64,000 nucleotides of DNA. Origin: Streptomyces sp. ICBB 8177 (GTDB lineage Bacteria; Actinomycetota; Actinomycetes; Streptomycetales; Streptomycetaceae). Location of the stretch: contig NZ_NSKH01000018.1 of the NCBI RefSeq assembly GCF_003144095.1, forward strand, positions 2,013,541 to 2,077,540, written 5' to 3'. This document shows, piece by piece, positions 1 to 64,000 of the stretch; positions within the stretch are counted from its first letter, which is position 1, and every line of letters begins with the position of its first letter. A program made the translations under genes and the position numbers. The notes beneath the pieces are model-generated. The model made no database searches, was not told the DNA's origin, and saw only the letters and a program-made list of their open reading frames with translations.

Positions 1-150
1 ACGGCCTCACCGCCCTACGGCAGGCCCAACAACCCGCACAACACGAACTACTCAAGACCGGCACCCCGTTGACCCTCGTCGTACGCGACACCGACTGCCG
101 CTGGACCCTCTCCGTGCGGCCGCCGCCGCGCTCGTGGTGCCGGGACGGAC
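1..150 (+). other. possible 3' end of an unidentified gene
   Basis: The frame starting at base 3 reads as plausible protein (a helix-like stretch, then TPLTLVVRDTDCRW) with good third-position GC. It has no stop before the strong hairpin at 151-189 and stays open to base 329, inside the opposing chitinase gene. Frame 1 does stop at 70-72 but reads as a Pro/Asn-rich peptide. I could not decide which frame is real, and no function is suggested. Confidence 0.25.
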
Positions 151-189
151 GCGCCGGTGGGCGGGACGCCGAACGCGTCCCGCCCACCG
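151..189. terminator. bidirectional hairpin terminator
   Basis: A perfect 17-bp inverted repeat (151-167 with 173-189) has a 5-nt loop. It lies just beyond the stop of the minus-strand chitinase gene and could also end a transcript entering from the left. No T-run follows, which is usual for actinobacterial terminators. Confidence 0.75.
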
Positions 190-207
190 GCCCTCCCGTT
201 CGACCGC

Positions 208-1854
208 TTACGGCAGCGCGTGCACGTGCGCGCCGACCTGGGTGGCGAACTGGTTGCCGTTGGCGGCATCCCAGTTGGTGGACCAGGTCATCGCGCCGCG
301 CAGCGTCGGCCACTTGGCCGGCGGCTTGAAGGAGCCGCAGCCGGTGCCCTGGGTCAGGCAGTCCAGCGCGTTGTTCACCACGGACGGCGAGACGTAGCCG
401 CTGCCCGCCGCGCTGGAGGAGGCCGGGACGCCGATGCCGACCTGCGAGGGGTCGAGACCGGCCTGGATCGCGGTGCAGGCCAGCGAGGTGATGAAGTCCA
501 CCGAGCCCTCGGAGTAGACGTTGCCGTCGCAGCCGTTCATCGAACCCGAGTTGTAGTACTGGGTGTTGACCACGGTGAGGATGTTCTTGATCTTCAGGGC
601 GGTCGCCAGGTAGTCGCTGGACGGCGAGAGCATGTCGATGGTCTGCGGGGCCATCGTGACGATCAGGCCCGAGCCCGCCTTCGCCGACAGGTCTTCGAGC
701 GCCTGGCTCATGTACGTCGGGTTGAGGCCGTTCTCCAGGTCGATGTCGACGCCGTCGAAGCCGTAGGTCTGCATCAGCGAGTAGACGCTGTTGGCGAAGT
801 TGGTCGCCGAGGTGGAGTCGGTGACCGAGATCGTGCCGTTCTGGCCGCCGACCGAGATGATGACCTTCCTGCCCGCCGCCTGCGCCGCCTTGATGTCCGC
901 CTTGAACTGGGCGTCGGTGTAGTTCAGGCAGGGGTCGAGGCTGAAGTCGACCGCGCCGGGCGTGGTGGTGGCGTTGGCGAACGCGACCGCGATGATGTCG
1001 TAGGCGCTGTTGACGTCCGTGAGCTTCTGGACGGTGGCGCCGTTGCAGAAGTCCTGCCAGTAGCCGGTGACCGCGTGCTTGGGCAGGCCGCCCCCGCTCG
1101 GACCGGTCGAGCCGCCGGTCGAACCTCCGGTGGTGGAGCCTCCGGTGGAGGTCCCGCCGGTGGTGGACCCTCCCGTCGTGGAGCCGCCGGTTGTCGAGCC
1201 TCCCGTGGTCGAACCCCCGGTCGTGGACCCGCCCGTGGTCGTGCCTCCGGTGCTCGTGCCTCCGGTGGTCGTCCCGCCGCTCGTGCCGCCGGAGCCCGCC
1301 GGGCCGGTCAGGGAGACGTCGTCGGCGTAGTACGCCGGCTGCCCGTACCAGCCGTGCAGGTAGACCGTGACCGACGTGGTGCTGGCGCCGGTGGTGAACT
1401 TGGTCGACAACTGCTGGTAGGAGGAGGCGGACGGCGTCCAGGTGGACGGGTCGGTCCCGCCGGTGCCGGTCGCCCCCAGGTAGACGTAGCTGCCCTGCAC
1501 GTACGCGCTCAGGGTGTACGAGGAGTTGGGCTGGACGCTGACGACCTGCGAGCACTGCGCGTCGTCGGACGACGACGGGGTCGCCTTCAGGGCCGAGGAG
1601 CCGCTGTGCACCGGGCTGGAGACGGTCGTGCCGCTGTTCGCGGTGCAGGTCCAGCCGGAAAGGCCGGACTCGAAGCCGGGGTTGGCGGCCAGGTTGGCGT
1701 CGGCCGCGCCGGCCGGGTTCGCCGTGGACAGGGTGAACAGGCCGATCCCGGCCGCCGAGAGCGCCACGGCGGCGGCGGTGAGCAGGGGGAGCGGGCGCCG
1801 GGAGTGCCGTGGGCCGCGACAGCCCGGCGCGTCGTGATGGCGTGGACCTGACAT
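208..1854 (-). CDS. secreted GH18 chitinase with N-terminal carbohydrate-binding module
   Basis: Extracellular endo-acting chitinase, 548 aa. Residues 1-50 are a basic/hydrophobic signal peptide ending near AGA/AD. Residues 52-185 form a beta-rich carbohydrate-binding module (NPGFESGLSGW opening, typical of CBM4/9- or CBM16-like modules). Residues 188-251 are a Gly/Thr/Ser linker of TTGGS repeats. The GH18 catalytic domain starts near residue 258, with the SxGG strand (ISVGGQNG, about 333-340) and the catalytic DGxDxDxE motif at 367-374, Glu374 being the proton donor. The start is the ATG preceded by AGGAGG; the open frame continues upstream to 2109, but that extension lacks a ribosome site. 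A DasR-type operator lies 63-78 bp upstream, implying control by N-acetylglucosamine/chitin. Family confidence is high; exact chain-end specificity is unknown. Confidence 0.93.
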   Translation of the reverse strand: MSGPRHHDAPGCRGPRHSRRPLPLLTAAAVALSAAGIGLFTLSTANPAGAADANLAANPGFESGLSGWTCTANSGTTVSSPVHSGSSALKATPSSSDDAQCSQVVSVQPNSSYTLSAYVQGSYVYLGATGTGGTDPSTWTPSASSYQQLSTKFTTGASTTSVTVYLHGWYGQPAYYADDVSLTGPAGSGGTSGGTTTGGTSTGGTTTGGSTTGGSTTGGSTTGGSTTGGSTTGGTSTGGSTTGGSTGGSTGPSGGGLPKHAVTGYWQDFCNGATVQKLTDVNSAYDIIAVAFANATTTPGAVDFSLDPCLNYTDAQFKADIKAAQAAGRKVIISVGGQNGTISVTDSTSATNFANSVYSLMQTYGFDGVDIDLENGLNPTYMSQALEDLSAKAGSGLIVTMAPQTIDMLSPSSDYLATALKIKNILTVVNTQYYNSGSMNGCDGNVYSEGSVDFITSLACTAIQAGLDPSQVGIGVPASSSAAGSGYVSPSVVNNALDCLTQGTGCGSFKPPAKWPTLRGAMTWSTNWDAANGNQFATQVGAHVHALP

Positions 1855-1903
1855 TGAAGCCTCCTGGGGGCAACGCTCGCGCGTCGGGAGGGTGGTGGGC
1901 TGT

Positions 1904-1932
1904 TGGCCTGGACCAAAGTGGTCCAGACCAGT
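1904..1932 (-). promoter_or_regulatory. DasR-type (dre) operator and chitinase direct repeats
   Basis: On the minus strand, 1932-1917 reads ACTGGTCTGGACCACT, one base from the DasR consensus ACTGGTCTAGACCACT as I recall it. The same stretch holds two 12-bp direct repeats, TGGTCTGGACCA (1919-1930) and TGGTCCAGGCCA (1904-1915), spaced by 3 bp. This is the arrangement described for Streptomyces chitinase promoters. DasR, a GntR-family repressor, would release the site when amino-sugar phosphates accumulate. The site is visible; its use is inferred. Confidence 0.85.
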
Positions 1933-2150
1933 GCTGGTGTCAAGGGTTCGGGCACGGCTTCCCGCGGGGCTGGGCCACGGGCTCAGGCACGGTTCGGGGC
2001 ACGGGCTTCCCGCATGGTTGCGGTGCGTCGCGGTTGGGTAGCAGAAGGCACTGCTCATCCCGTAAATCCCGGATAGGCTGCGGGCCACCGTGAGGCGCGA
2101 GGGGTTCAACGGGCGGGTGTCCGGGCAGCGGTGAGACGCAGGGGGTTCGC

Positions 2151-2993
2151 ATGTCGACCGTCATCGGCGTGACCAGCAAGGACCTCCTGCTGCCCGCCCC
2201 CGACCAGCACACCCCGGCCGGCCTCGTGCTGCCCGCGCCGGACCAGCAGTCGCTGGACCAGGCGCTGTCGACGGCGTGGGCCGCGCTGGAGGCGGTCGGC
2301 CACCTCGTCGTCCTGGTCCCGGCGGGCCTGCCGGACGAGCACCGCAGACGGCTGCACGCGATCCGCTCGCTGCTGGAGACCGAGCGGATGGCGCTGGTCG
2401 AGGTGGACCTGCCGCCACTCGCCCTGGCCCTGCTCGCCCAGCAGTTACGCCAGATCTCCCGCTACGACCTCGGGCCCGGGGTGCTCGCCTGCGCGGCCCG
2501 GCTGCTCGCCCACTACCTGCACGCGGGCGCGGTCCTGTCCAGCGTGACCGGGCTCGACCGGCTGGAGGTCGGCCTCGCCCCGCACCTGCGCTCCTGGCTG
2601 CCGGGCGCCCGCTTCGCCGTCCTCGCCGCCCCCGCCGCCACCCTCACCCCCCTCGGCCCGCACACCCGGCTGCCCGGGCCCGACTACCCCACCCATCTCG
2701 CGCTGGCCGCCCACGGCCTGGCCGACGAGTGGGTGCGCGCCCGGCTCGGGCCCGAGTGGAACTGCGGTCACGTGCGCGAGCTGCCGCTGCCACGGGACTC
2801 CGCCCGCTGGTGGGGCACGCCCCGGCTGGTGGAGTTCGCCGCGTACATCGCGGACGTCGGGGTGCTCTACCAGCTCGTCACCTCCGCGCACCGGGCGCGA
2901 TGCCGCTGGTGCGGGCTCGAACTCGTCGGCGACCGCTGCGGGTTCTGCGCCTGCCCGGCCACCGACCCGGCGGAGCACGGCGCCGTGCCGTAG
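2151..2993 (+). CDS. conserved hypothetical protein with C-terminal zinc ribbon
   Basis: 280 aa, ATG start, no signal peptide. The first ~240 residues are an Ala/Leu-rich globular protein that I cannot place in a family. The C-terminus carries two closely spaced cysteine pairs, CRWCG and CGFCAC (about residues 255-270), which look like a small zinc ribbon. It stands 78 bp before cpaB and heads the forward Tad-pilus gene run, so a pilus-linked role is possible but rests on position only. Confidence 0.75.
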   Translation: MSTVIGVTSKDLLLPAPDQHTPAGLVLPAPDQQSLDQALSTAWAALEAVGHLVVLVPAGLPDEHRRRLHAIRSLLETERMALVEVDLPPLALALLAQQLRQISRYDLGPGVLACAARLLAHYLHAGAVLSSVTGLDRLEVGLAPHLRSWLPGARFAVLAAPAATLTPLGPHTRLPGPDYPTHLALAAHGLADEWVRARLGPEWNCGHVRELPLPRDSARWWGTPRLVEFAAYIADVGVLYQLVTSAHRARCRWCGLELVGDRCGFCACPATDPAEHGAVP

Positions 2994-3071
2994 CCGCCGC
3001 GCGCCACCCCCGCCTGAACGACAAGCACAGCCAGTCCGTTCGTCCCCCGTCCGAAGCGATTGGTCCTGCCG

Positions 3072-3779
3072 ATGAACTCACGTCAGCGGCGCGGTGTGGT
3101 CCTGCTCACGCTGTCCGTCCTGTGCGCGATCGCCGCCTTCTTCGGAGTCGTCGCCGTCGTGGGCGACGTCGACTCCAAGGTGGGGTCCGAGACGACGGCG
3201 TACGAGCTGGACCAGGACATACCCGCCTACCAGCCGCTGAGCCCCGGCCAGTTCCACCGGGTGAGCGTGCCGAAGCGCTGGCTGCCCGCCACCGCCGTCA
3301 CCGACCTCGGCGACGTCAACGGCAAGATCGCCGCCGCCGCGCTCAGCAAGGGCTCGCTGCTCCAGACCGACATGGTCTCCGACCGGCCCCAACTTCGGCC
3401 CGGCGAACAGGAGATCGCGATCATGGTCGACGCCGAGACCGGGGTGGCGGGCACCATCGTCCCCGGCGACCAGGTCAACATCTTCGCCACCTTCGCCAAC
3501 GGCGGCCCGGGCGGCAAGCCCGAGTCGCGGATCATCGTCAGCGACGCCCGGGTCCTGGAGATCGGCAAGATCACCCAGGCCGGGCAGACCAGCGACCAGA
3601 ACGACAGCCGGGACCCGGGCAAACAGGTCCCCATCACCTTCGCGCTCCAGACCGAGGACGCCCAACGGGTCGCCTACGCCGAGTCGTTCGCGACCAAGGT
3701 CAGGCTCGCCCTGGTCGCCCCCGGCAGCCCCTCGGTCCCGCAGGACCAGCGCACCTACACCCTCGACGGCGACAAGTGA
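3072..3779 (+). CDS. cpaB: Flp pilus assembly protein CpaB/RcpC
   Basis: 235 aa. CpaB/RcpC proteins are membrane-anchored, with a SAF domain, and belong to Tad/Flp pilus machines. Seen here: a basic start followed by one transmembrane helix (residues ~8-32), then a SAF-like region (AYQPLSPGQFHRVSVP to SKGSLLQTDMVS), then the RcpC domain with EQEIAIMVDAETGVAG and PGDQVNIFATF. The chosen ATG has no clear Shine-Dalgarno site; an in-frame TTG at 3060 is the alternative. The next gene starts 7 bp downstream, so cpaB is probably the first core pilus gene of the operon. Confidence 0.85.
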   Translation: MNSRQRRGVVLLTLSVLCAIAAFFGVVAVVGDVDSKVGSETTAYELDQDIPAYQPLSPGQFHRVSVPKRWLPATAVTDLGDVNGKIAAAALSKGSLLQTDMVSDRPQLRPGEQEIAIMVDAETGVAGTIVPGDQVNIFATFANGGPGGKPESRIIVSDARVLEIGKITQAGQTSDQNDSRDPGKQVPITFALQTEDAQRVAYAESFATKVRLALVAPGSPSVPQDQRTYTLDGDK

Positions 3780-3786
3780 GACGCGC

Positions 3787-5049
3787 ATGACCATCCGCCT
3801 GCTGGCCGCCGTCGCCGACCCCGACGCCGCGCGGACCACCACCACTCTCCTCGGCCAGGTGCCCGGCACCGAACCGGCCACCACCGTCGCCGACTCCGCC
3901 GCCCTCCTCGACACCCTCGCCGCGCTCGCCGCCTCGGGCGTGGACGACCTGCCCGAAGTGGTCCTCGTCCACGAGGGCGTCGGCCCGATGCCGCCCCTGG
4001 ACCTGGTACGGGAGGTCGCGCTGCGCTTCCCGGCCGTCGGCGTGATCCTGCTCAGCGCCGACCAGGGCCCCGCGCTGTACTCGGCCGCGATGGACGCAGG
4101 CGCGCGCGGGCTGATCGGCCTGCCGCCGTCGTACGAGGAACTGGCGCCCCGGGTGCGCTCGGCCGCCGCGTGGGCCTGCGGCGTACGGCGCCACCTCGGC
4201 GGGAGCGGCGCGGACGCGCCGGGCGGGCGGACCGGCACGGTGGTGACCGTCTCCGGTGCCAAGGGCGGCGTCGGGGCCACCGTCACCGCCGTCCAACTCG
4301 CCCTCGCCGCGCAGGCGTCCGGCCGCTCGGTCGCGCTGGTCGACATGGACCTCCAGACCGGCGACCTCGCCTCCTACCTCGACGTGCGCTTCCGGCGGTC
4401 CATCGCCGACCTCGCGGAGATCACCGACATCTCCTCCCGGGTGCTGGCCGACGCCATGTTCAGCCACCCCGGCGGCCTGTCGCTGCTGCTCGCCCCCGCC
4501 GAAGGCGAACAGGGCGAGGCGGTCACCGACCGCGCCGCCCGCCAGATCGTCACCGCGCTGCGCGCCCGGTACGACGTCGTGGTGATCGACTGCGGCAGCC
4601 GGCTGGAGGGCGCCAGCGCGGTCGCCGTCGAACTCGCCGATGTCGCCCTGCTGTTGCTGACCCCGGACGTGGTGGCCGTGCGGGCCGCCAAGCGCACCGT
4701 GCGCCTGTGGGACCGCCTGCGGGTGCGCAAGCCGCAGGACGTGCGCACGGTCGTCAACCGCCACACCCGGCACACCGAGATCCAGCCCGCCCTGGTCGAA
4801 CGCGTCACCGGCACCCGCGCCGCCCGCACCGTCGTGCCCGCCGCGTTCAAGGAACTCCAGGCGGTCGTGGACAGCGGCCGGATGGACGAACTCGACCAGC
4901 GCGGCGCCATCCGCAAGGCGCTGTGGTCGCTGGCGGCCGAGATCGGGGTGGCGGGGGCCCCGGCCACCCCGGCCCGCGCCGACCGCACCGCGCACCGCCT
5001 GCCGCGCCGCTCGGAGCGCAGGGCCATCGGCGCGGGCGGGGGGAGCTGA
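3787..5049 (+). CDS. cpaE: CpaE/TadZ-like MinD-family ATPase, pilus localisation
   Basis: 420 aa. TadZ/CpaE proteins place the Tad secretion machine in the cell. The N-terminal ~130 residues resemble a receiver domain (ILLSADQGPALYSAAMDAGARGLIGLP). The MinD/ParA-like ATPase follows from residue ~148: Walker A AKGGVGATVTA, switch DMDLQTGDLASYL, Walker B VVIDCG. The signature lysine of KGGVG is kept, but the usual Walker lysine (GKT/S) is alanine, a deviation I recall for TadZ proteins. The gene is 7 bp after cpaB and 2 bp before tadE. Confidence 0.88.
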   Translation: MTIRLLAAVADPDAARTTTTLLGQVPGTEPATTVADSAALLDTLAALAASGVDDLPEVVLVHEGVGPMPPLDLVREVALRFPAVGVILLSADQGPALYSAAMDAGARGLIGLPPSYEELAPRVRSAAAWACGVRRHLGGSGADAPGGRTGTVVTVSGAKGGVGATVTAVQLALAAQASGRSVALVDMDLQTGDLASYLDVRFRRSIADLAEITDISSRVLADAMFSHPGGLSLLLAPAEGEQGEAVTDRAARQIVTALRARYDVVVIDCGSRLEGASAVAVELADVALLLLTPDVVAVRAAKRTVRLWDRLRVRKPQDVRTVVNRHTRHTEIQPALVERVTGTRAARTVVPAAFKELQAVVDSGRMDELDQRGAIRKALWSLAAEIGVAGAPATPARADRTAHRLPRRSERRAIGAGGGS

Positions 5050-5051
5050 CG

Positions 5052-5471
5052 ATGCGCTTGTCGAACGCGACGGCGGGCCGACGGAACGCGACGACGCGCC
5101 CGCGAGACGTGAGCAGGCGCCTGCGGTCCGATCGCGGGCAGATCAGCGTCGAGCTGCTGGGGATGACCCCGCTGATCCTGCTGACGCTGCTGCTCATCTG
5201 GCAGTTCGTGCTGGCCGGTTACACCTTCACGCTCGCGGGGGACGCCGCCGACCGGGCCGCGCGGGCCGCGGCGGTGGGCCAGGACGCACAGGCCGCCGCC
5301 ACCGCCGACCTGCCGTCCGCGTGGGCCGCGAACGCCTCGGTGGCCGTCGGCGGCTCCGGGGACGTGGTGACCGCGAGGGTCGCCCTGAAGGTCCCGGTGC
5401 TCGTCCCCGGCTTCCTGGCCTTCCCGTTCACCGTGGACGGGACGGCGGGCGCGGGGAAGGAGACGCCGTGA
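5052..5471 (+). CDS. TadE-like minor pilin
   Basis: 139 aa pseudopilin. The basic N-terminus RSDRGQISVELLG followed by a ~22-residue hydrophobic helix is the TadE signature: prepilin peptidase would cut after the Gly before QISVE. The remainder is a small extracytoplasmic domain. The ATG overlaps the purine-rich end of cpaE (GGGGAG). The stop is shared with the GTG of the next tadE-like gene. Confidence 0.85.
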   Translation: MRLSNATAGRRNATTRPRDVSRRLRSDRGQISVELLGMTPLILLTLLLIWQFVLAGYTFTLAGDAADRAARAAAVGQDAQAAATADLPSAWAANASVAVGGSGDVVTARVALKVPVLVPGFLAFPFTVDGTAGAGKETP

Positions 5472-5893
5472 GCCGGAACACGGGAGGGACGGACGCGGTG
5501 GGCCGGAGCGGGGAAGGGGCGGACGCGGTGAGCCTGGACGCGGGGAGGCCGGGCGGGCGCCGGACGCGTCGGCCCGGAGGCGATCGCGGGTCGGTCGCCA
5601 TCGAGTACCTCGGCTTCCTGCCCGTCCTGCTGCTCGTGGCCCTCGCCGGGGTCCAGTTGGGCCTGGTCGCCTACGCGGGCGTGCAGGCCGGGACCGCCGC
5701 GCGGGCCGCGGCCCGCACCGACAGCGCCGCCGCCGGGGCCGCCTCCGCGAGCGGCTGGCTCAAGCCCCGGATCGGCATGGACGAGGGCGCGGACCGGGTG
5801 ACCGCGACCGTCACCGTCACCGTGCCGTCCGTCCTGCCCGGAATCTCCTTCCTCGACCCGGTGACGCGCAGCGCCACCATGCCCCGGGACTGA
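5468..5893 (+). CDS. second TadE/TadF-like minor pilin
   Basis: 141 aa. The GTG start overlaps the preceding stop (GTGA). A charged, low-complexity leader of ~37 residues precedes GDRGSVAIEYLG and a hydrophobic helix, the TadE/TadF prepilin arrangement. The stop overlaps the tadA start (TGATG), implying translational coupling. An unusually polar, repetitive leader (DAV.RSGEGADAVSLDAG) is the only oddity. Confidence 0.82.
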   Translation: MSRNTGGTDAVGRSGEGADAVSLDAGRPGGRRTRRPGGDRGSVAIEYLGFLPVLLLVALAGVQLGLVAYAGVQAGTAARAAARTDSAAAGAASASGWLKPRIGMDEGADRVTATVTVTVPSVLPGISFLDPVTRSATMPRD

Positions 5894-7239
5894 TGCGCAT
5901 GACGAGCCTGCGATCCCGTGTCGCCGCCCCCGAACCGGACTCCGGGCGGCAGCAGGAGAGCCACCTGACCGCCACCTACCGCGCCAAGCTGCTGGAGGAG
6001 ATCGACCTCGCCGAGATGTCCTCGCTCGCGATGGCCGAGCGCAGAAGGCGCCTCGAACGCGTCCTCGGCCACATCATCAGCCGCGAGGGCCCGGTCCTGT
6101 CCACGCAGGAGCGGACCTCGCTGATCCGCCGGGTCGTCGACGAGGCGCTGGGCCTCGGCGTGCTGGAGCCGCTGCTGGAGGACGCGAGCGTCACCGAGAT
6201 CATGGTCAACGGGCCCGACCACGTCTACGTCGAGCGGGCCGGGCGGGTCGAGCGGGTGGACGCCAGGTTCGCCTCCACCGAGCAGCTGATGCAGACCATC
6301 GAACGCATCGTGTCCACCGTCAACCGCCGCGTGGACGAGTCGAATCCGATGGTCGACGCCCGGCTGCCGTCCGGCGAGCGCGTCAACGTCATCATCCCGC
6401 CGCTGTCGCTGACCGGCCCGACGCTGACCATCCGCCGCTTCCCGCGCTCCTACACCCTCGCCCAACTGCTGGAACTGGGCTCGCTGGACGAGCACATGCT
6501 GACGCTGCTGGCCGCCCTGGTGCGCGCCAAGTTCAACCTGATCGTCTCCGGCGCCACCGGCTCGGGCAAGACCACCCTGCTCAACGCGCTGTCCGGACTG
6601 ATCCCGGACGGCGAGCGCATCGTCACCGTCGAGGACGCGGCCGAACTCCAGCTCCAGCAGAGCCACGTGATCCGGCTGGAGAGCCGGCCGCCCAACGTCG
6701 AGGGCAAGGGCCGCATCACCATCCGCGACCTGGTCCGCAACTCGCTGCGCATGCGCCCCGACCGCATCATCGTCGGCGAGGTGCGCGGTGGCGAGACCCT
6801 CGACATGCTCCAGGCGATGTCCACAGGACACGACGGCTCGCTGGCCACCGTGCACGCCAACTCGGCCGAGGACGCGCTGATGCGGCTCCAGACGCTGGCG
6901 TCGATGAGCGAGGTCAAGGTGCCGTTCGAGGCGCTGCGCGACCAGATCAACAGCGCGGTGGACGTCATCGTGCAGCTCACCCGCAGCGCCGACGGCTCGC
7001 GCCGGGTCACCGAGATCGCGTTGCTGTCCTCGCGCGGCCGGGAGGGCTTCCGGCTGGTGACCGCGGGGGAGTTCCGGGCCGGGCCGCTGGGCGCCGACCG
7101 TGTCACCCGCGGCTTCTGGGAGCACCACCCGCTGCCGCGCAGGACCGCCGACCGCCTCTACCTGGCGGGCGAGGCGGTGCCGCCCGCGTTCGGCGTGGCC
7201 ACCGGCGAGGACCAACTCACCCTGCGGAAGGCGGAGTAG
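5893..7239 (+). CDS. tadA: Tad pilus assembly ATPase TadA/CpaF
   Basis: 448 aa secretion ATPase of the type II/IV superfamily; hexameric, it powers pilus extension from the cytoplasmic face. Visible motifs: N-terminal domain with VTEIMVNGPDHVYVERAGR, Walker A SGATGSGKTTLLNAL (about 217-231), Asp box (ERIVTVEDAAELQLQ), Walker B MRPDRIIVGEVRGGET and His box GHDGSLATVHANS. The length is normal. The ATG overlaps the previous stop, and tadB begins 2 bp downstream. Confidence 0.96.
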   Translation: MRMTSLRSRVAAPEPDSGRQQESHLTATYRAKLLEEIDLAEMSSLAMAERRRRLERVLGHIISREGPVLSTQERTSLIRRVVDEALGLGVLEPLLEDASVTEIMVNGPDHVYVERAGRVERVDARFASTEQLMQTIERIVSTVNRRVDESNPMVDARLPSGERVNVIIPPLSLTGPTLTIRRFPRSYTLAQLLELGSLDEHMLTLLAALVRAKFNLIVSGATGSGKTTLLNALSGLIPDGERIVTVEDAAELQLQQSHVIRLESRPPNVEGKGRITIRDLVRNSLRMRPDRIIVGEVRGGETLDMLQAMSTGHDGSLATVHANSAEDALMRLQTLASMSEVKVPFEALRDQINSAVDVIVQLTRSADGSRRVTEIALLSSRGREGFRLVTAGEFRAGPLGADRVTRGFWEHHPLPRRTADRLYLAGEAVPPAFGVATGEDQLTLRKAE

Positions 7240-7241
7240 CG

Positions 7242-8180
7242 ATGCGACCGATGGGCTGGTTCGCGCTGGGCGCCGCGTTCGCCGCCTGCGTGCTCGCCGT
7301 GTGGGGGCTGCGGGTGTGGACGCGGGGGCGGGCGGAGCGGCGGGAGCTGGTCGACCGGCTGACCGGCGCGGGCCCCGCGCGGCGCGCCGGGCGCCGGGAA
7401 CGGTTCGCCGGGCTGGACAGCGCCGTGCGCCGCACCCGCTACGGCCGCGGCCTGGAACGCAGGCTCGCCGCCACCGGACTCGACGTGAGCCCGGGGGAGT
7501 TCACCGCGTGGCTGGTGGTCGCGGTGGCCGGGGTGTGGGTGCTGGCGGCGGCGGTGCTTGCGCCGTTCTTCGGGCCGCTCGCGGGCGCGGTGGCCGCCTG
7601 GTCCGCGTACGCGTTCCTCAACTGGCGGCACAGGAAGCGCATCGAACGCTTCGTCGGTCAACTGCCGGAACTCTCCCGGCTGCTGGCCAACAGCGCCTCC
7701 GCCGGGCTCGCGTTGCGCACCTCCATCGGCATGGCCGCCGACGAACTGGAGGCACCGGCGGGCGAGGAGCTGACCAGGGTCGCCGACGCGCTGGCGGTCG
7801 GCCACTCGCTGGAGGACGCGCTCGGCGACCTGCGCGAGCGGCTGCCCTCGCGTGAACTCGCCGTCCTGGTCACCACGCTGGTGCTCTCCAGCCGGGCGGG
7901 CGGCACGCTGGTGGAGTCGCTGCGCAACCTCACCGACACGCTTCAGGAGCGCAAGGAGACCCGGCGCGAGGTGCGCACCACCCTCTCGCAGGTCACCGTC
8001 ACCGCCTACGCGGTCCCCGCGATCGGGATCGGCGCGCTGCTGATGCTCAACCGGATGGCGCCCGGATCGTTGGACACCATGACCGGGACGTTCCTGGGGC
8101 AGGCGGCCGTCGTGGTGGCGTTCGCGCTGTACGGGATCGGCTTCGTGGCCATCCGGCGGCTGGCGCGGATCGATGTGTGA
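7242..8180 (+). CDS. tadB: Tad pilus inner-membrane protein TadB
   Basis: 312 aa, type II secretion F-domain protein. One N-terminal transmembrane helix, a basic cytoplasmic stretch, paired helices at about 87-125, the GspF cytoplasmic domain (LPELSRLLANSASAGLALRTSIGMAADEL), and two C-terminal helices. It forms the membrane platform with TadC and TadA. It sits 2 bp after tadA. Confidence 0.92.
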   Translation: MRPMGWFALGAAFAACVLAVWGLRVWTRGRAERRELVDRLTGAGPARRAGRRERFAGLDSAVRRTRYGRGLERRLAATGLDVSPGEFTAWLVVAVAGVWVLAAAVLAPFFGPLAGAVAAWSAYAFLNWRHRKRIERFVGQLPELSRLLANSASAGLALRTSIGMAADELEAPAGEELTRVADALAVGHSLEDALGDLRERLPSRELAVLVTTLVLSSRAGGTLVESLRNLTDTLQERKETRREVRTTLSQVTVTAYAVPAIGIGALLMLNRMAPGSLDTMTGTFLGQAAVVVAFALYGIGFVAIRRLARIDV

Positions 8181-8234
8181 GCGCGACACGGCGTCCGGTC
8201 CTCACGAGGACGCGCACGAGGGGAGGCAGGGGTG

Positions 8235-9125
8235 ATGGCGGGAGCGCTGCTGGGGCTGCTGGCCGCGCTGTCGGTCGCGGGGATCGCGTACGGCATCGCG
8301 CTGTACCGCCGGGAGGTGGTGCTGCCCGACGACCTCGCGCTCGCCCTGGAGGTCGGCGCGACGCGGACCACGGCGGTCGGCTCGCTGGTCGACCGGCTCG
8401 GCATGCGGTGGGCGCCCGCCGTGCTGCGGGCGATGGGCCCGGCGCGCGTCAACCGGCTGCGGCGCAGGCTGGACCTGGCCGGCAACCCCGGCGGCCTGAC
8501 CGTCGACCGGTACGCGGCGCGGCGCGCGGTCTACGGCTTCCTCGGCTTCTTCGGCGCGGTGGTCTTCCTGGTCAGGGGGGAGTGGCTGGTCGCGCCGCCG
8601 CTGCTGGCGTTCGGCGTGTGGTGGACGGACGTCGGGATCCGGCTGGCGATCCGGCAGCGCAAGGCGGAGATCGAACGCACCCTCGCCGACTTCCTCGACG
8701 TCCTCGCGGTCGTCGTCAGCGCGGGACTCGGCTTCCGCCAGGCGCTGGAGCGGGTCGCCGACAACTACCAGGGGCCGTGGGCCGACGAGATCCGCATCAC
8801 CCTGCGCCAGATGGACCTGGGCGTCAGCCGACGCCAGGCCTTCGACGACCTGCGCCGCCGCAACGACTCCGAGGCGGTCGCCCAGTTCACCACCGCGTTG
8901 CAGCAGGGCGAGGAACTGGGCGCCCCGATCGCCGACACCCTGATCCAGATCGCCAGGGACATGCGGCGCACCGACGCGCAGAACGCCCGCCGCCAGGCGG
9001 CCCGCGCGGTCCCGAAGTCCACGCTGGTCATCACCACGTTCATGGTCCCGGCCACGATGATCCTGCTGATCGCGGGCTTCTTCCTGGGCAGCGACGTGGG
9101 CGTGGGCCAGGTGCTGGGCAGGTGA
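8235..9125 (+). CDS. tadC: Tad pilus inner-membrane protein TadC
   Basis: 296 aa, second GspF-family platform protein. Hydrophobic N-terminus, helices near 95-130, F-domain (FLDVLAVVVSAGLGFRQALERVADNY) and a C-terminal helix pair. GGAGG at 8222-8226 is 8 nt from this ATG; the GTG three bases earlier is also possible. The stop overlaps the GTG of the following regulator. Confidence 0.92.
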   Translation: MAGALLGLLAALSVAGIAYGIALYRREVVLPDDLALALEVGATRTTAVGSLVDRLGMRWAPAVLRAMGPARVNRLRRRLDLAGNPGGLTVDRYAARRAVYGFLGFFGAVVFLVRGEWLVAPPLLAFGVWWTDVGIRLAIRQRKAEIERTLADFLDVLAVVVSAGLGFRQALERVADNYQGPWADEIRITLRQMDLGVSRRQAFDDLRRRNDSEAVAQFTTALQQGEELGAPIADTLIQIARDMRRTDAQNARRQAARAVPKSTLVITTFMVPATMILLIAGFFLGSDVGVGQVLGR

Positions 9126-9919
9126 ACGGGGCACGGCGGGCCCGGGCGGCGCCCGCGCTTCGGGTGGTCGTGGCCGACGCCGCCGCCGTGGTGCGGGCGG
9201 GACTCGCCGCTCTGCTGGGGCAGGCGGAGGGCGTCGAGGTGGTCGCCGAGGCGGCGGACGGCGCCGCCGCGCGCGAGGCGGTCACCTCCCACCGGCCCGA
9301 CCTCGTGCTGCTCGACCCGCGGCTGCCCGGAGCCGAGGGCCCTGCCGCGCTGCCCGAACTCGCCGTGCTGGCACCGGTGCTGGCGCTGTCCTTCAGTGCC
9401 GGGCGGGCCGCCGTCGAGGAGGCGATCCAGCGGGGCGCGGGCGGATACCTGGTGCACGGCGAGTTCACTCCCGGCCAACTGCTGGACGCGGTACGGGACG
9501 TGGCGGCCGGCCGGGCGGCGTTCTCGGCGGGCGCGGCGACGGTGCTGCTGGCGCGGATGCGCGCCGACCGCACGGCGGCCGGGCCGGGCGGGTCGACTGG
9601 GGCGGCCGGGGCCACCGGTACGGCCGCCGCGCCCATTCCTTTGCAGTCGCAATCCAGCCCTTCGCAACTGCAATCGGATGTGGGACAGTCGAGACGTGCG
9701 GCGGACCGGACCCGCTTCGGCCTCAGCCCGCGCGAGGAGGAGGTGATGGAGCTGATCGCCGGGGGCATGACCAACCAGCAGATCGCGGCGGCCTGCTTCA
9801 TCAGCGAGAAGACCGTCAAGAACCACATCAACCGCATCTTCGGCAAACTCCGCGCCGACAGCCGCAGCAAGGCGATCGCCCTGTGGCTGGGCACGTGGTC
9901 TCCCCGAGGGGAGGGGTGA
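9122..9919 (+). CDS. LuxR/NarL-type response regulator in the pilus locus
   Basis: 265 aa. N-terminal receiver-like domain (LRVVVADAAAVVRAGLAALLG) with a candidate phosphoacceptor Asp in LVLLDPRLPG. A Gly/Ala/Ser-rich linker (about 140-190) leads to a LuxR helix-turn-helix (RFGLSPREEEVMELIAGGMTNQQIA then SEKTVKNHINRIFGKL). One acidic residue of the usual DD pair near the start is missing (VADAAAV), so phosphorylation is uncertain. It is coupled to tadC by a GTGA overlap and precedes the pilin gene, so it may be a dedicated pilus regulator. Confidence 0.88.
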   Translation: MNGARRARAAPALRVVVADAAAVVRAGLAALLGQAEGVEVVAEAADGAAAREAVTSHRPDLVLLDPRLPGAEGPAALPELAVLAPVLALSFSAGRAAVEEAIQRGAGGYLVHGEFTPGQLLDAVRDVAAGRAAFSAGAATVLLARMRADRTAAGPGGSTGAAGATGTAAAPIPLQSQSSPSQLQSDVGQSRRAADRTRFGLSPREEEVMELIAGGMTNQQIAAACFISEKTVKNHINRIFGKLRADSRSKAIALWLGTWSPRGEG

Positions 9920-9967
9920 GGGCCGATGGCGCGAGGCTCCCGACCTCCGGCGGGCACCCCGCTCCCG

Positions 9968-10093
9968 TTACGCGTCCGGCTCACGCTGTACGCCCGGCTC
10001 GCGCTGCGCGTCCGGATTTCGTTGCGCGGCAGGCTCCCGTTGCGCGCCCGGCCTGCGTCGCGGAGCCGGCCTGCGTCGCGTGTGCCGGCTGCC
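9968..10093. repeat. 18-bp tandem repeat, seven degenerate copies
   Basis: Seven contiguous 18-bp units begin at 9968, 9986, 10004, 10022, 10040, 10058 and 10076; the consensus is close to TTGCGCGCCCGGCTCGCG. It fills the gap between the LuxR-type regulator and the pilin. It stays open in the plus frame as an Arg/Leu repeat, but no start or ribosome site supports translation. Together with 10094-10229 this 310-bp stretch holds no convincing gene. Confidence 0.85.
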
Positions 10094-10184
10094 AAGTCCC
10101 CGACCGCCCTCGCGTGGGCCCGCGTTTGGGTCCCCGGGCCCTCGAAACACGTGCGGCCGTCCCCTTACTCTCCGGGCGTCCCCA

Positions 10185-10216
10185 GCGTCACCGAACGCGT
10201 TCTGCGCGTCACCGAA
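10185..10216 (+). promoter_or_regulatory. paired direct repeat upstream of the pilin gene
   Basis: GCGTCACCGAA occurs at 10185-10195 and 10206-10216, exactly 21 bp apart (two helical turns). The second copy abuts the pilin ribosome site. The spacing suits a dimeric activator or repressor; the LuxR-type regulator encoded just upstream is the obvious candidate, by inference only. Confidence 0.45.
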
Positions 10217-10229
10217 GGAGAGGTCCGTC

Positions 10230-10475
10230 GTGCGGAAGATGCGGGAGCACACCATCGCCTCCAGGGCGGCCACCGCCGCCCACCTGCGGATCACCGGCTG
10301 GCGCGACACGCTGGTGAGCCGGATCGCCGCGAAGGCCGACCGGGGCCAGACGTCGGTCGAGTACCTGGGGATCATCGCGGTCGTCGTCCTGATCGTGGCC
10401 GCCATCCTCGGCACGAACATCGGCACCACCATCTACGACGCGATCACCGCGCAGATCGCCAAGGTCGCCAAGTAA
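10230..10475 (+). CDS. flp: Flp/Fap-type major pilin
   Basis: 81 aa prepilin. A ~36-residue basic leader is longer than in proteobacterial Flp pilins. It is followed by the cleavage region ADRG|QTSVEYLG and a hydrophobic helix (IIAVVVLIVAAIL) that would form the pilus core. The GTG start is chosen because GGAGAGG ends 6 nt upstream; an ATG lies three codons further in. The short, separately spaced gene suggests its own promoter and high expression. Confidence 0.9.
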   Translation: MRKMREHTIASRAATAAHLRITGWRDTLVSRIAAKADRGQTSVEYLGIIAVVVLIVAAILGTNIGTTIYDAITAQIAKVAK

Positions 10476-10492
10476 CCGCCCGGCACGCCACG

Positions 10493-11230
10493 TTGAACGG
10501 CCCAGGCCCAGGCTCAGGAGGCCCCGGCTCCGAGCCGGCCCCGGGCCCCGCCCTCGTCCCCGGTCCGCGGCGCGACGACCGGGGCCAGATGATGCCCGTC
10601 TACGTGGTCGTGATCGGCGCGCTGCTCTTCCTCGCGTTCGCCTACTTCGCCGTCGGCCAGGCCGCCGCCACGCGCAACGGCGCGCAGACGGCGGCCGACT
10701 CCGCCGCGCTCGCCGCCGCCCAGGACAGCGGCGACCAGTTGCGCGACGCGCTACTCGACGCCTTCCGCTCGGGCCGGCTCGACATGATCGGCGCCCTCCT
10801 CGACGGCGACCTGCCGGGGCTGCGCGACTCCTGCGACAAGGCGGGGGAGTTCGCCGCGCTCAACAAGGCGCACACCACCGACTGCCGCCCGCAGGGCCTG
10901 GACGGTTACGCGGTCACCGTGGAGACCGACTACACCGTGGGCCGCTCCGTGCTGTCGGGCACCGAGAACCGCAGGGCGCACGCCGACGCGAGCGCGGCGG
11001 TCGAGCCCCGCTGCGCCTGGCAGCCCGTGCACCCCGCGCCCACGCCCTCCCCGACCCCCTCGCCGGGGGAGCCCGCCGGCGGTCCCTCGCCCAGCCCGTC
11101 GCCCAGCCCTTCGGCCACCGGCCCGGTGGGCACGTTGACGTGCGACGGGCACGGCTGGCCGGTCGACCCCTCGGACCTGACCGTCTTCCCGTCCGTTGCG
11201 GACCTGTTCGACGTCCACCTGACCAGCTGA
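10493..11230 (+). CDS. TadG-like pilus assembly protein
   Basis: About 245 aa. DDRGQMMPVYVVVIG opens a transmembrane helix, followed by GQAAATRNGAQTAADSAALAAAQ, the TadE/TadG-like signature. The surface domain has four cysteines and ends in a Pro/Ser linker and a short C-terminal segment. The start is uncertain: TTG at 10493 gives a Pro/Gly-rich leader, and ATG at 10589 lies inside the motif. It is 17 bp after the pilin gene. Confidence 0.78.
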   Translation: MNGPGPGSGGPGSEPAPGPALVPGPRRDDRGQMMPVYVVVIGALLFLAFAYFAVGQAAATRNGAQTAADSAALAAAQDSGDQLRDALLDAFRSGRLDMIGALLDGDLPGLRDSCDKAGEFAALNKAHTTDCRPQGLDGYAVTVETDYTVGRSVLSGTENRRAHADASAAVEPRCAWQPVHPAPTPSPTPSPGEPAGGPSPSPSPSPSATGPVGTLTCDGHGWPVDPSDLTVFPSVADLFDVHLTS

Positions 11231-11247
11231 GCGACGAAGGAACGGCC

Positions 11248-11865
11248 ATGACGAGGACCCCGAGGAGCCGCAGGACCGGACGGACCGAGCGGTTCGGCAC
11301 CGGCGCGGCGGCGGTGGCGGCCGGCGTCGCGCTGGCCCTCGCCCTCACCGGCTGCGGCGGCGGCGCCGAACCGGCCGCGAGCGCGGGCACTTCGGCGGGC
11401 GGAACGAGCGGTCCGCAGGGGGCGGCGAACGGTTCGGGGGGCGGTGCGCAAAGCGGCGACAGCGGCACCGTGCTGGCCACCATCAAGGGCCCGGACGGGA
11501 TCGTCCTCACCCTCACCTCGGCCCGCCGCGAGTCCGGCGGCTTCGTCACGGTCTCCGGGGCCGTGCGCAACACCGGGGACCAGCCGTTCACCCAGGCCGC
11601 GAACTGGCGCGGCGACGAGGAGGCGCTGGTGAAGAACGGCGGCTCGCTCGCCGGGGCGACCCTCGTGGACCTCGCCGCCAAGAAGCGCTACTACGTGCTG
11701 CGCGACACCGACGGCCGCTGCCTGTGCACCACCGGCCTCGACATCATCCAGCCCGGCGCCGACATCCCGGTCTTCGCGCAGTTCCCCGCCCCGCCCGCGT
11801 CCACCACGCAGGTGGACTTCGAGGTGCCGACCCTGCCCGCCGCGACGATCGCGATCTCGGGATGA
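11248..11865 (+). CDS. lipoprotein of the pilus locus
   Basis: 205 aa. A basic N-terminus, hydrophobic segment and LTGC lipobox (Cys near residue 36) indicate a lipid-anchored extracellular protein. A Gly/Ser/Ala linker precedes a beta-rich domain (VLTLTSARRESGGFVTVSGAVRN) resembling small immunoglobulin-like domains. Its stop overlaps the start of the OmpA-domain gene (ATGA), so the two are probably made together. Confidence 0.8.
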   Translation: MTRTPRSRRTGRTERFGTGAAAVAAGVALALALTGCGGGAEPAASAGTSAGGTSGPQGAANGSGGGAQSGDSGTVLATIKGPDGIVLTLTSARRESGGFVTVSGAVRNTGDQPFTQAANWRGDEEALVKNGGSLAGATLVDLAAKKRYYVLRDTDGRCLCTTGLDIIQPGADIPVFAQFPAPPASTTQVDFEVPTLPAATIAISG

Positions 11866-12524
11866 GGCCCGCGACCGCCCGGCGCGTCGTGACGTCGGCC
11901 GCCCGGCGCCGCGCCGGGGCAGTTGCCCTCGCCCTGCTGGCCGCCGCGGCGTTCGGCCCGGCCGCCCCCACAGCCGCCACCGCGGACGACGGTCCCGACC
12001 CGGCGCCGTCCACCGCCTCCTCGCCGCCGGTCCAGGTCGACCCGCACGCGGCGGGACTGCGCCTGAAGGCCGGTGCCACGCTCGCGGCGCCCGAGGTGCT
12101 GGACATCGAGACGGTCGAGTCGGACTCCGCCGGGGACGAACGGGTCTCCGACACCCCGGCCGCCGTCACCTTCGACCTCCAGTCCGAGGTGATGTTCACC
12201 AAGGACAGCGCCACCTTGAGCGCGGACGCCGACACCCGGCTGCGGGCCATCGCCGACGAGATCGCCCAGCAGCACGCCACCTGGGTGCACGTCTTCGGCT
12301 TCACCGACGACCTCGGCACCCACGCGCACGGCGTCGTGCTGTCCAAGCAGCGTGCCGAGGCGGTCTACACCGAACTGGCCAAGGACCTGCCGGACGACGG
12401 CTCGATCCAGTTCGACGTACGCGGCTACGCCGAGCAGTACCCGATCGCCGACAACTCCAGCGAGGCGGGCCGCCGCCAGAACCGCCGCGTCGAGATCACC
12501 TTCCCGAAGACGACGGGCGAGTGA
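11862..12524 (+). CDS. OmpA-family peptidoglycan-binding protein
   Basis: 220 aa with a signal peptide (residues 1-~45) and a C-terminal OmpA/MotB-like domain: VMFTKDSATLSADADTRLRAIADEI, then VFGFTDDLGT, LSKQRAEAVYTEL, and ENSSEAGRRQNRRVEITF-like (DNSSEAGRRQNRRV). Such domains bind the diaminopimelate peptide of peptidoglycan, so this protein could fix the pilus machine to the wall. Its 3' end overlaps the opposing DUF192 gene by 29 bp. Confidence 0.9.
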   Translation: MRPATARRVVTSAARRRAGAVALALLAAAAFGPAAPTAATADDGPDPAPSTASSPPVQVDPHAAGLRLKAGATLAAPEVLDIETVESDSAGDERVSDTPAAVTFDLQSEVMFTKDSATLSADADTRLRAIADEIAQQHATWVHVFGFTDDLGTHAHGVVLSKQRAEAVYTELAKDLPDDGSIQFDVRGYAEQYPIADNSSEAGRRQNRRVEITFPKTTGE

Positions 12525-12903
12525 CACCGGTCGGCGCGGGAGCGGCCGGGTCCACCGCGACCACCACCCCGGGCCGCAGCCCCCACCCCGCCATCGCCCC
12601 GGCCGCCGCCTCCAGCACGTGACGGGAGCGCGGCCTGGGCAGCCCCAGCCGGTTGCGCGGCATCGTGCGCACCGCGAGCACCCGCATCCGCCGGTCCAGA
12701 TAGGCCACGTCGAGGGCGAACCGCATGCGGAAGGTGTGCACCCCTGAGGCGGGGGTCAGCAGCATCGCGCCCTCGACACCGTCCCGGCCCAGCAGCCCCC
12801 GGCTGCGCGCCCGGTACGACGCGGCCACCTCCAGCGGTACGGCCACGGCACCGCCGCCGTCCGCCGGGACCCGCAGCACCGCCCGCCCGTCGCTCCACCC
12901 CAT
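12496..12903 (-). CDS. DUF192 family protein
   Basis: 135 aa, opposite strand to the pilus genes. DUF192 signature: SRGLLGRDGVEGAMLL, HTFRMRFALDVAYLD, VLAVRTMPRNR, HVLEAAAG. No signal peptide is seen. The function of the family is unknown; I recall it near Tad loci in actinobacteria. The tail overlaps the OmpA-domain gene convergently. Confidence 0.88.
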   Translation of the reverse strand: MGWSDGRAVLRVPADGGGAVAVPLEVAASYRARSRGLLGRDGVEGAMLLTPASGVHTFRMRFALDVAYLDRRMRVLAVRTMPRNRLGLPRPRSRHVLEAAAGAMAGWGLRPGVVVAVDPAAPAPTGVTRPSSSGR

Positions 12904-13013
12904 GACGTCGTCCTCCCCGCGTCAACCCGCGTACAACAGGTCATCCGGTCTCTTTTTCTGCCCCCGACCGGGCATTCGGTGTCCCGAGGGGCCTCACGCG
13001 CCCGATCGCGCGC

Positions 13014-13077
13014 TACAGTGAGAGTCCCCCCCTCGGGCCGATCCGCATCCCACCCCGCGGATCGGCCCGTTCTCTTT
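13014..13077 (+). ncRNA. candidate short RNA: promoter-like hexamer plus terminator hairpin
   Basis: A -10-like TACAGT (13014-13019) is followed about 15 bp later by a perfect 13-bp hairpin (13034-13046 with 13057-13069) and then TTCTCTTT, one of few T-rich tails in the window. It would give an RNA of roughly 50 nt. It is not placed to terminate any neighbouring gene. The rest of 12904-13301 has a 9-bp CCACCGCGT-type repeat (~13109-13137) and an inverted repeat CTTTCCG-TCA-CGGAAAG (13178-13194), but no gene. Confidence 0.4.
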
Positions 13078-13301
13078 GCTCCTCACCCGGACGGCGGCAC
13101 GCCGTCTCCACCGCGTCCACCGCGTCCACCGCGTCCCGCCATCCGGCCGTTCTCCGGCGATCAGGTGTTCATCTGTGCTTTCCGTCACGGAAAGGGCACC
13201 AGGGGAACCTGTGCGGCGTCTTAGCAGAGGGACACACCCCCGGGCGCCCCGGACCACCGGCCCGCGCCCGTACCGGACGGCAAGGTGAACGGCAGGGTGA
13301 G

Positions 13302-13880
13302 GTGAGCGTGAGCGGCTCGAAGCGCGGCAGCGGCGCCAAGCGCGGCGCCGGACGGTGGAGCGCGGCGGCGGCCGCCCTCGGTGGCGTCCTGCTGCTGGGC
13401 GCGACCACCACCGGGTGCGGAGTGGGCGCCGGGGCACCGGACAGCTGGGACTACGTCAACGCGGACGGCGTGGCCTTCGCCCACCCCAGGGACTGGACCG
13501 ACCTGCCGTCGTCGGCGCTGCCGCACGGCGCGCTGGGCGGCGCGGTCTGGAGGCTGGACGGCAAGGAGGTCGCCACCGTGGAGGTGCTGCCCGCGCCGGG
13601 CAAGGGCTGGCCGGCGCGGCCCAAGGGGGCCCAGGTCAAGCGCAGCCCCGCGTTCACCCTCGGCGACAAGCCCGCGGCCCAGGTCGCCTACACCTACCGG
13701 CACGGCAAGCACGGCCCCAGCACCCGCCTGGTCTACCTGCGCGTGGTGGACGCCCGCGACCGCCCTGTGCTCGTGCGCATCCAGGGCCAGTCCCCCGACT
13801 TCACCCAGGGGATGGCGGACATGATCGCCGACAGCGTGCAGGTCGGCTCCGTGGGCAAGGGCAACATCGTCAAGACCTGA
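13302..13880 (+). CDS. putative lipoprotein
   Basis: 192 aa. Signal peptide with a TTGC lipobox (Cys near residue 39). The mature part resembles the Mog1/PsbP-like fold of small exported proteins (NADGVAFAHPRDWTDLP, then ADMIADSVQVG). GTG at 13302 is used; GTG at 13308 is equally possible (GGGTGAGG upstream). It ends 35 bp before the prepilin peptidase gene. Function unknown. Confidence 0.78.
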   Translation: MSVSGSKRGSGAKRGAGRWSAAAAALGGVLLLGATTTGCGVGAGAPDSWDYVNADGVAFAHPRDWTDLPSSALPHGALGGAVWRLDGKEVATVEVLPAPGKGWPARPKGAQVKRSPAFTLGDKPAAQVAYTYRHGKHGPSTRLVYLRVVDARDRPVLVRIQGQSPDFTQGMADMIADSVQVGSVGKGNIVKT

Positions 13881-13915
13881 GACCTCGCGCGGCGGACGGC
13901 GGTAGCGTCCCTCGG

Positions 13916-14578
13916 GTGGCTCACGTCCTCATCGTCTGCGCGGCCGCGCTGTGGGGCCTCGCCACCGGCTCAGCCGTCCCGCGAGCGGCCGACCGGCTGG
14001 CGCCCCCCGCCGCGGACGGCGGACCCACCGGCGCGGGCCGGGCCGTACGGGTACGGTCCGCGCTGCTCGGCTGCCTGGTGTGCGCCGCGCTCGGCCAAGT
14101 GGTGGGCGTACGGCCGGAGCTGGCCGTCTGGCTGCTGCTGGCGCCGGTCGGGCTCACACTGGCCCGCGCCGACCTGACGCGGATGCGGTTGCCGGACGCG
14201 CTGACGCTGCCCGCCGCGGCCGGGACCGCCCTCGCGCTGGGCGCAGCCGCGCTGCTGCCCGCGCACGCCGGGTCCTGGCCCCGCGCGCTGCTGGGCGGAC
14301 TGGCGCTCGGGCTCGGCTACTTCGGGCTGATGGTGGTCAACCCCTCCGGCATGGCCTTCGGTGACGTCAAGCTCGCGCCGACGCTGGGCATGGCGCTGGC
14401 CTGGTACGGCTGGCCGGTGCTGCTGACCGGCACGGTGCTGTGCTTCGGCTGCGGCGCGCTCGTGGCGCTGGCGCTGCTGGCCACCCGGCGGGCGGGACGG
14501 CGCACCGCGATCCCGTTCGGCCCGTTCATGCTGGCGGGCGCGCTGGGCGGGGTGCTGCTGGGCGCGGCGGCGCACTGA
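13916..14578 (+). CDS. prepilin peptidase (A24 family)
   Basis: 220 aa polytopic membrane aspartic peptidase that would process the Flp and TadE-type prepilins. Catalytic-type aspartates occur in LARADLTRMRLPD and AFGDVKLAPTLG (GxGD-like, with AFGD). It lacks the N-terminal methylase domain, as Tad-type peptidases do. The GTG is preceded by TAGCGT and a 7-nt gap with no ribosome site, so the mRNA is probably leaderless. It lies at the end of the pilus region. Confidence 0.88.
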   Translation: MAHVLIVCAAALWGLATGSAVPRAADRLAPPAADGGPTGAGRAVRVRSALLGCLVCAALGQVVGVRPELAVWLLLAPVGLTLARADLTRMRLPDALTLPAAAGTALALGAAALLPAHAGSWPRALLGGLALGLGYFGLMVVNPSGMAFGDVKLAPTLGMALAWYGWPVLLTGTVLCFGCGALVALALLATRRAGRRTAIPFGPFMLAGALGGVLLGAAAH

Positions 14579-14586
14579 CGGGCCGT

Positions 14587-14623
14587 CGGCGGGGGCAGCC
14601 TCTCGTGAGACGCGCCCCCGCCG
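14587..14623. terminator. hairpin between convergent genes
   Basis: CGGCGGGGGC (14587-14596) pairs with GCCCCCGCCG (14614-14623) between the convergent prepilin peptidase and aldo/keto reductase genes. It probably serves both. Confidence 0.6.
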
Positions 14624-14629
14624 TCCGCC

Positions 14630-15670
14630 TCACGCCTCGCTGCTGCGGGCCCAGATGTTGACGCCGGACTCCACCGCGAACGAGTCGATCTCGCGCAGTT
14701 CGTCCTCGGTCAGCGGCGGCGCGCCGACCGCCGCGACGTTGGCCTCCAGCTGGGCGACGCTGGACGCGCCGATCAGCGCCGAGGTCACCCGTTCGTCGCG
14801 CAGCACCCAGCTGAGCGCGAGCTGCGCGAGGGACTGGCCGCGCCGCCGGGCGATCTCGTTCAGCCCGCGCAGCCGTTCGACCACCTCGTCGGTGAGCAGG
14901 CCCGGGTCGAGCGACTTGCCCTGCGCGGCCCGCGAGCCCTCCGGGATACCGCCGAGGTACTTGTCCGTCAGCATCCCCTGGGCCAGCGGCGCGAAGCAGA
15001 TGCAGCCCATGCCCTCCGCCTCCAGGGTGTCCAGCAGCCGGTCGTCCTCGATCCAGCGGTTGATCATGGAGTACGACGGCTGGTGGATCAGCGCCGGCAC
15101 GCCCATCTCCCGCAGCAGCCGCGCCGCCTGCGCCGTGCGCTCCGCGTTGTACGACGAGACGCCCACGTAGAGCGCCTTGCCCTGCTGGACCGCGGACGCC
15201 AGCGCGCCCATGGTCTCCTCCAGCGGGGTGTCGGGGTCGAAGCGGTGCGAGTAGAAGATGTCGACGTAGTCCACGCCCATGCGCTTGAGCGACTGGTCGA
15301 GGCTGGCCAGCAGGTACTTGCGCGAACCCCATTCGCCGTACGGGCCGGGCCACATGTCGTAGCCCGCCTTGGTCGAGATGACCAGCTCGTCGCGGTACGG
15401 GCGGAAGTCCTGGGCCAGCAGGGTGCCGAAGTTGGACTCGGCGGAGCCGTAGGGCGGGCCGTAGTTGTTGGCCAGGTCGAAGTGGGTGACGCCGAGGTCG
15501 AAGGCGCGGCGCAGGATGGCCCGCTGGGAGCCGAGCGTGCGGTCGTCGCCGAAGTTGTGCCACAGGCCCAGCGAGACCGCCGGGAGCTTCAGTCCGCTGC
15601 GGCCGGTGCGGCGGTACTCCATGCCGGCGTACCGCTCGTCGGCGGCGCGATAGAGGGAACGTACATCCAT
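14630..15670 (-). CDS. aldo/keto reductase, YghZ/Gpr-like
   Basis: 346 aa NADPH-dependent oxidoreductase with a TIM-barrel fold. Markers: [25 protein letters not shown] (catalytic Asp/Tyr), [24 protein letters not shown] (catalytic Lys) and [15 protein letters not shown] (His). Length and motifs fit the L-glyceraldehyde-3-phosphate reductase/YghZ group. The residue-17 Met (MEYRRTG) is an alternative start. It is transcribed alone. Confidence 0.92.
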
Positions 15671-15830
15671 ACGCCCTGCCTATCACGGGACCGCGATCGG
15701 CGGATCGCCCGCGCGTCGGCTTGCGCCCGGCCCCCGCAAGGGTCCACCGACCCCGCCCCGGGGTCGTGGTCGCGGGGCCGAGCGCAGTATGGTGAGCCGC
15801 GGGGTGCCGTATTTCGAGGGGCTGGAAAGC

Positions 15831-16592
15831 ATGAATCTGCGCGACCTGGTGTACGGGCTCTACGCACGTCGGGTCGAGTCCCGGCTGGACCTCGCGCAGG
15901 CCCCCAAGCACATCGGCGTCATCCTCGACGGCAACCGGCGCTGGGCCAAGGCCTCGGGTGGCAGCCCGGTGGAGGGCCACCGGGCCGGGGCGGACAAGAT
16001 CGCCGAGATGCTCGGCTGGTGCGAGGAGACCGGTGTCGAGGTGGTCACCCTGTGGCTGCTGTCCACCGACAACCTCAGCCGCCCCCCTCAGGAGCTCAAC
16101 CCCCTGCTCGGCATCATCGAGAACGCGGTCTCGGGCCTGGCCGCCAGGGGCCGCTGGCGGGTCCACCACGTCGGCACCCTGGACCTGCTGCCCGGCCACA
16201 CCCAGGCGGTGCTGAAGGAGGCCGAGGAGACCACCCGGGAGGCGGACGGCCTGCTGGTGAACGTGGCGGTGGGCTACGGCGGCCGCCAGGAGATCGCGGA
16301 CGCGGTCCGCTCCCTGCTGCTCGACCACGCCTCGCGCGGCACCTCGGTGGAGGACATCGCCGAGGTGCTGGACATCGACCACATCGCGGAACACCTCTAC
16401 ACCCGCGGCCAGCCCGACCCGGACCTGATCATCCGCACCTCCGGCGAGCAGCGGCTGTCCGGATTCATGCTGTGGCAGTCGGCCCATTCGGAGTACTACT
16501 TCTGCGAGGTCTTCTGGCCCGCGTTCCGCAAGGTCGACTTCCTGCGCGCCCTGCGCGACTACGCGGCCCGCCACCGCCGCTACGGCAACTAG
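15831..16592 (+). CDS. cis-prenyltransferase (isoprenyl transferase)
   Basis: 253 aa. Condenses isopentenyl diphosphate onto an allylic diphosphate with Z stereochemistry. Motifs: [13 protein letters not shown] (catalytic Asp33), [54 protein letters not shown]. The [16 protein letters not shown] start is the one I recall for actinobacterial short-chain (Z-FPP-like) enzymes; an in-frame ATG at 15789 is less likely. Whether the product is C15 or C50/55 cannot be told from sequence. Confidence 0.92.
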
Positions 16593-16763
16593 GGGCGTCG
16601 TCCCCCAGCTCTCCGTACCACGCGCGGAGCGCTCCCGTCCCACGCGCGGACCTCGTCGCATACGCAACCACTTTCGCGGGAATACCCCCCTCAGACCGGC
16701 ACCCGCGCCTCGGGCGCCGGACGACTGAGCGGGCGGCTGCGCGCCGTCCGTCCGGGAGGCCCA

Positions 16764-16937
16764 GTGCACACGGACGTGCTGTCCATCGGCTCCGCCCCTT
16801 CGGGCCTGCCGCGTCACGGTGCGGGCCGGTCCTCGGCCCACGGGCCCGTCCCCGGTCCAGTACCGCGCGACGCGCGCGCAGTCCGAACCGCCGTCGCCTC
16901 GACACCTCTCCCGAGGGGGTTCGTCCACCCGTGGTGA
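16764..16937 (+). CDS. possible small upstream ORF coupled to phoH
   Basis: A GTG with GGAGG five bases upstream opens a 57-codon ORF whose TGA lies inside the first codons of phoH (16935-16937), a coupling arrangement. Third-position GC is lower than in neighbouring genes, so it may be a leader with no protein function. Apart from this ORF, 16593-16930 holds no recognised gene. Confidence 0.3.
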
Positions 16938-18250
16938 CCAGCAAGAATCGCCGGGAGCACGACCGGCGCACCTATGTCCTCGACACCAGCGTGCTGCTGG
17001 CCGACCCCAACGCCGTCATGCGGTTCGACGAGCACGAAGTCGTGCTGCCGGTCGTCGTGGTGACGGAGCTGGAGGCCAAGCGCCACCACCCGGAACTCGG
17101 CTACTTCGCCCGCCAGGCGCTGCGGCTGCTGGACGAGTACCGGATCCGCTACGGGCGGCTGGACGCGCCCATCCCGATCGGGGAACTCGGCGGATCGCTC
17201 AGGGTCGAGCTGAACCACTCCGACCCGGGCGTGCTTCCGGCCGGCTTCCGGCTCGGCGACAACGACTCGCGCATCCTGGCGGTCGCCCGCAACCTGCAGG
17301 CGGAGGGGTACGACGTCACGGTCGTCTCCAAGGACCTGCCGCTGCGCATCAAGGCGTCGTCCGTCGGGCTGCTGGCCGAGGAGTACCGCGCGGAACTCGC
17401 CATCACCTCCGGGTACACCGGGATGGCGGAGCTCCAGGTGACCGGCGCGGACGTCGACCGGCTCTTCGCGCAGGAGAGCGCCGTCCTGCCGGGCACCGAG
17501 GAACTGCCGGTCCACACCGGTCTGGTGCTCCAGTCGGAACGCGGCAAGGCGCTGGGCCGGGTCACCGAGGACGGCGACGTCCGGCTGGTGCGCGGCGACC
17601 GGGAGGCGTTCGGGCTGCACGGCCGCAGCGCCGAGCAGCGGATCGCGCTGGACCTGCTGCTCGACCCGGAGGTCGGCATCGTCTCGCTGGGCGGCCGGGC
17701 GGGCACCGGCAAGTCCGCGCTGGCGCTGTGCGCGGGCCTGGAGGCGGTGCTGGAGCGGCGGCAGCACCGCAAGGTGATGGTCTTCCGGCCGCTGTACGCG
17801 GTGGGCGGGCAGGAGCTGGGCTACCTGCCGGGCAACGAGTCGGAGAAGATGAGCCCCTGGGCGCAGGCGGTCTTCGACACGCTCTCGGCGGTCACCTCTG
17901 CGGACGTCATCGAGGAGGTCGTGGAACGCGGCATGCTGGAGGTGCTGCCGCTGACCCACATCCGGGGCCGCTCGCTGCACGACGCCTTCGTGATCGTGGA
18001 CGAGGCGCAATCCCTGGAGCGGAACGTGCTGTTGACCGTTCTGTCCCGGATCGGCGCCGGATCGCGGGTCGTTCTCACCCATGACGTGGCACAACGGGAC
18101 AACCTCCGGGTCGGACGATATGACGGAGTGGTCGCCGTGGTGGAGAAACTGAAGGGTCATCCGCTTTTCGCCCACGTGACGCTGACCCGTTCCGAGCGTT
18201 CCCCGATCGCCGCACTGGTGACCGAGATGCTGGAGGACGTCCAGCCGTAA
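16931..18250 (+). CDS. PhoH-like ATPase with N-terminal PIN domain
   Basis: 439 aa. The N-terminal PIN ribonuclease-like domain has [27 protein letters not shown] and [15 protein letters not shown], acidic residues that bind metal. The C-terminal PhoH domain has Walker [13 protein letters not shown] (~257-268), [18 protein letters not shown] and Walker [13 protein letters not shown]. Related PIN-PhoH proteins act as RNA helicase/nucleases. A second GTG follows the first directly. Confidence 0.93.
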
Positions 18251-18306
18251 GGGCTCCGCCGAAGCAGTGGCCAACGGTCGCTGCGCGTAAAGGATTTGAC
18301 ACGCTG

Positions 18307-18339
18307 AGGCTGCTGCGTCCGCGAAGGGCGCAGCAGCCT
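18307..18339 (+). terminator. terminator after phoH
   Basis: AGGCTGCTGCG and CGCAGCAGCCT form a perfect 11-bp stem with an 11-nt loop, 57 bp past the phoH stop. Confidence 0.8.
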
Positions 18340-18444
18340 AGTCGTGTCCGGTGGCGACACGCCGGAGTTTCCGCAAACCGGCAGGCCCAAACGCGTTGTG
18401 ACGTTCGCCACGCAACTGAGAATTGCCTTGGCGCGTCATTGTCG

Positions 18445-18660
18445 GGCAGTGTGTGGGGCTGTCAGGCCCCGCTTACGGCACACCCGCACCGGCGACGGTG
18501 CGAAACCCCCCAGAACTGAACAGTGTTGGCCGTAAGCCGCCCAGCACCACGCGGACCCCGCCTCGGGGATCGCACCGGGCCCGTGCCTCCCGTGACCAGT
18601 CGGACTCCGGTCCGTCACCAGGGGGAGGCCAGCGTCAGGGGCACGATTGCGTCCGCGCGG
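18445..18660 (+). promoter_or_regulatory. structured 5' leader of the transglycosylase gene
   Basis: The gap between the phoH terminator and the next start is over 300 bp and rich in inverted repeats. GCTTACGGC (18471-18479) pairs with GCCGTAAGC (18529-18537). Inside it, CGCACCG-GCGA-CGGTGCG (18485-18502) makes a hairpin with a GNRA tetraloop. Further on, GTGAC...GTCAC encloses a GGAC/GTCC hairpin (about 18593-18619). Riboswitches control wall-lytic genes in related bacteria, but I could not match a known class. Confidence 0.5.
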
Positions 18661-18692
18661 TCACCACGCGGGCGATGCTGGAAGGAAACCGT

Positions 18693-19373
18693 GTGAGCCG
18701 GATCTCCGTCCGGGGTATCGCCGTAGCGTCAGCGACCGCGGTCACCACCGTGGGCGCCGTCGTGGGCGTGGCCTCTGGCAGCGAGCCGACCGCCGCAGCC
18801 GCGCAGCCCGTCGCCGACGCGACCTCGCTCGACACCATCGTCGACGGTCAGCAGACCAACGCGCAGGTCGCGTCGCTGACCGAGCAGGTCCAGTCGCAGC
18901 AGGCCGCCGCCGACGCCGCCGCGAAGCAGGCGGCCGAGCAGGCCGCGCGCAAGAAGGCCGCCGCCGACGCCGCCAAGAAGAAGGCGGAGGCCGAGGCGAA
19001 GGCCGAGAAGGAGAAGCAGGAGGCCGCCAGCCGCGACGAGCAGCGCCAGTCGCTGTCCACGCTGAGTTCGGGCGACTACTCGGTCGCGGGCATCCAGGCG
19101 ATGGCCCAGCAGATCATCGGCAACGAAGCGCAGTACGAGTGCTTCTCCTGGATCGTCTCGCACGAGAGCGGCTGGAACTACCAGGCGACCAACGCCTCCT
19201 CCGGCGCCTACGGCCTGGTGCAGGCCCTGCCCGGCTCCAAGATGGCCTCGGCGGGCGCCGACTGGCGGACCAATCCGGCCACGCAGATAAAGTGGGGCCT
19301 GGGCTACATGAACGACCGGTACCACAGCCCCTGTGGCGCCCAGCAGTTCTGGGAGGCCAACGGCTGGTACTGA
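18693..19373 (+). CDS. secreted lytic transglycosylase-like protein
   Basis: 226 aa. An N-terminal signal/anchor (residues 1-~40) precedes a coiled coil extremely rich in Ala, Lys, Gln and Glu (about 55-120). The SLT-type domain carries QYECFSWIVSHESGWNYQATN (catalytic Glu in HESGW), SGAYGLVQALPGSKM and GLGYMNDRY. It would cut peptidoglycan glycan strands. GTG with GGAAGGA seven bases upstream is the start; ATG at 18675 is a weaker option. Confidence 0.88.
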   Translation: MSRISVRGIAVASATAVTTVGAVVGVASGSEPTAAAAQPVADATSLDTIVDGQQTNAQVASLTEQVQSQQAAADAAAKQAAEQAARKKAAADAAKKKAEAEAKAEKEKQEAASRDEQRQSLSTLSSGDYSVAGIQAMAQQIIGNEAQYECFSWIVSHESGWNYQATNASSGAYGLVQALPGSKMASAGADWRTNPATQIKWGLGYMNDRYHSPCGAQQFWEANGWY

Positions 19374-19403
19374 GTACCGCCGGGCCGCACCCCGAGACCT
19401 CAC

Positions 19404-19440
19404 GACGAGCCCCGCCGGGCGTTGACCGGCGGGGCTCGTC
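19404..19440 (+). terminator. strong hairpin terminator
   Basis: A perfect 15-bp stem (19404-19418 with 19426-19440) and 7-nt loop, 30 bp after the transglycosylase stop. Confidence 0.88.
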
Positions 19441-19585
19441 GCTGTGACCGGTGCGTTCGCAGCCCCGGCCGGTACCGCCTCGCCGGGGACGTCAACCCTG
19501 CCGCCGGGTAACCTCGTCCTTCCGGGCGGCTCAGGGGCGCACCGGCTCAGGGGCGCACCGCAGCACCGCAGGGGATGGAACGGAC

Positions 19586-20965
19586 ATGCCGCACAAAAGC
19601 CGGTGGCGTACCGGCCTCACCGACAGCCTCGCCAGGGCCGCCGGTCGCCTCGCCGAGCGCAGGGCGGCGGCCGAGGAGCGCGAAGAGCAGTTCGAGGAGC
19701 GTCTGGGGGAGCGCGGCGAGGCCGACGAGCGCCGGAGGGAGCGCCGGGACGACGAACGCGCCAGGGAGCGCGAGCGGGCTCGCGAGGAGGCGCCGGAGGA
19801 GGCGCACGACGACTACGTGCCCCCGCCGCCCTCCTACGCGCCCGCCGTCGCCGCCCCGCGCGCCCCGGTGGCCGCGGTGCCGTGGGGCGTGCGGGTGGCC
19901 GCCGAGGTGGCCTGGCGCTTCCTGATCCTCGCCGGTTCGCTGTACGTCCTGATGCGGGTGATCTCGGCGATCAAGCTGGTGGTGCTGGCCTTCGTGGCCG
20001 CGCTGCTGATCACCGCGCTGCTCCAGCCGATAGTCGCCCGGCTCAAGCGGGCCGGGCTGCCGAGGGGACTGGCCACCGCGCTGACGTTCATCGGCGGCTT
20101 CGTGGTGATGGGCCTGGTCGGCTGGTTCGTGGTCTGGCAGGTGATGGAGAACACCGACCAGCTGTCCAACCAACTCCAGGCCGGTATCGGCCAGTTGAAG
20201 AAGTGGCTGCTCAACTCGCCGTTCCACGTGACCGACAAGCAGATCAACCAGATCGCCAAGAACCTCCAGCACGCGGTCGGCACCAACGCCGAGACCATCA
20301 CCTCGGCCGGGCTCCAGGGCGTCACCGTGGTCCTGGAGGTCTTCACCAGCCTCTTCCTGGCGATGTTCTCCACCCTGTTCCTGCTCTACGACGGCCGCAA
20401 CGTGTGGAACTGGGTGCTCAAGCTCTTCCCGCGCGACGCCCGCGAGGGCGTGGCCGGCGCCGGGCCGCGCGCCTGGCGCACCCTGACGCTCTACGTGCGC
20501 GGCACCGTGATCGTCGCGTTCATCGACGCGGTGTGCATCGGCGTCGGGATCTACTTCCTCGGGGTGCCGATGGCGGTGCCGCTGGCCGTGCTGATCTTCC
20601 TGGGCGCGTTCATCCCCATGGTCGGCGCGGTGGTCTCCGGCGCGCTGGCGATGATCGTGGCCCTGGTCACGCAGGGGCCGTTCACCATGCTGATGGTGCT
20701 GGTGGTGGTCCTCGCGGTGCAGCAGATCGAGGGCCACGTGCTCCAGCCGTTCATCCTCGGCCGCGCGGTGCGGGTGCATCCGCTGGGCGTGGTGCTGGCG
20801 GTGGCGGCCGGTTCGCTGGTCGCCGGGATCGGCGGCGCGGTGGTGGCGGTGCCGCTGGTCGCGGTCACCAACACGGTCGTCGGCTACCTGCGCCAGCACG
20901 TACGGGAGAACGCGCTGCGCCAGGCGGTCACGGAGGGCGCGCCGCCCGCCGCGCAGGAGACCTGA
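19586..20965 (+). CDS. AI-2E family transporter
   Basis: 459 aa integral membrane protein. A ~100-residue highly charged Glu/Arg coiled-coil N-terminus (ERRAAAEEREEQFEERLGERG) precedes about eight hydrophobic helices. The family hallmark is the C-terminal half: FLGVPMAVPLAVLIFLGAFIPMVGAVVSG and QQIEGHVLQPFILGRAVRVHPL. Members export small molecules or act as antiporters; the substrate is not predictable here. Confidence 0.9.
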   Translation: MPHKSRWRTGLTDSLARAAGRLAERRAAAEEREEQFEERLGERGEADERRRERRDDERARERERAREEAPEEAHDDYVPPPPSYAPAVAAPRAPVAAVPWGVRVAAEVAWRFLILAGSLYVLMRVISAIKLVVLAFVAALLITALLQPIVARLKRAGLPRGLATALTFIGGFVVMGLVGWFVVWQVMENTDQLSNQLQAGIGQLKKWLLNSPFHVTDKQINQIAKNLQHAVGTNAETITSAGLQGVTVVLEVFTSLFLAMFSTLFLLYDGRNVWNWVLKLFPRDAREGVAGAGPRAWRTLTLYVRGTVIVAFIDAVCIGVGIYFLGVPMAVPLAVLIFLGAFIPMVGAVVSGALAMIVALVTQGPFTMLMVLVVVLAVQQIEGHVLQPFILGRAVRVHPLGVVLAVAAGSLVAGIGGAVVAVPLVAVTNTVVGYLRQHVRENALRQAVTEGAPPAAQET

Positions 20966-20967
20966 GG

Positions 20968-21019
20968 ACGACGAGGGCGGGGTCACGGGAGACGTCTCCC
21001 GTGACCCCGCCCTCGTCGT
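20968..21019. terminator. very long palindromic terminator
   Basis: A perfect 52-bp palindrome (26 bp per arm, centred on GACGTC at 20991-20996) lies between the convergent transporter and ahpD genes. It works identically from both strands and is probably a bidirectional terminator. Confidence 0.9.
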
Positions 21020-21040
21020 TGCCCGTGGAGCGGTCCGGCG

Positions 21041-21577
21041 TCAGGCCGAGGCCAGCGCCGCTTCCGCGTCCAGCGTGGTGGCGACGGCCTGCACGACTGC
21101 CGCGATCTTGAACGCCTCCTGGACGACCTCGCGGCTCACGCCGGCCTTGCGCAGCACCTGCTCGTGCGAGTCCAGGCACTGGCCGCAGCCGTTGACCGCG
21201 GAGACCGCGAGCGACCACAGCTCGAAGTCGGCCTTCTCCACGCCCGGGTTGCCGATGACGTTCATCCGCAGGCCCGCGCGCAGCGTGCCGTACTCGGGGT
21301 CCGACAGCAGGTGCCGGGTGCGGTAGAAGACGTTGTTCATCGCCATGACGGCGGCGGCGGCCTTCGCCGCGGTGTACGCCTCGGGGCTCAGGTTGGCCTT
21401 GGCCTCCGGCTCCAGCTCGCGCAGCACGATGGGGCTGCGCGAGGCGATGGCCACCGCGAGCACGGTGCCCCACAGCTGCTGCTGCGGCAGGTCGGAGTTG
21501 CCGATGACCGAACCCAGGTTGAGCTTGAGGTCCTTGGCGTAGTCCGGCAGCGCGGACTTCAGGGTGTCGAGTGCCAT
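21041..21577 (-). CDS. ahpD: alkyl hydroperoxide reductase AhpD
   Basis: 178 aa. AhpD recycles AhpC in actinobacteria using a CxxC centre. The motif [11 protein letters not shown] gives Cys131, Cys134 and His138; the acidic Glu of the relay lies upstream. The gene follows ahpC with a 9-bp gap, so they form one OxyR-controlled operon against peroxides. Confidence 0.95.
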
Positions 21578-21586
21578 GTCAGCGGG

Positions 21587-22144
21587 TCACTCCCCGGCGA
21601 GCAGCTTGACCGGGTCCAGGGTCTCGTCGCCCTTGCTCCAGTTGCACGGGCACAGCTCGTCGGTCTGCAGCGCGTCGAGCACCCGCAGGACCTCCTTGGG
21701 GTTACGGCCCACGGAACCGGCGGTCACCATCGAGAACTGGATCTCGTTGTTCTGGTCGACGATGAAGACCGCGCGCTGCGCGAAGCCGTCCTCGCCCTCG
21801 ACGCCGAGGGCGCGCATCAGCTCGTGCTTGGAGTCGGCCAGCATCGGGAACGGCAGCTCACGCAGGTCGGCGTGGTCACGGCGCCAGGCGTGGTGGACGA
21901 ACTCCGAGTCGCCGGAGACGCCGAGCACCTGCGCGTCGCGGTCGGCGAACTCCTCGTTCAGCTTGCCGAAAGCGGCGATCTCGGTCGGGCAGACGAAGGT
22001 GAAGTCCTTCGGCCAGAAGAAGACGACCGACCAGCCCTTGCTGTAGTCCTCGGAGCTGTACTCCTTGATCTCCAGCTTGTCGTCGGACGGGCCTTCCACG
22101 CCCATGAGCTTCCAAGCGGGGAACTGGTCACCGACAGTGAGCAT
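21587..22144 (-). CDS. ahpC: peroxiredoxin AhpC
   Basis: 185 aa typical 2-Cys peroxiredoxin. The peroxidatic Cys is Cys52 in DFTFVCPTE; the resolving Cys is in the C-terminal DELCPCNW. It reduces H2O2, organic peroxides and possibly peroxynitrite, then is re-reduced by AhpD. AGGAG lies 8 nt before the ATG. Promoter and operator are shared with the divergent oxyR. Confidence 0.97.
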   Translation of the reverse strand: MLTVGDQFPAWKLMGVEGPSDDKLEIKEYSSEDYSKGWSVVFFWPKDFTFVCPTEIAAFGKLNEEFADRDAQVLGVSGDSEFVHHAWRRDHADLRELPFPMLADSKHELMRALGVEGEDGFAQRAVFIVDQNNEIQFSMVTAGSVGRNPKEVLRVLDALQTDELCPCNWSKGDETLDPVKLLAGE

Positions 22145-22186
22145 TGAGGGGTCTCCTGTGCTTGTGCGGGTTGGACGGAACCCACC

Positions 22187-23254
22187 GTGCCACAGGCAAG
22201 ATTGATCACGGAAATCGCCCCGGCTCGACCTACTGATAGGTATGGCCGATCAGTACCCTGGGGGCTGTCCACCGCACCCTCCGGTGCCCCCGCCACCGCA
22301 CCTCCCAGGGAGCCGGCCGTCAAAGCGCAGCGTCAGCCCAGCCTCGCCCAGCTCAGGGCGTTCGCCGCGGTCGCGGAGCACCTGCACTTCCGGGACGCCG
22401 CCGCCGTCACCGGCACCAGCCAGCCCGCGCTGTCGGCCGCCGTCGCCGCGCTGGAGGACGTCGTCGGCGTACGGCTGGTGGAACGGACCACCCGCCGCGT
22501 GCTGCTCACCCCGGCCGGGGAACGGCTCGCGGCGCGGACACGCAGCGTACTGGACGCGGTCGCCGACCTGATGGAGGAGGCGGAGGCGGTACGGGCGCCG
22601 TTCACCGGCGTGCTGCGGCTCGGCGTCATCCCGACGGTGGCGCCCTACCTGCTGCCGTCCGTGCTCGGCCTGGTCCACGACCGCTATCCGGACCTCGACC
22701 TCCAGGTCCACGAGGAGCAGACCGCCTCGCTGACCGAGGGCCTGACCGCCGGACGGCTCGACCTGCTGCTGCTCGCGGTGCCGCTGGGACTGCCCGCGGT
22801 CACCGAACTGCCGCTGTTCGACGAGGACTTCGTGCTGGTCATGCCGCGCGACCACCGGCTCGCCGGACGCGACGACATCCCGCGCTCCGAACTGCGCGAC
22901 CTCGACCTGCTGCTGCTGTCCGAAGGGCACTGCCTGCGCGACCAGGCCCTCGACATCTGCCGCGAGGTGGGCCGTGCCGAGGGGGCGCCGGTGACCACCA
23001 GCGCGGCCGGCCTGTCCACCCTGGTCCAGCTGGTCGCGGGCGGCCTCGGCGTCACGCTGCTGCCGCGCACCGCGGTCCCGGTCGAGGTGGGCCGCGGCGC
23101 CCGGCTGGCCACCGGGACCTTCCAGGACCCGGCGCCGGTGCGGCGGATCGCGCTGGCGATGCGAGCGGGGGCGGCGCGGGCCGAGGAGTTCGAGTCCTTC
23201 GCCGCCGCCCTGCGCGACACCCTGCGCCCGCTGCCGGTACGCATGGCGGCCTGA
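22187..23254 (+). CDS. oxyR: LysR-type peroxide sensor OxyR
   Basis: Up to 355 aa. The helix-turn-helix (SLAQLRAFAAVAEHLHFRDAAAVTGTSQPALSAAVAALE) is followed by the inducer domain. The redox pair is EGHCLRDQALDIC, the C-x8-C spacing of OxyR. The start is unresolved: GTG at 22187 (used here) or TTG at 22202 would place the operator inside the gene. No ATG/GTG/TTG lies between 22256 and the DNA-binding domain, only CTG at 22265 and a GTC at 22319 behind GGGAG. Divergent from ahpCD. Confidence 0.9.
   Translation: MPQARLITEIAPARPTDRYGRSVPWGLSTAPSGAPATAPPREPAVKAQRQPSLAQLRAFAAVAEHLHFRDAAAVTGTSQPALSAAVAALEDVVGVRLVERTTRRVLLTPAGERLAARTRSVLDAVADLMEEAEAVRAPFTGVLRLGVIPTVAPYLLPSVLGLVHDRYPDLDLQVHEEQTASLTEGLTAGRLDLLLLAVPLGLPAVTELPLFDEDFVLVMPRDHRLAGRDDIPRSELRDLDLLLLSEGHCLRDQALDICREVGRAEGAPVTTSAAGLSTLVQLVAGGLGVTLLPRTAVPVEVGRGARLATGTFQDPAPVRRIALAMRAGAARAEEFESFAAALRDTLRPLPVRMAA
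22231..22255. promoter_or_regulatory. candidate OxyR operator
   Basis: TACTGAT-N11-ATCAGTA is a perfect 7-bp inverted repeat with the 11-bp spacing expected for a LysR-type T-N11-A site. It lies between ahpC and oxyR and would control both. Confidence 0.7.
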
Positions 23255-23263
23255 GCTTTCCGC

Positions 23264-25699
23264 TCACTCCGTGCGCAGGCCGTCCGGCCGCATCATCCGC
23301 CACAGCGGCGGCAGGCTCAGCAGCGTGACCAGCCCGACCACGCCGGCCCCCGTGCCGGCCATGACCGCGACCGAGGTCCAGTCGAAGCCCACCGACTCGT
23401 TGACCACCCGCAGCAGCACCGCACCGAGCCCCAGGCCGCCCGCCACCGCGAGCACCAGTCCCAGCGCCATCGGCACCGCGGCCTGCCACAGCACCGACAG
23501 GCCCAGCGTGCCGCGCCGGGTGCCGAAGGCCACCAGGGCCGCCAGCAGCCGCCTGCGTTCGCGCAGTTGCTCCAGCGTCGACACCAGCAGGCTGGCCCCG
23601 ATCATCACCAGCACCGCCACCGCCCCGATCATCAGTCCACGCCGCAGACTCACGTACCGCTGCGCCTCCTGGGTCGCGTGCAGCGTCCAGGTCGGGTCGG
23701 ACGGGTCGATGCGCACCGCCGTGTTGCGCACCAGGTCCTCGGCGTCCGGCACGCCGGGGTCCAGCGCGATGGCGACGTGGGCCTCGGGGGCCTGCAACAG
23801 GCTCGGGTCGAGCGCCTCCGGGGTGGCCAGCACGCCGGAGCGCTCGTAGCCGGTGGCGTCCGTCTTCCCGGACGCGGTGCGTGCCGAGGCCGGGATGGTC
23901 CACGGCCTGGGCCCGCGGTCGGTCGCGCCGGGCGTGCCGGGGACGCTCAGGTCGAGCCGGTGCCCCGGCTTGAGCAGCGGGTCGGGCGGACTGCCGTACA
24001 GGCCGGTGACCAGGAAGACGCTGCCGGGGGAGCACGCCCCGACGCCGGCGACCTCCCGCAGCGTCGCGCAGTCGCCCACCGTGACCGGTGTCGTGCTCAG
24101 GTCGTCCTGCGCCTGCTCGCCGTGCCCCGAGCGCGCCGCGCTCCTGGCCCGGGCGGTGGCGGCCAGGTCGGCGGCCTCACCCTCCGCCGTTCCCGTCACC
24201 CGGCGCACGCCCTCGGTGGTGCGGAAGGCGCCGACGACCCGCTTGACCTGGGAGCCGTCGCGCACCGGGATGTCCACCGCCATCTGCGCTCTCGCCGGGT
24301 CCTGGCCGGTGTCGTGCGTGAACTGGCCCGCCACGCCGGCGAACACCGCCTGTACCGCGATCGCCCCGGCCACCGCCACGGTGATCCCGCTGACCGTCCG
24401 CGCCGCCGCGCCGGAGGACAACTGGAGCCTGCGGGAGGCCAGTTGCCACGGCACGGGACCGGCGCCGCCCAGCCGGGCGACCACCGTCTGCACCAGCCAC
24501 GGCAGCAGCGTGGTCAGCCCGAGCAGCAGCAGCACCGCGCCCGCTGCGACCTGCGGCCGGTTGACGGAGCCGGTCGGGCCGACCGTGCCGACCAGCGGGT
24601 AGAGCATCGCGAGCCCGGCCGCGGGCACCAGCAGCCGCCACCACAACCGCCGCCTGCGGGGCGTCGCGCCGCGCACCACGCCCAGCGGCTCGATGACCAC
24701 ACCGCGCAGCGCCATCAGCGTCACCAGCACCGCGGCCAGCGGCACGGCCACCACGATCAGCGCGACCAGCTGAGGGGCCGGCGTCATGTCGGAGGGGAAG
24801 ACGCTGGTCTGGTCGAAGGAGAACATCCCGATCGACTGCCGCAGTCCGAGGAAGAGCGCGGCGCCGGCGACCAGTCCCAGCAGCGCGCCGAACAGCGCCT
24901 CACCGGCCGCGATCCGCCGGGTGGCGCGGGCGTCGGCGCCGATCAGCCGCAGCGCCGCCAGCCGGCGGTCGCGCCGCTCGCCGCCGAAGCGCACGGCCGT
25001 CGCCACGAAGACCCCCACCGGCACCAGCAGCACCACGAAGACGATGACGAGCAGCACGATCAGCACCGGGCTCCACGGCTCCTCGGGGGACCCGCCGCCG
25101 AAGTGGTCGATGCGCCGGGTCATCCCCAGGTCGTCGGAGAGCCCGCCCGCGCCCGCGTAGTAGAGCAGTTCCTTCGGGCCGCTCAGCCCTGCCGCGCCCA
25201 CGGTCCCGACGACGCGTTGCGGCAGCCGTTCGCGCAGCAGCCTGTCGGCCGGGTCGGCGAGCATCGAGGCGAGCGCGGGGGAGACCACGATCTCGCCCGG
25301 CCCCGGCATCCGGCCCACCCCGGGCGGCGACGGCGGCTCGGCGCCCTCCGGTTCGAGGAGATCGCCGGTGATGTCGTACCAGCGGTAGGTGGTGTTCGCC
25401 GGCTCGACCAGCAGGGTGTGCGGGCCCGGCCGGGCCGGCTCTGCGCCGTGGCCCTCGGTGGAGCGGGCGACGGTCCTGTCCGACCTGGCGTGCAGCATCG
25501 CGGGCACGGCGGCGGTGGTCAGCAGCAGCGCCACGCCGAGGCCCACGCCGACCGCGGTCAGCAGCGTGCGGACCCAGCCCTCGCGGCCTCCGGTGACGGC
25601 GAACCGCATGCCGAGGCCGAGGTCACGCGCCCAGACGCGGAACGGGTTGGACGTGCCGGAACCGGAGGGCTGCGGGTGCGCGGGGTGCGGCGCGCTCAC
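23264..25699 (-). CDS. ABC transporter permease, FtsX/MacB-type
   Basis: 811 aa. A leading transmembrane helix (about 45-65), an extracytoplasmic part, an FtsX-like block of three helices (~225-340), more helices (~365-450), a second extracytoplasmic region and a final helix triple. This is the duplicated-FtsX layout of actinobacterial lipoprotein or antimicrobial-peptide exporters. Its GTG overlaps the ATPase stop (GTGA). Substrate unknown. Confidence 0.9.
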   Translation of the reverse strand: MSAPHPAHPQPSGSGTSNPFRVWARDLGLGMRFAVTGGREGWVRTLLTAVGVGLGVALLLTTAAVPAMLHARSDRTVARSTEGHGAEPARPGPHTLLVEPANTTYRWYDITGDLLEPEGAEPPSPPGVGRMPGPGEIVVSPALASMLADPADRLLRERLPQRVVGTVGAAGLSGPKELLYYAGAGGLSDDLGMTRRIDHFGGGSPEEPWSPVLIVLLVIVFVVLLVPVGVFVATAVRFGGERRDRRLAALRLIGADARATRRIAAGEALFGALLGLVAGAALFLGLRQSIGMFSFDQTSVFPSDMTPAPQLVALIVVAVPLAAVLVTLMALRGVVIEPLGVVRGATPRRRRLWWRLLVPAAGLAMLYPLVGTVGPTGSVNRPQVAAGAVLLLLGLTTLLPWLVQTVVARLGGAGPVPWQLASRRLQLSSGAAARTVSGITVAVAGAIAVQAVFAGVAGQFTHDTGQDPARAQMAVDIPVRDGSQVKRVVGAFRTTEGVRRVTGTAEGEAADLAATARARSAARSGHGEQAQDDLSTTPVTVGDCATLREVAGVGACSPGSVFLVTGLYGSPPDPLLKPGHRLDLSVPGTPGATDRGPRPWTIPASARTASGKTDATGYERSGVLATPEALDPSLLQAPEAHVAIALDPGVPDAEDLVRNTAVRIDPSDPTWTLHATQEAQRYVSLRRGLMIGAVAVLVMIGASLLVSTLEQLRERRRLLAALVAFGTRRGTLGLSVLWQAAVPMALGLVLAVAGGLGLGAVLLRVVNESVGFDWTSVAVMAGTGAGVVGLVTLLSLPPLWRMMRPDGLRTE

Positions 25700-26430
25700 G
25701 CGACCGGCTCCCGGGTCAGGTCGCGCGAGCGCCCGTCGCGCACCACGACCTCGCGGTCGGAGTACGCGGCGACCCGGGCCTCGTGGGTGACCAGCACGAC
25801 GGCGGCGCCGGTGTCGCGGGCCGCCGTGGTCAGCAGCCGCATCACCCGCTCACCGTTGAGCGAGTCGAGGGCGCCGGTCGGCTCGTCGGCGAAGACCACC
25901 CGCGGCTCGGTGACCAGCGCGCGGGCCACCGCGACCCGCTGCCCCTGGCCGCCGGAGACCTCGCCGGGCCGCTGCCGGGTCACCTCCGCGACCTCCAGGC
26001 GCTCCAGCCACTCGTCGGCACGGCGCTCGGCCTCCTTGCGTCTGACCCCGCCGAGCCGCAGCGGCAGCGCCACGTTCTCCAGGCAGGTCAGTTCCGGGAC
26101 CAGCTGCCCGAACTGGAAGACGAAGCCGAACTCGCCGCGCCGCAGCCTGCTGCGTTCGGCGTCCGCCATCGCCGACAGCTCGCGCTCCCGGTAGCGGACC
26201 TCGCCCGCGTCGGGGCGGACGATCCCGGCCAGGCAGTGCAGCAGGGTCGACTTGCCGGATCCCGAGGGGCCCATCACGGCGACGACCTCGCCGGGGCGTA
26301 TGGAGAAGTCCGCGTCGTCGAGCGCGGGGGTGGTGCCGTAGGTCTTGCGCAGTCCGGTGGCGGTCAGCAGGGGCTGCCGCCTCGGTCGCGCGCCGTCGTC
26401 CGCGGTCTGGGCGTCGCGTGCCTCGCTCAC
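25696..26430 (-). CDS. ABC transporter ATP-binding protein, LolD/MacB-type
   Basis: 244 aa. Walker A GPSGSGKSTLLH, Q-loop FQFGQLVPELT, signature VSGGQGQRVAVARAL, Walker B RVVFADEPTGALDS, His switch VLVTHEARVAAY. The GTG start overlaps the padR stop and has AAGGAGGT upstream; the longer open frame runs into padR and is rejected. Works with the permease next to it. Confidence 0.95.
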   Translation of the reverse strand: MSEARDAQTADDGARPRRQPLLTATGLRKTYGTTPALDDADFSIRPGEVVAVMGPSGSGKSTLLHCLAGIVRPDAGEVRYRERELSAMADAERSRLRRGEFGFVFQFGQLVPELTCLENVALPLRLGGVRRKEAERRADEWLERLEVAEVTRQRPGEVSGGQGQRVAVARALVTEPRVVFADEPTGALDSLNGERVMRLLTTAARDTGAAVVLVTHEARVAAYSDREVVVRDGRSRDLTREPVA

Positions 26431-26951
26431 GACCGGACCTCCTTCGCCAGGTCGTCGAGCCGGGCGGCGGTCAGCTCCAGCCACCGCAGGTCGGCTTCGA
26501 GGTGGAACAGGGCGTGGTCGCACACCAGTTGGTCGGCGAGGTCGCCGTCCGCCTTGCGGCGGGTCAGCTCGCGCATCAGACGCAGGTGCTCGGAGCGCTG
26601 GGTGTCCAGCAGGTCGGTGGCGCTGCGCCCGGTGAGCAGGGCGAGCACCACCTTGGTGTAGAGGGTGCTGTGCAGGTACGGCTCGGGGCGCTCGGGCTGC
26701 GCGAGCCAGTGCTCGACGTCGGTGACGCCCGCGTCGGTGACCGCGTAGCGCTTGCGCTCCGGGCCGCCGCCGGGCTCGATGCCCTCGACCACGACCAGCC
26801 CGTTCTTCAGCAGCCGGGCCAGCGTCGAGTAGACCTGGCCGTAGGCGAGCGGGCGGTCCTGCCCGAAGCGTTCGTCGAAGGCCCGCTTGAGGTCGTAACC
26901 GTGGCGCGGCCCCGACTCCAGGAGTCCGAGAAAGGTGTGGCCGATTGACAT
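26427..26951 (-). CDS. PadR-family transcriptional regulator
   Basis: 174 aa. N-terminal winged helix (LGLLESGPRHGYDLKRAFDERFG, GQVYSTLARLLKNGLV) and a C-terminal helical dimerisation region, the PadR-s2-like layout. First gene of a padR-ATPase-permease operon, so it probably represses the exporter until a toxic ligand binds. An inverted repeat lies just upstream. Confidence 0.92.
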   Translation of the reverse strand: MSIGHTFLGLLESGPRHGYDLKRAFDERFGQDRPLAYGQVYSTLARLLKNGLVVVEGIEPGGGPERKRYAVTDAGVTDVEHWLAQPERPEPYLHSTLYTKVVLALLTGRSATDLLDTQRSEHLRLMRELTRRKADGDLADQLVCDHALFHLEADLRWLELTAARLDDLAKEVRS

Positions 26952-26973
26952 GCGGGCGACTCTACACCATGGG

Positions 26974-26990
26974 TATACATCATGTGTATA
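26974..26990 (-). promoter_or_regulatory. candidate PadR operator
   Basis: TATACA-TCATG-TGTATA, a perfect 6-bp inverted repeat 22 bp before the padR start, in an AT-rich island. It resembles ATGT/ACAT-containing PadR sites and overlaps the probable promoter. Confidence 0.6.
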
Positions 26991-27017
26991 GACGGCTGGA
27001 TGTCGCCGTGACCTGGT

Positions 27018-27083
27018 GGTACGCCAGGAAGGCCGCCCTTCCGGCCTGGCGGTACGCCGGGGGAGCCGCCCTTCCCGCCGGGC
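27018..27083. repeat. 33-bp imperfect tandem duplication
   Basis: Two adjacent ~33-bp copies start with GGTACGCC at 27018 and 27051 and share GCCGCCCTTCC. It lies in the padR-PBP gap, with no gene. Further right, TGCCGA/TCGGCA (27149-27173) and TTAGGTT near 27195 probably belong to the PBP promoter. Confidence 0.6.
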
Positions 27084-27236
27084 AGTCGGCCGCCCGGCCG
27101 TGACACCCCCCGCTTCGGTTCCCGGCGATCGGCGTGGCTCTTCTCACGTGCCGATATTGTTCGATTTTCGGCAAATAGTGCCGGCTAGTGGTGTTAGGTT
27201 CGGCGATCGCGTCTGTTGGTTGAGGAGAGACGGATC

Positions 27237-29471
27237 GTGCGGACCAGGAGCGGGGCCGGCGCCGGCGGAAGCCGGGGCGGCAAGGCCAAGGGCAACGGCA
27301 GGGGCTGGACCCTGGGCCGCCTACTGCGCTGGGCGCTGGGCTGCGGCCTCGGCGTGCTGGTGCTCGGCATCGGCGCGTTCGCCGCGCTGTACCTCATGGT
27401 CGACGTTCCCAACGCGAACGCGGCCGCCACCGCCCAGGCCAACGTCTACAAGACCGCCGACGGCAAGGTCATCGCCCGCACCGGTCAGATCAACCGCGAG
27501 AAGGTCCCGCTCAGCCAGATACCCCTGGCCGTCCAGCACGACTTCGTCGCGGCGGAGAACAAGACCTTCTACTCGGACAAGGGCGTCGACCTCAAGGGCA
27601 TGGCGCGCGGCATCTACAACACCCTGGCCGGGCACGGCACCCAGGGCGGCTCGACGATCACCCAGCAGTACGTCAAGAACTACTACCTCGACCAGAACCA
27701 GACGATCAGCCGCAAGGCCAAGGAACTGATCATCTCGCTCAAGGTCGACCAGGAAGTCAGCAAGTCCGACATCCTCGACGGCTACCTGAACACCGCCTAC
27801 TTCGGCCGCGGCGCCTACGGCGTCCAGGCCGCGGCGCAGGCCTACTACGGCGTGGACGTCAGCAAGCTCACCCCCGAGCAGGGCGCGTACCTGGCGGCGC
27901 TGGTGCAGGCGCCCAGCGAGTACGACTGGGCGGTCGCCGGGCCCCAGGGCAAGAAGCTCGTCACCGCCCGGTGGAACTACGTGCTCGACAACATGGTCGG
28001 CATGAAGTGGATGGACCCGGCGGCCCGCGCCAAGGCCGCCTTCCCGGTCCCGATCGCCCCCAAGCCGCTGCCCGGACTCAGCGGCCAGAGCGGCTACTTC
28101 GTGGAACTGGCCGACCGGCAGCTGGAGTCCAGCGGCGCGCTCACCGACGCCCAGCTCGCGGCGGGCGGCTGGACCATCACCCTGTCCATCGACCCGTCCA
28201 GGCAGCGCGACCTGCAGAACGCGGTCAAGACCGAGCTGACCAGCCGGCTCGACCCGAAGGAGCGCACGACCGACGCCGCCGTCCAGCCGGGCGCGGTCTC
28301 CGTCGACCCCAAGACGGGCTACATCGTGGCGCTCTACGGCGGCGCGGGCTACACCGAGCACTACATCTCCAACGCCACCCGCTCCGACTACCAGGCCGCC
28401 TCCACCTTCAAGCCGATCGCCTTCGCCTCGGCGCTGGAGAACCACGCGACCACCCAGGACGGGCGGCCGATCAGCGCCTCCACCGTCTACGACGGCACCA
28501 GCGGCCGCCCGGTGCAGGGCGCGTCGGTGCCGTTCGCGCCGCCCAACGAGGACGGCGTCAACTACGGCGACATCACCGTCCAGAAGGCGATGGACGACTC
28601 CGTCAACTCGGTCTTCGCCCAGCTCGCGGTGGACGCCGGTCTCGACAAGGTGGCCGACACCGCGGTCTCGCTCGGCATGCCGTCGAACACCCAGGGCCTG
28701 CGCGACGGGCCGTCGATCGCGCTCGGCTCGATGGGGGTCAGCCCGCTGACCATGGCCGGGGTCTACGCCACCTTCGACAACCACGGCCAGAAGATCACCC
28801 CCAGCATCGTCAAGTCCGCCGTGCGCAACGGCACCGCGGCCGAGCTGCCCAGCCCGATCGGCGGGCAGGCGGTCAGCCGGGCCACCGCCGACGCGGTCAC
28901 CTCGGTGCTCACCGGCGTGGTCAACTCCGGTACGGGCACGGCCGCCCAGCTCAAGAGCGACGTGGCGGGCAAGACCGGCACCTCCGACAGCGACAAGTCG
29001 GCCTGGTTCACCGGCTACACCCCGGACCTGGTCACCTCGGTCGGCCTGTTCGGGCAGGACGCCAGGACCGGCGCCCAGGTGAGCCTGTCCGGCGCGGGCG
29101 GCGACGGCCGGGTCAACGGCGGCACCTTCCCCGCGCAGATATGGGGCGCCTACACCCGGGCGGCGATCAGCGGCGAGGACGCCCAGCACTTCGACCTGGA
29201 CACCGACCAGGGCGCGGGCGTGGTGCCCGACTCGCCGGTCCCCTCGCACGCGCCGTCCTCCGCGCCGCCGTCCGGCACCGCCTCCACCGGCCCCTCGACG
29301 CCCCCGGTGCCCTCGCACTCGCCGTCGACGCACACCAGCGAGCCGCCGGTGCCCTCCCGTTCGCCCAAGCCGCCGGTCAGCCCGGACCCGCCGAACCCGA
29401 CGACGAGCGGGCAGCCGGTCGAACCGGGCGGCGGGGGCGACGAGCAGCAGGGCGTGCCCGGCTTCGGCTGA
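27237..29471 (+). CDS. bifunctional class A penicillin-binding protein
   Basis: 744 aa. An N-terminal cytoplasmic Gly/Arg-rich tail and transmembrane helix (about 32-60). The GT51 transglycosylase has AAENKTFYSDKGVD, GGSTITQQYVKNYYL, KAKELIISLKVDQEVSK and YLNTAYFGRGAYGV. The transpeptidase has STFKP (SxxK), SVNSVF (SxN) and GKTGTSD (KTG). A Pro/Ser/Thr-rich tail of ~90 residues closes it. Builds and cross-links peptidoglycan. The GTG with GAGGAG is the start. Confidence 0.95.
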   Translation: MRTRSGAGAGGSRGGKAKGNGRGWTLGRLLRWALGCGLGVLVLGIGAFAALYLMVDVPNANAAATAQANVYKTADGKVIARTGQINREKVPLSQIPLAVQHDFVAAENKTFYSDKGVDLKGMARGIYNTLAGHGTQGGSTITQQYVKNYYLDQNQTISRKAKELIISLKVDQEVSKSDILDGYLNTAYFGRGAYGVQAAAQAYYGVDVSKLTPEQGAYLAALVQAPSEYDWAVAGPQGKKLVTARWNYVLDNMVGMKWMDPAARAKAAFPVPIAPKPLPGLSGQSGYFVELADRQLESSGALTDAQLAAGGWTITLSIDPSRQRDLQNAVKTELTSRLDPKERTTDAAVQPGAVSVDPKTGYIVALYGGAGYTEHYISNATRSDYQAASTFKPIAFASALENHATTQDGRPISASTVYDGTSGRPVQGASVPFAPPNEDGVNYGDITVQKAMDDSVNSVFAQLAVDAGLDKVADTAVSLGMPSNTQGLRDGPSIALGSMGVSPLTMAGVYATFDNHGQKITPSIVKSAVRNGTAAELPSPIGGQAVSRATADAVTSVLTGVVNSGTGTAAQLKSDVAGKTGTSDSDKSAWFTGYTPDLVTSVGLFGQDARTGAQVSLSGAGGDGRVNGGTFPAQIWGAYTRAAISGEDAQHFDLDTDQGAGVVPDSPVPSHAPSSAPPSGTASTGPSTPPVPSHSPSTHTSEPPVPSRSPKPPVSPDPPNPTTSGQPVEPGGGGDEQQGVPGFG

Positions 29472-29545
29472 GCAGGCCGGTCGAGGCCGATCGAGGCCGG
29501 TCCCGGGCAGGGGACGGGCCGCGGCCGCCCGGGCGAGGACCCGAT

Positions 29546-29589
29546 GCAGCCCCGTGGCACGGAGCGGACGTCTCGTGCCACGGGGCTGC
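29546..29589 (+). terminator. terminator after PBP gene
   Basis: A perfect 16-bp stem (29546-29561 with 29574-29589) and 12-nt loop between the convergent PBP and phosphatase genes. Confidence 0.85.
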
Positions 29590-29731
29590 GGTCCCTCGGG
29601 CGGCGCGGCCGGTGGTGCCGACCTCGTCACCGGCAGTCAACAGGCGCGCCGCGCCCTCGGCAACAGGGCACGCCTGCCCGGCGCGTCGCCCGGCGCTCCC
29701 CGCGTGGCCCGCGCCGGCCGGGCGAGACCGC

Positions 29732-31768
29732 TCAGGGCAGCGGCAGCTCGAACCAGACCACCTTGCCGGCGCTCAGCCGGGTCGCCCCCCAGCGCTGGGC
29801 CAGCCGGTGGACGAGGAAGAGCCCGCGGCCGTTCTCGTCCTGGGTACCGGCATGGCGCATCCGGGGCAGCTGCGGCGCGTCGTCGCCGACCTCGCAGCGC
29901 AGCACGTCGGTACGCAGCAGCCGCAGCGTGATGGGACGTCCCGCGTACCGCACCGCGTTGGTCACGACCTCGCTGACCAGCAGTTCCACCGAGTCCGCCA
30001 GGTCGTCCAGCTCCCAGCGGCGCAGCGCCCTGCGCACCAGGCGGCGGGCCCGTCCGGCGGTCTGCGGATGCGGTTCGAGGAACCAGTAGGCGACGTCGCT
30101 GGGCGCGATGCCGTCGAAGCGGGCGGCCAGCAACGCGATGTCGTCGTCCCGGTCGCCGGGCCCGAGGATGTCCAGCACCTCGTCGCACAGCGGTTCCAGG
30201 GGCGGCGGGCAGACGATCGAGCCGACCGCGCCCAGCCGCTCGCGGAGCCGTTCGATCCCGGACCACACGTCCCGGGTGCGCGACTCCACCAGGCCATCGG
30301 TGTACAGAAGTAAGGTCGCGTCCTCGGGCGCGGGCAGCTCGACCGCCTCGAACGGCACGCCGCCCACCCCGATCGGGGCGCCCTCCGGCACCTTGAGCAC
30401 CTCGGTGCGCCCGTTCGCGTGCAGCATCACGGGCGGCGGGTGCCCGGCGTTGGCCACGACCAGCCGGTGCGCTATCGGGTCGTAGACCGCGTAGACGCAG
30501 GTCGCCATGCGGTCGTGGCCTAGGCGCTGGGCCTGCTCGTCCAGGTGGTACAGGACCTCCTGCGGCGGCAGGTCGAGCCCGGCCAGCGTCTGCACCGTGG
30601 TGCGCAACTGGCCCATGATCGCGGCCGACTGCATGGAGTGGCCCATCACGTCGCCGACCACCAGCGCCACCCGGCTGCCCGGCAGCGGGATCGCGTCGTA
30701 CCAGTCGCCGCCGACCCGCGCGGTCTCCGCGGCGGGCAGATAACGGCTCGCCAGCCGCACCCCGGTGGGCTGCGGCAGCGAGTCGGGCAGCATCGCGCGC
30801 TGCAACTGGTCGGCGATGTACGCCTCGCGGCCGTAGAGCACCGCCTTGTCCACGCCCAGCGCGGTGTGGGTGGCCAGTTGCGCGGCGATCAGCAGGTCGT
30901 CCGGTTCGAACGCGGGCCGGTCCGGGCGGCGCAGCAGCACCGCCGCGCCGATCACCCGGCGGCGTCCGCGCAGCGGGGCCAGCACGGCCCGCCGCCCGGT
31001 GGGCACCTCGCAGTCGACGAGTTCGGCGAGCGCCTGCTCGACCTGCCCGGTCTCCGCGAACAGCGGCCGCACCCCGCGCAGCACCTCGGCCAGCGGTCCG
31101 TCCATCCGCACCCGGGTGGTCTCCGCCGCGCCGCTGACCTCCGGCGCGGGCACCAGCGGCAGGCGCGGGCCGAGCGTGCCCTCGGTGTCGGCGTCCTCCG
31201 GGATGCGGTCGGTCCTGCGCAGCCGCAGCACCAGCGGCTCCACCGGCCGCTCGTCGCCCACCGGCAGCGGATCGCGCAGGTAGACCAGAATCGCGTCGGC
31301 GAAGGTCGGCACCACCGAGCGGCACAGGCCCAGCACGATCTCGTCCAGGTCGAGGCCGCGGGCGATCCGCCGGGTCGCGGCGCCCACGTACCGCAGCCGT
31401 CCGGTCTCCGGCTCGGCCGGTCCCGCGTGCGCGCCGCCGGACGTCCTGGCGGTGCGGGAGGCGGGCGGCGGCGCGGTCACGGAAGCGGGCTCCCGCGGCG
31501 GCTGCTCACGCGGTCGCGGCGGGCGGGCCGCCGGGCCGTCCTGGGTGGTGGCCCGCACCCGGTGCTCCCCGGGCCCCTCGCCGGGCACGCCACCGGCCGC
31601 GGCCCGCGACCCCAGCCGGTATCCGCCGCGGGGGTCCGCGGGCACGCCCGCATCGCCGCCACTGCCGCCCGGCTCGTGCGGGCGCGCGGCGGCACCGCTG
31701 GACGCGCTTATCTCCTCGGCCGCCCGCCGAGGGGCGCGGTGCTCCGTCACGCTAGGGGTTCCATCCAT
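29732..31768 (-). CDS. SpoIIE-type PP2C phosphatase with GAF and ATPase domains
   Basis: 678 aa. A disordered, Pro/Ala/Arg-rich N-terminus (~1-110), a GAF-like sensor region (~125-300), a PP2C/SpoIIE phosphatase (VGGDWYDAIPLP, VALVVGDVMGHS, LLLYTDGLVE, DDIALLAARF), and a C-terminal histidine-kinase-like ATPase (LLVSEVVTNAVRY, GRGLFLVHRLAQRW). Such proteins join phosphatase and anti-sigma-like kinase activity to set sigma-factor partner switching. The usual MGHG is MGHS here. It follows the methyltransferase gene by 34 bp. Confidence 0.92.
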   Translation of the reverse strand: MDGTPSVTEHRAPRRAAEEISASSGAAARPHEPGGSGGDAGVPADPRGGYRLGSRAAAGGVPGEGPGEHRVRATTQDGPAARPPRPREQPPREPASVTAPPPASRTARTSGGAHAGPAEPETGRLRYVGAATRRIARGLDLDEIVLGLCRSVVPTFADAILVYLRDPLPVGDERPVEPLVLRLRRTDRIPEDADTEGTLGPRLPLVPAPEVSGAAETTRVRMDGPLAEVLRGVRPLFAETGQVEQALAELVDCEVPTGRRAVLAPLRGRRRVIGAAVLLRRPDRPAFEPDDLLIAAQLATHTALGVDKAVLYGREAYIADQLQRAMLPDSLPQPTGVRLASRYLPAAETARVGGDWYDAIPLPGSRVALVVGDVMGHSMQSAAIMGQLRTTVQTLAGLDLPPQEVLYHLDEQAQRLGHDRMATCVYAVYDPIAHRLVVANAGHPPPVMLHANGRTEVLKVPEGAPIGVGGVPFEAVELPAPEDATLLLYTDGLVESRTRDVWSGIERLRERLGAVGSIVCPPPLEPLCDEVLDILGPGDRDDDIALLAARFDGIAPSDVAYWFLEPHPQTAGRARRLVRRALRRWELDDLADSVELLVSEVVTNAVRYAGRPITLRLLRTDVLRCEVGDDAPQLPRMRHAGTQDENGRGLFLVHRLAQRWGATRLSAGKVVWFELPLP

Positions 31769-31802
31769 CCGTCCGTGCGCCGCAGGCAACCTGCGCAACC
31801 GT

Positions 31803-32495
31803 TCAGGTGAGCCGCCGGCAGTGCAGGAAGAGCTGCTCCTCCGGCGGCACATCGGTGCTCGCCGGGGCGTACGAGTACGAGGACTCCTCGACGATCTCGA
31901 AGCCCGCGTCACACACGACCCGTCGCAAATCGTCCCGCAAGTATCCAGATACCCGGATCGTGTGACCGAGGAACGGAATGGCGAAATCATCCACGTCCGC
32001 TTCCACCATGGAAAGCGCCAGCAACCCTGACGGCACCAGGAGTTCACGCACCGTCGCGAGGGCCAGCGGGATCTCCGCGCGCGGCAGCATCAGCAGGGAG
32101 AAGAACGCGGTGGCGCCGTCGTAGCGCCCCTTGCCGCCCGCCACCGCCTCGCCGGGGCCGCCCGGGCGCAGGTCCGCGATGTCCATCTGGTGGAAGACCG
32201 CGTCCGGCACCCGCTCGCGGGCCAGCGAGACCATCCCGGCCGACAGGTCGATGCCGACCACCTTGTGGCCCGCTTCGCTGAGTTGACGCGTCGTCGGAAC
32301 ACCGGTGCCGCAGCCGAGGTCGATCACGCGCGACCCGGCGGGCAGGGACCCGGCCAGCCAGGCGCCCGCCGCGAGTTGCCCCTCCTTGTGCGGGAAGGCG
32401 TCGTCGTAGCGGTCGCCTATGGCGTCGAACGCCTCGGCCTGGCCGGTGCGGTCCGGCACTCCGTACACGTAGCCGTCGCTTCCCACGGACTCCAC
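31803..32495 (-). CDS. class I SAM-dependent methyltransferase
   Basis: 230 aa. Motif I VIDLGCGTGVPT, motif II VVGIDLSAGM, and a later YDGATAFFSLLMLPR strand are visible; the substrate is unknown. It stands just upstream of the SpoIIE-type phosphatase on the same strand, suggesting an operon. An internal GTG three codons in is a possible start. Confidence 0.88.
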   Translation of the reverse strand: MESVGSDGYVYGVPDRTGQAEAFDAIGDRYDDAFPHKEGQLAAGAWLAGSLPAGSRVIDLGCGTGVPTTRQLSEAGHKVVGIDLSAGMVSLARERVPDAVFHQMDIADLRPGGPGEAVAGGKGRYDGATAFFSLLMLPRAEIPLALATVRELLVPSGLLALSMVEADVDDFAIPFLGHTIRVSGYLRDDLRRVVCDAGFEIVEESSYSYAPASTDVPPEEQLFLHCRRLT

Positions 32496-32605
32496 GGGCT
32501 CCCTGGCTCCTTTGTTCGGCCTGACTGGGCGTCAAGCCTTGGCCGCTGCTTGCTTTTTCGGCGATGCCGCGAAGGACGATCCTACGTACCCGGGGGAGGG
32601 GGGTA

Positions 32606-33298
32606 TCAAGGGCCTTGGGGAATTAGCCGGTCCCAGTCGTCCGGGAGAGTGGGTACCGTCCAGGACGGATCGGGCCGCCACGCGGGCCAGTCGTCGCGAA
32701 ACGGCGGCCCCCACTCCTCGATCACCGAAACCGCCCGAGCGCCCGCTTCCCGTACGCTTTCCGCCAGTTCCGGGCCGACCACTCCGTCGGTCTGCGCCTG
32801 GGTGAACTCGTCCTCGTCGAGCCACCCCCAACTGCCGTCCGGACTGACCGCGATGTCCAGGAAGTGGTCTTCCGAATCGACACCACCCGACCAACGGCGA
32901 TGCGGCGCCTCCAGGTTGACGTACCAGTTCTTGAACCGCCACTCGGGCCGCCAGAACAGCCACACCGACCACGGCTCGCCCGGCCGCGCGAGCTTCAGCA
33001 CCCCGGTGCCCCACCAGCGTTCCACCGTGGTCGTCCTCGGCTTGCGGTAACGGGTGCGCAGCGGCTCGCGGTGCACGGGCGTGCCGTCGGCCAGCACCGG
33101 CTTGACGCACCGGGTCCCCGGCGCCATCCACACCGCGAGCAGCTGCGCGTCGTCGCGCACCACGGTCACCGGCCGGGCGATGTGCACCTGGTCGCGATAG
33201 CGCTCGCCGTTGCCCCGGTAGCGCCACAGGATGTGCGTGCCCGGCTCCCAGCGGGCTACGTCGCGCGGGCCGGTCGGAGCGTGGGCGTCGGCTGTCAT
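32606..33298 (-). CDS. DUF402 (FomD-like) protein
   Basis: 230 aa. DUF402 core: SVWLFWRPEWRFKNWYVNLEAPHRRW, SEDHFLDIAVSPDG, WLDEDEFTQA. FomD of fosfomycin biosynthesis, a nucleotidyl-phosphonate hydrolase, belongs to this family, and stand-alone members may hydrolyse nucleoside diphosphates. Not tied to a pathway here. Confidence 0.88.
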   Translation of the reverse strand: MTADAHAPTGPRDVARWEPGTHILWRYRGNGERYRDQVHIARPVTVVRDDAQLLAVWMAPGTRCVKPVLADGTPVHREPLRTRYRKPRTTTVERWWGTGVLKLARPGEPWSVWLFWRPEWRFKNWYVNLEAPHRRWSGGVDSEDHFLDIAVSPDGSWGWLDEDEFTQAQTDGVVGPELAESVREAGARAVSVIEEWGPPFRDDWPAWRPDPSWTVPTLPDDWDRLIPQGP

Positions 33299-33311
33299 GC
33301 ACGGATCCTAC

Positions 33312-33343
33312 GGAAGCCGGCCCGCGCGTGCGGCCCGGCTTCC
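33312..33343. terminator. hairpin downstream of fumC
   Basis: GGAAGCCGG (33312-33320) pairs with CCGGCTTCC (33335-33343), just past the fumC stop on the minus strand. Confidence 0.6.
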
Positions 33344-33357
33344 GGGTGCCCGCACGG

Positions 33358-34764
33358 CTACGGGCGGGTCATCCGCAGCACGTCCAGCGCCTCGTCCAGC
33401 TGCTCACGCGTCAGCTTGCCCTGCTCGACGTAGCCGCGCTCCTCGACCACCTCGCGGATCGTCCGGGACTCCGCCAGCGACTGCTTGGCGACCTTGGCCG
33501 CCTCCTCGTAGCCGATGTACCGGTTGAGCGGCGTGACGATGGACGTCGAGGACTCCGCGTACTGCCGGGCCCGCTCCACGTTCGCCGTGACGCCGTCCAC
33601 CGCGCGGTCGGCCAGCAGCCGGGAGACCGAGGCCAGCAGGCCGGCCGACTCCAGCACGCTGTCCGCGATGACCGGGAGCATCACGTTCAGCTCGAAGCTG
33701 CCGGACGCGCCCGCCCACGCGATCGTCGCGTCGTTGCCGACCACCCGCGCGGCGACCTGCGCCACCGCCTCCGGGATCACCGGGTTGACCTTCCCCGGCA
33801 TGATCGAGGAGCCGGGCTGAAGGTCCGGCAGCGTGATCTCGGCGAGCCCGGCGCGCGGTCCCGAGCCCATCCAGCGCAGGTCGTTGACGATCTTCGTCAG
33901 GCTGACCGCGATCGTCCGCAGCTGCCCGGAGATCTCCACCACGCCGTCCCGCGCGCCCTGCGCCTCGAAGTGGTCGCGGGCCTCGGTCAGCGGCAGCCCG
34001 GTGGTACGGGTCAGCTCCTCGATGACGCGGGCGGCGAACCCGGGCGGGGTGTTGATGCCGGTGCCGACCGCGGTGCCGCCCAGCGGCAGCTCCGCCAGCC
34101 GGGGCAGCGAGGCGCGCAGCCGCTCGACGCCGTGGCGCACCTGGGCCGCGTAGCCGCCGAACTCCTGGCCCAGGGTGACGGGGGTGGCGTCCATCAGGTG
34201 CGTGCGGCCGGACTTCACCACGTCCGCGAACTCCTCGGCCTTGCGCTCCAGCGAGGCGGCCAGGTGCTCCAGCGCGGGGATCAGGTCGTGCACCACGGCG
34301 GCGGTGGCCGCGATGTGCAGGGAGGAGGGGAAGACGTCGTTGGAGGACTGGCTGGCGTTGACGTCGTCGTTGGGGTGGACGGCGCGGCCCAGCCGCTCGC
34401 TCGCCAGCGTGGCGACGACCTCGTTGGCGTTCATGTTGGACGAGGTGCCGGAGCCGGTCTGGAAGACGTCGATGGGGAAGTGCGCGTCCCACCGCCCCTC
34501 GGCGACCTCCTCGGCGGCCCGCTCGATCGCCTCCGCGGTCGCCTTGTCGACCACGCCCAGCTCGGCGTTGACCCGGGCGGCGGCGGCCTTGATCCGCCCG
34601 AGCGCCTCGATGTGCGCCCGCCGCAGCGTCCGCCCGGAGACGGGGAAGTTCTCCACGGCGCGCTGCGTCTGCGCCCGCCACTTCGCGCGCGCCGGCACCC
34701 GCACCTCCCCCATGGAGTCGTGCTCGGTCCGGAACCCGCCCTCGTTCATGGTCTCGTCGCTCAT
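33358..34764 (-). CDS. fumC: fumarate hydratase, class II
   Basis: 468 aa, iron-free tetrameric fumarase (fumarate to L-malate). Signature [11 protein letters not shown], substrate-binding [23 protein letters not shown] and [17 protein letters not shown] (active-site His). Normal length. It lies near the class I enzyme, with a toxin-antitoxin pair between; the two probably serve different iron or oxygen conditions. Confidence 0.97.
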
Positions 34765-34824
34765 GCCTATGACAGTGCCCGCGGGCGAGCTTCTGTTCCC
34801 GGCCGACGGGGCCGTTCTTCCGGG

Positions 34825-35154
34825 TCAGCCGACCTGAAGCTGCCGGTCGCCGAAGTCCGCGATGAGTCGTAGGGTCCCACCGAGCGCCTCGACGTAGGCG
34901 GCGATGGTGGACAGCTCCGAGCGGCTGAGTTCGCCGCGTTCGAAGCGGGACACGTTCGATTGCGTCGTCCCCATGGCCTTGGCCACGTCCGTCTGGGTCA
35001 GCGCCTGTTCTTCCCGGATCTCCGCGAGGCGGTAGGCGCGCACCGCGCTCATCATGGTCTCGCGCAGCTCGGCCGCCTGTTCCGCACTGATCTCCGTGCC
35101 GTTCTCCCGGTAAATGGCGGCGGCTTTCGCCTTGGTGTCCCTCCAGTTGGGCAT
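34825..35154 (-). CDS. HigA-like XRE antitoxin
   Basis: 109 aa. HTH_3 domain EEQALTQTDVAKAMGTTQSNVSRFERGELSRSELSTIAAYVEALGG. It follows the toxin gene by 22 bp in HigBA order. ATG at 35154 is chosen, with AGGAG five bases before; GTG at 35160 is the longer option. Expected to neutralise the toxin and repress the operon. Confidence 0.87.
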   Translation of the reverse strand: MPNWRDTKAKAAAIYRENGTEISAEQAAELRETMMSAVRAYRLAEIREEQALTQTDVAKAMGTTQSNVSRFERGELSRSELSTIAAYVEALGGTLRLIADFGDRQLQVG

Positions 35155-35176
35155 GATCACTCCTGTCTGCGGCTGG

Positions 35177-35539
35177 TCATGTGCTGAGGTCTTCGAGGTG
35201 CTCGTTGAACCGGTCGTCCGCGACGGGAACCTGCTGGTCGTACCAGGAGGCCCAAGCGCCGTTCTTGTCCCCGGCCACCAGGATCAAAGCTTGCCGTAGC
35301 GGATCGAAGGCGAACAGCAGCCGGATCTCCGACATGCCCGTGGAACCGGGGCGAAGCTCCTTCATGTGGTGGTGCCGGGACTGTTTGACCCGATCGACCA
35401 GGGGCCGTCCGAGGGTCGGCCCTTCAGCTGCCAGGAGGTCGATGGCGGCGCCGACCAGCTGCGCCGATTCTGGATCCTCAGCCGCCAGCCGTAAATACCA
35501 GTCGTTGACGTCCTCATGCAGGATGACTTCCCAGCTCAC
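35177..35539 (-). CDS. HigB/Gp49-like toxin
   Basis: 120 aa. Family traits: WEVILHEDVNDWYLRL, LGRPLVDRVKQSRHHHMKELRPGSTGMSEIRLLFAFDP, VAGDKNGAWASWYDQQVP. Relatives are ribosome-dependent mRNA endonucleases. GTG at 35539 gives the family's usual start; a TTG at 35575 would add 12 residues. GC is visibly lower than in flanking genes, suggesting later acquisition. Confidence 0.85.
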   Translation of the reverse strand: MSWEVILHEDVNDWYLRLAAEDPESAQLVGAAIDLLAAEGPTLGRPLVDRVKQSRHHHMKELRPGSTGMSEIRLLFAFDPLRQALILVAGDKNGAWASWYDQQVPVADDRFNEHLEDLST

Positions 35540-35594
35540 CCGGAGAGTATGACTCCGGTGAGCTATATCCTGCAAGTTGTATAGGCAGGTCGCT

Positions 35595-35654
35595 CCGGCC
35601 TTCGTGCTTGCAAGGCTGACGCCCTGCGGGCACGAAGGCCGGAGGGCGTCAGCC
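35595..35654. other. interlocking inverted repeats (pseudoknot geometry)
   Basis: Arm A (35595-35607) pairs with A' (35630-35642), 13 bp; arm B (35614-35625) pairs with B' (35643-35654), 12 bp. The order A-B-A'-B' means the two hairpins exclude each other or form an H-type pseudoknot. B' covers the class I fumarase stop codon (35649-35651). Probably a terminator or attenuator of that gene. Confidence 0.7.
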
Positions 35655-37313
35655 CTGCGACCGCACCGGAATGCTCGTGAAGGTCGGGGTCGTCGGGGAC
35701 GGGTCCTGGAAGAAGTCGTTGCCCTTGTCGTCGACCACGATGAACGCCGGGAAGTCCTCGACCTCGATCCGCCAGACCGCCTCCATGCCCAGCTCCTCGT
35801 ACTCGACGACCTCGACCTTCTTGATGCAGTCCTGCGCCAGCCGCGCCGCCGGGCCGCCGATCGAGCCGAGGTAGAAGCCGCCGTGGGCCGCGCAGGCCTC
35901 GGTGACCTGCTGGGAGCGGTTGCCCTTGGCGAGCATCACCTTCGAGCCGCCCGCCGCCTGGAACTGCGCCACGTAGGAGTCCATGCGCCCGGCCGTGGTC
36001 GGGCCGAAGGAACCGGAGGCGTAGCCCTCGGGCGTCTTGGCCGGGCCCGCGTAGTACACCGGGTGGTCCTTGAGGTACTGCGGCATCTCCTCGCCCGCGT
36101 CCAGCCGCTCCTTGATCTTCGCGTGGGCGATGTCGCGGGCCACGACCAGCGGTCCGGTCAGCGACAGCCGGGTCTTGACCGGGTACTTCGTCAGCTCCGC
36201 GAGGACGGCGTCCATCGGCTGGTTGAGGTCGATCCGCACCACGTCGCCGTCGCCGGCCAGGTGCTCGTCGGTGGTGTCGGGCAGGAAGCGCGCCGGGTCG
36301 GTCTCCAGCTGTTCGAGGAAGACGCCCTCGGCGGTGATCTTCGCCAGCGCCTGCCGGTCCGCGGAGCAGGACACCGCGATCGCGACCGGGCAGGACGCGC
36401 CGTGCCGCGGCAGCCGCACCACCCGCACGTCGTGGCAGAAGTACTTGCCGCCGAACTGCGCGCCGATGCCGATCTTCTGCGTCAGCTCGAAGACCTTCTC
36501 CTCCAGCTCCTTGTCCCGGAAGCCGTGCCCGGCCGGCGAGCCCTCCGACGGCAGCTCGTCCAGGTAGTGCGCGGAGGCGTACTTCGCCGTCTTGAGCGCG
36601 TACTCGGCGCTGGTGCCGCCGACCACGATCGCCAGGTGGTACGGCGGGCAGGCGGCGGTGCCCAGCGAGCGGATCTTCTCCTCAAGGAACCGCATCATCG
36701 ACGCCTCGTTGAGGACCGCCTTGGTCTCCTGGAAGAGGAACGACTTGTTGGCGCTGCCGCCGCCCTTCGCCATGAACAGGAACTTGTACGCGCCGCCGTC
36801 GGTCGCGTACAGCTCGATCTGGGCGGGCAGGTTGGAGCCGGTGTTCTTCTCGTCCCACATCGTCAGCGGCGCCATCTGCGAGTAGCGCAGGTTCAGCTTG
36901 GTGTACGCGTCGAACACGCCGCGCGAGAGGGCCTCCTCGTCGCCGCCGGAGGTCAGCACGTTCTGCCCGCGCTTGCCCATCACGATCGCGGTGCCGGTGT
37001 CCTGGCACATCGGCAGCACGCCCGCCGCCGCGATGTTGGCGTTCTTCAGCAGGTCCAGCGCCACGAACTTGTCGTTGGGCGAGGCCTGCGGGTCGTCCAG
37101 GATGCGGCGCAGCTGGGCGAGGTGGGACGGGCGAAGGTAGTGCGCGATGTCGTGCATCGCCTCGGCGGCCAGCTTGCGCAGCGCCTCCGGCTCGACCTTG
37201 AGGAACGTGCGGCCGTCGGCCTCGAAGGTGCTCACGCCCTCGGAGGTCACCAGGCGGTACGAGGTGGTGTCCTCGCCCAGCGGAAGCAGATCCGTGTAGG
37301 TGAACTCAGGCAT
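35649..37313 (-). CDS. fumarate hydratase, class I (4Fe-4S)
   Basis: 554 aa iron-sulfur fumarase. Cluster-type cysteines occur in [31 protein letters not shown] and AVSCSADR-type segments; [11 protein letters not shown] and [21 protein letters not shown] are class I signatures. The C-terminal beta domain has [11 protein letters not shown] and [10 protein letters not shown]. Oxygen-labile class, complementing fumC. Confidence 0.95.
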
Positions 37314-37467
37314 GGTCGGCGGTCCTCACTCGGCAGCGTTGACGAAGCCCGACAAGCGTAGAACGGTCCGGTGGCGACCGGGAAAGCGAGGTGGGGCTCA
37401 CCAGTCGTCCCGCCCGCGCCCGCGACAGCTCTGGTCACGATCTATCGCGTTTGGCTATCGTGGGCCC

Positions 37468-38181
37468 GTGGACGAGTCGTCGCTCCAGAAGCGAGAGCAG
37501 CAGCCCAGCAAGCCCGTGCCCCGGCCGGTCGCCGAGGCGGACCTCCGTGCCTCCGACGCCGACCGCGACCGCGTCGCCGAGATCCTCCGCGAGGCGCTCG
37601 CCGAGGGCAGGCTGACCCACGAGGAGCACGCGGAGCGGATCGACGCCGCCTACTCCGCTCGCACCGTGGGCGCGTTGGAGCCGCTGGTCCGCGACCTGCC
37701 CGCGCACCAGCGGCAGGCCGCGCCCCGCCCGGCGCCGGCGCCCCGGCCGTCGGCCGCCGAGCCGACGAGCGACGAGGGCGTGCAGAGCCTGGTCGCGGTC
37801 TTCGGCGGCGCCACCCGCAAGGGCCGCTGGCGGGTGGGCCGCCGCACCAACGCGTTCGCCTGCTTCGGCGGCGTCGAGATCGACCTGACCGAGGCCGTCT
37901 TCGACCGCCGCGAGACGGTGATCCACACACTCGCGGTCTTCGGCGGCACGGACATCAAGGTGCCGGAGAACGTCACCCTGCGCTGCACCGGCACCGGCGT
38001 CTTCGGCGGCTTCGACGTCGAAACCCACGAGTCGCCCGACCCGGACGCCCCGGTCGTGGTGATCACCGGGGCCGCGCTGTTCGGCGGGGTGAGCGCCAAG
38101 CGCAAGAAGGGCAAGCGGCTCAAGGCGTGGGGCCGCGAGGAGACCGGCCGCGAGGAGACCGGCGGGGACGCGCGGATCTGA
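37468..38181 (+). CDS. DUF1707/LiaF-like protein
   Basis: 237 aa, no transmembrane segment. The N-terminal DUF1707 domain (LRASDADRDRVAEILREALAEGRLTHEEHAERIDAAYSART) is followed by a Pro/Ala linker and a LiaF-like beta domain with repeated FGG turns (AVFGGATRKGRWRV, CFGGVEIDL, VFGGTDIKVP). Linked to envelope-stress sensing in other bacteria. GTG preceded by TATCGT and 6 nt, without ribosome site: leaderless. The tail repeats GREET. Confidence 0.86.
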   Translation: MDESSLQKREQQPSKPVPRPVAEADLRASDADRDRVAEILREALAEGRLTHEEHAERIDAAYSARTVGALEPLVRDLPAHQRQAAPRPAPAPRPSAAEPTSDEGVQSLVAVFGGATRKGRWRVGRRTNAFACFGGVEIDLTEAVFDRRETVIHTLAVFGGTDIKVPENVTLRCTGTGVFGGFDVETHESPDPDAPVVVITGAALFGGVSAKRKKGKRLKAWGREETGREETGGDARI

Positions 38182-38535
38182 CGGCGGCCCCTGATCGCGG
38201 CCTGTGACGGCGGCCTGTGACGGCGGCTTGTGGCGGTGGCGTCAGACGGTTGCGTTCGACGACGGCGTTCGACGAGGCCGTTCGCCAGACGGCGCCTGAC
38301 GACTGCGCCACGGGTGGTTGGCGAGGCGGCCAACGCCGGTGGAACGGCGCGGAGTTGGCCCGCGCGCGGGCCCGCGCGCCATGGCTTGCGTACTCTCCGC
38401 ATGAAAGAGCGCACAGCGGGTAAGGCTTCGTGCACGTCTCTCGTGCGGCTGGGCGGGGAGAAACGGACGATGACAGCCGTGCGCAGCGGCGGGCAAGGGT
38501 GAACACAACGCCGAAGCCGTCGTCAGGAGTACCCC
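38182..38535 (+). promoter_or_regulatory. intergenic region with whiB-like promoter and leader hairpin
   Basis: No gene is recognised in these 354 bp. 38198-38238 holds about three copies of a 13-bp GGCGGCCTGTGAC-like repeat. A -10-like TACTCT (38391-38396) would start transcription near 38401. The leader contains GCACG-TCTCT-CGTGC (38432-38446). A 33-residue ORF at 38401-38502 lacks a ribosome site. Confidence 0.45.
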
Positions 38536-38889
38536 GTGCTGCAACCGATCGAGCCCCTCAGGGACGCGACCACGCCCTCGTATCGTCACCACCGGGATCT
38601 GGCCGGCCCGTGGCACGCCGAGGCGGCGTGCAGGCGTGACGAGGCGGGGATGTTCTTCGCCCCGTCGAAGGAGCCGACCGCGGCGCGGCTGTCCCGTGAG
38701 GAGGCCGCGAAGCAGGTCTGCGCACGCTGCCCGGTGATGCTCGAATGCCGGGAACACGCCCTGCTCCAGCCCGAGCCGTACGGAGTGTGGGGCGGGCTGA
38801 CCGCCGCGGAGCGCCGGGTCGTGCTGGCCCGCCGCCGCCGCAGGGACGCCGAACTCCAGCGCACCGCACAGGTCGCGGCGGTCGGCTGA
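38536..38889 (+). CDS. wblI: WhiB-like iron-sulfur regulator
   Basis: 117 aa. Four cluster cysteines, in WHAEAACRRDEAGMFF, QVCARCPVMLEC (CxxCx5C), then the GVWGG turn and a basic C-terminal tail (RRVVLARRRRRDAEL). Wbl proteins bind a 4Fe-4S cluster and work with sigma factors. The position beside glpX and the fumarase suggests wblI, from memory. GTG with AGGAG 6 nt before. Confidence 0.88.
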   Translation: MLQPIEPLRDATTPSYRHHRDLAGPWHAEAACRRDEAGMFFAPSKEPTAARLSREEAAKQVCARCPVMLECREHALLQPEPYGVWGGLTAAERRVVLARRRRRDAELQRTAQVAAVG

Positions 38890-38919
38890 GCCGCGCCGCG
38901 GGCAGACCGCGCACCAGCG

Positions 38920-38968
38920 CCACGGGCAGGGGCCCCGCCGTCACATGCGGCGGGGCCCCTGCCCGTGG
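38920..38968. terminator. strong bidirectional terminator
   Basis: A perfect 21-bp stem (38920-38940 with 38948-38968), 7-nt loop, between the convergent wbl and glpX genes. Confidence 0.9.
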
Positions 38969-39002
38969 TGTGCCGTGCGAGCGGCGCCGGCAGGAGGGTC
39001 GC

Positions 39003-40037
39003 TCAGCGCGCGCGGTCGAAGTCGATCGCGCTGTACGCGCGCAGCTTGGAGAGCCGGTGCGTGGAGTCGATCTGCCGGATCGTGCCCGACTTGGAGCGCA
39101 TGACCAGCGACGAGGTGGTCGCCGTCTCCGCCTTGTAGCGCACGCCGCGCAGCAGTTCGCCGTCGGTGATGCCGGTGGCGACGAAGAACACGTTGTCGCC
39201 CCGGACCAGGTCGTCGGTGAGCAGGACGCGGTCCAGGTCGTGGCCCGCGTCGATCGCGCGCTGCCGCTCGGCGTCGTCCTTCGGCCACAGCTTGCCCTGG
39301 ATCGTGCCGCCCAGGCACTTCATCGCACAGGCCGCGATGATGCCCTCGGGGGTGCCGCCGACGCCGAGCAGCAGGTCCACGCCGGTGCCCTCGCGGCAGG
39401 CCATGATGGCGCCGGCCACGTCGCCGTCCGAGATGAACTTGATGCGCGCGCCGGTCTCCCGGATCTCCCGGACCAGGCCGTCGTGGCGCGGCCGGTCCAG
39501 CACGACCACGGTGACGTCCTCGGGCGAGCTGTTCTTCGCCTTGGCGACCCTGCGGATGTTGACGGACGCGGGCGCGGTGATGTCCACGTAGTCCGCGGCC
39601 TCCGGGCCGGTGACCAGCTTGTCCATGTAGAAGACGGCGGACGGGTCGTACATCGCGCCGCGCTCGGCGACCGCGAGCACCGAGACCGCGTTGGGCATGC
39701 CCTTGGCGTTCAGGGTGGTGCCGTCGATCGGGTCGACCGCCACGTCGCACTCGGGGCCCGAGCCGTCGCCGACCTGCTCCCCGTTGAAGAGCATGGGCGC
39801 CTCGTCCTTCTCGCCCTCGCCGATCACCACCACGCCGTTCATCGACACGGTGTGGACCAGGGTGCGCATGGCCTTGACGGCCGCGCCGTCGGCGCCGTTC
39901 TTGTCGCCGCGGCCGACCCAGCGACCGGCGGCCATGGCGGCGGCCTCGGTCACCCGGACCAGTTCGAGGGCGAGGTTGCGGTCGGGAGCCTCGGGGCTGA
40001 CTTCGAGCGGGGGCGGCAAGTGGTGGTGCTCGGTCAT
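39003..40037 (-). CDS. glpX: class II fructose-1,6-bisphosphatase
   Basis: 344 aa gluconeogenic phosphatase. Metal/substrate motifs [13 protein letters not shown] and [12 protein letters not shown], then [12 protein letters not shown] and [12 protein letters not shown]. The ATG follows AAGGTG; a longer in-frame extension to 40235 reads as nonsense and is rejected. Confidence 0.96.
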
Positions 40038-40252
40038 CGGAGCGCACCTTTCTGTACGGCGACGGCCGGAAGAGGAGGGTGATGTGACTTTATCGGTCGC
40101 GCGCCGGTCTGAGCAGAGGGCCCTACACATGAGCACCGCTACCCGCCATCGGCCGCCGCTACCCGCCCCGCCGGGCCCGGCCGCCCGCCTGACCCGCCGC
40201 CACCCGGGACCCCTGGCACGAGCCGCCGACGCCATGGGGGACGATAGGGGGC

Positions 40253-40768
40253 GTGGCAGGTATGCGTGGCAAGCAGACAGTGCGGGACATGATGCTCTCG
40301 ATCCTGGTCATGGGCGTCGTCGTGGCGGGTCTCTACATCTTCCTGCCGCACGGCGGGACCGACCCGGTGAAGACCGTGAGCTACAACGTCGAGCTGGGCC
40401 AGGCGCGGCACGCCGCGCCCTACCCGGTGGCCGCCCCCGAGGGGCTGCCGAAGCAGTGGCGGGCGACCTCGGTGACGTACGACGGCTCCGACCCCAGGGC
40501 GAGCGTCTGGCACCTGGGCTTCATCGACCCGCAGGGGCAGTACGCCTCGGTCGACCAGACCAACGGGGCGGCCGGAGCGTTCATCTCCACGACCACCCAG
40601 CAGTCCACCCGGCACGGTACGCAGACCGTCGCCGGGCAGACCTGGGAGCGCTTCACCGGTGGCCGCTACCAGGCGCTGGCCCGCACCGAGCACGGGGTGA
40701 CCACGGTGGTGGACGGCACCGCGCCGTTCAGCCAGCTCGCGGAGCTGGCCGCCGCGCTGCGGACCTGA
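40253..40768 (+). CDS. DUF4245 membrane-anchored protein
   Basis: 171 aa. One N-terminal transmembrane helix (about 12-32), then an extracytoplasmic domain ([42 protein letters not shown]), typical of actinobacterial DUF4245. GACGAT and 7 nt precede the GTG, so leaderless initiation is possible; ATG at 40262 is the alternative. Confidence 0.85.
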
Positions 40769-40809
40769 CGCGGCGGCCGTGCTCACGCCGTTGAGCAGGC
40801 CCGGCGAGG

Positions 40810-41403
40810 TCAGACGGTGGTGACGACCTCGTCGTACTCCAGGCGCGGGGAGCGCGGGCGGAACGCGTCGTCGCCGGGCTTGCCGATGTTGACCACGGCC
40901 AGCACCGAGTGCTCGCCGTCGGCGAAGAACTCCTTGTTGACGCCCTCGGCGTCGTAGCCGGTCATCGGGCCGGCGGCCAGACCCGCGGCGCGCACGCCGA
41001 CGATGAAGTAACCGACCTGGAGCGCGGCGTTGAACGCGGCCGAGCGCTCGCGGACCGCGCGCTCGGCGAAGAAGGCGTCCTTGGCCTGCGGGAAGTGCGG
41101 GAAGAGCTTCGGCAGCTCCTCGTGGAACTCGTTGTCGGCGGCCAGGATCGCGGTCAGCGGGGCGGCGGCGGTCTTCGCCCGGTTGCCCTCGGACATGTGG
41201 CCGAGCAGGCGCTCGCGGGCCTCGGCGGACCGCACCAGCACGACCCGCAGCGGGGACTGGTTGAACGCGGTCGGCGCGTACTTGACCAGGTCGTACACGG
41301 CCTTCACCTGCTCGTCGGTCACCGGCTCGTCGGTGAAGGTGTTGGCGGTGTGGGCCTCGCGGAACAGCAGGTCCTGGGCAGCGGGGTCGAGAATCAGCGA
41401 CAT
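40810..41403 (-). CDS. nitroreductase-family malonic semialdehyde reductase-like protein
   Basis: 197 aa FMN-dependent reductase of the RutE/HadB group: FREAHTANTFTDEPVTDEQ, YAPTAFNQSPLRVVLV, FNAALQVGYFIVGVRAAGLAAGPMTGYD, VLAVVNIGKPG. The ATG used starts at the family's usual place; the open frame continues to 41466 without support. AACTT-N6-AAGTT (41473-41488) upstream may be an operator. Confidence 0.88.
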   Translation of the reverse strand: MSLILDPAAQDLLFREAHTANTFTDEPVTDEQVKAVYDLVKYAPTAFNQSPLRVVLVRSAEARERLLGHMSEGNRAKTAAAPLTAILAADNEFHEELPKLFPHFPQAKDAFFAERAVRERSAAFNAALQVGYFIVGVRAAGLAAGPMTGYDAEGVNKEFFADGEHSVLAVVNIGKPGDDAFRPRSPRLEYDEVVTTV

Positions 41404-41625
41404 ATCCGGACAACCTCGGGGATATCGGACGACGCGGGGACGCGCGTGGTCGACGGGCAGTGTCACCCGGACAACTTGCCTGAAAGTTCAACCATTCCTG
41501 AATCGGGTGTGACGCGCGCCACGACGGGCGAATACGCGCCAACCGCGAGGGGGCGGGCGCGGGGACGCGCCCCCGGTCGCGCGTCTACGTCGGGCGTCTT
41601 ACGGCGACGGCGCCTCGGCCGTGTC

Positions 41626-41901
41626 CTACGGCGACGGCGCGTCGCCCTCGTTCGGCCCGCCGTCTTCGGCGCCTGTCCCCTTCTCGCCGTCCTGCCCGGC
41701 CAGCGCCGCGTCCAGCCGGGCGCGGGCGCCGTCCAGCCAGCGGCGGCACACCCGGGCCAGCTCCTCGCCGCGCTCCCACAGGGCGAGCGACTCCTCCAGG
41801 GTCGAGCCGCCCGCCTCCAGCCGCCGCACGACGTCGATCAGCTCGTCGCGCGCCTGCTCGTACCCCAGCGTGTCCTGCTCCGCCGTGTCCTGATCTGCCA
41901 T
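41626..41901 (-). CDS. xseB: exodeoxyribonuclease VII small subunit
   Basis: 91 aa. The XseB core [36 protein letters not shown] is complete; the C-terminal ~25 residues are acidic and disordered. It follows xseA by 9 bp. The two subunits degrade single-stranded DNA. Confidence 0.95.
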
Positions 41902-41910
41902 GGCGCCAGC

Positions 41911-43137
41911 CTAGGCGGAGGGTCCGACATCGCCGGTCACGCGGACCGCGAACTCGCCCTCGGCCACCCGCGCCCGCAGCGCGTCGCCGTCCGTCACCTC
42001 GCCGGGCGCCCGCACCACCGAGCCGTCCTCCCGCTGGAGCACCGCGTACCCGCGCCGCAGCGTCGCCGCGGGGGACAGGGCGACGACCCGGGCCAGGGTG
42101 TGCGCCAGGTCGGCGTCCGCGCGGTCCAGCAGATGACCCAGGGTGCGCCGGGCGCGCTCGGTGAGGGCGGCGACCCGCTCCTCGCGCTCCTCGACCATCA
42201 GGTGCGGCCGCTCCATGCAGGGCCTGCTCAGCGCCGCGCGCAGGCCGCGCTCCTCGCGGTCCAGCAGGTGCGTCACGGTGCGCAGGGCCCGGCCGGTCAG
42301 CAGCCGGATGCGCTGCTGCTCCTCGCCGACGTCCGGCACGATCTTCTTCGCCGCGTCGGTCGGGGTGGACGCGCGCAGGTCGGCGACGAGGTCCAGCAGC
42401 GGCGAGTCGGGTTCGTGGCCGATCGCGGAGACCACCGGCGTGCGGCAGCCCGCCACCGTACGGATCAGCTCCTCGTCGGAGAACGGCAGCAGGTCCTCCA
42501 CGCTGCCGCCGCCGCGCGCCACCACGATCACGTCCACCTCGGGCAGCGCGTCCAGCTCCCGCACCGCCTCGACGACCTTCGGCACCGCGTACGCGCCCTG
42601 CACGGGCACGTTGCGCACCTCGAAGCGGACGGCGGGCCAGCGCAGCCGCGCGTTCTCCAGCACGTCGTGCTCCGCGGCCGAGGCGCGACCGCAGACCAGG
42701 CCGATCAGCTGCGGCAGGAACGGCAGCGGCTTCTTGCGCTCCAGCGCGAACAGCCCCTCCGCCGCCAGCGACTTCTTCAGCCGCTCCAGCCGGGCCAGCA
42801 GCTCGCCGACGCCCACCGGACGTATCTCGACGGCGCGCAGCGACAGCTGACCGCGCGGCGCGTACCACTCGGGCTTGGCGTGCACCACGACCCGGGCGCC
42901 CTCGCTGACCACGTCGGCGACCGCCTCGAAGACGGCACGGAAGCAGGTCACGCTGATCGACACGTCGCGCGAGGGGTCGCGCAGCGTCAGGAAGACCACT
43001 CCGGCGCCGGGGCGCCGCGAGAGCTGGGTGATCTGCCCCTCCACCCAGACCGCGCCCAGCCGGTCGATCCACCCTCCGATCAGCCGCGACACCTCGCCGA
43101 CCGGGATCGGCGCTTCCGCGGACGTGGTGACAGCCAT
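41911..43137 (-). CDS. xseA: exodeoxyribonuclease VII large subunit
   Basis: 408 aa. N-terminal OB fold ([25 protein letters not shown]), catalytic part with [54 protein letters not shown] and [20 protein letters not shown], then a coiled coil and the C-terminal segment. Stand-alone xseA-xseB operon. Confidence 0.96.
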
Positions 43138-43372
43138 ACGGGGAGGTTAGCGGCCGGCAGTGACAACGGAGGTCAGGGCGGGGGCCCGCCCGAAGGGGAC
43201 GAGCGGCGGCGGGGCGGGCGACTTCGGGGGCCGGCGTGTGCACCAACGCGGGCGCCTCCGGGGCGGCGCGGGCACCAAGGCGGGGGACTTCGAGGGCGGC
43301 GCGGCGGCAAGGAGGGGGACTTCCGCGTGTCCCACGCCCGGTTCCTCCTGCTTGCGCCCCTACGTTGGTGGG

Positions 43373-44005
43373 GTGGAGCAACCGCGCACGCGTACCCCGA
43401 ACCCGTCCGGCACCTCCGGCGCGCCCCGTCCCGCGGCGGCCGACGCCCGGCCCAGGCTGCCGCGCCCGGCGGCGCCCCGGTCGGACCGGACCCGCCGTTC
43501 ACCGCGCGCCGAGGCACCGCACGCGGCCCGGGCCCGGCGCGCCCCGGCCGCACGCGGCGCCGCCGGCCCCGGCGAGCGGCTGGGCAGGCTGGTCCGCCCG
43601 GACGCCAAGCTCACCGGCTTCGGCGCGGGCGTCGTCATCGGCGTGCTGACGCTGCTGGGCGGGGCGGTCAACGTGCTCTTCGCCGCCCAGCCCGGCGCGT
43701 TCTTCGGCGTGGTCTTCGTGCTGGCCTCCGTCGCGGGGGCGCTGTGGGTGCGGCGCGCCGACCTGGCCGCCGCGCCGGTCAGCGCGCCGATCGCGTTCGC
43801 CGTGGCGCTGGTGATCACCGGCGACGACGGGGGCGGCGGCCTGCTGGCGCACGCGGCGGCCACGGTCGCGGGACTCGCGGAGCGCACCGGCTGGCTCTAC
43901 ACCGGAACCCTGCTGTCGGCGGCGGTCGCCGCGGCCCGCCACCTCGGCGAACGGCCGACGGAGGGGGCGGCGGCGCGGCGGGCGCGGAGGCGGGAGCAGC
44001 GGTAG
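43373..44005 (+). CDS. DUF6542-type membrane protein
   Basis: 210 aa. A ~80-residue Arg/Pro/Ala-rich cytoplasmic tail leads to about four transmembrane helices (LTGFGAGVVIGVLTLLGGAVNVL onward) and a basic end. TACGTT (43361-43366), a 6-nt gap and GTG point to leaderless mRNA. Divergent from xseA; function unknown. The 235-bp gap before it holds imperfect GGGGACTTC-containing repeats. Confidence 0.75.
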   Translation: MEQPRTRTPNPSGTSGAPRPAAADARPRLPRPAAPRSDRTRRSPRAEAPHAARARRAPAARGAAGPGERLGRLVRPDAKLTGFGAGVVIGVLTLLGGAVNVLFAAQPGAFFGVVFVLASVAGALWVRRADLAAAPVSAPIAFAVALVITGDDGGGGLLAHAAATVAGLAERTGWLYTGTLLSAAVAAARHLGERPTEGAAARRARRREQR

Positions 44006-44039
44006 CCGCCCCGGGCCTCCGCGGCCGGGGCCTGCGGGA

Positions 44040-44891
44040 TCAGGCCCCCGCGTTCGGAGGGGTCGCCGCGTTCGGCGTCGTGGCGGCGTTCGCGGCCAGG
44101 GGCGCGTGCGCGGTGCTCGTCGCGTCCGCCGTGCTCGTCGCGTTCGCCCGCAGGGAGGCGGCCATCGCGGCGCCGACGATGCCCGCGTTGTTCTGGAGCT
44201 CGGCGGGCACCAGGTCGGCCCTGACGCCCTCGATCAGCGGCAGGAACTTGTCCGCCTTGCGGCTCACCCCGCCGCCGATCACGAAGCGCTCGGGCGAGAA
44301 GAGCATCTCCACATGTGCCAGGTACTCCTGGACGCGCCGCGCCCAGTGCTTCCAGCTCAGGTCGTGGTCCTCCTTGGCGCGGGAGGACGCGCGGTGCTCG
44401 GCGTCGTGGCCGTTCAGCTCCAGGTGGCCCAGCTCGGTGTTGGGCAGCAGGCGCCCGCCGGTGAAGACCGCGCTGCCGATGCCGGTGCCGAACGTCAGCA
44501 CGATCACGGTGCCGTCGATGCCGCGCCCCGCGCCGAACGCCATCTCGGCGGTCCCGGCCGCGTCGGCGTCGTTGATGAGGGTGACCGGCAGGCCCAGCTC
44601 ACGGGTGAGCAGGGTGGTCGCGTCCAGCCCGACCCAGTCGCGGTGCATGTTGGCGGCCGTACGGGTCACGCCGTCCGCGATCACCCCGGGGAACGTCACG
44701 CCGACCAGCCCCGTCCAGCCGAAGTGCCCGACGACCTCCTTGACGGCCGCGACCACCGTGTCGGGCTCCGAGGGGTGCGGGGTGAGGACCTTGTGCCGCT
44801 CCTGGGCCAGTTCACCGCGGGCGAGATCGACCGGCGCGCCCTTGATGCCGGAGCCGCCGATGTCCACGCCGAAGACTTGTCCGGAACTCAT
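44040..44891 (-). CDS. ppgK: polyphosphate glucokinase
   Basis: 283 aa ROK-family kinase phosphorylating glucose with polyphosphate or ATP. GVDIGGSGIKG (phosphate binding), VTFPGVIADGVTRTAANMHRDW, INDADAAGTAEMAFG, VLTFGTGIGSAVF, NTELGHLELNGHDAEH. The zinc-binding cysteines of other ROK proteins are absent, as usual for PpgK. The last ~35 residues are an Ala/Thr/Asn repeat (NATSTADATSTAH) not found in the enzyme core. Confidence 0.94.
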   Translation of the reverse strand: MSSGQVFGVDIGGSGIKGAPVDLARGELAQERHKVLTPHPSEPDTVVAAVKEVVGHFGWTGLVGVTFPGVIADGVTRTAANMHRDWVGLDATTLLTRELGLPVTLINDADAAGTAEMAFGAGRGIDGTVIVLTFGTGIGSAVFTGGRLLPNTELGHLELNGHDAEHRASSRAKEDHDLSWKHWARRVQEYLAHVEMLFSPERFVIGGGVSRKADKFLPLIEGVRADLVPAELQNNAGIVGAAMAASLRANATSTADATSTAHAPLAANAATTPNAATPPNAGA

Positions 44892-44991
44892 GCCCTCAAC
44901 CTACGGCCGTCAGGCGCGCCGGGCCCGCCGGACGGGACGGATACGGCGGTTCCGCCACGTACCCGTACGGTCCGGAGAACCCGGGCGGCCG

Positions 44992-46011
44992 TCAGGCGTC
45001 GTCGCGGCTGGAGGGGGACGAGGCGGCCGTGGTCCGCGTCCGCGAGGCCTCCGCTTCCGCGCGCAGGTCGCGGCGGAGTTCCTTCGGCAGCGAGAACTGG
45101 ATGCTCTCCTGGGCGGACGTCACCACCTCGACGTCCTCGTAACCGCGCTCGGCCAGCCACTCCAGCACGCCCTCGACCAGGATCTCCGGGACGGAGGCGC
45201 CGGAGGTCACGCCGACCGTGCTCACGCCGTCCAGCCAGGCCTCGTCGATCTCGTCGGCGAAGTCCACCAGATGGGCGTCCCGGGCGCCCGCCTGGAGGGC
45301 GACCTCCACCAGCCGCACCGAGTTGGAGGAGTTCTTCGAGCCGACCACGATCACCAGGTCGGCGTCCCCGCCGAGCTGCTTGACGGCCACCTGGCGGTTC
45401 TGCGTCGCGTAGCAGATGTCGTCGCTGGGCGGGCTGACCAGGGCGGGAAAGCGCTCCTTGAGCTTGTCGACGGTCTCCATCGTCTCGTCCACCGACAGCG
45501 TGGTCTGCGACAGCCAGACGAGCTTGTTCTCGTCGCGCACGGACAGCCCGGCGACGTCCTCGGGGCCGTCCACCAGGTGGATGCGCTCGGGGGCCTCGCC
45601 CATGGTGCCGATGACCTCCTCGTGGCCCTCGTGGCCGATGAGGAGGATGTCGTAGTCCTCGGAGGCGAAGCGCTTGGCCTCCTTGTGGACCTTGGTCACC
45701 AGCGGGCAGGTCGCGTCGATGGACGCCAGCCGCCGCTGCGCCGCCTCGTCGTGGACGACGGGGGCGACGCCGTGCGCGGAGAAGATGACGATGGCGCCCT
45801 CGGGCACCTCCTCCGTCTCGTCGACGAAGATCGCGCCCTTCTTCTCCAGGGTCTGCACGACGTATTTGTTGTGCACGATCTGCTTGCGCACGTAGACCGG
45901 CGCACCGTACTGCTCGAGGGCCTTCTCGACGGTGATCACGGCGCGATCCACGCCCGCGCAGTAGCCGCGGGGCGCGGCGAGCAGGACACGGCGGCGAGCT
46001 GAAGCAGTCAT
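44992..46011 (-). CDS. ispH: 4-hydroxy-3-methylbut-2-enyl diphosphate reductase
   Basis: About 339 aa, last MEP-pathway enzyme (HMBPP to IPP/DMAPP). The three Fe-S cysteines are in [24 protein letters not shown] and [27 protein letters not shown] and [12 protein letters not shown] are conserved. ATG at 46011 is favoured: TACGAT on the minus strand (46024-46019) stands 7 nt before it, leaving no leader. The upstream ATG (46020) overlaps that hexamer. Confidence 0.95.
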
Positions 46012-46289
46012 GGCACCCATCGTACGGGCGTGATCCGGCCGGGGGAGGAGACGCGGGGTCGAGGGCGCGTTCGTCGGGAAGGCGGGGCGCGGGCCTCGGC
46101 GGCCGGGGCGTCAGCGGCGGGGTGGCGGGGCGTCGGTGGCGAGGTGGCGGGGTGTGCCGCTCCCGGACCTGCCGTGGCCCCCGCCGGAGCCCAGGCCCTT
46201 CCCCCGTCCGGAGCCCAGCTCCGCCCACCGCCCCAAGGCCCTAAACTGTGGCGTTGGTCCCCCATCCTCCTGCAACGGGAAGTCGTCAC

Positions 46290-47378
<1,089 letters not shown>

Positions 47379-47425
47379 TCGCGCGCTTACTGCGTGTTAG
47401 ACGCTGAGTCAAACATACACGTCAG

Positions 47426-47457
47426 AAGGGGTCGGGCTCTGTCGAGCCCGGCCCCTT
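47426..47457 (+). terminator. terminator following ychF inside the cassette
   Basis: A 14-bp stem with one G-T pair (47426-47439 with 47444-47457) and a TGTC loop. Confidence 0.8.
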
Positions 47458-47511
47458 CGTCGTCTCCGTGCTGAATGGGTGCTGGATGTTCTCACGTGTG
47501 GTCAGCGGCGG

Positions 47512-47775
47512 TCAGGTGTCGTAAACGGTGGACCGGTGCCCCACGTGAACGACCCAGACCACCAGTTCCCCGTTGTCGATCGTGTAGACGACGCGGTGGT
47601 CGCCGACCCGTAGGCGCCGGCGATCTGGTTGGGACACGAGTGCGGTGGTGTTGAAGCCGAGCGGATCGCTTTCCAGCTCGGTCAGCTTGGCCAGGATGCG
47701 CAGCGCCATCTCGCGCGGAATCTTCCGAAGCTCGGCCTGCGCCTCGGGGCGGAAGACGGTTCGGTACTCACTCAC
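47512..47775 (-). CDS. RelE-family toxin
   Basis: 87 aa. RelE/ParE fold: YRTVFRPEAQAELRKIPREMALRILAKLTELESDPLGF, RRLRVGDHRVVYTIDNGELVVWVVHVGHRSTVY (basic Arg and Tyr near the C-terminus, typical of RelE mRNA endonucleases). It overlaps the antitoxin end by 8 bp. Converges toward ychF. Confidence 0.92.
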   Translation of the reverse strand: MSEYRTVFRPEAQAELRKIPREMALRILAKLTELESDPLGFNTTALVSQPDRRRLRVGDHRVVYTIDNGELVVWVVHVGHRSTVYDT

Positions 47776-48037
47776 CGCGCGCCAGTGTCTCCCTCATGAT
47801 GTGTTCGATCGGGATGCCGGGTGCCGGGTTGGCCATGCGCTCGTCGATGATCCGATTGATCTCGCGCTCTTCCCACTCCTGGTACTTGCGCAGTACCTCG
47901 ATGGAGACGACGGCGGCGACTTCCTTGCCGCGGCGTGTGATCACGGTGGGTACGTCATCGCGGTCGGCACGCTCCACCACCTCCGCCAAATGCGCGCGCA
48001 CATCGCGGATGGTCTCTATGGGTAGCGGCTGTGTCAT
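47768..48037 (-). CDS. Phd/YefM-family antitoxin
   Basis: 89 aa. The DNA-binding Phd/YefM domain (LPIETIRDVRAHLAEVVERADRDDVPTVITRRGKEVAAVVSIE) has an extended C-terminal toxin-binding tail (ERMANPAPGIPIEHIMRETLARGE). ATG at 48037 is preceded by TACACT on the minus strand. Two GTACAC repeats upstream may be the operator. First gene of the pair. Confidence 0.9.
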   Translation of the reverse strand: MTQPLPIETIRDVRAHLAEVVERADRDDVPTVITRRGKEVAAVVSIEVLRKYQEWEEREINRIIDERMANPAPGIPIEHIMRETLARGE

Positions 48038-48117
48038 GCGCTCAAGTGTACCAAGTATCCAATGTGTACACACTGGCCAGGGGGAACGGCGGGTGGCATC
48101 CGTCGTTTCGACTCCAC

Positions 48118-48166
48118 GTGCTGGATGTGCTGGATCAGTTCCCACGGTGCTGGATCGGTGCTGGAT
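48118..48166 (+). repeat. GTGCTGGAT repeats at the right end of the cassette
   Basis: GTGCTGGAT occurs at 48118, 48127, 48147 and 48158. One exact and one variant copy (GTGCTGAAT) occur near the left end at 47479 and 47468, in the same orientation. They resemble recombinase arm-type sites. No protein is recognised in 48038-48315. Confidence 0.7.
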
Positions 48167-48214
48167 ACAAGCCTGCAGTACCTCGTTTCCGCAGGTCACA
48201 GCCCTGTGCTACGT

Positions 48215-48234
48215 GTTCCGGTTCAACGTGTAGT
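48215..48234 (+). repeat. right direct repeat of the cassette (att-like)
   Basis: Perfect second copy of the ychF 3'-end 20-mer, followed directly by sequence leading to a strong terminator that may be the original ychF terminator. Confidence 0.85.
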
Positions 48235-48249
48235 GCCTGCCCTGGCCAG

Positions 48250-48287
48250 CCGGAGGGGCCGGACTCCGGTGAGTCCGGCCCCTCCGG
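48250..48287. terminator. 17-bp perfect hairpin terminator
   Basis: 48250-48266 pairs with 48271-48287 around CGGT. Before the insertion it would have stood about 20 bp after the ychF stop. Confidence 0.88.
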
Positions 48288-48315
48288 TGTACCCGTGCCG
48301 ATGTGGCGCTGGCGT

Positions 48316-49027
48316 TCAGCGCCGCTTGCCATTTCCGCGTTTGGGCGGCCTTGACGCCTCGTACCTGCGCAGCGCCTCGCGGGCGGCGGATTCGCCGGGG
48401 AAGTTCCTGCGCAGGGACGACAGGAAGATCGCCGAGGTCGTTCCGGCGACGCAGGGGGCGAGGAAGACCAGGGCCAGCGGCGCCAGGACGCGCATCGCGC
48501 CGTAGCTGAACGGTGGAGTGGTCGCCGCCTGCGAGCCGGTTCCGTTGAGTTCCAGCCTCCGCCAGAACTTGAGGAAGTACGCCACCGCTGGCGCCCACCA
48601 GAACGGCACGATCGCGGTCTTGAGCGCGAGCGGTAGCCGGGCCTCCAGGAAGAGCATGACCGTGCCCTCGACGGCGAGCAGGTCCATCATCAAGGCGATC
48701 AGCAGCCACGTCAGCGCGTACGGAATCCGGCGCGCCCAGTACCCGGCGCCCCGGTCCACCCAGCTCTCCCCGACGACTCCGAGCCGGGGGCGCCCGCGTT
48801 GCTGCCGCGCGTAGCTGTTCACCAGGACTTCGCGACGCGCCGCCTGCCGCGTGCCGCGCAACTCGTCCAGCGCCCACTGCCACTTCTCCCGCGACCGCCA
48901 GGGAAGCCACCGCGGGAAGTAGACGGCCTCTCGTCGCTCCGGCGGGCGTAGCCGCTCGTATGCGTCTGCGCGCGCGACCGTCCTCGATGCGGGAGGCGAT
49001 CGTGTAGCCGTTCTCCTCGGTCGTCAT
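48316..49027 (-). pseudogene. membrane protein gene with a frameshift
   Basis: The ATG at 49027 opens MTTEENGYTIASRIEDGRA; the reading must then shift by one base in the run GGTCGCGCGCGCAG (about 48970-48985) to continue as RADAYERLRPPERREAVYF-type sequence and on through EKWQWALDELRGTRQAARREVL. The remainder (48316-48861) is a protein with about three membrane helices and a basic tail. Either a real one-base indel in a CG-repeat or a sequencing error. Function unknown. Confidence 0.7.
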
Positions 49028-49031
49028 GGCC

Positions 49032-49292
49032 TCACCCGAATACTCCATGCCACATGCCCTTGGCGGTCCCCACGGGGTCTTCTATGGAATCGATGACCTT
49101 GGCGCTCTCGTCGACGAAGTCGTTCTTGGCCGTGTGCCATGCGCCTTGGGCGAGGCTGTAGCCGACGCCCGCGACGACTCCGTGGGCGTCGATGTTCTTC
49201 GTCCAGTGCGTGGAGTGCGTGAACTCGGTGACCAAGGACGAGGCGGCGTAGCCGATCAACGGGGCGAACGGACCGGTCTCCGCGCTCGCCAC
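49032..49292 (-). CDS. hypothetical protein, possibly truncated
   Basis: 86 aa, GTG start without a clear ribosome site. HSTHWTKNIDAHGVVAGVGYSLAQGAWHTAKNDFVDESAKV recalls C-terminal parts of actinobacterial WXG100-like or polymorphic-toxin-like proteins, but the N-terminal domain is missing. It lies 4 bp from the frameshifted gene on the same strand. Confidence 0.5.
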   Translation of the reverse strand: MASAETGPFAPLIGYAASSLVTEFTHSTHWTKNIDAHGVVAGVGYSLAQGAWHTAKNDFVDESAKVIDSIEDPVGTAKGMWHGVFG

Positions 49293-49459
49293 CGTACCGG
49301 AGGACCGCCGAGGAAGATCCGACGGGTGGGGTGAGCGGGCGGGAGACGGCAGGCGAACCGGCCGGAAGATTTTGGTGTCCGACTCCTGTACGTCTGGCGT
49401 TACCTGGGGGTAACTTTCGGCCGAAGCCGCTCTTCGGGCACATCACCCACGGGGGAGTC

Positions 49460-50812
49460 ATGACCTCACGCGCCGCCGCATGCCGTCTTGCCGTTGCCCT
49501 GGTCGCGGCCCTGGCCGTCAGCGCCGTACCGGCCACGACCGCCTTCGCGGCGGCGCCCGCGCCGGCTGCCACCGCCAAGGCCTCCGCCTCCGACCCCTTC
49601 TACTCCTACGACGGCAGCGCGCCCCTCGCCTCGTACAAGCCCGGCACCGTGCTCAAGCGGCGGACGCTCAGCTATCACATCGTCGGGATTCCCACGCCCC
49701 TGACGGCCATTCAGCTGCTCTACCGCACCACCGACGCCCAGGGCCGCCCGGCCGCCAACGTCACCACCGTGCTGCGCAGCCTCACCGGGAACACCACGAA
49801 GGCCGTCTCCTACCAGTCGTTCTACGACTCCCTCAACCCGCAGGACGGGCCCTCGCGCGCCATCGCCGGTGACCTCACCCTCAACGGGATCATCCCCAAC
49901 GCCGAGAACCTCTTCATCGTCCCCCTGCTGTCCGAGGGCTACAACCTCGTCATCCCGGACACCGAAGGGCAGACCGCCGACTTCGCCGCCGGGCCCGAGT
50001 ACGCGACCAACACCCTGGACTCGATCCGCGCCGCCACCTCCGCCGCCGCGAGCACCGGCATGGACTCCGCGACCCGCGTCGGCCTGATGGGGTACTCCGG
50101 CGGCGCCATCGCCACCTCCTGGGCCGCCGCGCTCGCGCCCTCCTACGCGCCCGACGTCAACCGCAGGCTCGTCGGATTCGCCGAGGGCGGGCTGCTCGTG
50201 GACGCGGCGCACAACCTCAAGTACGTCGACGGCTCCCTCGTGTGGTCCGGCGTCATCCCCATGGCCATCATCGGCGTGGCCCGCTCGTACGGCATCGACC
50301 TCAAGCAGTACATGAGCACCTACGGCGTCCAGGTCTACGACAAGTTGGAGAACGGCGGCCTGCTCGACGCCCTCGGCCACTACCCGGGGCTGACCTGGGC
50401 CAAGCTGGCCAAACCGCAGTACGCCAACCCGGACTCGATCCCCGACTTCGTCAAGGCGGTGAACGCCATCAACCTCGGGTCGGCCGCCACTCCGACCATC
50501 CCCGGCCTCGTCGCCGAGGGCGACGGCGGCGTCGTCGAGGGGACGTTCGCCGACCCGGCGGGGGTCGGCACCGGGGACGGCGTCATGGTCGCAGGCGACG
50601 TGCGCGCTCTGGCCCGCCAGTACTGCGCCACCGGCGACCACGCCATCGACTACCAGCAGTACAACCTGCTGAGCCACATCACCACGGCCGCCGCCTGGGC
50701 CCCGGGCGCGCTCGGCTGGCTGAACGACCGCTTCGCGGGGAAGCCGGTGCCCTCCGACTGCGGCTCCATCGCCGCGGGCAACTCCCTCGCGCCTGAGGTG
50801 CCGACGTCGTGA
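49460..50812 (+). CDS. secreted lipase, secretory lipase (LIP) family
   Basis: 450 aa. Signal peptide 1-~31 (ALAVSAVPATTAFA). Alpha/beta hydrolase with nucleophile elbow GYSGG (Ser213); HIVGIPTPLTAIQLLYRTTDAQGRP and LIPDTEGQTADF-type strands fit the fungal/actinobacterial secretory lipase family. Likely Asp and His are in PGLVAEGDGGV and CATGDHAIDYQQ. GGGGGAG precedes the ATG. Confidence 0.9.
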   Translation: MTSRAAACRLAVALVAALAVSAVPATTAFAAAPAPAATAKASASDPFYSYDGSAPLASYKPGTVLKRRTLSYHIVGIPTPLTAIQLLYRTTDAQGRPAANVTTVLRSLTGNTTKAVSYQSFYDSLNPQDGPSRAIAGDLTLNGIIPNAENLFIVPLLSEGYNLVIPDTEGQTADFAAGPEYATNTLDSIRAATSAAASTGMDSATRVGLMGYSGGAIATSWAAALAPSYAPDVNRRLVGFAEGGLLVDAAHNLKYVDGSLVWSGVIPMAIIGVARSYGIDLKQYMSTYGVQVYDKLENGGLLDALGHYPGLTWAKLAKPQYANPDSIPDFVKAVNAINLGSAATPTIPGLVAEGDGGVVEGTFADPAGVGTGDGVMVAGDVRALARQYCATGDHAIDYQQYNLLSHITTAAAWAPGALGWLNDRFAGKPVPSDCGSIAAGNSLAPEVPTS

Positions 50813-50915
50813 CCACGAGGCCACCGCACGGCTGATCCCTGGCTCGCCCCCACGCCGGCCCGCTACGTGGGGCCTGCCGTGGGCGCAGGGCGTTGTCGGG
50901 ACGCGGGGGGCCGAC

Positions 50916-51623
50916 GTGGTGGGCGATGTGGTACCGCTGTGGACCTTCGGGCTGGCGTGCCTGCTGGCGGCGGTCGTCGGCGAGGCGCTGGAGGCAGGCG
51001 GCATCCGGATGCCCGCGTTGCGGCGCAAGGAAGTCCGCATCGCCGTCGCCCTCGTCGGCGTCGTCGCGCTCGTCCTCGGACTCGTCGCGTTCCGCGCAGG
51101 GCACACCTCCGCCGAGTCCGGCCCCTCTCCTTCGCCCGCCGTGAGCACGACGGCCTCCGCACCGGCTCCTTCCACGGCCCCAACGACCGCCCCGACAACG
51201 ACGACCGCGGCGCCCACGAACACCCCCACGCCCACACCGCTACCGCCGACGCCCACCACCGTCGCCGTGCGCTGGCAGGGAACGCTGGCGCTGGATGGCG
51301 ATGCCATGGAGACCGGCTGGGCGCTCGACTCCCTTCCGCCGTCCCGCGCCCCGCTCGGGGACCTCGGGCTCAGCTGCCTGCTGACCTGCGACGCCGACGA
51401 ACTGTCGGGCAACGCGCTCGTCGCCTGGACCGGTTCCGGGCTGCCGAGCCGCGAGCAGTGCGTGGAGCTGCTCAACACCCAGCTCGGCAACCGGCAGTTG
51501 GACGTGCAGGACGGCAGCATCGGCTGCGCGGGCACGCAGGATCAGCGCGTTGCCCGCTTCAAGGTGCTCAGCGCGAACGGCGACCGCTTCAGCCTGTCCG
51601 TGACCGTCTGGCAACTGCCGTGA
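50916..51623 (+). CDS. hypothetical membrane-anchored protein
   Basis: 235 aa. Two hydrophobic segments (about 8-25 and 43-62), a ~50-residue Pro/Thr/Ser/Ala linker and a C-terminal domain with four cysteines (LSCLLTCDADELSG, REQCVELL, GSIGCAGT) that could form disulfides outside the cell. I do not recognise the family. The GTG is doubled (GTGGTG). Confidence 0.7.
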   Translation: MVGDVVPLWTFGLACLLAAVVGEALEAGGIRMPALRRKEVRIAVALVGVVALVLGLVAFRAGHTSAESGPSPSPAVSTTASAPAPSTAPTTAPTTTTAAPTNTPTPTPLPPTPTTVAVRWQGTLALDGDAMETGWALDSLPPSRAPLGDLGLSCLLTCDADELSGNALVAWTGSGLPSREQCVELLNTQLGNRQLDVQDGSIGCAGTQDQRVARFKVLSANGDRFSLSVTVWQLP

Positions 51624-51632
51624 TCCTGCGGC

Positions 51633-51824
51633 CTACAGCAGGTGGTCGGCCTTGCCTGCCTTGATGTCGGTGATGAGGGTGCGCAGGGCTTCCATGGAGT
51701 CGGTGAGGTAGCGGTCTTCCTCGCCGTTGACGGCTATGTAGGCGTTGCCCTGCTTGTCCGTTCCCAGCCGGAAGCAGGAGCTGCCTTCGGCGCAGAAGGG
51801 CTCTTCCCAGGTGATGTCCGGCAT
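51633..51824 (-). CDS. small DUF397-like protein
   Basis: 63 aa, ITWEEPFCAEGSSCFRLGT, then YLTDSMEALRTLITDIKAGKADHLL. Similar small proteins accompany XRE regulators and ATPases in actinobacteria. GAGGAG precedes the ATG. No XRE partner is nearby, but an ATPase remnant lies just upstream. Confidence 0.72.
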   Translation of the reverse strand: MPDITWEEPFCAEGSSCFRLGTDKQGNAYIAVNGEEDRYLTDSMEALRTLITDIKAGKADHLL

Positions 51825-51834
51825 CGGGTGCTCC

Positions 51835-52057
51835 TCAGAGTTGGCGGGCGATCTGGTGAACGAACTGGGTGGCCGTGTCCGACCCCGGCCACGGGGACGG
51901 CCGCCGCAGGCCCGCCCTCGCGCGTCCCGGCGCGGACTGCGAGCGGGGGAGGGGGCTGCTCCTCGTCGACCACCTCGCCGCCGCCTGGACGGTCCGGCCC
52001 CGCCCCGCGCGCGGCTCCTCCGCCATCGCGGGCCTCTCCCTACGGGAGAACGCCTGA
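51835..52057 (+). pseudogene. remnant of a histidine-kinase-like ATPase gene
   Basis: One frame keeps LAGDLVNELGG (N-box-like) and another keeps VSDPGHGD then CERGRGLLLVDHLAAAWTVRP, the C-terminal signature of anti-sigma-type ATPases, ending at 52057. The pieces are in different frames and far too short, so this is a decayed fragment. Confidence 0.55.
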
Positions 52058-52107
52058 CGCCGGGGATACTGGCCTGCGCGGGGGATCGTGAGGACGAGGA
52101 GGACCGC

Positions 52108-52896
52108 GTGGGCGGCGAGGACGAGACGCACAGGCTCCGGGCCGGGTCGTTCGGGGCGGTCGCCGAGGAGTACGGGCGGCTTCGGCCCGCGCCGTGTGAC
52201 GAGGCGGTGGAGTGGCTGGTGCCCAAGGACAGCGGCACCGTCCTCGACCTGGCGGCCGGCGCGGGCACGCTGACCGCGCTGCTCGCCGAACGCGTGCCGG
52301 ACGTCGTCGCCGTCGAGCCGGACGACCGGATGCGGGCCGTGCTGGCGGCACGCCGCCCCGACGTACGGGCCCTGCGCGGCACCGCCGAGGCGATCCCGCT
52401 GACCGACGGCCGGGTCGACGCGGTCGTCGTCTCCTCCGCCTGGCACTGGTTCGACGCGGCGCGCGCCGTGACGGAGATCGCCCGCGTGCTGCGGCCCGGC
52501 GGCACGCTCGGCGTGGTGTGGAACGGGATGGACTCCTCCGTGCCCTGGGTCGCCGAGTGGCAGGCCCGGGTCCGGCCGGAGACGGCCGGTACGCGCGGCG
52601 AGCAGCGCCGCCAGTGGTTCCACGATCGGGGCGCACGACTGCGGGAGGACATCGCGAGCGCCGGGCCCTTGTTCGGCGAGGTCGAGCAGGCCTCGTTCAG
52701 TTGCGTCAGGGCCGTCGCCCCCGCCGACCTCGCCGCCCTGCTCGGCACCTACAGCAGGGTGATCCTGCTGCCCGAGGAGGAGCGCCGCCAACTGATCGCC
52801 CGCGCCGAGGAGTTGCTGCGCGAGCGGCTTCCGCAGGGCGAGGAGGTACTCGACGTGCCGTTCCGCTCGCTGTGCTGGCGGGTCACCCGCCTGTAG
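52108..52896 (+). CDS. class I SAM-dependent methyltransferase
   Basis: 262 aa. Motif I TVLDLAAGAGTLTALLAERV, acidic VVAVEPDDRM, then GTAEAIPLTDGRVDAVVVSSAWHWFD and EIARVLRPGGTLGVVWNG. This is the UbiE/trans-aconitate-type group; substrate unknown. The GTG has GAGGAGG six bases before. The end overlaps the FhuF-like gene by 14 bp, convergently. Confidence 0.9.
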   Translation: MGGEDETHRLRAGSFGAVAEEYGRLRPAPCDEAVEWLVPKDSGTVLDLAAGAGTLTALLAERVPDVVAVEPDDRMRAVLAARRPDVRALRGTAEAIPLTDGRVDAVVVSSAWHWFDAARAVTEIARVLRPGGTLGVVWNGMDSSVPWVAEWQARVRPETAGTRGEQRRQWFHDRGARLREDIASAGPLFGEVEQASFSCVRAVAPADLAALLGTYSRVILLPEEERRQLIARAEELLRERLPQGEEVLDVPFRSLCWRVTRL

Positions 52897-53761
52897 CCCG
52901 CGCCGCGGCCTGCCCGGCCGCCTCCTCCAGCCGCGGCACGCGTTCCGCGTCAGGCGTCCTCGGGCAGGTCAGGCACGCCTCGGCGCCGGCCCCGGTCGCG
53001 TAGTGCAGGCAGCACGACAACCGGGTGCGGGTGGGATGGTGGCGGCCCGAAGGGGCGTGCAGGGTACGGAAGTCGGCCGCGCCGGGCAGCGGGGGTGTGG
53101 CGCCCGGCAGGACCGCGGTGGCGGCCCGGATGCCGTCGCCCTCGTCGCCCAGCACCCGGCCGAGGTACCACAGGCCGGACGCCAGGTCGTCGGTGACCAT
53201 GCCCCACAGGGCGCGCGCCCCGCGCCGGACGGCCGGGGCGAACGCGTCGAGCACCGGGCCGGCGTGAGCGGCCACCGCCGCCCGCAACGCGTCGCCGTCG
53301 CCCGGCAGGAACTCCACCTGGTCCACCCGCAGGGTGAAAACGGTGGCGTGCGGGTTGACGCGGAGCGCCTCCCGGGGGATCCGCGGGACCTGTCCCGCCA
53401 GGTACCAGGGGCCGCTGAAGAGCAGGCAGACCGACCACAGGTAGTGGTGGAGCGCCCGGGACGCGGCCACGTCGCGGCGGGCGGGAGCCCCGTGCGCGGC
53501 GGCGATCCGCGCGCCCTCGCCGTCGATCAACGTTTTGATCAACATCTTGATCGGCCCATTGATCGACGCGTCCACCCGCTCATCGATCAGGCCGTCGGCC
53601 GACTCGTCAACTCCGCTGCCGAGCACGGCGGTTCGCGTGCTATGAACGGATGTCGTGGCGTGGTCCCCCTCCAGCGCCACCGCCAACGGCTCGCACAACC
53701 GTACGAGCTGCTGGTACGTGTCCAGCGGCGACGGCAGGGCGTCGGGGGCGTGGGGCGGCAT
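52883..53761 (-). CDS. FhuF-like (2Fe-2S) ferric-siderophore reductase
   Basis: 292 aa. The C-terminus has RLSCCLHYATGAGAEACLTCPR, the C-C-x10-C-x2-C cluster motif of FhuF proteins that release iron from ferric siderophores. ATG at 53761 is chosen for GGAG six bases before; the frame stays open to 53899. A 12-bp repeat adds GLIDERVDASINGPIKMLIK near residue 60-80. Divergent from the siderophore operon and sharing its iron box. Confidence 0.88.
   Translation of the reverse strand: MPPHAPDALPSPLDTYQQLVRLCEPLAVALEGDHATTSVHSTRTAVLGSGVDESADGLIDERVDASINGPIKMLIKTLIDGEGARIAAAHGAPARRDVAASRALHHYLWSVCLLFSGPWYLAGQVPRIPREALRVNPHATVFTLRVDQVEFLPGDGDALRAAVAAHAGPVLDAFAPAVRRGARALWGMVTDDLASGLWYLGRVLGDEGDGIRAATAVLPGATPPLPGAADFRTLHAPSGRHHPTRTRLSCCLHYATGAGAEACLTCPRTPDAERVPRLEEAAGQAAARATGG
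53524..53595. repeat. 12-bp tandem repeat inside the fhuF-like gene
   Basis: Six 12-bp units from 53524, five of them with GATC in the same position (TGATCAACATCT, TGATCGGCCCAT, TGATCGACGCGT). It is AT-richer than its surroundings and keeps the reading frame, giving a four-residue periodic xxIx peptide. Confidence 0.8.
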
Positions 53762-53899
53762 CCGGTCTCCATCGTGAACGGGGGGTGCGGGAGCGCTGGT
53801 CGTACGGAAGCCGGCCCTGCGGTACGGGGGCACGCGGAACGGCACCGCGCGGTCCGCTGTGTCACGGCGGCGCGCGCATGACCACCGTAACTTGAACAC

Positions 53900-53918
53900 T
53901 TAGGTATAGCTAACCTAA
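53900..53918. promoter_or_regulatory. iron box (DmdR1/DtxR-type operator)
   Basis: TTAGGTATAGCTAACCTAA is a 19-bp near-palindrome matching the actinobacterial iron-box consensus TTAGGTTAGGCTAACCTAA at 17 positions. It lies 9 bp before the ATP-grasp start and upstream of the divergent FhuF-like gene, predicting repression of both with iron. Confidence 0.92.
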
Positions 53919-53927
53919 GTTGATCGC

Positions 53928-55166
53928 ATGTCGCGGCTCCCCGCCCTCGCGGTCCTCGCCCTCAATCCCACGGACTCCGTCACCCACGGATTCCTCCCGG
54001 CCGCCACCCGGCTCGGCCTGGACGTCACCGTGCTGACCGAAGCGCGTCACGTCAGCGCGCACCGCGACGCGTACGCGGCCCGGGACGGGTCCGACGCTGC
54101 GCGGGTGGCGGTCGTGCCGTGCGAGGTGACGGACTTCCGCGAGGTCGTGGCGACCCTGGCCCGGCTGCCCGTGCCGGACGCGGTGTTCAGCAACAGCGAC
54201 CACCTCCAGACGCAGGCCGCCCTCGCCGCCGAGTGGTTCGGGCTGCCGGGGAAGGACTGGCGGACGGCGCTGCGGGTGAAGAACAAGGCGCACATGCGGC
54301 GCCACCTGGCATCCCGCGGCATCGACACCGTGCGGTCGGCGGAGGTGGCCGCGGGCGGCGACCCGGCGGACCTGCTCGCCCCTGACCTCACCTACCCGTG
54401 CGTGCTCAAGCCGCGCGAGGGCGTCGCCAGCGAGGACGTCGTGCTCGTGGCGAACGCAGAGGAGCTGTGGAAACGGGCCGCCGAGGCGCGGGCCCGGCGG
54501 CCGGGGGCGGCGCTGGTGGCCGAGGAGTTCCTCCCCGGCGACCTGCGCACCCTGGAGACGCTGGGCGACGCCGACGGCACCCGGCACGTGCTGGGCGGCT
54601 TCCGCACCCGGCTGTCCCCGCCCCCGTACTTCATCGAGGAGGGGCTGACCTGGGAGCCGGACCCGGACCGCGCGGTGACCGGCCAGGTGCTGGCCCAACT
54701 CGACGCACTGGGCGTGGCGTTCGGGATCTGCCACACCGAGTTCGTGGTGGACGGGAACGGGCGGGCGCGGCTGGTCGAGGTCAACTACCGTGCCATCGGC
54801 GACCAGTGCGACCTGCTCCTGGCCGACCTGCTGGAGGTCCCGCTGTTCGAGCACGTGCTGCGCGTCCACCTCGGCGAGCCGCTGCCCCGCGACCTCGGCG
54901 CCCGCACCGACGGCCGCGCCCGGCAGGACACCCCCTGCGCCGACCGCGCGGGAACGCTGACCACCGCCCCGCGGGCGTGCGAACGGACTGTGGACGGCTG
55001 CGCGTTGACGTACCGGCCGCTGCGCGCGATCGGTGAACGGCACGAGCTGTACCACACCAACCGCGACTACCTCGGCGTGCTACGGGTCGTCGGCGACCGG
55101 CAGCGGACCGTGGACCGGGTGGCCGAGGAGTTCCTGGCCGGGCAGCGCTGGGAGATCACCCCGTGA
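53928..55166 (+). CDS. ATP-grasp ligase of siderophore biosynthesis (PvsA-like)
   Basis: 412 aa. ATP-grasp features: RVKNKAHMRRHLASRGI, YPCVLKPREGVASEDV (ATP lysine), AEEFLPGDLRTLETLG, HTEFVVDGNGRARLVEVNYRAIGDQ (metal ligands). In vibrioferrin assembly the ATP-grasp enzyme makes an amide with an amino acid; the exact partner here is unknown. TAAGTT (53916-53921) and 6 nt before the ATG imply a leaderless start. Its stop overlaps the next gene. Confidence 0.88.
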   Translation: MSRLPALAVLALNPTDSVTHGFLPAATRLGLDVTVLTEARHVSAHRDAYAARDGSDAARVAVVPCEVTDFREVVATLARLPVPDAVFSNSDHLQTQAALAAEWFGLPGKDWRTALRVKNKAHMRRHLASRGIDTVRSAEVAAGGDPADLLAPDLTYPCVLKPREGVASEDVVLVANAEELWKRAAEARARRPGAALVAEEFLPGDLRTLETLGDADGTRHVLGGFRTRLSPPPYFIEEGLTWEPDPDRAVTGQVLAQLDALGVAFGICHTEFVVDGNGRARLVEVNYRAIGDQCDLLLADLLEVPLFEHVLRVHLGEPLPRDLGARTDGRARQDTPCADRAGTLTTAPRACERTVDGCALTYRPLRAIGERHELYHTNRDYLGVLRVVGDRQRTVDRVAEEFLAGQRWEITP

Positions 55167-56914
55167 GCGACCCCGAGCCCTACCTGCTGACGCGCGTGCT
55201 GGACGCGCTGCTGCGGGAGGACGTCGTGGGACTGCGGACCCGGTCCGCCGAGGTGCTGCGCGCGGACGGGCGCTGGCTGGTGCTGCCGGGAGCGGACGGT
55301 TGCGACGCGCTGGCGCTGCCGGTCACCCGGGACGGCTTCCAGTGCGAGGACCGCGCCCGGCTGCCACTCCTGCGCCGCGAGCCGTCCGGCTCCGAGCCGG
55401 CCGCCCGCGAAGACCTGACCACGTGCGCCGCCGTGCTCGCAGCGCTGCGTGAACGGGCCGAGGCGCCCGACCGCGCGGGCTTCGACGCGTACGCGGCCGA
55501 GTGCCGTCAGACGCTGGAGACGATGCGGCTGCACGACTCCGTGCGCGACGACACCCACCGCCGCCTCGCGCTGGCACACGGCGACGATCCCGCGCACTGG
55601 CGCGGTCCGCTCGGCGCCCTCGCCCTGGACGCGCTCGCCGCCCTCCACGACCACCCCGTCTACCCGACCGCCCGGGGCCGCGCGGGCCTGGGCGAGTGTC
55701 AACTGCGGGCGTTCGCACCGGAGTTCCTGCCCTCCTTCCGTCCGCGCTGGGTGGCGTTGCCGAAGGACGCGGTCGTGGCGCACGGCGTGACCGGGCACCG
55801 GGTGTGGCCGACGCCCGCCCGGCTGGGCCTGCCGGACCTGGACCGCACCCATGTCGCGCTCCCTGTGCACCCCTTGACGAGGGCTCGGGAACTGCATGAA
55901 GCGCTGCGTGAGGCGGGCCTCGCCGAGCGCGCGGTGCTCGCCCGCCGCCCCCACCTCGACCTGCGGCCCACCCTGTCGATGCGCACCGGCGCGATGGCCT
56001 GCGACCCGTACACCCACCTGAAGCTGCCGCTCGCCACCTCCACGCTCGGCCTGCTCAACCGCCGCACCATCAAGCCGGGCACGCTGGTGGACGGCGCGGT
56101 GTGCCAGCGGCTGCTGGAGGCGGTGATCGCGCGTGAACCGCGCTTCGGCGGTGTGGTGCTGCTCGCCGACGAGACCGCGTACGCGCACGCAGGACACCCG
56201 TTGCTCGCCGTGCTGCTGCGCACCCTGCCGGCCGGGCTCGACGACGCGGCCGTGGTGCCGCTGGCCGCGCTGCTCGCGCCCGCGCCGGGCGGGCGGACGG
56301 TGATCGACCACCTGGCCGACCACTGGTTCGGCGGCGACCCGCTCTCGCTGCTGGACGCGGTGCTGCGGCCGCTGTTCGACTGGCAGACCACCTTGTACGG
56401 CTACGGCATCGCGCTGGAGTCGCACCAGCAGAACGTCTCCGTGGTGCTCGACCGGGACGACGCGGGCGCGGTGCGGGTCCGGCTGCTGCTGAAGGACAAC
56501 GACGGCCCCCGCGTCCACACCGGACGGCTCGCCGCCACTCTCGGCGGCGCGCCGCCCGCGTTCGACGACCCGCGCGTGCTCGGCGCGGACGACGACGCGC
56601 TCGCCGCGCTGTTCACCACGATCACCGTCCATCTGTGCGCGGGTGCCTACGCGTTCGGGCTCGCGCGGGCGGGCCGGGTGCCGCTGGACGCCGCGCTGGC
56701 GGTGGTACGCGACCGGCTCGCGGAGGCGATCGGGCGGATGCCGCGGGAAGCGGGCCGGGCGCTGCGGGCGCGCACGCTGGACGCCGCGCGGTTGCCGGTG
56801 AAGGCCATGGTGACCGCGGGCACCCTGCGCACCAAGGAGCGGTCCGGGGCGGCCGACATCAACAAGCACTACACGGCGGGCCCGAACTACCTTGTGAGGT
56901 CCGCGCGTTCGTGA
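55163..56914 (+). CDS. IucA/IucC siderophore synthetase (PvsB-like)
   Basis: 583 aa NRPS-independent siderophore synthetase, adenylating a carboxylate and joining it to an amine or alcohol. Motifs: HPLTRARELHEAL, RPTLSMRTGAMACDPYTHLKLPLAT, GYGIALESHQQNVSVVLDRD, LKDNDGPRVHTGRL, and the FhuF-like C-terminal KHYTAGPNYLVRS. GTGA overlap with the ATP-grasp gene. A 36-codon ORF starts on its stop. Confidence 0.93.
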   Translation: MSDPEPYLLTRVLDALLREDVVGLRTRSAEVLRADGRWLVLPGADGCDALALPVTRDGFQCEDRARLPLLRREPSGSEPAAREDLTTCAAVLAALRERAEAPDRAGFDAYAAECRQTLETMRLHDSVRDDTHRRLALAHGDDPAHWRGPLGALALDALAALHDHPVYPTARGRAGLGECQLRAFAPEFLPSFRPRWVALPKDAVVAHGVTGHRVWPTPARLGLPDLDRTHVALPVHPLTRARELHEALREAGLAERAVLARRPHLDLRPTLSMRTGAMACDPYTHLKLPLATSTLGLLNRRTIKPGTLVDGAVCQRLLEAVIAREPRFGGVVLLADETAYAHAGHPLLAVLLRTLPAGLDDAAVVPLAALLAPAPGGRTVIDHLADHWFGGDPLSLLDAVLRPLFDWQTTLYGYGIALESHQQNVSVVLDRDDAGAVRVRLLLKDNDGPRVHTGRLAATLGGAPPAFDDPRVLGADDDALAALFTTITVHLCAGAYAFGLARAGRVPLDAALAVVRDRLAEAIGRMPREAGRALRARTLDAARLPVKAMVTAGTLRTKERSGAADINKHYTAGPNYLVRSARS

Positions 56915-57021
56915 CGACCCGCCGCCGTGGCGCCGCACCGGGGGAGCGCATAGCCGGGCGTCCCACGGACGCTTCCCGCCCTCGCCCCCCGTCTGCCTGC
57001 CCCTATCGCCGGAGTCGCTGA
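56911..57021 (+). CDS. 36-codon coupled ORF in the place of the exporter gene
   Basis: GTG at 56911 overlaps the upstream stop (GTGA), and its TGA overlaps the next ATG (TGATG). It encodes a basic, Arg/Pro-rich peptide (VTTRRRGAAPGERIAG...). In pvsABCDE this position holds an MFS exporter, so this may be what remains after a clean in-frame deletion, or simply a spacer. Confidence 0.4.
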   Translation: MTTRRRGAAPGERIAGRPTDASRPRPPSACPYRRSR

Positions 57022-58832
57022 TGCCGACCAGCCCCGCCGCCTCCCGTCCGACCGTCCCGCACCTCGCCGCTCCGGAGGCCCGCACCGCCCCCGCTCCGGA
57101 GGCCCGACCCCCCGCCCCGGAAGCCGGAGTGCTGCCCTCCGCCGACGTCGTCGTCGCCCACACCCTGCTCAACTGCCTGCTGCGCGAGGTCTCCGCACCC
57201 GGGCACCGCACGGCCGTCGCCGGCGACCACCTGCACCTGCGGCTGCCCGCGCGAGGCGTGCTGCTGCGGGTGGCGCTGCGCCGCGCCTCGCTGCTGGGCG
57301 CCCACCGCTTCACCGGCCCGGTGGCGGTCCGCGCCCGCGACGGCTGGCGGCCGGTCGGCTGGCGGCGGCTCGCGGAGTACGTGCGCGACGAGCTGGACGC
57401 GCGGACCGGCGTGGCCAACGAGGAGTTCGTGGCCCAGGTCGTCTCCAGCCACGAGGGGGTCGCGGCCGGCCTCGCCGCGCCCCGCCGAGGCCCGGAGCCC
57501 GGCGCCGATCCCCGGACCGCCCGCTACCTGGAGTCCGAACGCGCGCTGCTCTTCGGTCACCGCTTCCACCCCACGCCGAAGGCCCGTTCCGCGGACCGGA
57601 CCGCGTGGCGGCGCTACGCGCCCGAAGCGGGGGCCCGCTTCCCGCTGCGCCACCTCGCGGTCCGCGCCGACCTGGTGGCGGGGGAGTGCGCCGAGCCGGG
57701 CGCGGACGCGGCGATCGACCGGCTGCGCGACGTCCCGGCCGGACACCGGCTGCTGCCCGTCCACCCCTGGCAGTACGAACTGCTGGGTGAGGCACCCTTG
57801 TTGCGTGCCGCCATCGAACGCGGTGAGGTGCTGGACCTCGGCACCGGCGGGCCGACCTTCGCGCCGACCGCGTCGGTGCGCACCCTGCACGGCGACGGCG
57901 GCTTCCTGAAGTTCAGCCTGAACGTGCGGATCACCAACTGCCTGCGCAAGAACGCCAGTTACGAGCTGTCCGGCGCGGTCGCGCTCACCCGGCTGCTGAA
58001 GCCCGCGCTGGACGACCTGGCCCGGCGCTTCCCCGGCACCGGCATGCTGCGCGAACCGGCCTACCGCTCGCTCGCGCTGCCCGGCCCGGACGGGCGGCCC
58101 GACACCGGGCTGCTGGAGGGCTTCGGCGTCATCGTCCGCGACGGCCTCGACGGCCATCTCGCGCCCGGTGTCACGCCGTTGCTCGCCGCGGCCGTGGCCG
58201 ACGAGTACCCCACCAGCTCCGCGCACGTCTCCCGTCTTCCGGCCGTGACCGGCGGGCCGGGCGCGGCCCCGCGGTGGTGGGCGGCGTACCTGCGGCTGCT
58301 GCTGCCGCCGGTACTGGCCGCCTGGTTCGACCACGGCGTCGTGCTCGAACCGCACCTGCAGAACGTGCTGATCGGCGTGGACGCCACCGGCCTGCCCCGG
58401 CAGGTGCTCTTCCGCGACCTGGAGGGCACCAAGCTGCTGGCCTCCCGCCACACCGCCGCGCTCGCCGCACTCCCCGCCGACGTCGCCGGACCCATGACGT
58501 ACGACGCGCGACGCGGCTGGGACCGGGTCGTCTACTGCCTGCTGGTCAACAACGTCGCCGAGACCCTGGCCGCCCTCGCGGACCTGCGCCCCGGACTCGA
58601 GGCCGCGCTGTGGGCGGAAGTCCGCGACGTGCTGCGGGAGTTCGCCGACGCGCACGGTCGGCCGCCCGCGCTGCGCCGCCTGCTCGCCGGGGAGCCGCTG
58701 CCCGCCAAGGCCAATCTGCTCACCCGCTGGCGCCGCCGTGCCGACCGCGACGCGGACTACGTACGGCTGCCCTCGCCGCTCGCCGGCGACGTGCTGTCCG
58801 GAGCGCGCTCGGCGACCGGCGGCCCCCGATGA
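57021..58832 (+). CDS. IucA/IucC siderophore synthetase (PvsD-like)
   Basis: 603 aa, second synthetase. A ~40-residue Pro/Ala leader, then HRFHPTPKARS, LLPVHPWQYELL, PTASVRTLHGDGGFLKFSLNVRITNCLRKNASYE, VLEPHLQNVLIG and FRDLEGTKLL. In the vibrioferrin path the PvsD-type enzyme joins citrate and serine. ATG with GGAG 6 nt before. Its stop overlaps an ATG that begins a repeat tract. Confidence 0.93.
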   Translation: MPTSPAASRPTVPHLAAPEARTAPAPEARPPAPEAGVLPSADVVVAHTLLNCLLREVSAPGHRTAVAGDHLHLRLPARGVLLRVALRRASLLGAHRFTGPVAVRARDGWRPVGWRRLAEYVRDELDARTGVANEEFVAQVVSSHEGVAAGLAAPRRGPEPGADPRTARYLESERALLFGHRFHPTPKARSADRTAWRRYAPEAGARFPLRHLAVRADLVAGECAEPGADAAIDRLRDVPAGHRLLPVHPWQYELLGEAPLLRAAIERGEVLDLGTGGPTFAPTASVRTLHGDGGFLKFSLNVRITNCLRKNASYELSGAVALTRLLKPALDDLARRFPGTGMLREPAYRSLALPGPDGRPDTGLLEGFGVIVRDGLDGHLAPGVTPLLAAAVADEYPTSSAHVSRLPAVTGGPGAAPRWWAAYLRLLLPPVLAAWFDHGVVLEPHLQNVLIGVDATGLPRQVLFRDLEGTKLLASRHTAALAALPADVAGPMTYDARRGWDRVVYCLLVNNVAETLAALADLRPGLEAALWAEVRDVLREFADAHGRPPALRRLLAGEPLPAKANLLTRWRRRADRDADYVRLPSPLAGDVLSGARSATGGPR

Positions 58833-58903
58833 CGCCGCCGGGCCTACAGCCCCCGATGACGCCGTCGGGTCCACGCCCCCCGGTGACGCCGTCCGGCGAC
58901 GAC
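58823..58903 (+). repeat. three 27-bp tandem repeats, each with a start codon
   Basis: Units begin at 58823, 58850 and 58877. Each has CCCCC(G)RTGACGCCG with ATG (58829), ATG (58856) or GTG (58883), all in the decarboxylase frame. The first ATG overlaps the synthetase stop (ATGA). Confidence 0.8.
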
Positions 58904-58924
58904 CAGCCCCCGCAGGAGCCCCCG

Positions 58925-60112
58925 ATGCGCCCGTCCGTCCGCGACCTCGTCGCCTCCGCCGCCCCCGACGAACTGCCCGCGTACGTCTACGACGTGGCCG
59001 CGCTGCGTGAGCACGCCTCAGCCGTGCGCGCCGCGCTGCCCCCGGCCGTCGAGCTGTACTACGCGGCCAAGGCCAACCCGGCCCCCGAGATCCTCGCCGC
59101 GCTGCGGGAGGCCGTCACCGGGTACGAGGTGGCCTCAGGGGGCGAGCTGGCGCACGTGCGCGAGGCGGTCCCCGGCGCGCCGGTGGCGTTCGGCGGCCCG
59201 GGCAAGACGACCGCCGAGATCGCGGCGGCGCTGGCGGCGGGGACCGAGCGCTTCCACGTCGAGAGCGTCCACGAACTGCGGCTGCTGGCGGCGCTCGCCG
59301 ACCGCGCCGGGCGCCCCGCGGACGTCCTGCTGCGCGTCAACCCGGCGGTGGACGGCGGCGCGCTGGACGGGGTGGCGCTGGCGATGGGCGGGCGGCCGAC
59401 GCCGTTCGGCCTCGACCCGGACGCGGTGACCGCGTGCCTGCGGCTGCTGCGCGACCCGCAGTTGCGGAGCCTGACCCTGCGCGGCGTCCACGCCCACCTC
59501 GCCAGCGGCCTGAACGCGGATGCCCAACTCGCCGTGGCACGGCGGATCGTGACGTACGCGGCCGGCCTCTTCGTAACGCACCCCGTGCCGCACCCGGAGG
59601 TCAACCTCGGCGGCGGCATGGCCGTCGACTACGCCGACCCGGAACACCGCTTCGACTGGACCGCGTTCGGCGCCGGGCTGGCGGAAATCGCCGCAGAGCG
59701 GCCGGAGTTGACGTTGCGGATCGAGCCTGGGCGGGCGCTGACCGCGTACTGCGGCTGGTACGCGACCGAGGTGCTGGACGTCAAGCACAGCCACGGTGAG
59801 GACTTCGCGGTCCTGCGCGGCGGCACCCACCACCTGCGCACCCCGGTCACCCGGGGCCACGACCAGCCGTTCGCCCTGCTGCCGGTGGAGACCTGGCCGC
59901 ACCCCTGGCCGCGCCCCGCGGCGGGCGGCGGACGGATCACGCTGGTCGGTCAACTGTGCACGCCGAAAGACGTGTTCGCCCGGCGCGTCCCGGCGACCGG
60001 GCTGCGCGCCGGGGACCGGGTGGCGTTCGCCATGGCGGGCGCGTACGCGTGGAACATCTCGCACCACGAGTTCCTGATGCACCCGCGTCCGCGCTTCCAC
60101 TACGTGGGCTGA
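58925..60112 (+). CDS. PLP-dependent decarboxylase of siderophore biosynthesis (PvsE-like)
   Basis: 395 aa, type III-fold (ornithine/diaminopimelate) decarboxylase. PLP lysine Lys49 in LYYAAKANPAP; GVHAHLASGLNADAQ, EVNLGGGMAVDY, RIEPGRALTAYCGWY, catalytic Cys in VGQLCTPKDVF. In the vibrioferrin pathway it acts on citryl-serine to give the ethanolamine unit. ATG with AGGAG six bases before is used; 58829 would add 32 Pro-rich residues. Confidence 0.92.
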   Translation: MRPSVRDLVASAAPDELPAYVYDVAALREHASAVRAALPPAVELYYAAKANPAPEILAALREAVTGYEVASGGELAHVREAVPGAPVAFGGPGKTTAEIAAALAAGTERFHVESVHELRLLAALADRAGRPADVLLRVNPAVDGGALDGVALAMGGRPTPFGLDPDAVTACLRLLRDPQLRSLTLRGVHAHLASGLNADAQLAVARRIVTYAAGLFVTHPVPHPEVNLGGGMAVDYADPEHRFDWTAFGAGLAEIAAERPELTLRIEPGRALTAYCGWYATEVLDVKHSHGEDFAVLRGGTHHLRTPVTRGHDQPFALLPVETWPHPWPRPAAGGGRITLVGQLCTPKDVFARRVPATGLRAGDRVAFAMAGAYAWNISHHEFLMHPRPRFHYVG

Positions 60113-60133
60113 GACACCTGGAAACGTACAGCC

Positions 60134-60167
60134 GTGCGGGGCGGGCTCCGTCCAGCCCGCCCCGCAC
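60134..60167. terminator. terminator of the siderophore operon
   Basis: A perfect 14-bp stem (60134-60147 with 60154-60167) with a 6-nt loop between convergent genes. Confidence 0.87.
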
Positions 60168-60184
60168 ACCCGTCGCCGGACGCG

Positions 60185-61621
60185 TCAGCCGGTCAGCTCG
60201 TCCTCCGGGATCGTGATGACCCAGTGCGTCTCCTTGCGCGGCCGCAGGTAGAAGACCCAGTACAGGGCGGCGGCCGCGGTCACCCCGGCCGTGATCAGCA
60301 GGTCGCGGGCGGTCTGCTGGGCCAGCACCCACACCAGCACCGCCAGCAGCAGCGCGGGCACGACCGGCCACAGCGGCATCCGCCACACGCCCTCACGGCC
60401 CTTGTGCACGCCCCGGCGGCAGGCCAGCGCCGCCAGCGCCACGAACGCGTACAGCGCGGCCACCGCGACGCCGGTGACGCCGTTGAGGGTGTCGACCGGC
60501 ACGAAGCACAGGATGGCGCCGGGCACGCCGACCGCCAGCGTGGCGATCCACGGCGAGCCGAAGCGCTTGCTGAGGTTGCCGAAGGCCCGGTTGACCGGCG
60601 CGGGCCAGGCGTTGTCGCGGGCCGAGGCGTACAGCACCCGGGAGTTCTGGATGACCATCACGATCGCCGCGTTGATGATGGCCAGCGCGATGCACAGGCT
60701 GATGAAGGTGCCGAGGGCGCTGTCGCTCCAGCGCTGCACCATCCCGGCCACGTCGCCGCCGGCCAGCGTCGTCAGGTCCGGGGCGCCCAGGGTGATGGCG
60801 ACGACCGGGACCAGCACGACCGCGGCGCCGATGGCCAGCGTCCACAGCACGGTGCGCGAGACGGTGCGGCGCGGGTTCTCCATCTCCTCCGACAGGTACA
60901 CGGCCGTCGAGAAGCCCTGGAGGATGAACAGGGCCGCCGCGAGCCCGGCGACGATCAGCCCGGCGGAGACCGGGGTGCTCGCCCCGTGCGCCCCGGCCAT
61001 CACCGGGTGGATCAGCACCGACGCCGAGCGGTGGGTGTGGCTGAAGCCGAGGAAGGCCACCACACCGGAGGCGACGACCTCCAGCACCAGGAAGACGCCG
61101 GTGATCCAGGCGTTCGCCCGCAGGTCCAGCAGGCCCATCACGGTGGCCAGCAGCATCACCGCCGCGCCCATCACCTTCGCGTCCACGTGCACGATCGGCG
61201 CGAGGTACTCGGCGGTGCCCAGCGCGATGATCGGCGGCACGATCATCACCACGATCAGCGCCTGGATGAAGACCAGCCAGCCAGAGAACCGCCCCGTGAG
61301 CGTGCCGACCATGGCGTACTCGCCGCCGGCGCTCGGGATCAGCGTGCCCAGTTCCGAGTAGCAGAAGGCGACCGCCACGCACAGCACGACGGCGATCACC
61401 AGGGTCAGCGCGGTCCCGGTGCCCAGGGACGCGAACGACCCCGGCACGATCACGAACAGCGACGAGGCCGGGGTCAGGCAGGAGAGGGTCAGCAGCGTGC
61501 CGCCGACCACCCCGATGGAACGGTTCAGCTTGGGCGCCTCGTGCGGCGTCACGCCGGGCGTCGTGGCGGCTTGCCCGCCGCCGGAGGCGTCGGGTGCGGG
61601 CGGTCGCAGGATGTCGGTCAT
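60185..61621 (-). CDS. APC-superfamily amino acid permease
   Basis: 478 aa, about 12 transmembrane helices. VVGGTLLTLSCLTPASSLFVIVPG and ELGTLIPSAGGEYAMVGTLTG mark the APC fold; VYLSEEMENPRRTVSRTVLW is the conserved loop after helix 6. Amino acid or amine uptake is likely. ATG at 61621 is preferred over GTG at 61642; neither has a strong ribosome site. It is not obviously part of the siderophore path. Confidence 0.9.
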   Translation of the reverse strand: MTDILRPPAPDASGGGQAATTPGVTPHEAPKLNRSIGVVGGTLLTLSCLTPASSLFVIVPGSFASLGTGTALTLVIAVVLCVAVAFCYSELGTLIPSAGGEYAMVGTLTGRFSGWLVFIQALIVVMIVPPIIALGTAEYLAPIVHVDAKVMGAAVMLLATVMGLLDLRANAWITGVFLVLEVVASGVVAFLGFSHTHRSASVLIHPVMAGAHGASTPVSAGLIVAGLAAALFILQGFSTAVYLSEEMENPRRTVSRTVLWTLAIGAAVVLVPVVAITLGAPDLTTLAGGDVAGMVQRWSDSALGTFISLCIALAIINAAIVMVIQNSRVLYASARDNAWPAPVNRAFGNLSKRFGSPWIATLAVGVPGAILCFVPVDTLNGVTGVAVAALYAFVALAALACRRGVHKGREGVWRMPLWPVVPALLLAVLVWVLAQQTARDLLITAGVTAAAALYWVFYLRPRKETHWVITIPEDELTG

Positions 61622-61769
61622 ACGGCGTCCCATCGGGCTCACTGGGGCGGAGTGGTGCGGAGGGGGTGGGAGCGTTATCGCCTCCGTAGGGCTGGCTGCT
61701 CGTGGTGCTCGGCCGCTCCCGGGACGTCATGAGACATGTGCTGTTAACAAAGCGTCAACCCCCCTTTCG

Positions 61770-61784
61770 CAACGGAATCCGTTG
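61770..61784. promoter_or_regulatory. candidate operator for permease/GntR pair
   Basis: CAACGGA-A-TCCGTTG, a perfect 7-bp inverted repeat, abuts TTGACA (minus strand, 61789-61784), a good -35 for the permease. The 61622-62007 gap contains no gene; GTTAAC and a second TTGAC lie nearby. Confidence 0.5.
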
Positions 61785-62007
61785 TCAAACAGCGCTGCCG
61801 CTGATGATTTGGTCGCCCGGGAGCCGGTCCAGCCGTCCGGGCGACCGGTACGGATACCGCCGTCGGCCGGTCCGGAAAAGTCCCGGGAGGCGGCGGGCCG
61901 CCCACCTGATGGACACCCGGCCCGCGGTTAACCCTTGGCCCGGACTTGCGGTCGGACACGTAACGTTGCCAAGCTGTCGCAGTCGGTCAACCTCGATGGA
62001 GGGTCAC

Positions 62008-62760
62008 GTGCCATTCGGTGAACAGCCCGCGTACCTCCGCGTCGCCGACGACCTGCGCGGCAAGATCCTCGCCGGCGAGCTGGCCCCGCACACCCGGCTG
62101 CCCTCGCAGGCGAAGATCCGCCAGGAATACGGCGTCTCGGACACCGTCGCCCTGGAGGCGCGCAAGGTGCTGATGGCCGAGGGGTTCGTCGAGGGGCGCT
62201 CCGGCTCCGGGACGTACGTGCGCGAGCGGCCCGAGCCCAAGCTGATCGCCCGCTCCGGCTACCGCCCCTCCTACGGGCCGACCCCGTTCCGGCAGGAGCA
62301 GGCCGACGAGGGGTGCAAGGGCACCTGGGAGTCGGTGAGCGTCCAGGAGGTCGCGAGTCCCGCCGTCGCCGCCCGGCTGCGGATCCAGCCCGGCGACAAG
62401 GTGATGTCGACCCGCTACCTGTTCCGCGCCGAGGGCGAGCCGATGATGCTCTCCACCTCCTGGGAGCCGCTGGCGCTCACCGGCCGCACGCCCGTGATGC
62501 TCCCCGAGGAGGGGCCGCTCGGCGGGCGGGGCGTGGTGGAGCGGATGGCCGCGCTCGACCTGGTGGTCGACCACGTCGTCGAGGAGGTCGGCGCCCGCCC
62601 CGGGCTGGCCGCCGAGACCGCCGAGTTGGGCGGCGTCCCCGGCCACATCGTGGTGGTGGTCCGCCGCACCTTCTTCACCGGCGACCGGCCGGTCGAGACC
62701 GCCGATCTGGTCGTCCCCGCCGACCGCTACCAGGTTACGTATCACCTTCCGGTGAAATAG
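62008..62760 (+). CDS. GntR-family regulator, HutC/UTRA type
   Basis: 250 aa. N-terminal winged helix (PAYLRVADDLRGKILAGELAPHTRLPSQAKIRQEYGVSDTVALEARKVLMAEGFVEGRSGSGTYV) and a C-terminal UTRA-like ligand domain (STRYLFRAEGEPMMLSTSWEPL). GTG with GGAGGG before. Flanked by two permeases, which it may control. Confidence 0.92.
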   Translation: MPFGEQPAYLRVADDLRGKILAGELAPHTRLPSQAKIRQEYGVSDTVALEARKVLMAEGFVEGRSGSGTYVRERPEPKLIARSGYRPSYGPTPFRQEQADEGCKGTWESVSVQEVASPAVAARLRIQPGDKVMSTRYLFRAEGEPMMLSTSWEPLALTGRTPVMLPEEGPLGGRGVVERMAALDLVVDHVVEEVGARPGLAAETAELGGVPGHIVVVVRRTFFTGDRPVETADLVVPADRYQVTYHLPVK

Positions 62761-62924
62761 CGCCCTGAGCGGCCGCTTTGCCATCTGATCGAAGGCGCGC
62801 GGTACGCTTGCGGTCTGTTGTGAAGGTCACATCTCGCCGATTATCGGAACCGGATCGCCCGACTCCCCTTTACGATGCGGAGGTTTGTGCAAGGCGACGG
62901 GGAGAAGAAAGGGGAACCAACGTT

Positions 62925-64000
62925 TTGTCGGGTTCCAACTACCGCCGGTCCCTCGGCACGGTCTCACTGACGGCCGTCGGCCTCGGATCGATCATCGGCT
63001 CCGGCTGGCTCTTCGGCGCCGCCAAGGCGGCCCACCTGGCCGGTCCCGCGGCGATCCTCGCCTGGGTGATCGGTGCCGTGGTCGCCTTGACCATCGCGCT
63101 GACCTACACCGAGCTGGGCTCGATGTTCCCCAAGGCGGGCGGCATGGTCCGCTACGGCCAGTACTCGCACGGCTCGCTCGCCGGCTACCTGGCGGCCTGG
63201 GCGAACTGGATCGCCATCGTCTCGGTGATCCCCGGTGAGGCCACCGCCTCGGTGCAGTACATGGCCTCCTGGAAGTGGGCCTGGGCGAAGGGCCTGTACG
63301 ACGGCAAGGAGCTGACGCTCTCCGGCGTCGCGCTCGCCAGCGTGCTGCTGATCGTCTACTTCGTGCTGAACTGGTTCGCGATCTCGCTGTTCGCCAAGAC
63401 CAACACCGCGATCACCGTCTTCAAGATCGTCGTGCCCACGCTGACCGCGGTCACGCTGATGCTGTCGCACTTCGACACGCACAACCTGCACCGCGCGGGC
63501 GGCTTCGCCCCCAGCGGCTGGAGCGCGGTCTTCAACGCGGTCGCCGTCTCCGGCATCGTGTGGGCCTTCAACGGCTTCCAGTCGCCGCTGAACATGGCCG
63601 CCGAGGCCCGCAACCCCAGGAAGTCGCTGCCCAAGGCGGTCATCAGCTCCATCCTGATCGCCCTGGTCATCTACGTGGCCCTGCAGATCGCCTTCCTGAT
63701 GGCGGTCCCGGCGCACGACCTGAACTCCGGCGGCTGGGCGGGCCTGAACTTCGACTCGCCGCTCGCCGACCTCGCCATCGCCTGGGGCATCAACTGGCTC
63801 GCCGTCCTGCTCTACGCGGACGCGTTCATCTCCCCGTCCGGCACCGGCATGATCTACGCGGCGACCACCTCCCGCATGATCCACGGCGTCCAGGAGAACG
63901 GCCACCTGCCCAAGGTCTTCGGCCGCGTCGACCCGAAGACCGGCGTGCCGCGCCCGGCGCTCGTGCTCAACCTGGTCGTGGCCTTCGCCTTCCTCGCCGT
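62925..64000 (+). CDS. APC-superfamily permease (partial, runs off window)
   Basis: 358 codons visible, no stop before the edge. SLTAVGLGSIIGSGWLFGAAKAAHLAGPAAILAWVIG and TYTELGSMFPKAGGMVRYGQYSHG fit the aspartate/proton-symporter-like (YveA) branch of APC permeases. GVWGG-like loops are replaced by NMAAEARNPRKSLPKAV. TTG start, with AGGGGAA about 9 bases before; no other in-frame start is near. Confidence 0.88.
   Translation, partial: MSGSNYRRSLGTVSLTAVGLGSIIGSGWLFGAAKAAHLAGPAAILAWVIGAVVALTIALTYTELGSMFPKAGGMVRYGQYSHGSLAGYLAAWANWIAIVSVIPGEATASVQYMASWKWAWAKGLYDGKELTLSGVALASVLLIVYFVLNWFAISLFAKTNTAITVFKIVVPTLTAVTLMLSHFDTHNLHRAGGFAPSGWSAVFNAVAVSGIVWAFNGFQSPLNMAAEARNPRKSLPKAVISSILIALVIYVALQIAFLMAVPAHDLNSGGWAGLNFDSPLADLAIAWGINWLAVLLYADAFISPSGTGMIYAATTSRMIHGVQENGHLPKVFGRVDPKTGVPRPALVLNLVVAFAFLA

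Follow-up and report, generated by a model that had tools for sequence, protein, structure and literature searches.

The 442-nt gap between the end of a PIN-PhoH gene (18250) and the GTG start (18693) of a gene for an SLT-domain hydrolase in Streptomyces sp. ICBB 8177 almost certainly carries a conserved cis-regulatory RNA, as judged from comparison across the Streptomycetaceae. Its covarying sense-strand fold spans from the predicted start of transcription to the Shine-Dalgarno sequence of one SLT gene. The reading favoured here, with a probability of roughly 0.6, is that of a cis-acting regulatory leader behind a CRP-type promoter, the fold of which would limit ribosome access to the GTG codon; that control would be exerted mainly at translation is given about an even chance. 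The features are collected in Table 1, with positions counted in the window, i.e., the whole stretch of 64,000 nucleotides that was analysed.

Table 1. Features of the leader and of its surroundings (positions in the window).
Feature	Position	Strand	Remarks
CRP/GlxR-like operator	18398-18411	+	GTGACGTTCGCCAC; fits GTG-N6-GNCAC
Putative promoter	18423-18452	+	TTGCCT (18423-18428), 18 nt, CAGTGT (18447-18452); fixed offsets in homologues
Predicted 5' UTR of about 235 nt (conserved, structured)	18459-18692	+	comparative
P1 5' strand	18466-18470	+	GCCCC; pairs with 18638-18642
P2 5' strand	18471-18479	+	pairs with 18529-18537
P2a hairpin, GCGA (GNRA) loop	18485-18502	+	CGCACCG-GCGA-CGGTGCG; variable in homologues; 77% of cells paired (59 leaders)
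P2 3' strand	18529-18537	+	pairs with 18471-18479
P3 5' strand	18539-18542	+	GCCC; pairs with 18577-18580
P3a hairpin inside P3	18555-18569	+	variable; 54% of cells paired in fixed register (59 leaders)
P3 3' strand	18577-18580	+	GGGC; pairs with 18539-18542
P4 5' strand	18586-18591	+	pairs with 18623-18628; 18585:18629 may extend it
P4 loop	18592-18597	+	GUGACC; kissing partner of 18659-18664
P4 3' strand	18623-18628	+	pairs with 18586-18591
P5 5' strand	18629-18635	+	CCAGCGU; could pair with 18675-18681, overlapping GG of the Shine-Dalgarno sequence
P1 3' strand	18638-18642	+	GGGGC; pairs with 18466-18470
P6 5' strand	18650-18656	+	pairs with 18668-18674
P6 loop	18659-18664	+	GGUCAC; kissing partner of 18592-18597
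P6 3' strand	18668-18674	+	pairs with 18650-18656
Shine-Dalgarno sequence	18680-18686	+	GGAAGGA; seven columns invariant (59 leaders)
SLT-domain (lytic transglycosylase) hydrolase gene	18693-19373	+	GTG start; PF01464, E 3.2e-7
P7, possible hairpin over codons 2-7	18698-18713	+	CCGGA/UCCGG; each of five pairs can form in 139-144 of 144

The original prediction of nested stems ahead of a transglycosylase gene was borne out, with stems present at 18445-18660 and an SLT domain recognized in the product of the gene that follows. The closest named relative among the matches listed is Streptantibioticus parmotrematis (93% protein identity). Next downstream lies a gene for an AI-2E-type transporter and, further on (21041-23254), AhpD-like, AhpC-like and divergent OxyR-like genes were recognized by eye. 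Judging from gene order, SCO5029 is probably the orthologue in S. coelicolor. It is reported that SCO5029 is induced by moenomycin and repressed by bacitracin and vancomycin (PMC3123327). On the other side of the gap, a strong hairpin without a T run (18308-18338, GGCTGCTGCG...CGCAGCAGCC) is located immediately 3' of phoH and is possibly the end structure of that gene; two weak Rfam hits, CC1840 and Ms_IGR-8, match this hairpin.

A wide occurrence of the leader was found within the family. The gap DNA was matched, in whole or in part, in 290 of 297 Streptomycetaceae genomes (E up to 0.001). Amongst the seven genomes without such a match, G002 bears a leader detected by R1, a model of the 3' domain (E 1.8e-6), G011 gave a full-length profile match (L146, E 6e-16), and G037 and G206 were left without assignment; in the divergent genus g5, a diverged leader is visible by eye in three of four genomes. 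The leader set consists of the better ones among the matches listed for the gap DNA, together with matches from further searches. Out of 203 loci, 12 gave no profile hit and one (L144) a weak hit, leaving 190 leaders of which 159 are distinct; the three g5 leaders (L213-L215) were inspected by eye and do not form part of the alignment. The 159 distinct leaders are 193-281 nt long (median 236), and their identity to the window leader has a median of about 66% and a minimum of 44%. An SLT homologue directly follows 157 of them, when the window SLT protein is compared with the next frame (E up to 1e-5); one exception ends at a contig edge and the other is L079.

With strict filters, R1 matched 22 of 246 genomes in a class-level search and 26 of 41 in an order-level search, every match being in the Streptomycetaceae and the other 15 order-level genomes belonging to two other families; the g5 leaders were not recovered by the R1 search. 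The sole clear R1 match in the ICBB 8177 genome is the leader itself, and the second copies found in three g15 genomes (G119, G056 and G107; L184-L189) are likewise located before an SLT homologue, indicating that the leader tracks one gene and not a gene set. Weak second R1 matches in the ICBB 8177 genome (E 0.94), in G002, G010, G016 and G018 (E 0.2-1) and in G040 and G122 (E 0.05) were regarded as chance, the profile finding no leader there.

In the predicted fold, helices P2, P3 and P4 meet at a junction closed by P1, hairpin P6 comes next, and the P4 loop is complementary to the P6 loop; through P1, the very beginning of the predicted transcript is linked to the stretch adjoining P6. At least 125 of 162 leaders have P1 as GCCCC/GGGGC, and six others are missing one end pair; the count is a lower bound because P2 could not be placed in 6 of the 162 and was misplaced in several more. 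The two strands of P1 have changed in step in both divergent genera, giving ACCCC/GGGGT in three g2 leaders and, in g5, ACCCTC/GGGGGT in one leader and ACCTCC/GGAGGT in two.

Eight of the nine P2 pairs are present in 158 or 159 of 159 leaders and the ninth in 149; both sides vary at five of the nine, with 99.4% of cells paired in 59 diverse leaders, and 26 two-sided changes that kept a pair were counted on the tree of 159 leaders against 8 that ended unpaired. The four P3 pairs are complete in all 159 leaders, with C-G replaced by U-A in eight, G-C by A-U in two and C-G by G-C in one (on the tree, two two-sided changes against none unpaired, plus 11 one-sided changes keeping the pair). A competing pairing of GGCCC (18465-18469) with GGGCC (18577-18581) was rejected, as one of its pairs is broken in 8 of 159 leaders, where P3 is kept by a compensatory change. 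P4 shows two-sided changes at five of its six pairs, with 93% of cells paired (59 leaders); on the tree of 159 leaders, 13 two-sided changes stand against 45 unpaired, 36 of the latter at the two end pairs. P6 has 99% of cells paired and two-sided changes at two of seven pairs (59 leaders), and three two-sided changes against 27 unpaired on the tree (159 leaders). Absence of covariation in homologues had been named beforehand as grounds for giving up the idea of a structured leader; compensatory changes were found in P2, P3 and P4. The GNRA-capped hairpin that had also been pointed out is indeed present in the window (P2a) but does not belong to the conserved part, such a loop occurring in only 9 of 159 leaders when hairpins of at least four pairs between the P2 arms are counted.

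When the partners were slid by one to three columns in the 59 diverse leaders, pairing of 93% and 85% fell to 30-57%. Random column pairs on the tree of 159 leaders have a mean of 0.23 two-sided and 13.1 unpaired changes per pair, and 0.9% of them reach at least three two-sided changes. Under a stricter tree null that keeps column rates (100 leaders, 40 simulations), only 18473:18535 beats every simulated pair, the runner-up being 18478:18530 (E 0.75); significance of single pairs is thus limited, and the case therefore rests on whole helices. G-U cells outnumber A-C cells in P2 (21:4), P3 (12:0), P4 (42:19) and P6 (126:6) amongst the 159 leaders, while the ratio is neutral in P2a (79:84) and unfavourable in P1 (8:34, with all 34 A-C cells at the end pair 18470:18638). 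On balance, these ratios point to the sense strand as the structured one.

Folding energy was not unusual for either segment tested, with z -0.92 for 18425-18700 (36 of 200 shuffles equally or more stable) and z -0.55 for 18459-18720 (62 of 200), as expected for GC-rich DNA. It is through comparison, namely the conservation in 290 of 297 genomes and the compensatory changes, and not through energy that the predicted leader stands out from chance. The unconstrained minimum-energy fold of 18459-18720 contains all pairs of P1, P2, P2a, P3, P4 and P6; P5 and P7 are absent from the minimum-energy fold of the window.

A kissing loop between P4 and P6 is likely on comparative grounds. Each of its six pairs is possible in 154-159 of 159 leaders (99.4% of cells in the 59 leaders), and the commonest change, A to G at 18595, keeps the pair as G-U; the interaction is near-invariant, not covarying. 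Both motifs are absent from G016 and from the three g5 leaders, which retain P1, P2 and the CRP-like box despite this loss and offer a natural test of the role of the kissing loop. In three g2 leaders, GUGACC is kept and its partner GGUCAC is gone, and the G011 leader keeps five of the six partner bases. P5, the helix by which the Shine-Dalgarno sequence would be masked, is weak, with 80% of cells paired (59 leaders) and two-sided changes at one pair only on the tree. A candidate switch helix of 18583-18589 with 18638-18644 was rejected, no covariation being found.

On the promoter side, GTG-N8-CAC was found in all 154 testable upstream regions (of 159 leaders), 65-67 nt before the CAGGCCC block, compared with 4.4% of shuffled sequences. 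The stricter form GTG-N6-GNCAC, given as the Crp consensus of S. coelicolor (PMC10033298), occurs in 70 of the 154. Regulation by Crp has been reported for rpfA as well as for other hydrolases (PMC5693915). In 149 of 154 regions AATTG keeps to three neighbouring offsets, and in 134 of 154 GGCA[GT] is at either of its two usual ones; the putative pair of the window was not listed by the sigma-70 scan. A start near 18459 is predicted from the conserved promoter-like pair, and so the leader would be about 235 nt long and not more than 300 nt as had been proposed, even though the gap itself would leave room for it. The same pair argues against a start site near the gene.

The region around the initiation codon also appears to be constrained. 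The two Arg codons within P7 are CGG in 142 and 138 of 143 leaders, whereas elsewhere in the SLT gene Arg is conserved at two more positions, where CGC is used in 81% and 77%. Over 18693-18716, the SLT gene has CGG for Arg and, in the majority of homologues, GGA for Gly, contrary to its own habit. This early codon choice suggests that the RNA is under selection close to where translation begins. Several translated alternatives were rejected. The in-frame ATG at 18675 is kept in 103 of 159 leaders only, and the invariant Shine-Dalgarno sequence lies 3' of it. For the protein to begin further upstream, within the leader, a frame would be needed that is open in just 53 of 155 homologues, and leader lengths are not kept modulo 3. 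When nine start codons of the window were traced through the 159 leaders with downstream sequence, no conserved upstream ORF or leader-peptide attenuator with a constant stop emerged; the best-kept start, GTG at 18592 (157 of 159), has 66 stop positions.

How such a leader might act can be outlined as follows. Transcription would begin near 18459 under cAMP-CRP, the 5' end (P1/P2) would fold back onto the stretch just 5' of P6, and the kissing loop would dock P6 beside the Shine-Dalgarno sequence. Since fold-back and docking together would give a compact fold, perhaps with P5 and P7, access of the ribosome to the GTG start would be restricted. The fold would then be loosened or locked by a signal, either a metabolite or a protein, or by a shift in growth stage, and the level of hydrolase would follow; it may also be that the fold responds to no signal. 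Gating of translation is considered the most likely mode because the fold ends at the Shine-Dalgarno sequence and no intrinsic terminator, such as an attenuator of the rpfB type would have, was found in 18250-18720 of the window.

A small-molecule riboswitch of a new class, in which the P1-P4 junction binds a metabolite (e.g., a second messenger or a wall precursor) and P6/P5 form the expression platform, is a possible but tentative alternative. The junction, the kissing loop and the long near-invariant blocks resemble those of aptamers, and wall hydrolases are known riboswitch targets in the ICBB 8177 genome and other Streptomyces. Such a switch is less easily reconciled with the rule of one copy per genome, the few second copies also lying before an SLT gene, with matches limited to one family, or with the failure of any switching helix to gain covariation support. 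The original prediction had read the region as a structured, possibly riboswitch-like leader outside the c-di-AMP class; the covarying fold and the separation from that class stood, and a riboswitch is kept as a tentative possibility. The proposal is a shade more speculative still in its most specific form. In that form, a new class, built on a four-way junction and a kissing loop between hairpins, would respond to a cue from wall growth or germination and control translation of one lytic transglycosylase across the Streptomycetaceae, alongside but independently of the c-di-AMP riboswitches on other hydrolases.

It is unlikely that the leader is instead a recognition site for a protein or for RNase III, whose action on P2, P4 or P6 would set mRNA stability. 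The long helices and near-invariant loops could serve as protein sites, and covariation of the helices is compatible with this; RNase III substrates usually need no sequence-invariant loops, which tells against the RNase form. Somewhat less probable again is a passive structure with no sensing role, which would make the mRNA more stable or hold basal translation down. It would require no ligand and would suit a leader attached to one gene as a rule, but near-invariant loops and a kissing interaction exceed what stability needs.

Descent from the c-di-AMP (ydaO) riboswitch is very improbable. The class of gene would suit it, and other hydrolase genes of this genome have leaders of that class: as a positive control, RF00379 (ydaO-yuaA) recovers five loci in ICBB 8177 (L135-L139), four of them over the cut-off and the fifth below, before genes recognized by eye as encoding peptidase, NlpC/P60-like and Rpf-like proteins. 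Against this, and in agreement with the earlier view by eye that the leader is unlike this class, RF00379 gave no match at E up to 10 over 18240-18800, where none of five sub-threshold matches was to RF00379 and its gathering score of 38 bits was not reached; no Rfam family reached threshold in the window, nor did any in 20 homologous loci, and R1 has no match at the five RF00379 loci. Conservation at the level of DNA (an operator) or of coding, and not of RNA, is scarcely credible, for beyond the conserved CRP-like box upstream and the in-frame ORF open over the window leader it would have to accommodate the closing of that frame in most homologues, the variable lengths that separate the helix arms and a G-U bias marking the sense strand in P2, P3, P4 and P6.

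Structured cis-regulatory leaders are known as a kind, and the present family is absent from the Rfam copy searched. Like the RF00379 leaders, it precedes a secreted wall hydrolase of Streptomyces, and control by Crp is reported for one gene of that group, rpfA (PMC5693915); it differs in having one copy in the ICBB 8177 genome against four over-cut-off sites. As unrelated leaders share the position before wall hydrolases, that position is a weak criterion for RF00379. The c-di-AMP riboswitch of rpfA is described as acting by premature termination (PMC10117811), whereas no terminator was found here. The switch in the 5' UTR of rpfB in Mycobacterium tuberculosis is similarly restricted to a lineage and attached to a wall-cutting enzyme, with no ligand reported, but it has an intrinsic terminator and serves another gene (PMC6009663). 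The riboswitch candidates dauA, livJ and pntA also occur exclusively or mainly in Streptomyces and have the Shine-Dalgarno sequence within or close to the structure, but precede genes for a STAS protein, a LIV-binding protein and a transhydrogenase (PMC11109978). The comparison with the rpfB switch and with these candidates was made at the level of published descriptions. A literature search turned up no account of the leader, which falls short of proving that none is in print.

There is only partial understanding of how filamentous bacteria keep their own wall-cutting enzymes in check, and some of these hydrolases respond to c-di-AMP via RNA. The leader is probably a built-in control on the timing of a potentially self-destructive wall-cutting enzyme. 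Being compact and having clear predicted helices, it is directly testable and would add an RNA family missing from the Rfam copy searched. It suggests that a second, unrelated RNA control of a wall enzyme has been conserved across this family of antibiotic producers.

Follow-up and report, generated by a model that had tools for sequence, protein, structure and literature searches.

The 64,000-nt stretch of Streptomyces sp. ICBB 8177 analysed here (the window) contains a vibrioferrin-type (pvs) biosynthetic set—recognised in Pfam as ATP-grasp, IucA/IucC, IucA/IucC and PLP decarboxylase, in the order pvsA-B-D-E—and raises the question of what has become of pvsC, the exporter gene. Between the two synthetases the MFS exporter is absent, only a scar of 111 nt being found there, and the genome contains no orthologue of it. 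An earlier note on this DNA had proposed that the 36-codon ORF occupying this place is what remained after an exporter had been deleted in frame with the translational coupling kept, and that the locus was thus left with neither an exporter nor an uptake gene.

The short frame between the two synthetases

The features of the locus are collected in Table 1. The FhuF-like reductase, which together with the iron box adds to the account of the earlier note, scores 339 bits against the family HMM built from the homologous loci, the ATP-grasp ligase gene is found in every complete homologous locus, and the nearest solved structure to the PvsD-like synthetase is that of AcsD (E=2e-67). An amino-acid permease (60185–61642, minus strand) lies convergent with pvsE, at the same place in three of three Streptantibioticus genomes and beside no other locus; it was considered as a substitute exporter and rejected, its orientation being convergent and its adjacency to the cluster, confined to Streptantibioticus, probably reflecting mere synteny.

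Table 1. Positions within the window of the pvs-like locus and its regulatory and residual elements
Feature	Position	Strand	Basis and remarks
FhuF-like ferric-siderophore reductase, 2Fe-2S C-terminal motif	52883..~53761 (start codon approximate)	-	divergent from operon; Pfam FhuF_C PF11575, E=2e-6
IdeR/DmdR-type iron box TTAGGTATAGCTAACCTAA	53900..53918	+	9 nt upstream of pvsA start; 3 mismatches to consensus, 0 expected in shuffles
PvsA-like ATP-grasp ligase	53928..55166	+	Pfam ATP-grasp_4
PvsB-like NIS synthetase (IucA/IucC)	55163..56914	+	Pfam PF04183/PF06276; omega 0.19 vs S. parmotrematis
Probable pvsC scar, coupled 36-codon ORF without coding selection	56911..57021	+	position and couplings as in MFS gene of homologues; omega 1.0
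Probable exporter C-terminus relic R-R-S-R-stop, overlapping pvsD ATG	57007..57021	+	RWSR* in sister species
GGAG Shine-Dalgarno of pvsD, within the exporter's last codons	57011..57014	+	6-nt spacing to ATG
PvsD-like NIS synthetase (IucA/IucC)	57021..58832	+	Pfam PF04183/PF06276; omega 0.23 vs S. parmotrematis
PvsE-like PLP-dependent decarboxylase	~58883..60112 (start approximate)	+	Pfam Orn_Arg_deC_N PF02784

Both couplings described in the earlier note (56911–57021) were confirmed: the GTG of the short ORF (56911–56913) overlaps the TGA stop of the pvsB-like gene (56912–56914) as GTGA, and its own TGA (57019–57021) overlaps the ATG of the pvsD-like gene at 57021 as TGATG, with 36 codons in between. 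The encoded peptide is VTTRRRGAAPGERIAGRPTDASRPRPPSACPYRRSR. At the local composition, chance alone would give a 36-codon open frame in 61–76% of cases, and the openness of the ORF is therefore uninformative; what is informative is the exactness of both couplings, together with the residues at the C-terminus. The peptide has no family match in domain searches, and neither a hairpin nor a repeat was found inside the scar.

Concerning the closest relatives, Streptantibioticus parmotrematis (locus L005) has at the same junction an ORF of equal length, 36 codons, ending with RWSR* (the asterisk marking the stop), whereas the one in S. ferralitis (L039) comprises 40 codons, ends with RTRWSR* and has only the C-terminus in common, its length and remaining sequence not being conserved. 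The ORF of the window ends with RRSR*, i.e. the tryptophan of the exporter is replaced by arginine. The ends of 35 exporters have the consensus RTRWSR*TG, and the site in the window stands out from all ATG contexts of the window with p=0.006. The codons for the W-S pair of the exporter contain the GGAG placed 6 nt upstream of the pvsD ATG, with G-G-A-G kept in 32–35 of 35 exporter loci; the tail of the exporter has probably been retained because it constitutes the ribosome-binding site of pvsD. It should be noted that only about 4–5 recognisable exporter residues are left in the window, so that the case for a scar leans on the sister species and on other lineages: the residual pvsC sequence is weak in the window alone and strong in the sister species.

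Between the window and S. parmotrematis, 10 substitutions have accumulated over the 36 codons with an omega (dN/dS) of 1.0, as compared with 0.19 for pvsB and 0.23 for pvsD; no purifying selection on the peptide was thus detected, contrary to the possibility, mentioned in the earlier note, that it would prove conserved. It is accordingly very unlikely that the ORF encodes a functional small protein or serves as a translational-coupling element between pvsB and pvsD. The exact coupling at both ends and the same length in S. parmotrematis would agree with such a role, but the omega value, the lack of a family match and the absence of conservation beyond the C-terminus in S. ferralitis speak against it, as do the scars of other lineages, about half of which are out of frame, so that coupling through the ORF is not required. 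Of the in-frame deletion with coupling kept, the couplings stand, while the frame itself is not significant: about 7 of 13 recognisable scars, as counted by eye, are in frame, which is not clearly more than the one third expected, and the in-frame deletion was therefore rejected as a sign of selection.

The exporter in related loci and the number of its losses

Scanning one genome per species yielded 80 homologous loci, of which 76 were usable and, together with the window, make up the 77 rows of the tree. In 54 of the 77 loci, the two synthetases are separated by an MFS transporter, which disposes of the possibility that relatives never have an exporter at this point. A 4-nt overlap (ATGA or GTGA) joins the pvsB stop to the exporter start in nearly all exporter loci, and in 35 loci a TGATG joins the exporter stop to the pvsD start. 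The exporter belongs to Pfam MFS_1; the closest curated model, that of the rhizoferrin exporter FslB, is matched with E=2e-19, which is far below the family cut-off.

In several other lineages, the loss of the exporter has been caught in progress: the exporter start and the last 85 residues are joined in one frame by an in-frame internal deletion in L047, decayed pieces of the exporter are still in place in L074 and L027, and short scars ending with TRWSR or IRWSR are present in L038, L056 and L059. The deletion of an exporter at this very point, as had been proposed, is thus borne out by the intact MFS genes as well as by the remnants found in place elsewhere. Two further loci are worth mentioning here. 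In Streptomyces fulvorobeus (L017:6662-7950) the exporter is apparently split over three frames next to an intact importer, representing either an early loss or an assembly error, and in Kribbella sandramycini (L050:6759-9680) the exporter and the PvsD synthetase share one frame of 973 codons, a possible fusion.

On the tree based on concatenated PvsA, B, D and E, the absence of the exporter corresponds to 14 changes, 12 of them forced by the starred, i.e. strongly supported, branches; when losses are counted as irreversible, the exporter was lost 14 times and the importer 16 times. A single clade of all exporter-less loci is rejected (AU test on a 43-row subset, p-AU 6e-5). The exporter has therefore been lost at least a dozen separate times among related actinobacteria, and while the deletion suggested in the earlier note holds, it is not confined to this genome but belongs to a series of a dozen or more parallel losses in which the importer was also taken. 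Events of horizontal transfer may be contained in the gene tree; these would alter where, not whether, repeated loss happened, because the remnants are in place. It is also hardly credible that the locus never had an exporter and that the exporter-containing loci gained it. The tree by itself cannot separate gain from loss, but decayed and truncated remnants in place contradict a gain, the exporter C-terminus is present in the scars, and the same exporter with the same junction and overlaps throughout the tree would require an identical insertion to have happened many times.

Based on the above results, it is very probable that the 36-codon ORF is the scar of a deleted pvsC and that the locus in the window has been stripped of transport, a degree of confidence that applies to these two points and not to the function of the product.

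Importer loss and possible transport elsewhere in the genome

In complete loci (L087, L088), the divergent fhuF comes first, then two FecCD permease genes, an ATPase gene and the gene of a substrate-binding lipoprotein (SBP), and finally pvsA-E; in the window, the four-gene FecCDE/SBP importer situated elsewhere between fhuF and pvsA is wholly absent, and no MFS exporter, SBP or FecCD gene of the cognate families was found within its 64 kb. With the importer scored by hand from HMM coverage, and L073 and L070 left out because they are truncated, 49 loci have both exporter and importer, 22 have neither, four have only the exporter and none has only the importer. Six loci of the L011 type, having a different SBP/FecCD set, were scored as importer-positive, and L038, with the SBP only, as importer-negative; in the six (L011, L014, L016, L026, L029 and L042), the place of the four-gene importer is taken by a set upstream of fhuF that comprises a paralogous SBP together with a FecCD permease in divergent orientation. 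The importer has decayed next to an intact exporter in L058 and L054/L089, and leftover pieces of the SBP occur in L015, L027 and L047. Among independent pairs differing in the exporter, about 10 of 11 also differ in the importer, and in the same sense, whereas none differs in the opposite one (sign test, median p 0.002). Since the states are nested, with no locus having only the importer, this suggests that the importer was lost before or together with the exporter; the apparently frameshifted exporter of L017, with its importer intact, is a possible exception to this order. The SBP of the lost importer resembles the Fe-dicitrate protein FecB, a likeness that is only suggestive of vibrioferrin or a close carboxylate product.

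A profile search of the 23 genomes whose loci have lost the exporter (the lossy genomes) found no exporter orthologue, the best match reaching 113 bits as compared with more than 670 bits in four control genomes; the strongest matches are in-place remnants or distant MFS proteins, and the window's own genome does not exceed 24 bits. These searches, which covered whole genomes and included positive controls, led to the rejection of a relocated exporter. Nor does the own genome contain the cognate SBP (106 bits vs 611 in a control). The claim that the locus has no exporter or uptake gene is thus borne out and extends to orthologues in the whole genome. An iron-box exporter elsewhere, for which the earlier note had suggested a search, was looked for, and no MFS gene lies beside any box in this genome. 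Its other iron boxes adjoin a GNAT/SDR pair, an SBP/FecCD pair, a BFD-like ferredoxin, a siderophore-interacting protein and a DUF2470 gene next to an S4 gene; the SBP/FecCD pair (L093, G000:C11:548735-551753), in which the permease is divergent, is a candidate importer in trans. The same genome also has a second NIS locus (L090:7573-11006, contig C22), where a diaminobutyrate transaminase-like gene precedes the gene of an NIS synthetase that shares 38% identity with the PvsD-like protein.

These observations bear on the main rival to a product acting inside the cell, and nearly as likely, namely that the siderophore may still be secreted and recovered through non-cognate pumps and ABC importers, the in-cluster copies having been redundant and lost. 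Several of the other lossy genomes, and controls too, encode elsewhere a paralogous SBP scoring about 280–320 bits, the own genome has the iron-box SBP/FecCD locus at C11:550 kb, and the loci of the L011 type hold their different SBP/FecCD set beside fhuF. In the jadomycin cluster of Streptomyces venezuelae, moreover, an MFS transporter is reported to be dispensable for excretion (PMC5359229). Transport in trans is, however, weakened by the fact that the own genome and several of the other lossy ones lack the paralogous SBP, by the lack of an MFS exporter with an iron box in the own genome, and by the lack of any recurring substitute transporter beside the lossy clusters.

Retained biosynthesis and comparison with known systems

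All four enzyme frames are intact in the window. In the lossy pairs L009/L022, L065/L081 and L083/L084, which probably split after the loss, the omega values of the four enzymes are 0.17–0.30, within the range of the complete loci, and residues invariant in complete loci are 97–100% kept in lossy ones. The synthetases are, judged by these ratios, under purifying selection. In the own clade, Streptantibioticus, the values are somewhat higher (0.20–0.52; pvsA 0.52, pvsE 0.41), and pvsA and pvsE may be slightly relaxed there. The iron box occupies the same place in both sister species and in other importer-less loci, and most lossy loci have a similar box upstream of pvsA. A-B-D-E stand alone, without a neighbouring fhuF, in the lossy loci L052 and L071, so that the reductase is not indispensable to the pattern. 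In a Streptomycetaceae MAG (L006:8268-10915), only PvsD- and PvsE-like genes are present, A and B being missing from the 8 kb upstream.

It could be argued that the whole pathway is dying, with transport lost first and the biosynthetic genes being early pseudogenes. The slightly raised omegas of pvsA and pvsE in Streptantibioticus and the retention of D and E only in L006 would fit; the low omegas of the other lossy pairs, within the range of complete loci, the kept invariant residues, the intact frames and the kept iron box make it unlikely.

The ancestral streptomycete order would have been divergent fhuF, iron box, fecC, fecD, fecE, SBP, pvsA, pvsB, pvsC, pvsD and pvsE. The common ancestor of Streptantibioticus very probably lost the importer block and nearly the whole of pvsC, with the pvsB stop and the last pvsC codons, which contain the pvsD Shine-Dalgarno and the TGATG junction, surviving the deletion, so that pvsD remains translatable. 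The remainder is a biosynthesis-only operon controlled by the iron box, accompanied by the ferric-siderophore reductase. The sequences show such stripping to have taken place at least a dozen times in related actinobacteria, the importer being lost before or with the exporter. As read from the sequences, this genomic history (deletion, scar, importer loss, recurrence and constrained biosynthesis behind an iron box) is secure.

As to the fate of the product, its secretion would, once it is not importable, give iron away, and export would therefore be lost next; use inside the cell is suggested by the biosynthesis staying after transport loss. There may be a near-even chance that the product is now mainly an intracellular citrate-based iron ligand from which iron is released by FhuF. 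More tentatively, streptomycetes may many times in parallel have converted a secreted siderophore pathway into an intracellular iron-ligand pathway, by losing first the importer and then the exporter while the iron-regulated biosynthesis and usually FhuF were kept under selection.

According to a survey of siderophore-binding proteins, certain types of siderophore cluster are wholly or in part devoid of a gene for such a protein; the part consulted deals with uptake only and does not treat the joint loss of exporter and importer (PMC13293324). Literature searches found no published description of this transport-stripping pattern. While loci of this kind are known, the recurrent removal of their transport genes, leaving a readable scar, appears to be new. 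Accounts of siderophore evolution usually centre on cheating, in which biosynthesis is lost and uptake kept. Here the reverse is seen repeatedly: five transport genes disappear, whereas the four for biosynthesis remain, still behind an iron box and under purifying selection. This leaves two possibilities, a so far unrecognised function of NIS siderophores within Gram-positive cells or a full replacement of the dedicated transporters by unrelated ones. Moreover, an annotated NI-siderophore cluster need not mean a secreted siderophore.

A siderophore-type molecule kept intracellular is represented by the fungal ferricrocin; it is, however, a eukaryotic, non-ribosomal peptide hydroxamate without homology, and its likeness to the window's product would be by analogy only. 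The vibrioferrin operon pvsABCDE of Vibrio and the equivalent xanthoferrin operon encode an ATP-grasp enzyme, an NIS synthetase, an MFS exporter, a second NIS synthetase and a PLP decarboxylase. The window has the same kinds of genes in the same order, except for the exporter, which is reduced to a scar; those operons are associated with an outer-membrane receptor, whereas the complete actinobacterial relatives have the FecCDE/SBP importer and FhuF instead. Among these, Streptomyces regalis (L041/L088) and S. cyaneochromogenes (L020/L087) share with the window the biosynthetic genes, the divergent fhuF and the overlaps at both the pvsB and the pvsD junction, but they keep fecC, fecD, fecE, the SBP gene and pvsC, all five of which the window has lost.
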